Shown: positions 1 to 24,286 of the stretch, one piece after another | Layout of the letters: every line of letters begins with the position of its first letter | How positions within the stretch are numbered: position 1 is the first letter of the stretch | Virus record (IMG/VR): IMGVR_UViG_3300020171_000131 | Location: 1 to 24,286 of that record | Origin: a virus | Reading direction: 5' to 3' (one strand) | DNA length: 24,286 nucleotides | Notes under the pieces: generated by a model | Told to the model about the DNA's origin: nothing | Database searches by the model: none | What the model saw: only the letters and a program-made list of their open reading frames with translations | Position numbers and translations under genes: made by a program

Positions 1-34
1 GGGAAGATATCAAAAACACAGGAGGAAACCATGA
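1..34 (+). CDS. 3' end of an upstream gene (possible)
   Basis: Reading from base 2, the frame is open to a TGA at 32-34. That stop overlaps the next ATG (31-33) as ATGA, the junction seen repeatedly in this operon. Only ten codons are visible, so no function can be assigned, and another frame cannot be excluded. Confidence 0.35.
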   Translation, partial: GRYQKHRRKP

Positions 35-192
35 AAAAACTTGAAGCCACAAAGTGCAAGGACGGGTATTTAGTCTATCTGACAGACGTGATTATAGTCA
101 CAACATCAAGCGAAGTCTACGAAATAGCGAAGCAAAACGGCTTGCAAATCGATCATGTTTGCGGTACAGATTTTAGAATAATTGCGGATTAA
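31..192 (+). CDS. Hypothetical protein, 53 aa
   Basis: A short ORF starts 5 nt after a strong AGGAGG-type site (about 20-26). The protein is a mix of charged and beta-prone stretches (YLVYLTDVIIV near residues 14-24) with two cysteines and no recognisable domain. It is the first complete gene of the accessory operon and is followed 11 nt later by the next gene. I do not recognise the family. The call rests on start context, tight packing and length typical of phage early genes. Confidence 0.6.
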   Translation: MKKLEATKCKDGYLVYLTDVIIVTTSSEVYEIAKQNGLQIDHVCGTDFRIIAD

Positions 193-203
193 GGAGAAAG
201 AAA

Positions 204-473
204 ATGATGCCAATAATAGTACCGATAATGATACCGGCGAATAAAAAACCGCCGCACGTCTGCCCAAAATGTGGACATGAATTTTATGATGATCCGGAAT
301 TGGGTTTTTTTTCTTTTATATTAATTATAATTATATTTTTTATAATAATATGGTTTGGAGTCACTATCGGATGGTGGCTTCTTCAAAGTTCATCGGTTGC
401 AATGGTACATAAAACACTTTATGAAATATTACTAAGCCAGTTGGAAGTATTGAAAAATTTAAAGTTATGGTAG
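204..473 (+). CDS. Zinc-ribbon plus transmembrane miniprotein, 89 aa
   Basis: An ORF with GGAG upstream and two adjacent in-frame ATGs (204 and 207). Residues 20-24 hold CPKCG, half of a zinc ribbon with no matching second pair. A long hydrophobic segment at about residues 34-60 (FFSFILIIIIFFIIIWF and following) predicts one membrane helix, with a short amphipathic tail. A membrane-anchored accessory protein is likely. The function is unknown and the family is not recognised. Confidence 0.65.
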   Translation: MMPIIVPIMIPANKKPPHVCPKCGHEFYDDPELGFFSFILIIIIFFIIIWFGVTIGWWLLQSSSVAMVHKTLYEILLSQLEVLKNLKLW

Positions 474-485
474 AGGAGAACAACC

Positions 486-731
486 ATGAAAAAATACAGT
501 ACAGACACAAACAATCTCATCGGGCCGGGTGACTGGTACAAGGCTGAGGAAGTTGACAGACAGCTTGGAAAGGCGGTGGATGAAATATCAGAGTATTCGT
601 CATATAAAAGTGATAACGAAATGGCGGTATTCGTATGGTGCTCAAATTGTGAATGCTACAATAGCGGTAAATATTGTGATTCCGATATATGCAAAGAACA
701 AGTAAGAAAATATTTGGAGGCGAAGGAATGA
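486..731 (+). CDS. Cys-rich hypothetical protein, 81 aa
   Basis: It starts after a GAGGAG site. The C-terminal half carries a cysteine cluster (CSNCEC at about 52-57, then CDSDIC at about 64-69) that looks like a small zinc-binding knuckle. The N-terminal half is acidic and hydrophilic and includes a GDWYKAEEVDRQLGKAVDEI stretch that is probably helical. It overlaps the next gene by ATGA, implying coupled translation. The function is unknown. Confidence 0.7.
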   Translation: MKKYSTDTNNLIGPGDWYKAEEVDRQLGKAVDEISEYSSYKSDNEMAVFVWCSNCECYNSGKYCDSDICKEQVRKYLEAKE

Positions 732-877
732 AAAAGTATTGCAAATGGACTTACGACGATGAGCATTATGTCACAGAGTGCGGTGAAGATTTTTCTTTTT
801 GCGATGGAGACGTTGAAGAAAATGGCTATGTTTTCTGTCCTGGATGCGGTAGAAAAATAAAGGTGGTAAAGGAATAA
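728..877 (+). CDS. Zinc-ribbon-like hypothetical protein, 49 aa
   Basis: It begins within the previous stop codon (ATGA), with TTGGAGGCGAAGG just upstream as ribosome binding site. Cysteines near residues 5, 18 and 24 and a CPGCGRKI block near 37-44 suggest a treble-clef or zinc-ribbon fold filling most of the protein. Short zinc ribbons of this kind are common in phage early operons and often have no assigned role. An in-frame upstream ATG at 689 exists, but it lies inside the preceding gene and lacks a site, so I use 728. Confidence 0.7.
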   Translation: MKKYCKWTYDDEHYVTECGEDFSFCDGDVEENGYVFCPGCGRKIKVVKE

Positions 878-1104
878 TGGAAAAAGAAACAAGAAAAAAA
901 CATGCTGCTTTTGTTCAGAACAATATAACTACGATTTCGAGATCCACAAAAAGAAAATCCGCATATCTGAAAATCAACATCAGTGATGAACTTGCAGAAG
1001 ATTTGATTAAATCTCAAGTGAAATATTGTCCTGATAATTTCCCAAAGGTCATGGGGCTGTCATTAGTTTGGGAAGAAAATTTAACAGACGAGGCAGATAA
1101 ATAA
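877..1104 (+). CDS. Hypothetical basic protein, 75 aa
   Basis: It starts in a TAATG overlap with the previous stop, behind AAAGGAA. The N-terminal third is basic (KETRKKH, STKRKSAYLKINI). The middle (SDELAEDLIKSQVKY) looks helical and the C-terminus is acidic. The alternation resembles a small DNA- or RNA-binding protein, but no family is evident. It overlaps the following 29-aa ORF by TAATG. Confidence 0.65.
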   Translation: MEKETRKKHAAFVQNNITTISRSTKRKSAYLKINISDELAEDLIKSQVKYCPDNFPKVMGLSLVWEENLTDEADK

Positions 1105-1193
1105 TGTCCACAGCAGAAACAATCATGGACGTGCTTGCAATAGCGGTGCTGATAATCACGATAATCGGTATTTGGAACGAAAAGGGGGAGTGA
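1104..1193 (+). CDS. Single-pass membrane miniprotein, 29 aa
   Basis: A 30-codon ORF starts at the ATG overlapping the previous stop (TAATG). It encodes one hydrophobic helix (VLAIAVLIITIIGIW) followed by a short charged tail (NEKGE). There is no strong ribosome binding site, so expression would depend on coupling to the upstream gene. Size and architecture fit phage membrane miniproteins; no role can be given. Confidence 0.5.
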   Translation: MSTAETIMDVLAIAVLIITIIGIWNEKGE

Positions 1194-1198
1194 TAACG

Positions 1199-1450
1199 AT
1201 GGAAGAGACTTTGAAAACAATATCGGATTTGGTAGGTTTGCAAATGACTATCCTATATATTGTTGTATGTATCGGTTTTGTTGCTTCTATGATTGAGAAA
1301 GCAAAAAACAGAATAAAGATAACAATGCTTTTTTTGATAATAATAATGTTTGTAGCAATACCTTTTATGCCGATCATTCGAGAGAAAATTGCTACAAAGA
1401 TATACCATAGTTATTATGTTGAGAATAAAGCGGAGGTCGAAAAGAGATGA
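1199..1450 (+). CDS. Two-pass membrane protein, 83 aa
   Basis: The start is chosen at 1199 because GGGGGAG (about 1185-1191) sits 7-8 nt upstream; an in-frame ATG at 1172 lies inside the preceding ORF. Two hydrophobic segments (about residues 15-33 and 43-59) flank a basic loop (EKAKNRIK), giving a hairpin membrane topology. The layout resembles the 74-aa protein at 1870-2094 (helix, short charged loop, helix with a PFIPI or PFMPI motif), so the two may be distant paralogues. The family is unknown. Confidence 0.65.
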   Translation: MEETLKTISDLVGLQMTILYIVVCIGFVASMIEKAKNRIKITMLFLIIIMFVAIPFMPIIREKIATKIYHSYYVENKAEVEKR

Positions 1451-1665
1451 ATATTGAATTTGATAACGATAAACCTTCATATTATGCACGTTATTTATCT
1501 GTGGTAACGCCATTATCTGCTCCGGAATATCCGAAAGCGGAATCATATCAAGAGGATATTCAATTATACTTCAAGATGAAAGAAAAATTGTTACTATATC
1601 CAAAGGAATCCAGGGGAAAAATCATATCGAATACATTGAAGAAAGTATTGGAGGAACGATCATGA
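1447..1665 (+). CDS. Hypothetical protein, 72 aa
   Basis: It starts by ATGA overlap with the previous gene, behind GGAGG. The protein is soluble and tyrosine-rich at the N-terminus (SYYARYLSVV). Its C-terminal half is helical and basic (YFKMKEKLLLYPKESRGK). It overlaps the next gene by ATGA. No recognised domain. Confidence 0.65.
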   Translation: MNIEFDNDKPSYYARYLSVVTPLSAPEYPKAESYQEDIQLYFKMKEKLLLYPKESRGKIISNTLKKVLEERS

Positions 1666-1877
1666 TAAAGAAATCTGATTTGAAAGCACTCTGGAATCTC
1701 CGGAGAAAAACTAATCAGGACGAAATAACCGCCCCGGCAGAGAACAAAATATGTTACGGCGATACTTGCGTATGGTCTACAACGAAAAAATCACAAGGCG
1801 GTCAAATGGTGAAGAATTTGAAGAAGCTGAAAGGATGGATTGAGGAGTTTGAAAAGGAGGAAAACAAAAATGCCTGA
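1662..1877 (+). CDS. Hypothetical protein, 71 aa
   Basis: ATGA-coupled to the preceding gene with a TTGGAGGAACG site. It has a basic N-terminus (SDLKALWNLRRK), two cysteines in the centre (CYGDTC) and a charged, probably coiled C-terminus (KNLKKLKGWIEEFEKEENK). No family recognised. The 3' end contains the AAGGAGG site of the next gene. Confidence 0.65.
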   Translation: MIKKSDLKALWNLRRKTNQDEITAPAENKICYGDTCVWSTTKKSQGGQMVKNLKKLKGWIEEFEKEENKNA

Positions 1878-2094
1878 TGGAATATCTGTATTATGTACGG
1901 TTCAACTAATTATATTTTATGTTCTGGTTCTTTATGTCTTTTTGGGTACATTCTTTGCATTTGAAGATACCAGAATAAGAATTTTTGCAACGTTTCTTAT
2001 GGTCATATATGTTTCATCTTTGCCATTCATTCCGATATTTCACGGAATACTGGATAAAAATGTTCGATATATTTACAAAATATTAGGATTATGA
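1870..2094 (+). CDS. Two-pass membrane protein, 74 aa
   Basis: The start at 1870 is supported by AAGGAGG about 8 nt upstream; an in-frame ATG at 1840 is inside the preceding gene and unsupported. Two hydrophobic helices (about residues 8-27 and 36-58) are separated by a short loop FEDTRIR. The second helix ends in PFIPIF, reminiscent of PFMPII in the protein at 1199-1450. It is probably an inner-membrane accessory protein of unknown function. Confidence 0.65.
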   Translation: MPDGISVLCTVQLIIFYVLVLYVFLGTFFAFEDTRIRIFATFLMVIYVSSLPFIPIFHGILDKNVRYIYKILGL

Positions 2095-2104
2095 GGGAGG
2101 AATT

Positions 2105-2587
2105 ATGCTAATCGCAGGAATAGACCCCGGATTATCAGGAGCAATGACGTTGATAACGGAAGAAAGTAATATTTACGCTGTTTATCCGTTCAAACATTAC
2201 ACTTATCACGACATATCAGAAGCTATTAAAAAATTATATTATATGGGCGGCCCAGTGCCAGCCATCCAAAAAGCCTACATTGAAAAAGTACACTCAATGC
2301 CTGCTCAGGGCGTGAGTTCAAGTTTCAAGTTCGGTCTGAATTTCGGAATCATTCAGGGCTTGCTTATCGGGCTTGAAATACCATTAGAGTTTGTGACACC
2401 GCAAAAATGGATGAAGGCAATGCAATGCATGACCGGAGGCGATAAGAACGTCACAAAAATAAGGGCTCAGCAGTTATTTCCAAAATGGAAAATAACACAC
2501 GGCAACGCTGATAGTATATTAATTGCGGAATATGGCCGGAGGATTGAAATAGCCGGATGTCACTTGGCGGAAAGGGGGAAGCCGTGA
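2105..2587 (+). CDS. RuvC-like Holliday-junction resolvase
   Basis: The 160-aa protein has the hallmarks of the RuvC/RNase H-fold resolvases. The first strand carries GIDPGLSGAM (Asp7), an acidic residue follows at the end of a later strand (AYIEKVHS, Glu60), and a C-terminal helix holds NADSILIAEYGRR (Asp136). These match the DDE-type metal-binding residues of the family, and length is close to cellular RuvC. RuvC-like enzymes cut branched DNA, and in phages they resolve replication or recombination intermediates before packaging. It starts after GGGAGG and couples by GTGA to the next gene. The superfamily call is secure; strict junction specificity is inferred. Confidence 0.9.
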   Translation: MLIAGIDPGLSGAMTLITEESNIYAVYPFKHYTYHDISEAIKKLYYMGGPVPAIQKAYIEKVHSMPAQGVSSSFKFGLNFGIIQGLLIGLEIPLEFVTPQKWMKAMQCMTGGDKNVTKIRAQQLFPKWKITHGNADSILIAEYGRRIEIAGCHLAERGKP

Positions 2588-2946
2588 AAACAGAAATAAA
2601 AACAATACATCGTTGCGGTTACTGCAAGAAGGTTTATTTTAGGGTCAGAAATTGTGAATATCACGAAACCATGTGCCATAAGAACCCGGAAAATTACAGA
2701 TTATGCTTACATTGTGGCGAACTCGAAAAGAAAAAAGTTGAAGTCCGCTTTGAAACTTACGGCGGAGAAGATTTCATAACATACAACTTATTCTACTGCG
2801 AGAAAATCAATTCCTACTTGTACCCTCCGCAATCAGAAATAAAGGAAAATACTATCTTGATGGAAGATATTGGTGATGGCGACATTTATAATATTCCGAT
2901 GAAAAAGGAGTGTGAATTTTACCACGAAAACCAAATCATACTGTAG
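2584..2946 (+). CDS. Zinc-finger hypothetical protein, 120 aa
   Basis: It uses a GTG start at 2584 that overlaps the resolvase stop (GTGA), preceded by GGAAAGGGGG. The N-terminal half has a C2H2-like arrangement (CGYCKK near 12-17, YHETMCH near 28-34) followed by a second CLHCGE pair (about 45-50). The C-terminal half is acidic and beta-prone. The zinc sites suggest nucleic-acid or protein binding, but I do not recognise a named family. An in-frame ATG at 2557 lies inside the resolvase gene and is less likely. Confidence 0.65.
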   Translation: MKTEIKTIHRCGYCKKVYFRVRNCEYHETMCHKNPENYRLCLHCGELEKKKVEVRFETYGGEDFITYNLFYCEKINSYLYPPQSEIKENTILMEDIGDGDIYNIPMKKECEFYHENQIIL

Positions 2947-3052
2947 ACTGCACTGCGATTATCATAACTGCAAGTGGTTTCCAAAGTACCAGGATTGCGG
3001 CTATCGGGTTGAGGTTAAGATAGGAGAGGATAACGATGTCAAAAGTAAATGA
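2912..3052 (+). CDS. Cys/His-rich miniprotein, 46 aa
   Basis: A GTG-started ORF overlaps the end of the previous gene and runs past its stop. The product has a dense Cys/His core (CRLHCDYHNCKWF, then DCGY) typical of a small metal-binding knuckle. AAAGGAG lies immediately upstream, but only about 1 nt from the GTG, which is unusually close; no other start is possible because an in-frame TGA sits at 2900-2902. It overlaps the next ORF by 17 nt. Coding is supported by the cysteine pattern and by filling an otherwise empty gap. Confidence 0.5.
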   Translation: MNFTTKTKSYCRLHCDYHNCKWFPKYQDCGYRVEVKIGEDNDVKSK

Positions 3053-3185
3053 AAATTGCGGAAACAAGAAATGCAAGGCATACGATGAGACTTGTTATTA
3101 TAATTGTTCGTTATCACTGTTTACGGAATTATATGGTTGTGAAATATTTAAACAGGAGGAAAAAGCTGATGTACATAAGGCGTGA
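3036..3185 (+). CDS. Cys-rich miniprotein, 49 aa
   Basis: It starts 7 nt after AGGAGAGG. Spaced cysteines (NCGNKKC, then ETCYYNC, then GC) suggest a small zinc- or disulfide-stabilised fold, similar in flavour to the preceding 46-aa protein. It overlaps the following gene by 17 nt, mirroring the overlap at its own start. The function is unknown. Confidence 0.6.
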   Translation: MSKVNENCGNKKCKAYDETCYYNCSLSLFTELYGCEIFKQEEKADVHKA

Positions 3186-3423
3186 AGTAATAGAAAAAGA
3201 TGGTGGAAAATTCTTACAGGCAAATATGCAGGATATTCATGAGGCGATATTTGAACTGAACAAGAAACTTGAATCAAAAGTAGAAAAATGCCTTCTGGAA
3301 AACCTGACCGATGATGCCTTGAATAATCTGCAAAAGAAAGTTAGAAATGAAAAGAGAAGGAGGAGAAACAGACATGATAGACTTAACTTACGAAAGCCAG
3401 AAGAAAGCGCAGAAGGACGTTGA
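3169..3423 (+). CDS. Charged coiled-coil-like protein, 84 aa
   Basis: The start at 3169 is chosen for the AGGAGG site 7-8 nt upstream; an in-frame ATG at 3049 lies in the previous ORF's territory and gives unlikely sequence. Residues about 18-60 form a probable helical coil (DIHEAIFELNKKLESKVEKCLLENL). The C-terminus is strongly basic (KRRRRNRHDRL), partly because it overlaps the next small gene. No named family. Confidence 0.6.
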   Translation: MYIRREVIEKDGGKFLQANMQDIHEAIFELNKKLESKVEKCLLENLTDDALNNLQKKVRNEKRRRRNRHDRLNLRKPEESAEGR

Positions 3424-3460
3424 CGATATTTTGAAAGCATTGGAGGCGGGGAAGAAATGA
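3374..3460 (+). CDS. Miniprotein, 28 aa
   Basis: A 29-codon ORF starts 8 nt after a strong GGAGGAG site inside the end of the preceding gene. It ends in an ATGA overlap with the next gene. The product is a short amphipathic helix (ESQKKAQKDVDDILKALEAG). The ribosome binding site and the precise coupling are the evidence; no function can be proposed. Confidence 0.5.
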   Translation: MIDLTYESQKKAQKDVDDILKALEAGKK

Positions 3461-3945
3461 AAACACTTTTAACGATTCAACTCGTATGTATTATATTGAT
3501 GCTGTTTATTGTTATTGAAAATCATGCTCAAAAGAAATGGATAATACCGAAAGAATATCGTGACAGTATAATGACTTCCGAAGTAGAAATAACAGGACAA
3601 GCCATTGGAACTTTGTGGCTACCTACAAAGCCGATATCATCTGTGGATAGAAGCAAAGGATTGACAGAAGAAACGAAACCATCGTTAAGTTATCAATGTG
3701 ATGTTCATACCACGGAATCAATAGTGACAGAATCGGATAAAAAATCCTTTATTTCGGACTATGACTATGATTTCAGCGGAGAAACAAAGGAAATAAAATA
3801 TGAGTTTCTTGATACATCTTGCCCTATTGTAACCGGAATAATGTATTCAAATCTTTGTATTCATTGTGCCCAAGAAGCCTGTTATATCTATCATGGAAAT
3901 TCATTATGCAAGGAATGTTTTGAGAAGGAGAAAGAAAAGCAATGA
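3457..3945 (+). CDS. Membrane-anchored zinc-ribbon protein, 162 aa
   Basis: It begins by ATGA overlap behind GGAGG. Residues 3-21 are a hydrophobic anchor (LLTIQLVCIILMLFIVI) with no obvious cleavage site. The middle is a polar Ser/Thr/Asp-rich linker. The last 40 residues carry CIHC, a further Cys and CKEC, forming a probable four-cysteine zinc site. The zinc motif should face the cytoplasm if the N-terminal helix is an outward-in anchor; topology cannot be settled here. Unknown family. Confidence 0.65.
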   Translation: MKTLLTIQLVCIILMLFIVIENHAQKKWIIPKEYRDSIMTSEVEITGQAIGTLWLPTKPISSVDRSKGLTEETKPSLSYQCDVHTTESIVTESDKKSFISDYDYDFSGETKEIKYEFLDTSCPIVTGIMYSNLCIHCAQEACYIYHGNSLCKECFEKEKEKQ

Positions 3946-4058
3946 TCGGAACCGAAATAACAGGAATGGAGATCATCGAAACCATCCTTATGATTATCAT
4001 GATAGGCGGCATATCACTTGTTCTGATTATGATTATGAACTATTGGAGGGGGAAATGA
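3942..4058 (+). CDS. Single-pass membrane miniprotein, 38 aa
   Basis: An ORF coupled by ATGA at both ends, behind AAGGAG. The protein is nearly all one methionine/isoleucine-rich helix (ETILMIIMIGGISLVLIMIM) ending NYWRGK, whose positive tail suggests N-out/C-in insertion. It is the second such miniprotein of the operon (compare 1104-1193). The role is unknown. Confidence 0.6.
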   Translation: MIGTEITGMEIIETILMIIMIGGISLVLIMIMNYWRGK

Positions 4059-4423
4059 ATAAATACATGCTGTTAAAAGAGTATGATAGTCCAACTATGC
4101 ATATAGCAAAAAATGTTATCAAGACTGAGTCTGAATGGATGAAGATTTTCAATTATTTGGAATCCGGACATTGTGAAATAAAAAAGGATTGGTTTCAGAA
4201 AATAGAAACAAATGATTATCCGATATTTAAAAATCACGATCAGAATAGTCCGGTAGGCATTATCCGCATAGAAAAAGAATATGCCGACACACTTACAAAT
4301 ATGTCATTCAAGGGATTTAATATAATATTTTCTCCGCAAGCAAAACGTAAAGATGGCAAATATGAAATGCTGTCAGTATCTTTTGTTCCGGAATTAAATA
4401 TAAAAGAAGGACAAGAAAAATGA
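4055..4423 (+). CDS. Hypothetical protein, 122 aa
   Basis: It starts in an ATGA overlap behind GGAGGGGG; the upstream extension of this frame is a shadow of the preceding genes. The protein is soluble and mixed alpha/beta, with no cysteine cluster or membrane segment. A central DQNSPVGIIRIEKEY stretch and a C-terminal SVSFVPELNI strand look like a folded domain. No family recognised. It couples to the next gene by ATGA. Confidence 0.65.
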   Translation: MNKYMLLKEYDSPTMHIAKNVIKTESEWMKIFNYLESGHCEIKKDWFQKIETNDYPIFKNHDQNSPVGIIRIEKEYADTLTNMSFKGFNIIFSPQAKRKDGKYEMLSVSFVPELNIKEGQEK

Positions 4424-4620
4424 ATACAATATTGAAAAAAGGTGAGTATTTGATTATAACGATGCCGGAAGAAACAACTTCATACGATGCGGTTAGACTA
4501 TCAGAACATATAAAAGAAAGATGCCCAGGCCTTATTAAAAAGACTTTATTGTTATATGGAAACTGTGATGTAAACGTAGTCAGAAACAAACCCAGTTATT
4601 ACCGGAGGTTCAAGAGATGA
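4420..4620 (+). CDS. Hypothetical protein, 66 aa
   Basis: It starts by ATGA overlap behind an AAGGAC sequence. A beta-hairpin-like N-terminus (KKGEYLIITMPEE) is followed by a helix (YDAVRLSEHIKERCP) and a basic tail (YYRRFKR). It couples by ATGA to the next gene. Unknown function. Confidence 0.65.
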   Translation: MNTILKKGEYLIITMPEETTSYDAVRLSEHIKERCPGLIKKTLLLYGNCDVNVVRNKPSYYRRFKR

Positions 4621-4772
4621 ATAACCCAGAAGAAAAACAGCCATGTATTTATTGCGGCGATCCCAATACGGCATTGCGGGTTGAACCATTCATCAAGGAA
4701 TTATCCGATGAAGCATTAGAAGTATGGATTTGCGATGATTGCTACAGAAAATCGGCAGGTGATCTGGAATGA
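4617..4772 (+). CDS. Zinc-ribbon miniprotein, 51 aa
   Basis: An ATGA-coupled ORF with GGAGG upstream. CIYCG at residues 10-14 and CDDC at about 40-43 form a complete four-cysteine zinc ribbon with a 25-residue spacer, which accounts for almost the whole protein. Such free-standing ribbons may act as protein adaptors or nucleic-acid binders. It couples by ATGA to the Lar-like gene, whose product carries the same kind of motif. Confidence 0.65.
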   Translation: MNNPEEKQPCIYCGDPNTALRVEPFIKELSDEALEVWICDDCYRKSAGDLE

Positions 4773-5161
4773 GCCATATTGATGATTATGAAGAATGCAA
4801 AAAATATTTAACTGAATTGAGCAACAAAAATATGGGTAAAATTACTGTAGGCGAATTATGCAATTTGTTTGAGATGGCATATACACACATGAATTTATTG
4901 AGAAAAGAAAAAGAGGAGGCGAGTCAAGAGATGGAAACGTATGATAATGGTGGAAATTTAATTGAGTTAGATGAATTGTTACCATGCCCTTTTTGCGGCG
5001 GGGAGCCGGAAATTATATTTATTGGTAATAATCAAACAAAAAGCCGAAGTGTAAAAATTAAATGTCCTGATTGCAGAATAGAAAGAACAGATGCCGGAAT
5101 TAGGTTTAATCATCAGCGCATTGCAGAAATAGCGGTTAAAAACTGGAATCGCCGGATATAA
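4769..5161 (+). CDS. Lar-like zinc-ribbon protein (restriction alleviation family)
   Basis: The C-terminal half (from about residue 66) has LLPCPFCGGEPEI, a second pair CPDC and a terminal AVKNWNRR. This order is that of the Lar family of small zinc-ribbon proteins found in Rac prophage and many phages. Rac Lar modulates type I restriction-modification in favour of methylation. The N-terminal 60 residues are a helical extension (ECKKYLTELSNKNMGK, FEMAYTHMNLLRKEKEEA) not present in short Lar proteins. The domain similarity is clear from the motif; an anti-restriction role is inferred and fits the base-modification genes further on. Confidence 0.7.
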   Translation: MSHIDDYEECKKYLTELSNKNMGKITVGELCNLFEMAYTHMNLLRKEKEEASQEMETYDNGGNLIELDELLPCPFCGGEPEIIFIGNNQTKSRSVKIKCPDCRIERTDAGIRFNHQRIAEIAVKNWNRRI

Positions 5162-5165
5162 AAAA

Positions 5166-5390
5166 ATGATTGATTATAGAAAATTAAAAAAAACTAGAAA
5201 ATTGGTAAGATTAAGGCAACAAGCCGTTGCTGATTATCTCGGCATTTCAAGAACGGCATTATCAAACATGGAAAATGGAATAAGCAAAATAACAGCTGAT
5301 GATTTTATGAAATTGTGTAATTTATATCGCTGCGAACCATATCACTTTTATGAACCGGAGAATAAAAAGGAGAAAAATGATGAAAGGTAA
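5166..5390 (+). CDS. XRE-family helix-turn-helix regulator, 74 aa
   Basis: The protein is a single Cro/CI-type DNA-binding domain. RQQAVADYLGISRTALSNME (about residues 17-36) is the helix-turn-helix, followed by the usual third and fourth helices (ITADDFMKLCNLYRCEPYHFY). It starts 4 nt after the Lar-like gene. Near the end of the left operon and just upstream of the terminator and promoter at 5676-5818, it is a candidate repressor of that promoter, which carries a palindrome in its spacer. The target is inferred. Confidence 0.85.
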   Translation: MIDYRKLKKTRKLVRLRQQAVADYLGISRTALSNMENGISKITADDFMKLCNLYRCEPYHFYEPENKKEKNDER

Positions 5391-5598
5391 TAATGAACCA
5401 CCAAAAAAGATTTATCCCCAGATAAACTGCCACGGAGAAAATCTTGAATGCCGGAAAATTGTTGATCTTGTGAATGATCTGTTCGAATTTATGGATGGAG
5501 AGACAGATAAAAAGGATGAAGATTGTGCAAAAGAATTTATGAATAAAATGCAGGAATTTTACAACAATATTAAAAAGATAAAAGAAAATAGGAAATAG
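5380..5598 (+). CDS. Hypothetical protein, 72 aa
   Basis: Two adjacent ATGs (5377 and 5380) follow AAAAAGGAG; 5380 gives the better spacing and overlaps the end of the regulator gene. The protein is acidic and helical (IVDLVNDLFEFMDGETDKKDEDC) with a basic tail. It is the last gene before the terminator. The family is not recognised. Confidence 0.6.
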   Translation: MKGNNEPPKKIYPQINCHGENLECRKIVDLVNDLFEFMDGETDKKDEDCAKEFMNKMQEFYNNIKKIKENRK

Positions 5599-5675
5599 TT
5601 ATTTGAAAATAAAACAAAAGGAGGCAACCTCATGATCTGATCTTACGAACGACTGAGCAACGCAATATTTTTAAG

Positions 5676-5706
5676 AAAGATGTCACGTAAAAATGGCATC
5701 TTTTTT
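5676..5706 (+). terminator. Intrinsic terminator of the left operon
   Basis: An inverted repeat AAAGATGTCA / TGGCATCTTT with a short A-rich loop is followed directly by a run of T. One G-T pair interrupts an otherwise perfect stem. It lies 78 nt after the last left-operon gene and before the next promoter. Confidence 0.8.
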
Positions 5707-5789
5707 AATTATTTTAAAACTATTTTTGAAAAACTCTGAAAAGCCCTATAAACATTGATGAAAATAAATGAATTATTTTGTTTAAAGTG

Positions 5790-5818
5790 TTGACATTGGG
5801 TAACACATGTGATATACT
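5790..5818 (+). promoter_or_regulatory. Sigma-70-type promoter P1
   Basis: TTGACA (5790-5795), a 17-nt spacer and TATACT (5813-5818), with TGA just upstream making an extended -10. The palindrome CACATGTG (5804-5811) lies in the spacer and is a plausible operator. Transcription would start near 5825, about 26 nt ahead of the ATG at 5851. Confidence 0.8.
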
Positions 5819-5850
5819 ATTATTAGAGGGAAAGAAAAAGGAGAAAAAAA

Positions 5851-6042
5851 ATGACTAAGAAAGAAATTCAAGAAAATATAGAATGGTTGGAATCAAAACT
5901 GGCTGTGGGTTCTTCATTGAGAAACAGAGCTCTTACTGGTTCTCCGGATGCTATCACAAGGATTGAAAAGTATAAAAAAGGCCTTGAAATGTTGAAAATT
6001 GAAAATATTCCGGAATATGAAAAAATAATGACAGTATATTAG
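5851..6042 (+). CDS. Hypothetical protein, 63 aa
   Basis: First gene of the second operon, behind AAAAGGAG. The protein is a helical hairpin-like sequence: EIQENIEWLESKLAVGSSL, a turn with TGSPDAI, then RIEKYKKGLEMLKIE. Its charge pattern suggests an oligomerising or DNA-mimic-like small protein, but no family is evident. It is followed by a 96-nt gap containing a foldable leader. Confidence 0.65.
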   Translation: MTKKEIQENIEWLESKLAVGSSLRNRALTGSPDAITRIEKYKKGLEMLKIENIPEYEKIMTVY

Positions 6043-6043
6043 G

Positions 6044-6116
6044 GCCGGAAGGCAACAACAGATTCGGTGGTTGCGATCACCGAGATAGAAAATTGAATCA
6101 AAGCTGACCTACCGGC
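6044..6116 (+). promoter_or_regulatory. Structured leader RNA upstream of the 82-aa gene
   Basis: The 96-nt gap folds as a closed element. GCCGG-A-AGG (6044-6052) can pair with CCT-A-CCGGC (6108-6116). Inside, TCGGTG (6064-6069) pairs with CACCGA (6078-6083) around loop GTTGCGAT. The loop's GTTG can also pair with CAAC at 6053-6056 or 6056-6059, a possible pseudoknot. No T-run follows, so it is not a terminator. I know no named class that fits. Confidence 0.45.
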
Positions 6117-6138
6117 TGGACGGGGAAAGGAAAGAAAA

Positions 6139-6387
6139 ATGATATATCTGAAAAAGGGTGAGTACTACAAAATGAGCAAAAATGAGGCTGAGGCGTTTTT
6201 CGAAAACGACGCTGAAAGTCTTGATATCCTTCGTGACAATCCGACAGCCGAAGTGTATCTGTTCACCGACGGCAAGTGGGCGATCCAAAGTGCCATTGTG
6301 TCAGAAGGGGAAAATCCGGCTAGTATTGATCGTTGGGAAGAGGATTACATAGCGGACTGTACCACAATAATTCAAATCATAGAATAA
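6139..6387 (+). CDS. Hypothetical acidic protein, 82 aa
   Basis: It starts after AAAGGAAAG. The protein is strongly acidic (NEAEAFFENDAESLDILRDN, WEEDYIADC) with a central beta-like AEVYLFTDGKWAIQSAIV. Such acidity is common in phage proteins that mimic DNA or bind host enzymes, but no family or role is recognised. Foldable non-coding segments flank it on both sides. Confidence 0.65.
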   Translation: MIYLKKGEYYKMSKNEAEAFFENDAESLDILRDNPTAEVYLFTDGKWAIQSAIVSEGENPASIDRWEEDYIADCTTIIQIIE

Positions 6388-6392
6388 TCGAA

Positions 6393-6446
6393 ACCCGGGA
6401 AACCGGGTCTGTCGGGGCTGGCTGTCCGATTTTGATAAGATAGGCC
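6393..6446 (+). promoter_or_regulatory. Second structured leader RNA
   Basis: A perfect 6-bp stem ACCCGG/CCGGGT (6393-6398, 6403-6408) closes on a GAAA tetraloop. Next, GTCGG (6411-6415) can pair with CCGAT (6426-6430) around a 10-nt loop whose GGCT could pair with GGCC at 6443-6446. There is no T-run, so a terminator is unlikely. It precedes the zinc-ribbon gene at 6470. Confidence 0.4.
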
Positions 6447-6469
6447 GAAAAAATATAAAGGAGTATAAG

Positions 6470-6625
6470 ATGGAAATTACAAAATGTCTAGATTGTGGCC
6501 AGAGAGCGGAAACACTCTCTGATGATTTTTATAACAAATTTGTCGTCATGTCTCCTCCCGAGGGGACACAGGGATTGCACTGTGTGCATTGTGGCAGTGA
6601 TGCCGTCGTCGAGCGGAAAATATAA
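6470..6625 (+). CDS. Zinc-ribbon miniprotein, 51 aa
   Basis: It starts 6 nt after AAAGGAG. CLDCG at residues 6-10 and CVHCG at about 38-42 form a complete zinc ribbon in a protein that is little else. It is followed 11 nt later by the ribbon-helix-helix gene. It could be a partner of that regulator, but this is only context. Confidence 0.65.
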   Translation: MEITKCLDCGQRAETLSDDFYNKFVVMSPPEGTQGLHCVHCGSDAVVERKI

Positions 6626-6636
6626 GGAGTAAGAAA

Positions 6637-6789
6637 ATGTTGAACAAAACAGCACATATCCACGTCAAAACAAGTGAACAGGAGAAAGCCAGAACCAAAA
6701 AGCTGGCAAAAAAAGAAAGTATGTCGGTGTCCGAGTTCATCCGGATGCTGATCCGGGCTTGGGAAAACAGGGGGCACAAAAACAAATGA
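6637..6789 (+). CDS. Ribbon-helix-helix DNA-binding protein, 50 aa
   Basis: Residues 6-12 (AHIHVKT) form the beta-ribbon and SEQEKARTKKLAKKESMS the first helix. VSEFIRMLIRAWENRG is the second helix, the classic Arc/CopG-type order. These proteins dimerise and insert the ribbon in the DNA major groove, usually as autorepressors. It starts after AAGGAG. A natural target would be the operator-like palindrome at 5804-5811 or the repeats at 11811-11868; neither is demonstrated. Confidence 0.75.
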   Translation: MLNKTAHIHVKTSEQEKARTKKLAKKESMSVSEFIRMLIRAWENRGHKNK

Positions 6790-6854
6790 TGGAATTGATT
6801 AAGAAAAATCAACAGAAAAAAGATAAGAATAATAGTGATAATATTTTTGGATAG
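6786..6854 (+). CDS. Possible 22-aa miniprotein
   Basis: ATGATGG overlaps the preceding stop (ATGA) and opens a 22-codon frame rich in Lys, Asn and Gln, ending IFG. There is no good ribosome binding site of its own, so it would be translated only by coupling. It may instead be spacer sequence. Confidence 0.3.
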   Translation: MMELIKKNQQKKDKNNSDNIFG

Positions 6855-6866
6855 GAGGTATTTGAA

Positions 6867-7238
6867 ATGACGTTATCTGAAGCGATTGAAAAGAAGTTGA
6901 AGAATCCGGGGTTGATTATCGGACTACGAGTCCATGAAACTAATTTTTATCTGCAACTGCATAATTTCGATATGGCAGAAGGGCAAACGATATCGGTAAA
7001 CACATCTCCAGATGGAACCGGGACACAGTTTGATCACATAAGATTAGACGGCTGGGAAATAGTGAATCAGGAATCCGTATCATGGCAAGAAGCGATTCAG
7101 GCGTGGAATGATGGAAAAAGCCTCAGGGTTGAATTACCAGATCAAAGTATTACTATTTTAAAATCGCACGTCGGTATTTTTTGTAGTCAAGCTCTTTTCA
7201 ACTCCGGAAAGTGGTACATCCTGGACGATCAGGAGTAG
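6867..7238 (+). CDS. Hypothetical protein, possible degenerate DUF2829-like repeats, 123 aa
   Basis: It starts after AGGAGG. The protein looks like two related halves. The first opens with LSEAIEKKLKN and closes with RLDGWEIV; the second opens with WQEAIQAWNDGKSLRV and closes with GKWYILDD. A start of the form EAI-x-GK-x-R and an ending like DWEIV are typical of small phage proteins annotated DUF2829, a group that includes the Tad2 inhibitors of Thoeris defence. The usual conserved tryptophan after the Arg is absent, so the match is weak and the function is not assigned. It is followed directly by the repeat-bounded cassette. Confidence 0.6.
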   Translation: MTLSEAIEKKLKNPGLIIGLRVHETNFYLQLHNFDMAEGQTISVNTSPDGTGTQFDHIRLDGWEIVNQESVSWQEAIQAWNDGKSLRVELPDQSITILKSHVGIFCSQALFNSGKWYILDDQE

Positions 7239-7239
7239 T

Positions 7240-7263
7240 AATGTTAAACAAGGCAAAAGGGAA
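7240..7263 (+). repeat. 24-nt direct repeat, left copy
   Basis: This segment is identical to 8944-8967. It contains an ATG and the first seven codons (MLNKAKG) of the DUF5131 gene, and follows AGGAG at 7231-7235. Here the frame stops after 10 codons (MLNKAKGKEK), with its TGA (7271-7273) overlapping the ParB-like start at 7270. It therefore looks like a severed gene start now acting as a leader peptide. Confidence 0.85.
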
Positions 7264-7269
7264 GGAAAA

Positions 7270-7776
7270 ATGAAAATATCGAAACTTAAAAAGTTCAAGG
7301 GAAACCCAAGGCGCATGACTGAAAAACAATTCAGCCTGCTGAAGGAACATATTGAAAAACTCGGCGATCTTTCAGGAGTAATCTACTGTGTCAACAACAA
7401 GGCTTACGTCGGCGGCAATCAGCGCAGCGAAATATTTGACGGCTGCGAGATTGTGATTACTGAAAGATTCGATGAACCGACGGCATTGAAAACACTGGCG
7501 CACGGGTATATTGTTTATCAGGGTGAAAAGTACACTTACAGGGAAGTATCATTCACCGAGGAAGAGTTTAAGCAGGCTTGCATTGTTGCGAATAATGACG
7601 GTGGTACGTTTGACTGGGATATCCTGGCTAATCAGTGGGATGAACTTAAACTGGTTGAATGGGGTATGGATGTGCCGGATATGTTTGAAAAAATTCCAGA
7701 TGATAATGAAAATATTGATGAAAAAGGAATGGAAAATACTCAAAATGAATGTCCAAAATGTGGATTCAAATGGTAA
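7270..7776 (+). CDS. ParB/Srx-fold protein, partner of a cytosine methyltransferase
   Basis: The 168-aa protein carries the ParB N-terminal-like (ParB/sulfiredoxin) pattern: a GNPRR box at residues 11-15 and GGNQR at 48-52. A C-terminal block DWDILANQWDELKLVEWG (115-132) is typical of phage ParB-like proteins associated with DNA methylases. The end is CPKCGFKW (161-168), half a zinc ribbon. Members of this fold can have nuclease, NTPase or protein-interaction roles. It is not a plasmid partition protein: there is no HTH domain and no ParA. The start follows AAGGAA and is coupled to the 10-codon leader. Its last 32 nt overlap the methyltransferase gene. A paralogue lies at 11883-12401. Confidence 0.8.
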   Translation: MKISKLKKFKGNPRRMTEKQFSLLKEHIEKLGDLSGVIYCVNNKAYVGGNQRSEIFDGCEIVITERFDEPTALKTLAHGYIVYQGEKYTYREVSFTEEEFKQACIVANNDGGTFDWDILANQWDELKLVEWGMDVPDMFEKIPDDNENIDEKGMENTQNECPKCGFKW

Positions 7777-8734
7777 TAATTTGACTGTTATCAGTACATT
7801 CGCAGGCTGCGGAGGCTCAAGTCTTGGCTATAAATTAGCCGGATATAAAGAATTGTTGGCCGTTGAATGGGATAATAATGCTGTTGAAACATTCAAACTT
7901 AATTTTCCGGATGTTCCGGTATATCATGGAGATATAACAAAATTAACTGGAAAAGAATGTATGCGATTGGCCGGAACAAAAATTGGTGAACTTGATGTTT
8001 TAGATGGATCTCCGCCATGTCAGGGTTTCAGCACAGCCGGGAAAAGGAAATTTGACGATCCCCGTAATTCATTATTCAAAGAATATGCACGTATTTTGAA
8101 GGAATTGCAACCAAAGGTATTTGTTATGGAAAATGTAACAGGCATGATAAAGGGTGTTATGAAACAAGCATATTTGCAGATTATTAAAACTTTGCGAGAA
8201 TGTGGATATAGAGCAAATGGCCAGGTAATGAATGCTATGTATTATAATGTTCCGCAAAGCAGACAACGGATTATCATTATTGGTGTTCGCAATGATTTGA
8301 ATATTGAACCAAGTCATCCAAAACCGCAAACAAAACCGATTCCCATACAAAAAATTATAGGACATTTAGAAAATCAAGGAGGCCCCAAATTAACCGCTTG
8401 CAGTTCTAAATATTGGCCGTTATTAAAATATGGTGAAAGTGCTTCAAAATATCATCCAAAAGGTCATTTATTTGGCATGATAAAACTCAATCCATTCAAA
8501 CCGTCTCCAACTATATTAAAATCATGCGGCAATCCCGTTTGTCACTGGAGTCAACCACGATTTTTATCCAAAAAAGAATTACTACTGATAACCTCATTCC
8601 CCGAAAATTTTATTATTATAGGAGAAATTGGAAAGGTTAGAGATAGAATAGGCAACAGTGTTCCACCAAATCTCATGAAAGCCATTGCTGAACACATTAA
8701 AAATAATATATTGATTCAAAGGAATAAACAATGA
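7745..8734 (+). CDS. DNA (cytosine-5-)-methyltransferase
   Basis: The 329-aa protein contains the ordered motifs of C5-cytosine methyltransferases: motif I TFAGCGGSSLGYKLAG (about 18-33, AdoMet binding) and motif IV DGSPPCQGFS with catalytic Cys92. Motif VI is VMENVTG (127-133), motif VIII QSRQR (171-175) and motif X RIGNSVPPN (301-309). Length matches a complete enzyme, with a short target-recognition region (about 215-270). The start at 7745 overlaps the ParB-like gene by 32 nt; the long open frame upstream is a shadow of that gene. No restriction endonuclease is nearby, so it is an orphan methylase, probably protecting phage DNA or marking it for regulation. The recognition site cannot be read from sequence. 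Confidence 0.95.
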   Translation: MNVQNVDSNGNNLTVISTFAGCGGSSLGYKLAGYKELLAVEWDNNAVETFKLNFPDVPVYHGDITKLTGKECMRLAGTKIGELDVLDGSPPCQGFSTAGKRKFDDPRNSLFKEYARILKELQPKVFVMENVTGMIKGVMKQAYLQIIKTLRECGYRANGQVMNAMYYNVPQSRQRIIIIGVRNDLNIEPSHPKPQTKPIPIQKIIGHLENQGGPKLTACSSKYWPLLKYGESASKYHPKGHLFGMIKLNPFKPSPTILKSCGNPVCHWSQPRFLSKKELLLITSFPENFIIIGEIGKVRDRIGNSVPPNLMKAIAEHIKNNILIQRNKQ

Positions 8735-8874
8735 TAATAAAAAATGATTACGATATTAAATTGATTCAACATGAATATTTTGAATTATACCGGAATAGAT
8801 ATAATCTTGATGAAATGGAAGAAAAAAGATATCAGGAAATATCTGATGCTATCTGGCATTATCGCAATAAATAA
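8731..8874 (+). CDS. Hypothetical protein, 47 aa
   Basis: ATGA-coupled to the methyltransferase, behind AAAGGAA. The protein is tyrosine-rich and helical (EYFELYRNRYNLDEMEEKRY). It belongs to the same insert bounded by the 24-nt repeats and may be a small partner of the methyltransferase. The family is not recognised. The 70 nt after it hold only the ribosome binding site of the next gene. Confidence 0.6.
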   Translation: MIIKNDYDIKLIQHEYFELYRNRYNLDEMEEKRYQEISDAIWHYRNK

Positions 8875-8943
8875 TATACAAATGACATAAATAAGAAACA
8901 TTATTTTGTTATCTGTGAATAAAAAAGGAATAGGTGGAATATC

Positions 8944-8967
8944 AATGTTAAACAAGGCAAAAGGGAA
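8944..8967 (+). repeat. 24-nt direct repeat, right copy
   Basis: Identical to 7240-7263 and containing the functional start of the DUF5131 gene at 8945. The interval between repeat starts is 1704 nt and holds the ParB-like, methyltransferase and 47-aa genes. Upstream sequence differs from the left copy, and a new weaker site (AGGTGG) precedes this ATG. Confidence 0.85.
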
Positions 8968-9610
8968 TATGTACGATTTTGTAACTCATACATGGAATCC
9001 AATAAAAGGAAAATGTCAGCACGGATGCTCATATTGCTACATGTCCAAATGGGGAAAACAGAACCCGGTAAGATTCGATGAAAAAGAACTGAAAACCGAT
9101 CTTGGAAACGGAAACTTCATCTTTGTGGGATCTTCCTGCGATATGTTCGCTGAGGATATCCCGGCGGAATGGATAATCAAAACATTGGACTACTGTAACA
9201 TGTTTGATAATCATTATCTGTTTCAGTCAAAGAACCCGGGAAGATTCCTTGATTTCAAAGATCATACAGTATACAGAAAATCGGTATTCTGCACAACGAT
9301 TGAAAGCAATGTCTATTATCCGGAGATTATGAATAATTCACCGAATTTGATTTATAGAGCATGTTTTATAAGACAAATGTCAGAAATAGCAAAGGTTTAT
9401 GTCACCATTGAGCCTGTAATGAAGTTTGTTCCTGACAGTTTTGTAGAATTGATAAAACTATGCAATGCTGAACAAGTTAACATCGGAGCTGATTCCGGCG
9501 GCAATCACTTGCCGGAGCCGACTTCAGACGAATTGAAGCAGCTTATTTGCAGGTTTGAATTATTCACGAAGGTTAAGATCAAGAAAAATCTTGGAAGGCT
9601 GTTGAGGTGA
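8945..9610 (+). CDS. Phage Gp37/Gp68-like protein (DUF5131), radical-SAM-like
   Basis: The 221-aa protein begins near the DUF5131 signature THTWNPIKGKCQHGCSYCYM (residues 14-33). It holds a CxxxCxxC triad (Cys24, Cys28, Cys31) like the [4Fe-4S] motif of radical SAM enzymes. Later blocks FVGSSCDMFAEDIP, LFQSKNPGRF and VTIEPVMKF are also typical of this phage family. No reaction has been assigned to the family that I know of, but the cluster motif implies radical or redox chemistry. The start at 8945 sits in the right 24-nt repeat; the same start at 7241 has a stronger ribosome site but is cut off. Neighbours include methylation and SLOG genes, so a role in nucleotide modification is possible. 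Confidence 0.85.
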   Translation: MLNKAKGNMYDFVTHTWNPIKGKCQHGCSYCYMSKWGKQNPVRFDEKELKTDLGNGNFIFVGSSCDMFAEDIPAEWIIKTLDYCNMFDNHYLFQSKNPGRFLDFKDHTVYRKSVFCTTIESNVYYPEIMNNSPNLIYRACFIRQMSEIAKVYVTIEPVMKFVPDSFVELIKLCNAEQVNIGADSGGNHLPEPTSDELKQLICRFELFTKVKIKKNLGRLLR

Positions 9611-9619
9611 TAAAACAAA

Positions 9620-10108
9620 ATGAATTTCGATAGTCGCACATATTTAAAGGGAAATATCAGGAAATTTTCAATAGGTGTATTTGGTTCAAGAACATTAAAA
9701 GATGAAAGAGTGGAGATAATTATCACTGAAAAGATAAAAGAATTGAATGGAACAAAAATAATAACAACGCAAGAACCGCAAGGGGTATGTGAAGTGGCAC
9801 AAATGATAGCCAAGAAATATGCCTATCCGCTTCAGTTACATTTCTTAAATATGCAATATCTCAGGGGCGCCTTTGAACAAAGAAGCAAGGAAGTAATAAG
9901 CGAATCAGATTATATTATTTTGATCCATGACGGCAAAAGCAAAGGTACTGCAAATGAATTGAAATTAGTAATAAAAAGTGGGAAACCCTATCATTATGAA
10001 GTATTGGAGATTACACAATATAACAGAAGTGTAGGTTTTAATATAACGGAAGATTGGGGAAAAGATTTTGATATACTGCCGGATTTTGGAGATGGTTTTA
10101 AAATTTGA
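9620..10108 (+). CDS. SLOG/DUF2493-like nucleotide-binding protein
   Basis: The 162-aa protein has a Rossmann-like first strand ending in GVFGSRTLKDERV (about 19-31). A strand ITTQEPQGVCEVAQMIAKKY follows, with a GVxE-like loop. The distal motif SDYIILIHDGKSKGTANELKL (about 95-115) closes the set. This order matches the SLOG superfamily (DUF2493/YspA, DprA and LOG relatives), which binds nucleotides or nucleotide-derived ligands. It lies 9 nt after the DUF5131 gene, suggesting a shared task. It may sense or process a modified nucleotide, but this is inference. Last gene before promoter P2. Confidence 0.75.
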   Translation: MNFDSRTYLKGNIRKFSIGVFGSRTLKDERVEIIITEKIKELNGTKIITTQEPQGVCEVAQMIAKKYAYPLQLHFLNMQYLRGAFEQRSKEVISESDYIILIHDGKSKGTANELKLVIKSGKPYHYEVLEITQYNRSVGFNITEDWGKDFDILPDFGDGFKI

Positions 10109-10112
10109 ATTA

Positions 10113-10141
10113 TTTACATAATTCTCTCTGTGTGGTATAAT
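10113..10141 (+). promoter_or_regulatory. Strong extended -10 promoter P2
   Basis: TTTACA (10113-10118), a 17-nt spacer and consensus TATAAT (10136-10141), preceded by TGG as an extended -10. The predicted start (about 10147-10149) falls at the first helix of the leader RNA, so the transcript would begin with that structure. Confidence 0.85.
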
Positions 10142-10144
10142 GGA

Positions 10145-10226
10145 ATTGCGAGGTATTCGGGTCGCTCCCGAAGCAGGTTGGGTGCCGTAATCACTTGGCC
10201 GCCTCGCAATCACCTATTACGGAGGG
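10145..10226 (+). promoter_or_regulatory. Three-way-junction leader RNA with loop able to mask the ribosome binding site
   Basis: The leader of the replication gene folds into three helices. P1 is ATTGCGAGG (10145-10153) with CCTCGCAAT (10202-10210), nine perfect pairs. P2 is TTCGGG/CCCGAA (10156-10161, 10167-10172) with a TCGCT loop. P3 is GGTTGGGTG (10176-10184) with CACTTGGCC (10192-10200), including four wobbles and a 7-nt loop CCGTAAT (10185-10191). That loop is the exact complement of ATTACGG at 10216-10222, which overlaps the GGAGGG site (10221-10226) for the ATG at 10232. A loop-to-ribosome-site pseudoknot would block translation. No named riboswitch class matches by eye. Confidence 0.7.
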
Positions 10227-10231
10227 AAATT

Positions 10232-10966
10232 ATGTCAAATATCGATTCAAAAAAGTTCATTCAGAAAAACCCGATTTTCAAAAGGGGCTACGGTATTGTA
10301 GCAAAAGAAGTTATGGAAGATGATAGACTGACTATCGAAGCAAAGGCAATATATTGCTATTTATGTTCTTATGCCGGAACAAAATTTATATGTTTCCCAA
10401 GCATAAAAATGATTCAAGACAAGCTGAAAATATCAGAAAAAAGATTCTATAGACATATCGATTTGTTAAAGGAATACGGGTATATTACGATTGACAGAGA
10501 AAGCCGAAAAGGCAAGTTCCAAAAGAACTATTACACAATAATAACTGCTCCAGTCCGTCAAAACGCAGTACTGCAAAATGAAGGCTTGCAAAATGCAGGA
10601 CTGCAAAACGGTGGAACTAATATTAACAGTCTCAAAAGTAACAACCTTAATAATAACACTCTTGAAAGTAACATGAATAAAGAGTCATACATCAGTCTCG
10701 AAGATTCGACTGACGACTATGTTATTGAATATCTGAATCAATATAAAAGAAAATACAGGAAAGAACATCATTGGGTCACTATAGAGCAATTTGACAGAAT
10801 AGAATCTGCTTTATCGGATCTGAGGGGAAACGGCGATGTAGATATTGAATGTTATGAAGAGGGGGTTGCAGAATATCTTGATAATATACCAGACACAAAT
10901 AACGGATCAATGCTTTGCTTCATAACTGTGTTTGGCAGGATATATGAATATAATAATGCTTATTGA
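10232..10966 (+). CDS. Phage/plasmid replication initiator (HTH N-terminal domain)
   Basis: The 244-aa protein has the N-terminal domain common to initiators of low-GC Gram-positive phages and plasmids: FKRGYGIVAKEVMEDDRLTI, then EAKAIYCYLCSYAG, then a winged-helix part (FPSIKMIQDKLKISEKRFYRHIDLLKEYGYI). A flexible middle encoded by 15-bp DNA repeats reads LQN-x-GLQN-x-G. The C-terminal half (about 160-244) is a separate helical domain that could recruit helicase. The start at 10232 follows GGAGGG; the frame is open further upstream through the leader RNA, but no start site supports that. Translation is probably controlled by the leader. Such proteins bind an origin, which is often inside the gene. 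Confidence 0.85.
   Translation: MSNIDSKKFIQKNPIFKRGYGIVAKEVMEDDRLTIEAKAIYCYLCSYAGTKFICFPSIKMIQDKLKISEKRFYRHIDLLKEYGYITIDRESRKGKFQKNYYTIITAPVRQNAVLQNEGLQNAGLQNGGTNINSLKSNNLNNNTLESNMNKESYISLEDSTDDYVIEYLNQYKRKYRKEHHWVTIEQFDRIESALSDLRGNGDVDIECYEEGVAEYLDNIPDTNNGSMLCFITVFGRIYEYNNAY
10556..10615 (+). repeat. Four tandem 15-bp repeats inside the initiator gene (candidate origin)
   Basis: Units at 10556, 10571, 10586 and 10601 share a core (C/T)TGCAAAA(T/C)G followed by A/C-AGG-like bases; the first is divergent (CGTCAAAACGCAGTA). They encode LQN-x-G. An AT-rich stretch follows (about 10616-10680). Iterons within an initiator gene beside AT-rich DNA are the layout of lambda O and of several Gram-positive phage origins. 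Confidence 0.6.
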
Positions 10967-10985
10967 ATAAAAGGAGGATCAAGAT

Positions 10986-11180
10986 ATGGATAGTAAAATT
11001 ATTGGTTATGCCATAAGATTTAATGAGATGGATAGTAACGGTGATATTATTAAAAGGGAAGCCGTAAACCCGGAGATTTTTGAACAGTTGAAGATTTCCG
11101 GGAATATCATTGATTATGAAATTGATGAAAATGGAGTTAAAATAATAAAAAAGTTTGATTTGAAAAGCGTTTCTATATAA
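10986..11180 (+). CDS. Miniprotein resembling the start of an HK97 prohead protease, 64 aa
   Basis: It starts after AGGAGG. The N-terminus KIIGYAIRFNEMDSNGDIIK has the look of the first strand and turn of HK97-type prohead proteases (GYA, then F-x-x-x-D-x-x-G). The phage's own protease at 18396 has IRGYASPEFDDNGKKVI in the corresponding place. No catalytic His or Ser region follows: the rest is a short beta-like segment (DYEIDENGVKIIKKFDLKSVSI). It could be a truncated relic, a regulator, or an independent family with chance similarity. It lies between replication and structural genes. Confidence 0.6.
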   Translation: MDSKIIGYAIRFNEMDSNGDIIKREAVNPEIFEQLKISGNIIDYEIDENGVKIIKKFDLKSVSI

Positions 11181-11209
11181 TTTATAAAAAAAACGAAGGA
11201 GTTAGTAAA

Positions 11210-11419
11210 ATGAACAAGATACCGAAAATAGACTATTCAATATCAGACAGATTCAAAGACATCGATTTTATCGAGATCAGGAAACGAACGGAAGAGGAAA
11301 TTAAAAAGGCTTTTATGCCATCAGAAAACATCTCAGAAAAAGAAGATGCTATTGCTGTGATACATAAAAACATGATGGCAGCAGAATATATGAAACGTTT
11401 TAATGGAGGAAGTAAATGA
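11210..11419 (+). CDS. Portal-fragment-like miniprotein, 69 aa
   Basis: It starts after AAGGAG. Residues 6-24 (KIDYSISDRFKDIDFIEIR) closely match residues 298-316 of this window's own portal (KIDQSIVDRFKDIDFIQLR). The underlying DNA is also similar: 11225-11281 against 15634 onward, differing mostly at third positions. The remainder (EEEIKKAFMPSENISEKEDA, then AAEYMKRF) is helical and loosely follows portal layout. It is far too short to be a portal. It may be a duplicated fragment retained as a small gene or a competitor of portal assembly; only the similarity is observed. Confidence 0.65.
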   Translation: MNKIPKIDYSISDRFKDIDFIEIRKRTEEEIKKAFMPSENISEKEDAIAVIHKNMMAAEYMKRFNGGSK

Positions 11420-11444
11420 ATGAAATACCCCCAAGGAGAATGTT

Positions 11445-11702
11445 ATGAATAATATGATAATAAAAAAAGAATGGTCAGAATTTAGAGATACTGGCTTTTT
11501 GTGTTTCGTCAATTTGATACTCCATGTATTTGGATGGGCAATCGTATTAGAAATCGATGAGAATAATAATGTAATTTCGGCATATCCATCCAGAGTGAGA
11601 TTCCGGGGTTTTGATTCCAAAAATATATCAAAAACTTATATCAATATAAGCGAATACATGAAAGAAAATGCAGAAATATTATTAAAAGAAAGCAAAGAAT
11701 GA
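11445..11702 (+). CDS. Conserved hypothetical phage protein, 85 aa
   Basis: It starts after AAGGAG. The sequence IIKKEWSEFRDTGFLCFVN, ILHVFGWAIVLEIDENNNV, YPSRVRFRGFD and a helical end ISEYMKENAEILLKES is a pattern I associate with a hypothetical protein family recurring in phages of Firmicutes; it has no established role. Beta-rich centre, no signal or membrane segment. It is the last gene before the terminator at 11756-11788. Confidence 0.7.
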   Translation: MNNMIIKKEWSEFRDTGFLCFVNLILHVFGWAIVLEIDENNNVISAYPSRVRFRGFDSKNISKTYINISEYMKENAEILLKESKE

Positions 11703-11755
11703 ATTAAAACAAAACAAATGATGTGATTTAAATCTCAATCTCAATCCCAAATCAA

Positions 11756-11788
11756 ATCCGATATCTTTCAGGTGTCGGATATTTTTTT
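11756..11788 (+). terminator. Intrinsic terminator
   Basis: ATCCGATATC (11756-11765) pairs with GGTGTCGGAT (11771-11780) through ten pairs, two of them G-T, around loop TTTCA. A run of seven T follows (11782-11788). It separates the replication operon from the Mom operon. Confidence 0.9.
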
Positions 11789-11799
11789 ATCCCAAGTAA

Positions 11800-11827
11800 T
11801 TGACATTAAATTTCTTTATGGTATGAT
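11800..11827 (+). promoter_or_regulatory. Sigma-70-type promoter P3
   Basis: TTGACA (11800-11805), a 16-nt spacer and TATGAT (11822-11827). It lies directly after the terminator and before the second ParB-like gene. Operator-like repeats overlap the spacer and -10, implying tight control of the ParB-like/Mom pair. Confidence 0.75.
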
Positions 11828-11868
11828 AAAGAGTAGCTACTTTCTTTATGAGTAGCAAATTTCTTTAT
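11811..11868 (+). repeat. Operator-like direct and inverted repeats around P3
   Basis: TTTCTTTAT occurs at 11811, 11841 and 11860, the first two followed by G. GAGTAGC occurs at 11831 and 11850. TCTTTAT (11813-11819) and ATAAAGA (11826-11832) form a perfect 7-bp inverted repeat around GGTATG that covers the -10. GTAGCTAC (11833-11840) is palindromic. A further inverted partial copy, TAAAGAAA, lies at 11887-11894. The arrangement fits binding sites for a dimeric repressor. Confidence 0.6.
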
Positions 11869-11882
11869 ACTTTGTAAAATGG

Positions 11883-12401
11883 ATGGTAAAGAAATTGTCG
11901 AAGTTGCCGGAAATCAGGAATAAAATGGAAATGATTGATATCAAATCAATCAAACTTAATCCGGATAATCCAAGACTTATCAGGGACGATAAATATAAAA
12001 AACTTGTTCAGTCAATTAAAGACTTTCCACAGATGTTAGAAATAAGGCCGATAGTCGTTAATTCAGACATGATAATCCTGGGCGGCAATATGAGGCTTAA
12101 GGCTTGCCAGGAAGCTGGATTAAAGCAGATACTGATTATTAAAGCCGATGATCTTACGGAAGAACAGCAGAAAGAATTTATAATCAAAGACAATGTTGCC
12201 TTTGGAGAATGGGACTGGGATATCCTGGCCAATCAATGGGATGAACTTAAATTAGTTGAATGGGGACTGGATATTGAGAATAATAATTTTGATCCTGGAA
12301 ATGAATTTGAGCAAGGACAATTGGATGAATTAGAACCTAAAATAATAATCTGCCCACATTGTAATAAAGAAATAAATTTAAGAGATATGAATGATGTCTG
12401 A
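11883..12401 (+). CDS. ParB/Srx-fold protein, partner of Mom
   Basis: The 172-aa protein is a second ParB N-terminal-like protein: NPDNPR at residues 26-31, GGNMRLKAC at 67-75, IKDNVAFGEW then DWDILANQWDELKLVEWG (111-128), and a C-terminal CPHC (157-160). It shares the DWDILANQWDELKLVEWG block and the cysteine half-ribbon with the protein at 7270-7776, but elsewhere the two differ. The start is uncertain: 11883 gives the longest form without a ribosome site, while the in-frame ATG at 11925 has AGGAA 4 nt upstream and may be the true one. The last 11 nt overlap the Mom gene. It may guide or license modification, as inferred from pairing alone. Confidence 0.8.
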   Translation: MVKKLSKLPEIRNKMEMIDIKSIKLNPDNPRLIRDDKYKKLVQSIKDFPQMLEIRPIVVNSDMIILGGNMRLKACQEAGLKQILIIKADDLTEEQQKEFIIKDNVAFGEWDWDILANQWDELKLVEWGLDIENNNFDPGNEFEQGQLDELEPKIIICPHCNKEINLRDMNDV

Positions 12402-13062
12402 AAGACCAATATTAAAACTTGATTGGTGTACTCATAAAGCTGCTAAATATGCTTGCGAAAATTGGCATTATAGTGAATCTATTCCGGTTGGAAAACTTGT
12501 AAAAATCGGGGTTTGGGAAGACGATAAATTTATAGGAGTAGTTATATTTGGAAGGGGAGCAAATAGAAGTCTGTTGTCACCTTATAGATTAAAACAAGAT
12601 GAGGGTTGTGAATTGGTAAGAATAGCATTAAAAGAACATAGGAATGAAGTAACTAAAATTGTAAAGATAGCAATTGATTTATTGAAAAAATTATGCAATA
12701 AATTATTGTTGATTATTTCATTTGCAGATGATGGACAGGGACACATCGGGAGCATTTATCAAGGCGGAAATTGGATTTATACAGGATATATTAAACAAAA
12801 AAGCAAGGCAATATATAAAGGGAAAATCGCACATAGAAGAACTTTTGATGCAGCGGGAATAAAAGGTTATGAATCAATGGATGCTCATAAAAAATATAGA
12901 TATTTAATGCCATTAACGAAAGAAATGAGAGATAAAGTTATACATCTTAAAAAAGATTATCCTAAGCGTCCGAAACAAGCGATGGATACGACCAGTATCA
13001 CAGCGGCGGGGCAGTACCGACCCGGACGCTCCATAAATCAAATGGAAACGATAAATGCCTAA
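12391..13062 (+). CDS. mom: Mom-family adenine modification enzyme
   Basis: The 223-aa protein matches the Mom family of phage Mu type, GNAT-fold enzymes that convert adenine in DNA to an N6-modified (acetamido/carbamoylmethyl-type) base and so block many restriction enzymes. Blocks in order are NWHYSESIPVGKLVKIGVWE (24-43), FIGVVIFGRGAN (47-58), CELVRIAL (73-80) and SFADDGQGHIGSIYQGGNWIYTG (110-132). A basic tail KDYPKRPKQA follows. The start is MM at 12391/12394, inside the end of the ParB-like gene. The regulated promoter P3 is consistent with the need to restrain Mom, which is toxic in Mu. Host recognition and exact chemistry are inferred from family membership. Confidence 0.9.
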   Translation: MMSERPILKLDWCTHKAAKYACENWHYSESIPVGKLVKIGVWEDDKFIGVVIFGRGANRSLLSPYRLKQDEGCELVRIALKEHRNEVTKIVKIAIDLLKKLCNKLLLIISFADDGQGHIGSIYQGGNWIYTGYIKQKSKAIYKGKIAHRRTFDAAGIKGYESMDAHKKYRYLMPLTKEMRDKVIHLKKDYPKRPKQAMDTTSITAAGQYRPGRSINQMETINA

Positions 13063-13477
13063 ATCCAACAAACCTAAAACTGATAAACAATCGAAAACCA
13101 AGCCGATAAAGCGGTCACCTAAATTTACGAAAATAGACATATTAAAAAGGGCTTTGATAGAGGCGTTAGAAAAACATCTCGGAATTGTTACATCTGCCTG
13201 TAAAACCGCAGGATGCTGCCGAGAAACATTTTACATATATTACAGAGAAGATCCAGAATTTAAAAAAAGAGTTGATTCTATCGGCGAAATGGCTCTTGAC
13301 TTTGCAGAATCGCACTTACATAAACAGATTCAGGACGATAACCCCACATCAACGATATTCTACTTGAAATGCAAAGGTAAGCATCGGGGCTATTATGAAA
13401 AGCAGGAAATTGAAATCACTGATCGCAAAATCGAAATAAACGTCATAAAACCGGATGACCTGAAAGATGATAAATAA
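13055..13477 (+). CDS. terS: Terminase small subunit
   Basis: The 140-aa protein has a basic N-terminus (KPKTDKQSKTKPIKRS) and a helix-turn-helix (IVTSACKTAGCCRETFYIYYREDPEFKKRV, about 44-73). The C-terminal stretch LHKQIQDDNPTSTIFYLKCKGKHRGYYEKQEI is characteristic of phBC6A51-type small terminases. Small terminase recognises the packaging site and regulates the large subunit. It overlaps the Mom gene by 8 nt and the large-subunit gene by 11 nt, the canonical gene order for packaging. The cut-site type (cos or pac) cannot be told from this. Confidence 0.88.
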   Translation: MPKSNKPKTDKQSKTKPIKRSPKFTKIDILKRALIEALEKHLGIVTSACKTAGCCRETFYIYYREDPEFKKRVDSIGEMALDFAESHLHKQIQDDNPTSTIFYLKCKGKHRGYYEKQEIEITDRKIEINVIKPDDLKDDK

Positions 13478-14762
13478 ATGGATATGGGCTATAATCATGG
13501 CAGTAACCTTTAATCTGACGGTTGATCTGTCAAACCTGCGTTCTATAACTAACGATAGGTATTATCAGTTGTACAAATGCAAATCATTATATATGCTGCT
13601 ATACGGCGGAGCAAGTTCCGGGAAGTCTGTATTTATAGCGGATAAATTCACGTTCAGGATATTGACAGAACAGCATCAGAAGTTCTTATACCTCAGAAAG
13701 ATAGGCGCATCATGCCGCGATTCTGTGTTCAGAGAGGCTATAAAGTCAGCAGAGAAATTCGGACTTGTAAAAAACAAAGACTTTTTTGTAAATGAAACCC
13801 GGCTTGAAATCAGTTTCCCGACATTTGATTCAACGATATATTGCCGCGGCTTGGATGATCCAGAAAAGATAAAATCAATCGAAGGCATTACAAGCATGTG
13901 GCTTGAAGAAGTTACAGAGTTCTTGCGGGACGATAAAGAAATATTATCGCTCAGGATGCGGGGTATTAAAGACACATACGAACAAACAATATATTCCTGC
14001 AATCCGATAAACATCAGCCATTACGTTAAAACTGACATGGTAGATCAGCATCCACAACCCGATCCTGATTTTATGATAATGCATTCGACATATAAAGATA
14101 ACAGATTCCTGACAGCAAGCGATATCAAAAAGATAGAATCAAAGACAGGCTATCATTATGAAGTTTATACCCTCGGCAAATGGGGCGTTATAGGCAAACC
14201 GGTATATCCTGACTACAGCGTTGAGAATATCTGCCAAGACTCATTTCAGTACGATAATTGCAGTTTTGGCACAGACTTTGGATTCACTCATGCAAATGTA
14301 AAACTTCTTACAGCACGGGACGAAAAAGGCGATCAGTTCATCTTGAAAGAAGTATCAGGCGAAGGATGGACGAATCAGGAGTTTATAGAACGAAGTCAGG
14401 AAACATTCAGCCAAGGCGAAATAGATACGATCCCGGATTATTGCGATTCACAGGCACCTGATAAAATAGTTGAGTTCAGACGGGCGGGATTCAGATCAGT
14501 CGGAGTTGAAAAATACGCCGGCTCGGTAGTATCCGGGATAGATTATCTGAAAGCCCGGCACACTTATATTCATCCTTCCTGTATCAGAACGATATCTGAA
14601 ATACAGCAATACCAGCATGCTAAGAACAAACACGGAATATACTCCGAAAAGCCGGTTGAAGTATATGACGATGCTATGGCCGCAAATCGGTACTCGATAG
14701 ATAAGCTGAAGAAAAAACGCAGAGATGGAGAAAGGAAGCTATATGCCGTTACAAATTCCTAA
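13467..14762 (+). CDS. terL: Terminase large subunit (PBSX/Terminase_3 type)
   Basis: The ATPase domain has Walker A GGASSGKS (47-54 from the 13467 start) and Walker B MWLEEVTEF (144-152). The C-terminal RNase H-like nuclease has GTDFGF (268-273), YCDSQAPDKI (325-334) and DDAMAANRYS (401-410), supplying the acidic metal ligands. It pumps DNA into the prohead and cuts concatemers. Length (about 421-431 aa) is normal. The start at 13467 adds a hydrophobic MINKWIWAII; the in-frame ATG at 13497 (MAVTFNLTVD) is likely the biological start. Neither has a strong ribosome site, so coupling to the small subunit is expected. Confidence 0.95.
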   Translation: MINKWIWAIIMAVTFNLTVDLSNLRSITNDRYYQLYKCKSLYMLLYGGASSGKSVFIADKFTFRILTEQHQKFLYLRKIGASCRDSVFREAIKSAEKFGLVKNKDFFVNETRLEISFPTFDSTIYCRGLDDPEKIKSIEGITSMWLEEVTEFLRDDKEILSLRMRGIKDTYEQTIYSCNPINISHYVKTDMVDQHPQPDPDFMIMHSTYKDNRFLTASDIKKIESKTGYHYEVYTLGKWGVIGKPVYPDYSVENICQDSFQYDNCSFGTDFGFTHANVKLLTARDEKGDQFILKEVSGEGWTNQEFIERSQETFSQGEIDTIPDYCDSQAPDKIVEFRRAGFRSVGVEKYAGSVVSGIDYLKARHTYIHPSCIRTISEIQQYQHAKNKHGIYSEKPVEVYDDAMAANRYSIDKLKKKRRDGERKLYAVTNS

Positions 14763-17700
14763 GTCAAATATATCATCAATCGAAGAAGCCAGGGCACGTC
14801 TGCTGCAAGAAAAGCAGGCCGGCTTAGAGAACGACTCCGGAGAAATGAAGAAATACAAGCCGAATAAATATACATACGTTCAGGACTATGAGAATCAGCT
14901 ACAAACATCCTGGTATTCGATGGTCAGGAATAAAGACATATATGACTACGACTCATTCTTTTACGCCATATCGAAGCATCCGGCGGTATATGCCGTAGTC
15001 AACAAGATAGTTGAAAATATGTTCAAGGGCGGCTATGAAATAGTGCCACGTAAAGGCATTAAGCATCCTTCCGAGAAACAAAGGGCGATGCTGGAAGCCT
15101 ATCTTGCAAATGTCCATCCCGATGGCTACACTTTCATGGAAATAATGAAAGATGCCTGGACAGACTGCCTGCCGTGCGGAACGAAGTTAGTCCAGATAGA
15201 TGAAAAATATCCCTACCTGTACGGCAATCTTGATTTCGGAACCTTCAGGCCGAACATAAACGAATATGGCCTGTTTAATGAAGGCTGGAAGTGGGAACAG
15301 ATAATCCTTGGCCAGGTAGTAGCACAATTATTTCAGGGTCAATATATCTGGTATCGGCTCCCCGGCAAGCATATTTTGATATATCCAAGATCCCCGCTTG
15401 AGCCGCTTCTTACCGGGATTGAAACAGACTTGTTCGGCAAACTGTTCAACAAAAACAGATTCACAAATTCAAGCTCATTTGGCAATATATTCATACTTCC
15501 GGAAAATTCAGACAGCATGGACGCAAAAACATTGAAAGCATATATTGAACAGAACTATGTTTCGCAGTCCGATTCATTCGGTGAACTAACGACAGATAAT
15601 TCATATAAAAATCTTGTGCTTTACAACGGCGCAAAGATAGATCAATCAATCGTAGACAGATTCAAGGATATAGACTTCATTCAACTTCGCAGCGTAACAA
15701 TAAAAGATGTCTGTATGTGCTTTGATATGCCGCTCAGGGTGATGAGCATAGAGGAATCAGGATTAGGACAGGCCGGTGCAAACGATGCAGCTATGAGTCA
15801 ATTTTACGGTGATCTGATTATTCCACAGCAGACTATGTGGGAAGATCAGACGGATGCTCAGTTGACGTTGGGGCGGCTTGAATGTACAGACTGGCGGATT
15901 CAGCTTATACGGCCAAAATGGATTAACGAGGAAAAGTTTACTAATCTCGCTATAAGCCTGAAGGAAAAAGGCGTACAGACAGCAGATGAAGCTAGATTCA
16001 TGCTAAAAGATTTATATTCACACCTTGGCTACGGCAAGAACAATGGCATTGAACTTCAGGACTGGGAAAATATCGCAGTTTCAGAACTGACACAGGATAA
16101 AGTATTAAATGGTGCGCAGGTACAAAGCGCAATAAATATAGTTACCTTGGTTGCACAAGGCGTTATGCCGAAAGATGCAGCTTTGGGTCAACTGATGGTT
16201 ATGTTCAATTTAACGGAAGAACAAGCCAAAAAAATATTAGGCTCTATAAAAAGCAGCGCGACAACCCAGAAGTCATGCGGTCATAACCACAAAAAACTAA
16301 TCGAAGATAATAACATCCCTGAAAACATCAGGCAGGCAGCAGAGAAGGCGCGTAAGGCTTGGAATTACAGGATGGTTGAATCAGACTTGAACGAAGGTGA
16401 AAATGCGATACAGACTGAATTTGACGCTATATCCGATAAAATGTTCGCAGACGCGAAAAAACAGGCATCATTGGCTTGGAAATCACCGGATAATCAGATT
16501 ATGTTTACTTTCAAGCTGAAATATAAGGCTGATCTGGATTCATTACTCAGGATTGAATCAGCCAAGATATTTGACTCCGGACGCAAAGATGTTGATTCAC
16601 AGATGGGTAAAAGATCATGTCGCAAGGCCGATCTTGATACTCTGAACAAATATAAGCAGTTAGTCAAGAAGGAATCAAAGCAGGCCTCCGAGGATTGGTA
16701 CATCAGACTTGAGAAGGAAATGAATATAATTTACAACTCAGCCATCGCTCAGAAACTATCTGAGAATCAGCTTATTAAAAAGATGTCTGATAGATTCGAT
16801 GTCCTGAGAAATTCTTCACCTGCAATAGTCCGCACAATGACAACAGGATTTTATAACTTGGGCCGGGCCGAAATGATGTATGAAGTAGGTGACTTTGTTG
16901 AGTATGTCCAGTTCAGCGCGATTATGGACGATAGGACGACAGAACGATGCGAACGACTCGATGGAGACATCATGCGAAAAGATTCTGATTTTGAGAAGAT
17001 TATGCCGCCGTTGCATTATAATTGTTTCATAGACGGGCAAACTGCAATCTATACATCAAAGGGATGGGAGCAAATAAAAAATATAGAGTTGGGCGATTTA
17101 ATATTAACTCACAAAGGGAAATTCAAACCAGCAACCTTTATTCATCATAAGAAAAATCCTACAAGCTATGACGGCGATGTCATAAAAATAACGATTAAAA
17201 TGAAGAAAAGAAATGCAAAAGGATTCTGTGAAAACTTTATCACGACAACCCTGGATCATCCTTTTTTAACTCAGCGTGGTTGGGTCAAGGCCTGTGAATT
17301 GAATAAAAATGACAAACTCAATACCTTGGCGTTTAAATGTAAAGAATGTGGTGAAGTAATGCCTTGGAGACCGTGGGGTTATTGTATAGAAAATATGGAA
17401 ATGCCAAAATATTGTTCAGGTGAATGCGCAATGAAAAACAATGTTGCCACAAAATGGTCAGATGAAAGGAAAAAGAAACAATCAAAAATGACAACGCTGC
17501 AATTAAAAAGAGAATATGATTGTGGTATAAGAAGCGGAAGCGAAATAACTAAAAAAGCACATGAAAAAACAAAAGAAATGGCCGCAAAAGGAGAACATCC
17601 ATTTCAAAAAACAGAAGTACGAAAATATGCATTAAAAAAAAGAATGGAAAGTGAAAAATGGAAATTGGCAAATGAAGCAAAAAGAGGAGAAAATAATGTA

Positions 17701-18384
17701 ATGCATCGTCCGGAAGTGGCCAAAAAAAGTGGAGAATCACAAAAAATATATTGGTTAAATAATCCAGAAAAACATTCAAACAGGAAAATGGGTCTTGCGA
17801 TCATGAAAGGACAAATGGGATATATTTCAAAGGGACAACGTTCATTATATGACATTCTGAAAAAAATATTTCCAAATGCAGAATTAGAATATCCTGTTAA
17901 ATTAAATGGAAAACTCTATTATCTGGATATAGCAATTCCGGAACATAAAATAAACTTCGAATTTGATGGTTCATACTGGCACAATAAACCGGGTTGTAAG
18001 GAAAAAGATATAGAAAGAGATTTAAATTTATCTAAAGACGGTTGGAATGTTATCAGATATGTAGATCACGTTCCGGCAAAAGATAGTATTTATGAAGAAG
18101 TGTCAAGAATTATGGCAAATCATAATGATGAATACTGTTTTTCAGAAGTAGATATAGAAAAAATAGAAAGATGGAAATTAAAAAAGGCAAGAAGATTATA
18201 TAATATTTCTGTACAGGATGATGAAAGTTATATCGCAAAGGGATTTGTAGTTCATAACTGTCGCAGTATACTACTTCCAATAACTCAGGAAGACGTAAAA
18301 GAGAACAAAAAACTATCCGAAACTACACCGGATAAAGAAATCAATAAAATATTAAATGACACAGCCGGATTCGATAGGCTGTAA
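14743..18384 (+). CDS. Portal-MuF fusion protein interrupted by an intein
   Basis: The 1213-aa precursor starts at 14743, behind AAAGGAA; the ATG at 14725 lies in the terminase gene. Residues 1 to about 500 are a phage portal, the dodecameric DNA channel (markers: NKIVENMFKGGYEIVP, RFKDIDFIQLR, ESGLGQAGANDA). After a Cys/His linker (KSCGHNHKK) comes a Mu gpF-type head morphogenesis domain ending with DDRTTERCERLDGDIM and PPLHYN/CRSILLPI. The MuF core is cut at Asn760/Cys761 by a 412-residue intein (761-1172). Splicing would give an 801-aa portal-MuF protein. Portal and MuF are usually separate neighbouring genes; fusions occur in some phages. The intein stretch is visibly more A-rich than the flanks, suggesting recent arrival. 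Confidence 0.93.
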   Translation: MPLQIPKSNISSIEEARARLLQEKQAGLENDSGEMKKYKPNKYTYVQDYENQLQTSWYSMVRNKDIYDYDSFFYAISKHPAVYAVVNKIVENMFKGGYEIVPRKGIKHPSEKQRAMLEAYLANVHPDGYTFMEIMKDAWTDCLPCGTKLVQIDEKYPYLYGNLDFGTFRPNINEYGLFNEGWKWEQIILGQVVAQLFQGQYIWYRLPGKHILIYPRSPLEPLLTGIETDLFGKLFNKNRFTNSSSFGNIFILPENSDSMDAKTLKAYIEQNYVSQSDSFGELTTDNSYKNLVLYNGAKIDQSIVDRFKDIDFIQLRSVTIKDVCMCFDMPLRVMSIEESGLGQAGANDAAMSQFYGDLIIPQQTMWEDQTDAQLTLGRLECTDWRIQLIRPKWINEEKFTNLAISLKEKGVQTADEARFMLKDLYSHLGYGKNNGIELQDWENIAVSELTQDKVLNGAQVQSAINIVTLVAQGVMPKDAALGQLMVMFNLTEEQAKKILGSIKSSATTQKSCGHNHKKLIEDNNIPENIRQAAEKARKAWNYRMVESDLNEGENAIQTEFDAISDKMFADAKKQASLAWKSPDNQIMFTFKLKYKADLDSLLRIESAKIFDSGRKDVDSQMGKRSCRKADLDTLNKYKQLVKKESKQASEDWYIRLEKEMNIIYNSAIAQKLSENQLIKKMSDRFDVLRNSSPAIVRTMTTGFYNLGRAEMMYEVGDFVEYVQFSAIMDDRTTERCERLDGDIMRKDSDFEKIMPPLHYNCFIDGQTAIYTSKGWEQIKNIELGDLILTHKGKFKPATFIHHKKNPTSYDGDVIKITIKMKKRNAKGFCENFITTTLDHPFLTQRGWVKACELNKNDKLNTLAFKCKECGEVMPWRPWGYCIENMEMPKYCSGECAMKNNVATKWSDERKKKQSKMTTLQLKREYDCGIRSGSEITKKAHEKTKEMAAKGEHPFQKTEVRKYALKKRMESEKWKLANEAKRGENNVMHRPEVAKKSGESQKIYWLNNPEKHSNRKMGLAIMKGQMGYISKGQRSLYDILKKIFPNAELEYPVKLNGKLYYLDIAIPEHKINFEFDGSYWHNKPGCKEKDIERDLNLSKDGWNVIRYVDHVPAKDSIYEEVSRIMANHNDEYCFSEVDIEKIERWKLKKARRLYNISVQDDESYIAKGFVVHNCRSILLPITQEDVKENKKLSETTPDKEINKILNDTAGFDRL
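17023..18258 (+). other. Intein with Vsr/EDxHD-like homing endonuclease
   Basis: The insert starts with Cys (CFIDGQTAIYTSKGWEQIKN), has a block B (TTLDHPFLTQRGWVKACEL), and ends VVHN followed by an extein Cys. These are Cys1, the conserved TxxH and the His-Asn/Cys splice junction of a class 1 intein. Between the Hint halves lie a treble-clef-like segment (CKECGEVMP, YCSGECAMKNN), basic NUMOD3-like repeats and a nuclease core. The core has KGQRSLYDILKKIFP, LYYLDIAIPEHKINFEFDG, SYWH and DLNLSKDGWNVIRYVD, a pattern of Vsr-like (PD-(D/E)XK-related) homing enzymes rather than LAGLIDADG. All splicing residues appear intact. Confidence 0.92.
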
Positions 18385-18395
18385 GGAGTATTAAA

Positions 18396-20948
18396 ATGCC
18401 GGACATAAGCAATTATGACGATAAACAGGAATGGATGAAAGATTGTATACCTGCAATGATAGACGAAGGGTCAAGCGAAGATCAAGCCGTTGCGGCTTGT
18501 ATAAATATCTGGGCAGGCAGAGAAATTCCGGATAAACAGCCAGACGAAAAAATTATTGACTTCAAAATCGGAACATTCCGAGTAATCGAAAAGGAAGATA
18601 AAAAATTATATATTCGAGGTTACGCATCCCCGGAGTTTGACGATAACGGGAAAAAGGTCATTGACGAGCATGGAACATCCATAAAATCTGCGAGTGCGAG
18701 AAAAGCTATCACAGAGGCTATGACGAAGTACATGAAGCGCGGCGGCCCGATTCTTCACAATCACGATGACGACAGGGTGCTAGGAAAAACGCTTGAATGG
18801 GGCGTTGATAATATCGGTCTGTGGATTGAAGCAGCAATGGACGATCCTATCACAGATCAGGAAAAGTCAACATGGAACAAAGTAAGAAGTGGATCGCTGA
18901 AAGGACTGTCAATTCATTTCGGCAACGATTACGAAGTAACAGCGGAAAAGATAGACGGGGAAAAGATACCTATCATCTTGGTTCGCACGATACTTGAAAT
19001 ATCGATTACACCAGTACCATCAAACGGCGGTGCAGTATTTGACAGCTTTATGAGATCCATAACAAACAAACAAAAGGAGAATAGTATAATGCCAGGAACA
19101 ACAGAAAAAATATGGGAAATGCCGATGTCAGAATATCGGGAATTGCTGAAGGTTGAGGCTTCTTATCAGCTTGACCAGGTAAGACTTGCGAATTTAACCG
19201 AGGATCTGAAACGCAAGGAAAAAGAATGTGAACTTGCAGGGCTTACGATGGAAGCCATGATAAAGAAAGAAGATTTTGAGATAGTCAACAAACGGAATCT
19301 TGAACTTATCAAAGCAACAGAAGATATGCAGAAAGAGAAAGATGACCTCACCAAGCGACTGAAAGAAATGGAAGATAATAAAAGCATAACGCTTGATATC
19401 TCTGAAAGACTGGGAAAAGTCATGAAAGAAACAAGAGATATTGCAGGGTCGGGGTCGCCGGTTGATCTGATACTTACTGAATTTGAAAGGCGTTGCATCG
19501 ATGAAAATGCTTATAACGAAGATGGCACTTTCAATCAGCATATTGGTGTCGGTTATGGCCTGAACCGACAGATTGCCGAATACATCTATGAGGAAACCCG
19601 TGAGAATCGCAAGGACATTGTGAATTACAGCCCGCTGATTCTTGCTGAACGCTTTGCGACGAAGAACAAGATAGAATACGATGTGAAGGAATTTCACAAA
19701 AGAGCCTTGCAGTCATGCCGTGTGATTTCAACGACTACAGGCATCATGAAGCAATCAGACATTGAATATCAGCCCATCAGCATGGATTCAATGCCGATTC
19801 CGTTGTACAAAGTAGTACCGCAGGAACCCTTGAAGGCAACAACCTTCACATGGTACCAGAGAACGGCTTACAACGGTGCGGATTTTGATGCAGAAGGGGC
19901 AACGCCAACATCGGGCGATTCGACTTTCGGGGCGAAGACATCAACCTGTAAGTATCTCTATGTCTGTGGAAAAGTCAATGACCCGGCTGAGAAATTCTCT
20001 GCAATATCAATGATAGCACTTGAACTTCAGTCCAACAGATACGCGATGAAGAAAATGACCGACTGGGCTTTATTGCACGGGAACAGCTCCGCCGACGCTT
20101 ACGCTTTTGACGGACTTGCAAAGCAGACAGAAGCAAATACGCTTCAGGTATATGATCTTACATCGGCGGTTATGACTATCCCGACATTCAATGATATTGA
20201 CGAACGGTACATGACACTGGCAGAATTCGAGGACGAAACAGGAATACTCCCGAAGTTCCACTTCTGCGATACCAGAACATACAAGAAAGTCAAGAATGTG
20301 ATACTTGATCTTTATAAGGCATACAATCAGATTCGCGTTGTAGTCGCCGGGATTCAGTATCTTGCACTGGAGCATAACGGGGTATTATTCATCAGAGATC
20401 CTTCTTACATCGATTACGTTACCACTCCTTGCACAATAGCGGCAGCGGCATTGGCCGGCGGCTCACTGGCAGACGATACATATTATCTTTCGGCTGAAGC
20501 AGTAACAAAGAGCGGAAGAACATTGGGGTCGGCAGAAGTCAACGCAACAACAGAAACAACGAACAACAGCGTCAGAGTAACAATCACGATGGTTGCAACA
20601 TATCGTTATGTCCGGTTGTTCTGGAGCGAAAGCACCGGCCTTGCAAATCACAAACTGATTCAGACTGTGGAGAATACAACGGGCGCAGGGGCGCAGGTAG
20701 TTGACATCATTGCAGAGCCGACAAGCAAATTTTCACAGCCAGTGGCAGCCGACGGAAAAGAAGGCAGAATCATGTCATTCAAAGTCGGAGGGCTTGACGG
20801 GCTCAGACTGAAAGTAGCCGCGCTTGAAGAATATGTCGAGAAAGGCAGAGTTGGTAACTTCAAGGAATTCTATCTGAGAAGTTATCTCACAACGGTTTTC
20901 GGGGATGAAAAGATAGTCCTCGAAACAGAAGTTGCACATACAGCATAA
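18396..20948 (+). CDS. Prohead protease-scaffold-major capsid protein fusion
   Basis: The 850-aa protein joins three head functions. Residues 1-45 hold a short conserved motif (EWMKDCIPAMIDEG, then QAVAACINIW). Residues about 55-218 are an HK97-type protease (LYIRGYASPEF, His121/His123 in PILHNHDDD, catalytic-type Ser172 in LKGLSIHFG, and EISITPVPSN). Residues about 240-330 are a coiled-coil scaffold or delta domain (DLKRKEKECELAGL, DMQKEKDDLTKRLKEMEDN). From about 340 on is an HK97-fold major capsid protein. At about 676-772 a Thr/Val-rich Ig/FN3-like module is inserted. An internal ribosome site and in-frame ATG (19089) mark the protease/scaffold boundary. It starts after AAGGAG. Confidence 0.92.
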   Translation: MPDISNYDDKQEWMKDCIPAMIDEGSSEDQAVAACINIWAGREIPDKQPDEKIIDFKIGTFRVIEKEDKKLYIRGYASPEFDDNGKKVIDEHGTSIKSASARKAITEAMTKYMKRGGPILHNHDDDRVLGKTLEWGVDNIGLWIEAAMDDPITDQEKSTWNKVRSGSLKGLSIHFGNDYEVTAEKIDGEKIPIILVRTILEISITPVPSNGGAVFDSFMRSITNKQKENSIMPGTTEKIWEMPMSEYRELLKVEASYQLDQVRLANLTEDLKRKEKECELAGLTMEAMIKKEDFEIVNKRNLELIKATEDMQKEKDDLTKRLKEMEDNKSITLDISERLGKVMKETRDIAGSGSPVDLILTEFERRCIDENAYNEDGTFNQHIGVGYGLNRQIAEYIYEETRENRKDIVNYSPLILAERFATKNKIEYDVKEFHKRALQSCRVISTTTGIMKQSDIEYQPISMDSMPIPLYKVVPQEPLKATTFTWYQRTAYNGADFDAEGATPTSGDSTFGAKTSTCKYLYVCGKVNDPAEKFSAISMIALELQSNRYAMKKMTDWALLHGNSSADAYAFDGLAKQTEANTLQVYDLTSAVMTIPTFNDIDERYMTLAEFEDETGILPKFHFCDTRTYKKVKNVILDLYKAYNQIRVVVAGIQYLALEHNGVLFIRDPSYIDYVTTPCTIAAAALAGGSLADDTYYLSAEAVTKSGRTLGSAEVNATTETTNNSVRVTITMVATYRYVRLFWSESTGLANHKLIQTVENTTGAGAQVVDIIAEPTSKFSQPVAADGKEGRIMSFKVGGLDGLRLKVAALEEYVEKGRVGNFKEFYLRSYLTTVFGDEKIVLETEVAHTA
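19075..19091 (+). promoter_or_regulatory. Internal ribosome binding site and in-frame start within the protease-capsid gene
   Basis: AAGGAG followed by ATG at 19089 lies in frame at codon 232 (MPGTTEKIWEMPM), exactly between protease and scaffold. Initiation here would give a 619-aa scaffold-capsid protein without protease. The local sequence (SITNKQKENS) looks like a former intergenic spacer that has lost its stop. Confidence 0.6.
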
Positions 20949-20964
20949 TAACTGAAACAATAAA

Positions 20965-20994
20965 GGGATGGCAGGGTTTCGGCTCTGTCATCCC
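20965..20994 (+). other. Stable stem-loop after the capsid gene
   Basis: GGGATGGCAG (20965-20974) pairs with CTGTCATCCC (20985-20994) through ten pairs, one of them G-T. The stem can extend by two pairs towards loop TTTCGG. No T-run follows (GACTATAAAAAA), so it is not a typical terminator. It could be an mRNA-stability or processing element separating capsid from downstream expression. Confidence 0.6.
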
Positions 20995-21020
20995 GACTAT
21001 AAAAAAGGATGGTAAGAAAA

Positions 21021-21374
21021 ATGGCGAAGGAAGTTGAAAAGGAAAATGGGAAGGTATTAGTTGCAACAAGGTCAATAGGCATAACAGTTGATAAAAAGCA
21101 AAGATCGTACAAAATTGGAGATGTCATTGCAGACGAACATATCGAAGAAATCAAAAAACTGCATAAAGTATTTATTCCTGATCGAAGCAAAAAGGATAAA
21201 GAGGGCAAATGGGATGGTTCCGGAAGTTGGGTTGACGACACTAAAGGACTTGCAAGCCCGGCCTATGCTGAAATGTCAGTTGATGAAGCTAAAGCATTAG
21301 CAGCAGCAGACAAAGAATTGAAAGTAAATGTTGCAAAGGCAAAGAAAGCCCTCGAAGATGCGAGAAAGAAATAA
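21021..21374 (+). CDS. Hypothetical head-region protein, 117 aa
   Basis: The start is taken at 21021, about 10 nt after AAGGATGG; the in-frame ATG at 21009 is inside that ribosome site. The N-terminal half is basic and beta-prone (KVLVATRSIGITVDKKQRSYKIGDVI). A glycine-rich turn follows (GKWDGSGSW) and then an Ala/Lys-rich helix (EMSVDEAKALAAADKELKVNVAKAKKALED). Position between capsid and connector genes suggests a minor head, decoration or completion protein. No family recognised. Confidence 0.65.
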   Translation: MAKEVEKENGKVLVATRSIGITVDKKQRSYKIGDVIADEHIEEIKKLHKVFIPDRSKKDKEGKWDGSGSWVDDTKGLASPAYAEMSVDEAKALAAADKELKVNVAKAKKALEDARKK

Positions 21375-21389
21375 AAAGGAATAATCCGA

Positions 21390-22253
21390 ATGGAAATAAC
21401 AGGATTCTGCGACTGGCGCGAAATAAAAGAAGCCTTCAGGATAGGCACTTCAGATACACGGTTTGAAAGCAGCCGTTTCGCATCTGCGGCAAGAAAAGCC
21501 AATGGCGAAATACTTGACGCTCTCAGGCCGAGATATGCAGTAGATGATCTGTTCCTTGCGAATCAGACGACTGAAGCAATATCAGGAGTAACGACATCAG
21601 AAGGAACAAATGAAATAAAATTATCTACCGGAACATGGGCGGTAAACGCCTTCGCGGAATCCTCATTCGGGCTGCCGCTTGAAGTAGTAATATACAAAGA
21701 TGCAACCCCGGCCTTCTGGGTTGCTGACGTGGTATCTAATACGGCGATTGCGATAACTATTTCTGATATTGACGGCGGATCGATAACGGTTCCTTCAGGC
21801 GCTAATTTCTATCTGAGGATTAAACTTCCGGGGCTTCAGAGTATCGGCCTTGCTTTTGGGATGTATTACTGGCTTATCAATAACAGAACTTCTCAGGGGA
21901 TAAATGTATCACCGCAAGCATTACTAGATAAGAAAAACGCAGAGGCTCAAAACTTGGGCATGTATATCGGCGGCGCTTTGGCTCTTGTAAGGCCGAAAAA
22001 GACAGATGCTATAACATTATCAGGGGCAACATGGAAACGCCTCAGCAAGTCAAATATAGACCCCGGATCGATAGTTGTAACGTATTCAAGCGCAACATAT
22101 TATACCGAACAGGGTTTCGAGATTGATTATGTTGATGGGCGAATAAGATATAGGACGCCGGATTCAGATCAAACAACGTTACTGCCGTCTGGTGCAGCCA
22201 TTTCAGTAGTGTATCGGTATATGCTCAGGGGTAATGTTTCGGGGGCAGTGTGA
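21390..22253 (+). CDS. Probable head-tail connector/adaptor protein, 287 aa
   Basis: It starts after AAGGAATAATCC. The N-terminal 50 residues (WREIKEAFRIGTSDTRFES, then SAARKANGEILDALRPRY) resemble the helical start of phage adaptor proteins (gp6 or DUF1320/gp36-like), including the typical LRPRY. A long beta-rich insertion follows (about 60-145), then a helical portion and a terminal beta domain (SIVVTYSSATYYTEQGFEIDYVDG). It is larger than standard adaptors. The gene order, capsid then this gene then tail completion, supports a neck role. Exact family uncertain. Confidence 0.65.
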   Translation: MEITGFCDWREIKEAFRIGTSDTRFESSRFASAARKANGEILDALRPRYAVDDLFLANQTTEAISGVTTSEGTNEIKLSTGTWAVNAFAESSFGLPLEVVIYKDATPAFWVADVVSNTAIAITISDIDGGSITVPSGANFYLRIKLPGLQSIGLAFGMYYWLINNRTSQGINVSPQALLDKKNAEAQNLGMYIGGALALVRPKKTDAITLSGATWKRLSKSNIDPGSIVVTYSSATYYTEQGFEIDYVDGRIRYRTPDSDQTTLLPSGAAISVVYRYMLRGNVSGAV

Positions 22254-22432
22254 TGAATGATGAACCCTTTGACTTTGATAAGGCTTTCAATGGCGAAAAT
22301 ATAGAACAGGTTGAACAGCAGGACGGAACAATATCAACAAAGGTAAGAAAAGTAAAGCAGATTAAGGAACAACCGATGATTATCACGAGTACATATGGCA
22401 GTAAGAAAAAGAAGGTAAAGTATTATGGCTGA
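22253..22432 (+). CDS. Hypothetical protein, 59 aa
   Basis: It starts at an ATG overlapping the previous stop (GTGATG; a GTG at 22250 is also possible), behind a GGGGG run. The protein is acidic at the N-terminus (DEPFDFDKAFNGENIEQVEQQ) and basic at the end (GSKKKKVKYYG). It overlaps the next gene by 8 nt. It may be a small neck or tail chaperone by position; no family recognised. Confidence 0.6.
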   Translation: MNDEPFDFDKAFNGENIEQVEQQDGTISTKVRKVKQIKEQPMIITSTYGSKKKKVKYYG

Positions 22433-23054
22433 GACCGGATGCAGAATAATTAAAGATGAACTGACACCTTTCTTGCAGCAGGCTAAAAAGGCACTTGGTG
22501 GCGAAGGTAGAAAAAAGATGTTGAAAGAGATAAATATGCAGGTATTACGTGATTCCACTTTGCTTTACAAGGCCGAAGAATATGCAGACGAAAATGGCAA
22601 CGTGAAAAAATGGATGACTTGGAACAAAAATAAAGGACATATACAGCCTGGCACGACTAAATATAAAGATGGCACTTGGAAATTAACACATTCGGCATAT
22701 ATAGGAGCAAAGGCAGCGATATCAGCCGGAAAATTCAGAAAGGGGGAGGCGTATTATATCAAAGGGGCACATTCACAACAACTAAACTTGAAAACGATAT
22801 CAGGAAAAAGATACAGTTTGAGCAGTAAATTGAATCAGGACACCGGGAACTTGGTTAATTCAATCGGGTCTACAGGAAGGGGAGGCATAAACAAAACTAC
22901 ATCAGTATTTACGGAGTTAGGCACAAAAGTATCTTACGCTGAGAAACAAAATAATTTAAGATCGTTGCTAAGTATATCATTAGCTTGTTTTCAGAAATTA
23001 TACAACATAATATTCAAAAACATATTAGGAGAATCAAAAGGAGTAATAAAATGA
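22425..23054 (+). CDS. Tail completion / virion morphogenesis protein (Mu gpG-like)
   Basis: The 209-aa protein shows features of the phage virion morphogenesis family (Mu gpG, P2 S). These are an N-terminal helix, RDSTLLYK, a basic central region, and the distal DTGNLVNSIGSTGRGG then VFTELGTKVSYAEKQN, the usual last core motif. A hydrophobic C-terminal extension (LRSLLSISLACFQKLYNIIFKNIL) is longer than usual. These proteins cap or join the tail to the head. It overlaps the previous gene by 8 nt and the next by ATGA. Confidence 0.75.
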   Translation: MAETGCRIIKDELTPFLQQAKKALGGEGRKKMLKEINMQVLRDSTLLYKAEEYADENGNVKKWMTWNKNKGHIQPGTTKYKDGTWKLTHSAYIGAKAAISAGKFRKGEAYYIKGAHSQQLNLKTISGKRYSLSSKLNQDTGNLVNSIGSTGRGGINKTTSVFTELGTKVSYAEKQNNLRSLLSISLACFQKLYNIIFKNILGESKGVIK

Positions 23055-24286
23055 AATTCAAAAAGTTTACAATCTTCGTGATTTTTGCTTTTTTCGCAGT
23101 CGGTTGTTTTGCATTGCAACCGAATTATGGGCAGATAGTTGATTCATTTCTTCGGGATTTTAACGGAACTTTAATTTGGGGATTAACGGCAGAAGTAAGC
23201 GATAATAAAGCGGTATATCCTCTGCGAGTGGATAATGAAGGGCATACTCAAGGCGATATCCTGACGATAGAAGCACAGAAGCTGGACGATCATCCGTTTA
23301 CAGTCCAGGTTGATCCTCTATTTCCTGTAGGTTTTATATTCGATGATGTTGCTCCGGATTCGGTGACAGAAGGCAATATCGGAATCTTGCGAATGTCAAC
23401 TAACAGGAATCTATATACCAATATTCGGGATGCGGCGGGAAATGAACGAGGGCTGAATATAAACGCACGATCTGAAGGTGAAGTAATTTGCAACACTCAG
23501 AGCGGAATAGAACTGACTTGTGAAAGCATATCAAATGCAAATCTCAGATCAGTCCTTTATGTAGGCGGGCAAATATCTTCAATAAATTCGGCAGCCGAAC
23601 TTGAAATCATAGTGAATACGCAAAATAGCATCGAACTATCCTGTGAAGCCCTGAGTTATCCGAACCTGCGAATTGGAATCTGGGATGGTAATCAACTTAC
23701 TGACGTAAATTCATTCGGGCAGTTAGAGATACAGGCCTTCGGGATAAATAATGTAGCCTTGACCACGGAAAGCATATCTGATGCGAATATACGTTCGGCG
23801 TTATATGCGGGATCACAACGAGCCGATATTAACAGTTCGGGACAACTAGAAATTCAGGCTTTCGGCATCAATAACGTCGCTCTTACGACAGAATCATTAT
23901 CAGTCGGCAATCTCAGGGTTGGCCTTTGGGATGGTGCACAGTTAGCCGATATAAACTCACTAGGGCAGTTAGAAGTACAACTTTTCGGAGTAGCCGATGC
24001 GGCATTATCAACTGAGTCAGTATCAAATCCGAATCTAAGAGTGGGCATTTGGGATGGCTTACAGTTGACTGATGTTAACGGCTTTGGACAGCTTGAAATC
24101 CAAGCATTTGGACGGAATGATGTTGCATTTACGACAGAAAGTGTAACCGATGCAAATATCAGGGCTGGTCTTTATGCCGGTTCACAAAGGGCGGATATAA
24201 ACAGCAACGGGCATCTTGAAGTTCAGCTATTTGCTGACAACAACGTCAGCCTGACTACGGAAAGTATAGCAAATAAAAACCTGCGT
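23051..24286 (+). CDS. Secreted repeat protein, partial (412+ codons, runs off the window)
   Basis: An open frame with no stop before the window end starts by ATGA overlap, 7 nt after AAAGGAG. Residues 1-22 form a signal peptide: basic MKFKK, a hydrophobic core TIFVIFAFFAV, then GC and ALQ. Cys19 gives a degenerate lipobox (AVGC); cleavage after FA is the alternative. Residues about 24-163 are a beta-rich N-terminal region. From residue 164 a 41-residue repeat is tandemly arrayed (see repeat entry), of the form NLR-VGIWDG-QL-DIN-GQLEIQ-FG. The repeats resemble phage fibre or adhesin beta-modules. A cleavable signal on a gene inside a virion module is unusual. It may be a tail fibre, a surface lipoprotein or an exclusion factor; I cannot choose. 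Confidence 0.75.
   Translation, partial: MKFKKFTIFVIFAFFAVGCFALQPNYGQIVDSFLRDFNGTLIWGLTAEVSDNKAVYPLRVDNEGHTQGDILTIEAQKLDDHPFTVQVDPLFPVGFIFDDVAPDSVTEGNIGILRMSTNRNLYTNIRDAAGNERGLNINARSEGEVICNTQSGIELTCESISNANLRSVLYVGGQISSINSAAELEIIVNTQNSIELSCEALSYPNLRIGIWDGNQLTDVNSFGQLEIQAFGINNVALTTESISDANIRSALYAGSQRADINSSGQLEIQAFGINNVALTTESLSVGNLRVGLWDGAQLADINSLGQLEVQLFGVADAALSTESVSNPNLRVGIWDGLQLTDVNGFGQLEIQAFGRNDVAFTTESVTDANIRAGLYAGSQRADINSNGHLEVQLFADNNVSLTTESIANKNLR
23540..24286 (+). repeat. Tandem 123-bp (41-residue) coding repeats
   Basis: Repeats begin at 23540, 23663, 23786, 23909, 24032 and 24155, exactly 123 bp apart, and a seventh begins at 24278. Each codes N(L/I)R followed by (W/Y)-x-G-x-Q, D(I/V)N and QLE(I/V)Q. 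The second and fifth units (WDG, LTDVN) and the third and sixth (YAGSQRADIN) are nearest matches, implying a higher-order unit of three repeats (369 bp). Confidence 0.9.

Follow-up and report, generated by a model that had tools for sequence, protein, structure and literature searches.

The window analyzed here is a 24,286-base virus contig from IMG/VR, and it holds two ParB-like genes that each run into the gene for a DNA-modifying enzyme (Table 1). As the original prediction had it, ParB1 overlaps a C5-cytosine methyltransferase gene and ParB2 a Mom-family gene, the overlaps being 32 nt if the methyltransferase begins at the likely ATG at 7745 (17 nt from the GTG at 7760) and 11 nt for mom. 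Gene starts were taken as the first in-frame start codon, and the overlaps are possibly overstated. Each ParB is encoded separately from its enzyme and is not a ParB-methyltransferase fusion. The PF00145 match, with its PPC motif and motif X, identifies the first enzyme as a C5-cytosine methyltransferase. We considered a CmoX-type C5-carboxymethyltransferase and rejected it, as RIGNSVPP carries Asn where CmoX has Arg, at the residue equivalent to HhaI Asn304, which assigns the enzyme to the SAM type. The second enzyme scores 136 bits against PF25680 (cut-off 27.1) and belongs to the Mom family on the strength of that profile; Mu-type chemistry (methylcarbamoyl-adenine) is putative. Overlaps continue from ParB2 through mom and the terminase small-subunit gene to the large-subunit gene, and the promoter-like and terminator-like pattern matches upstream point to ParB2 as the first gene of a transcription unit.

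Table 1 Features of the window discussed in the text
Feature	Position	Strand	Evidence
ParB1, ParB-CTPase-fold core and C5-type tail	7270..7776	+	ORF, 168 aa; PHROG 498/620; A2 profile vs ParB structures; model pLDDT 89
Shared 18-residue block DWDILANQWDELKLVEWG in ParB1	7612..7665	+	49/54 nt identical to ParB2, differences all synonymous
C5-type putative adapter tail IPDDNENIDEKGMENTQNECPKCGFKW	7693..7773	+	Matches tails of C5-paired ParB proteins
C5-cytosine DNA methyltransferase, SAM type (Asn in motif X)	7745..8734	+	PF00145 E 4e-70; DGSPPCQGFS and RIGNSVPP motifs
Terminator-like hairpin 5' of ParB2 unit	11756..11780	+	Consensus match only
Promoter-like site TTGACA-16-TATGAT (11/12) 5' of ParB2	11800..11827	+	Consensus match only
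ParB2, ParB-CTPase-fold core and Mom-type tail	11883..12401	+	172 aa; PF02195; model core pLDDT mostly >90; Z 13.0 to ParB-CTPgammaS 7bnr
Shared 18-residue block DWDILANQWDELKLVEWG in ParB2	12213..12266	+	Protein sequence identical to ParB1 copy
Mom-type putative adapter tail NFDPGNEFEQGQLDELEPKIIICPHCNKEINLRDMNDV	12285..12398	+	Flexible linker, then ordered CPxC hairpin; CxxC in 65/66 Mom-class ParB proteins
Mom-family DNA modification enzyme	12391..13062	+	PF25680 E 1.6e-39; phrog_1384
Terminase small subunit, 8-nt overlap with mom	13055..13477	+	phrog_309/4044
Terminase large subunit	13467..14762	+	PF04466 E 6e-38

Fold, nucleotide pocket and shared block of the two ParB-like proteins

Both proteins have the ParB N-domain fold. 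At the sequence level PF02195 matches ParB2 (E 4.6e-9) but not ParB1, which was recognized as a ParB from PHROG profiles, from an alignment with its relatives whose A2 profile matches ParB chains, and from the secondary-structure pattern in the model predicted for it. The ParB2 model superposes on 7bnr over 89 residues and its core gives Z scores of 12-13 against CTP- and CDP-bound ParB, in a VIA-align structural comparison covering residues 4-126; beyond this confident core lies a linker of low pLDDT (residues ∼131-150), and confidence returns in the CPxC hairpin (151-170). Three pocket residues align with canonical ParB, namely Gly and the final Arg in GxxR and Asn in the EN motif, the final Arg of GGNMR/AGHGR falling on that of GERR in CTP-bound ParB. 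Gly68 is invariant and Asp103-Asn104 at least 90% conserved in A1; the Glu of EN is Asp here. This fold match and the aligned pocket residues make NTP binding by ParB1 and ParB2 plausible. In a recent study, 11 of 28 purified ParB-fold proteins bound an NTP, the nucleotides differing, and 17 bound none, and other ParB-fold fusions are described there as binding CTP, ATP or GTP via GxxR (PMC12704722). Both window proteins end ∼40 residues past the core, without the canonical HTH and C-terminal dimerization domains; assignment as a canonical ParABS partition ParB was rejected, TIGR00180 scoring 30.7 bits against a cut-off of 58.45.

ParB1 and ParB2 carry an identical 18-residue block, DWDILANQWDELKLVEWG, and CPxC tails (ECPKCGFKW and IICPHCNKEINLRDMNDV, respectively), both as had been claimed from the sequence. 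Only five nucleotides differ between the two copies of the block, all five silently, and identity in the 60-nt flanks is 27/60 and 24/60; local gene conversion or a recent exchange between the copies would suit this pattern. The original prediction had also put its emphasis on the block. That it is shared by the two proteins stands, but it is not a family signature: a pattern count shows that most relatives lack it, including most Mom- and C5-paired ParB proteins, and we dropped it as a defining feature. Judged by sequence, the feature common to Mom- and C5-paired ParB proteins is the CPxC tail rather than DWDILANQWDELKLVEWG, and the weight of the evidence shifts to the partner-specific tail. 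A single CxxC offers only two zinc ligands, so zinc binding would require a dimer or residues from the partner.

Association with unrelated DNA-modifying enzymes

Relatives of ParB2 were collected by ParB sequence alone, and the fused or next-downstream gene of each of the best 80 viral matches was scanned with Pfam. In 63 of the 80, the ParB is fused to or directly upstream of a recognized DNA-modification enzyme: 37 N6/N4 methyltransferase fusions, 15 TET-associated glycosyltransferases, 7 Mom and 4 C5 enzymes. The partner in 6 further cases is an ABC-ATPase/GNAT protein. As controls, we took 80 random genes lying >1.5 kb from a ParB gene, sampling each locus once and pooling the contigs of the three ParB surveys instead of using those of the ParB2 survey alone; a modification enzyme was found in 1/80 (Fisher p 4e-27, a value that overstates independence because close relatives remain in both sets). 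In two more surveys, started from other ParB cores, local profiles placed a modification enzyme in fusion with or next to the ParB in 78/79 and 77/81 cases; both queries came from modification loci, and these figures therefore speak for breadth and not for an independent rate. Each survey comprised the nearest 80 matches per query, the contigs overlap in origin, and partner classes were assigned with profiles built for this analysis. Across N6/N4 and C5 methyltransferases, Mom, TET-associated glycosyltransferases and the GNAT-ABC protein, many unrelated modification chemistries, as classified from sequence, share one ParB core. The original prediction had proposed such a neighborhood survey, naming association no greater than chance as the outcome that would speak against it; the result was the opposite, an enrichment far above chance that spans several chemistries, and the idea of a general partner for modification enzymes draws support from both context and architecture. 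A single-protein pattern search of viral contigs with ParB1 returned no relatives, and the C5 gene served instead as the route to its family.

The association also holds from the enzyme side. A ParB gene lies upstream in 80/80 of the nearest viral Mom loci, mostly overlapping and in some cases 130-190 nt away, and in 21 of 22 usable Mom loci of bacterial genomes ranging from Yersinia to Paenibacillus to Planctomycetota. Most of these 21 pairs overlap or adjoin, and one (L395) has a broken ParB reading frame. Among isolated phages, the ParB-then-Mom order recurs in phiEf11, in Appa, where the pair is gp46 and gp47, and in Martha, where a small gene separates the two. No ParB was found just upstream of mom in Listeria A511, Enterococcus AS-M1 or Crossiella L392, and Mom of phage Mu is accompanied by Com instead. 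Among C5 relatives with Asn in motif X and upstream sequence available, nearly all follow an ORF ending in the C5-type CPxC tail, a count that takes in three whose core was missed or split by the profiles. We detected no adjacent ParB at the seven CmoX-type (Arg) loci examined; PaBG, which has Arg at the CmoX position, does have one. The GR-type C5 relatives form a separate group, mostly lacking an adjacent ParB.

Partner-matched tails on interchangeable cores

ParB cores of quite different subfamilies align with similar tails when the partner is the same. We reduced the proteins to a non-redundant set of 131 at 85% identity, treated the last 40 residues as tail and the remainder as core, and asked whether the nearest neighbor predicts the partner class. 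The tail was correct for 129/131 and the core for 89/131, against a mean of 46.5 for the tail test with shuffled labels; with comparison restricted to cores <40% identical the tail was still correct for 121/131, and with tails <40% identical the core was correct for 50/131. The exchange is visible in the DNA, where the ParB genes paired with a C5 enzyme (L302), Mom (L299), a TET-associated glycosyltransferase (L314) and a fused methyltransferase (L306) are ∼80-90% identical over the first 420 bases and then lose similarity, placing the breakpoint at about codon 140. In their sequences these ParB-like proteins are mosaics of an interchangeable ParB-CTPase core and a partner-specific C-terminal tail of ∼40 residues. 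Within the non-redundant set, CxxC is present in the tails of 65/66 Mom-paired, 38/40 C5-paired and 0/25 other standalone proteins. Among fusions, a CxxC lies between ParB and enzyme in 2/119; by this measure covalent fusion and the zinc-knuckle-like tail are mutually exclusive. A divergent Mom-class subfamily, comprising L033 and, from Bacteroidota genomes, L398 and L399, has a tail of its own.

Because the tail segment lies next to the enzyme gene on the DNA, linkage could supply part of the tail-partner correlation. Taken to its end, this would make the tail the upstream end of an enzyme cassette, with recombination inside the conserved core exchanging cores and no functional contact between the proteins, as the sharp breakpoint and the usual gene overlap would allow. 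We consider this improbable. The tail motifs are conserved at the protein level across diverse partners, and the tail class is kept without overlap in 7 non-redundant cases with gaps of 63-217 nt, and across the intervening gene in Martha, where a tail not under selection would decay. Nor is the tail present in the fused enzymes, and a passive cassette leaves the near-constant upstream ParB unexplained.

A proposed carrier with an exchangeable adapter

We propose, with a probability of roughly 0.6, that the ParB core is a DNA-holding carrier, that its tail docks one class of enzyme, and that an NTP-gated clamp keeps this enzyme on DNA. Each ParB-like protein would be the half that holds DNA in a modification module of two genes. 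Its core would be a ParB/NTP-binding fold that lacks the usual domains for parS reading and dimerization, and its C-terminal tail an adapter for one specific enzyme class. The CPxC zinc knuckle would dock Mom and most C5 methyltransferases, other short tail modules would dock glycosyltransferases or GNAT-ABC proteins, and in many relatives the link would be covalent, in the form of a ParB-methyltransferase fusion. By holding or sliding on DNA, the NTP-gated core would keep the enzyme on its substrate, and the phage genome would be modified widely. A carrier with an enzyme-matched adapter explains the association, the mutual exclusion of tail and fusion, and the conservation of tails where genes do not overlap. 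We counted against it the Mom homologs that occur without ParB (Mu, Listeria A511, Enterococcus AS-M1 and Crossiella L392) and the 17/28 purified proteins that bound no NTP (PMC12704722). In its widest form, one NTP-gated ParB clamp, tail-swapped, would serve at least five unrelated DNA chemistries, with the tail type as a predictive code; we put this forward tentatively, at somewhat less than even odds.

The Mu com-mom operon offers a different precedent. There, too, the gene of a small CxxC protein, annotated as a translational regulator of Mom, overlaps a Mom-family gene, and the ParB tail occupies the corresponding position and has a CPxC knuckle; the CPxC finger, or the overlapping translation itself, could turn on translation of the enzyme gene in cis on the mRNA. 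Mu Com lacks a ParB core, whereas the window Mom is paired with ParB, and the likeness of Com to the Mom-type tail in gene position and CPxC knuckle does not establish homology. Control of this kind has little probability in our estimate, given that tails stay conserved where the two genes do not overlap or have another gene between them, that the methyltransferase fusions constitute a protein-level link, and that several partner classes have tails without CxxC.

An equally small share of probability goes to the ParB acting as a nuclease or nickase in replication or packaging, its neighbor protecting or marking its DNA. Nicking-associated concatenation has been reported for the ParB-methyltransferase BCE_0392 (PMC3459991), the window mom runs into the terminase genes, and among loci with enough sequence the large terminase subunit lies ≤3.5 kb downstream in 22/24 fused and 38/89 Mom cases. 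The same holds for only 18/44 C5 loci and not for the ParB1-C5 pair, and such a role leaves the partner-specific tails and the fusion to the modifying enzyme itself unexplained. Least likely is that ParB restrains enzyme expression or activity until late infection, as DndB, described in PMC12704722 as a ParB-like NTP-binding repressor, does for the dnd genes: the pattern matches upstream of ParB2 would put it at the head of its own transcription unit, but no HTH was seen, and covalent fusion to active methyltransferases favors assistance over repression.

ParB-methyltransferase fusions as such are already known. The ParB-N6/N4-methyltransferase fusions (phrog_498; BCE_0392 of B. cereus, which makes m6A in E. 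coli, PMC3459991) resemble the window in having the same core family N-terminal to a modifying enzyme; in the window, by contrast, the enzyme is a separate C5 or Mom gene and the ParB has a CPxC tail absent from the fusions. The orphan ParB-CTPase-fold proteins of Kaljevic et al. 2025 (PMC12704722) are alike in fold, GxxR, mobile-element context and methyltransferase fusions, but that survey, in the portion available, treats domain fusions, and Mom, separate partner genes (except ParA) and partner-matched tails were not found in that portion. ParBc genes also occur near CmoX-type C5 carboxymethyltransferases, their function being stated as unknown (PMC12783734); ParB again stands beside a C5-type enzyme, whereas the window enzyme has Asn in place of Arg, and the accessible text does not describe tails. 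In the Dehalococcoides ssrA islands, a ParBc and a Mom homolog again occur together, listed within one integration module, by annotation only in the part of the source available (PMC3146451). We found no description of a partner-matched tail code in the literature searched, some of it available only in part, and earlier gene-neighborhood remarks may exist.

In the window phage and hundreds of its relatives, a ParB-like protein is encoded directly before a DNA-modifying enzyme; its final ∼40 residues go with the enzyme and the remainder is exchanged freely, a pattern that suggests a general carrier bringing many chemistries to DNA through an exchangeable adapter. This offers a testable answer to a question that a 2025 paper states as open, namely the role of the ParB domain beside phage DNA methyltransferases (PMC12783734), and extends the same question to Mom and glycosyltransferases. 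If the tails dock enzymes, a swap of the ∼40-residue tail should redirect enzymes to the ParB carrier, and tail type would point to DNA-modifying enzymes still to be discovered in viral metagenomes; candidates that such a code would flag include the GNAT-ABC protein phrog_11143 and the FkbM-like and PAPS-reductase-like neighbors.

Two ParB-enzyme pairs in the window

With the ParB-core profile A2, exactly one ParB match was found in 37 of the 38 Mom or C5 virus records and two in the remaining record, so the presence of two ParB-enzyme pairs on one contig, as in the window, looks unusual. The repeated AATTTCTTTAT motifs near the promoter-like site and the start of the Mom-paired ParB gene could represent an operator. 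The C-terminal splicing motif in the portal protein suggests that its gp7 domain is probably interrupted by an intein. Relatives of either the DUF5131 radical-SAM-like or the SLOG-like gene were not found among the survey loci compared.

Positions of features in the window and at survey loci
Feature	Position	Remark
DUF5131 radical-SAM-like and SLOG-like genes	window 8906-10108	downstream of C5 gene
AATTTCTTTAT repeats	window 11808-11896	around promoter-like site and ParB2 start
Portal/SPP1-gp7-like protein	window 14725-18384	C-terminal intein splicing motif, TIGR01443
Tandem pair of ParB-like genes ahead of a single Mom gene	L378:324-1294	Mom-type tail in second ParB-like gene only
ABC-ATPase/GNAT protein adjoining ParB	L045:1860-2942	phrog_11143

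Variant pairs at survey loci

At two loci (L208 and L209) the central part of the gene for the C5 methyltransferase is inverted, placing PF00145 segments on opposite strands, whereas in L200, which carries the same ParB-C5 pair, the corresponding part lies on one strand; this may be an invertible segment.

A further ParB partner

The ABC-ATPase/GNAT protein of L045 and its relatives adjoin a ParB that bears a distinct tail type of its own. We consider this protein a candidate for an undiscovered DNA-modifying enzyme.

Follow-up and report, generated by a model that had tools for sequence, protein, structure and literature searches.

What does the structured leader in front of a phage replication initiator gene do, and does it belong to anything wider than the phage that carries it? 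The question arises in the window, the whole 24,286-nucleotide stretch of viral DNA analysed here (IMG/VR record IMGVR_UViG_3300020171_000131), where an earlier note, made from the sequence alone, had described a leader RNA with three helices and a loop, CCGTAAT, perfectly complementary to an ATTACGG that overlaps the Shine-Dalgarno (SD) sequence. All of these parts are present, and the leader is laid out as follows.

10113..10141, + strand: promoter, with the -35 TTTACA at 10113-10118 and an extended -10, TGTGGTATAAT, ending at 10141
10145-10153, + strand: 5' strand of the outer helix P1 (ATTGCGAGG; pair probabilities 0.45-1.0)
10156..10172, + strand: P2 hairpin TTCGGG-TCGCT-CCCGAA, with arms TTCGGG at 10156-10161 and CCCGAA at 10167-10172
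10176..10200, + strand: P3, the SL1 of the class described below; nine-pair stem with four G-U pairs, closing GUG/CAC
10176-10184 and 10192-10200, + strand: arms of P3 (GGTTGGGTG and CACTTGGCC), placed by the fold and by class covariation
10185-10191, + strand: SL1 (P3) loop CCGUAAU (DNA CCGTAAT), exact complement of 10216-10222
10202-10210, + strand: 3' strand of P1 (CCTCGCAAT), pairing with 10145-10153
10213..10225, + strand: SL2, CCU at 10213-10215 with AGG at 10223-10225 in the MFE fold, pair probability about 0.6
10216-10222, + strand: complement AUUACGG (DNA ATTACGG), overlapping the SD and forming the SL2 loop
10221-10226, + strand: Shine-Dalgarno GGAGGG, its GG within the SL2 loop and its AGG within the SL2 stem
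10232..10966, + strand: HTH_36/DnaD-like replication initiator gene, ATG at 10232, 244 aa

The three-way junction as drawn is the MFE fold, with z of -3.2 for 10145-10210 and most pair probabilities in P1-P3 above 0.95; z drops to only -1.7 once the ribosome site is included in the folded leader. P3 does have nine pairs, but four of them are G-U wobbles, which makes the hairpin weaker than had been claimed. SL2 (CCT 10213-10215 with AGG 10223-10225) was absent from the earlier description and makes the complement itself a hairpin loop. The promoter (TTTACA-17-TGTGGTATAAT) is strong and near-consensus, with 11/12 consensus matches and the TG present; because it ends at 10141, the transcript is expected to start about 7 nt past the -10, near 10148 and thus within the 5' strand of P1, rather than at the base of P1 as first proposed. 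The combination of SL1, an exact 7-nt complement, an SD and a start codon also appeared in 6 of 200 dinucleotide-shuffled windows (3%), so the window taken alone makes a weak case and the argument rests on comparative evidence, which is strong.

By such comparison, the core of the window leader (P3 and the SD region) is a member of a recurring phage RNA element. In this class, an SL1 with a loop of about 7 nt is followed by a short linker (5-17 nt) and an SL2 with an exactly complementary loop that carries the SD, and the whole sits directly before a start codon. A scan of viral contigs for this loop together with its complement, with a first pattern that required neither the 5' side of the stem nor a start codon, gave 5 loci at first and then 17. 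In most of these 17, the stem covaried and closed with GTG/CAC pairs, and a start codon came shortly after the SD; the flanks of the complement usually paired to form SL2. A covariance model built from eight scan loci (R1) found members with other loops, such as CCACAAC/GTTGTGG, CCTCCAA/TTGGAGG and CCTAAC/GTTAGG. Overall, we collected 56 distinct elements with 40 different loops, a few of the elements being alternative registers of one site. A -10 box stands right before SL1 in 16 of the 56, compared with 9.7% in shuffles. The window has the defining parts, namely an SL1 (at least 6 pairs, loop of 6-8 nt) with an exact downstream complement overlapping the SD, and a second hairpin that has this complement as its loop and the SD on its 3' side, the latter weak as in locus L002. 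It scores 17.9 bits (E 0.014) with R1 and 11.6 bits (E 0.27) with a second model, R2; with four G-U pairs in SL1 and only 3 pairs in SL2, it is a weak class member. Across 398 genomes of one bacterial phylum, R2 gave hits in 8, with the loop complement kept in only one of these (G013), so the element is rare in that phylum.

Whether the loop and the SD region truly depend on each other was addressed by scans that left the loop free. With only the SL1 stem and CC fixed and five loop positions free, the exact 7-nt complement was found at the SD in 19 of 20 loci; at L110, SL1 is present and the complement absent. When all seven loop positions were free next to a GGGAGTG stem, 15 of 16 loops with CC had an exact complement, as opposed to 0 of 23 other loops, some of these loci being near-duplicates; the CC at the start of the SL1 loop pairs with the GG of the SD. 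A second stem class with free loop positions had exact complements at 16 of 18 places. Among double hairpins chosen blind to complementarity, many of them at loci originally fetched with complement-bearing patterns, 32 had loops complementary at 7/7 positions, compared with 2.6 expected on re-pairing. A generic scanner returned 47 hits versus 5 in an identity control and, over whole contigs, 69 hits versus 18 (identity control) and 10 (shuffled). In an alignment of 28 elements, 97.4% of cells pair, compared with 75% when shuffled and about 50% when slid. Both sides have changed in 7/7 SL1 pairs, 5/7 loop-loop pairs and 3/4 SL2 pairs; the 28 were picked partly for complementarity, so the loop-pair figure is best weighed together with the scans. 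Across the aligned sequences, then, covariation is seen in SL1, in SL2 and in the loop-loop pairing. U-G pairs in SL2 point to an RNA of that strand and not to a DNA palindrome.

The two remaining helices of the window differ in how far they are shared. P2 (TTCGGGTCGCTCCCGAA) matches SL0, a hairpin 5' of SL1 with a GGGTNGCTCCC core in some class members; this core occurs in 7 of the 56 elements, the window included, versus 0.8% in shuffles. P1 encloses both SL0 and SL1 in the window only, and a comparable outer helix (AGTGGGG/CCCCACT) is found in L105. Among the elements compared, the three-way junction is thus peculiar to the window, and the wider class is defined by P3 and the SD pairing only. 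Formation of P1 may compete with loop/SD pairing in the window. A subfamily (L007, L170-L182) has the common order SL0 - GCGCAGAYT - SL1 and, below a bulge, additional outer pairs (GAYTNG/CRRTC) recognised by eye.

Some matches and likenesses were set aside. L012/L018 and L013 match the pattern exactly and are without a proper SL1 stem. L012 (3643-3683, minus strand) and L018 carry a GGGTCGCTCCC hairpin together with GTGCCGTAATCAC and CCTATTACGG; they lack an ORF and continue into a strong terminator-like repeat. They may represent a degenerate copy that has P2 and the loop in common with the window. A likeness of GUGCC..GUAAU..ACGGAGG to the 16S rRNA 530 loop was dropped, as the loop sequence in the class is free.

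Which genes follow the element? Nearly all are free-standing homing endonucleases of HNH/NUMOD, GIY-YIG and endonuclease VII types, although several small HNH-like proteins among them lacked a Pfam match and were assigned by eye. Such a gene is usual downstream of the element without being part of its definition, and the window, with its HTH_36/DnaD-like initiator, is one of the cases without it, together with L105 (DUF5055), L104 (an unknown 189-aa gene) and L103. In L103, two intact leaders with the same loop, CCGATAA (at 7766 and 9746), are followed by tiny ORFs only, and the second lies directly before a terminase-like ORF; they are probably remnants of lost endonuclease genes. At L153, the element is followed by a 52-aa GIY-YIG-like fragment. 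One phage can have four to seven elements, and their loops nearly always differ within a phage. Single phage contigs, G002 (L149, L150) and G001 (L138-L142), have six to seven leaders, each with its own loop code. At L112, a 7 kb stretch has thirteen tRNA genes interleaved with element-bearing endonuclease genes.

The element matched no described RNA. The window gave no Rfam match at the gathering score or at E up to 10, in line with the earlier statement that no named class fits, and for six related loci only tRNAs matched. No description of the element was found in the searched literature, a scope that left most subscription papers outside. The element was absent from nine named-phage leaders (eight precede endonuclease genes and the ninth is a Phabio blastn hit), and blastn of two leaders against a phage collection gave no example. 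Searches of viral contigs for initiator and terminase relatives found none, the phage collection contained no near relative of the window, and no sister phage of the window was found.

The initiator offers a second line of comparison. About 14 of its relatives, in Clostridia genomes, phages and plasmids, were examined, and the element was absent from all of them, so initiator control did not ancestrally include it; either the window initiator acquired it, or the capture ran in the other direction. On the covariance check that had been suggested for the leader, the pairing of loop and ribosome site covaries across related elements; the leaders of the initiator relatives examined lack the element.

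We propose that the leader is probably a cis-acting translational lock, in which loop-SD pairing hides the ribosome site and lowers output. The hairpins, their covarying complementarity and their recurrence before start codons are observed; from these we infer that the pairing takes place in cis and reduces translation. The 5'-proximal SL1 (P3) would offer its 7-nt loop to the loop of the weak SL2, between whose loop (GG) and stem (AGG) the SD is split. SL1-loop pairing and SL2 together would conceal the ribosome site and keep protein output low. The lock would act on the replication initiator in the window and, in most other phages, on selfish homing endonuclease genes with a private loop code each. 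Linkers of 5-17 nt probably do not allow SL1 and SL2 to form together with a complete 7-bp loop-loop helix in a coaxial cis arrangement, and we infer that an H-type pseudoknot opening SL2 is likelier than a full kiss. A precedent for such a lock lies in homing endonuclease genes of T4 and Aeh1, whose ribosome sites are sequestered in RNA hairpins (I-TevI, I-TevII, I-TevIII, segB, mobE), with reduced translation shown for mobE (PMC2988022, PMC3014915). Those are single long hairpins on upstream read-through transcripts, avoided by a late promoter. In the class, by contrast, there are two hairpins whose loops complement each other, and many copies have a promoter directly before SL1, which would place the lock on the gene's own transcript; in the window, too, the promoter lies upstream of the structure, not inside a single hairpin.

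The same complementarity could act in trans, with SL1 or a fragment of it kissing SL2 of another transcript in a gene-specific, antisense-like control of copy or dose. Antisense kissing pairs such as ColE1 RNAI/RNAII typically have 7-nt loops that are complementary throughout; short linkers speak against a complete kiss in cis, and the loops of one phage nearly always differ. As in antisense kissing control (ColE1 RNAI/RNAII; repB of pMV158, PMC4485353), the loops are complementary and their pairing codes sequence-specific, and in the window the gene concerned is likewise a replication gene. However, a single transcript carries the two loops, we identified no antisense promoter, and local concentration favours cis pairing where SL1 and SL2 share an RNA with no terminator between them; loop differences inside one genome could also be drift or separate origin. 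Overall, we regard action in trans as unlikely. It is unlikely, too, that the leader is left over from a lost homing endonuclease, contributing promoter and SD only, or that its 5' structure mainly protects the mRNA. Decayed copies do exist (L103 with its tiny ORFs, L153 with its fragment), and erosion has left G-U pairs in the SL1 of the window, yet the window's loop/SD complementarity, SL2 and spacing are all intact, and P1 and P2 are gains of structure rather than losses.

The earlier note had read the leader as a translational switch, working either as a riboswitch or through autoregulation by the initiator. An RNA element of translational control is what the class covariation supports; the two specific versions fared worse. 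A ligand riboswitch or thermosensor in which a signal opens the pairing would share its layout with H-type pseudoknot translational riboswitches such as SAM/SAH (PMC7367207), in which a hairpin loop likewise pairs with downstream sequence at the SD. Unlike these, the class matches nothing in Rfam even at E 10, and its loop varies freely as long as it stays complementary: apart from CC and the closing pairs of the stem, the 40 loops leave no conserved ligand pocket, and none is seen in 28-32 elements. The downstream genes have no common metabolic theme, and unrelated endonuclease genes carry the same element, which leaves this reading very improbable. Binding of the initiator protein to its own leader is more improbable still: the leader adjoins the initiator gene, and the leaders of phage genes 32 and 43 are autoregulated (PMC3014915), but the element also precedes unrelated endonucleases and is not kept with the initiator family, being missing from about 14 relatives. 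The T4 gene 32 pseudoknot is likewise a structured phage leader governing translation of a DNA replication gene (PMC3014915); it lies 67 nt upstream, nucleates gp32 binding and is unpaired with the SD.

Other features of the window were observed alongside the leader. Inside the initiator gene, at 10559-10673, three 20-nt direct repeats with 15-nt spacing (CAAAACGCAGTACTGCAAAA) are followed by AT-rich repeats; by analogy with lambda O, this looks like an iteron-type origin within the initiator gene. Between initiator and terminase, positions 11883-13477 encode a ParB-like/nuclease-type protein, then a Mom-like protein (assigned by eye) and a small DNA-binding-like protein. A portal/head-morphogenesis ORF of 1219 aa (14725-18384) has one stretch that matches homing endonuclease families; it looks like an intein insertion that includes a nuclease domain.

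That phage ribosome sites can be sequestered by RNA is known, from a few T4-like endonuclease genes with simple hairpins; the two-hairpin, loop-code design is absent from Rfam and from the searched literature. Here it appears as a compact, strongly covarying design across many unrelated endonuclease families and phages. We tentatively suggest that these leaders may form a widespread undescribed class, in which private 7-nt loop pairs would place several endonucleases of one phage under separate, non-cross-reacting control and, in the window, would do so for a replication initiator. The loop code would be programmable and would supply naturally occurring orthogonal translational locks; it raises the testable question of how selfish genes stay quiet and whether the loops of one genome are orthogonal. 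The window provides a case of such a proposed lock on a phage replication initiator; if this is true, a control device of mobile elements would set the onset of replication in the window phage.
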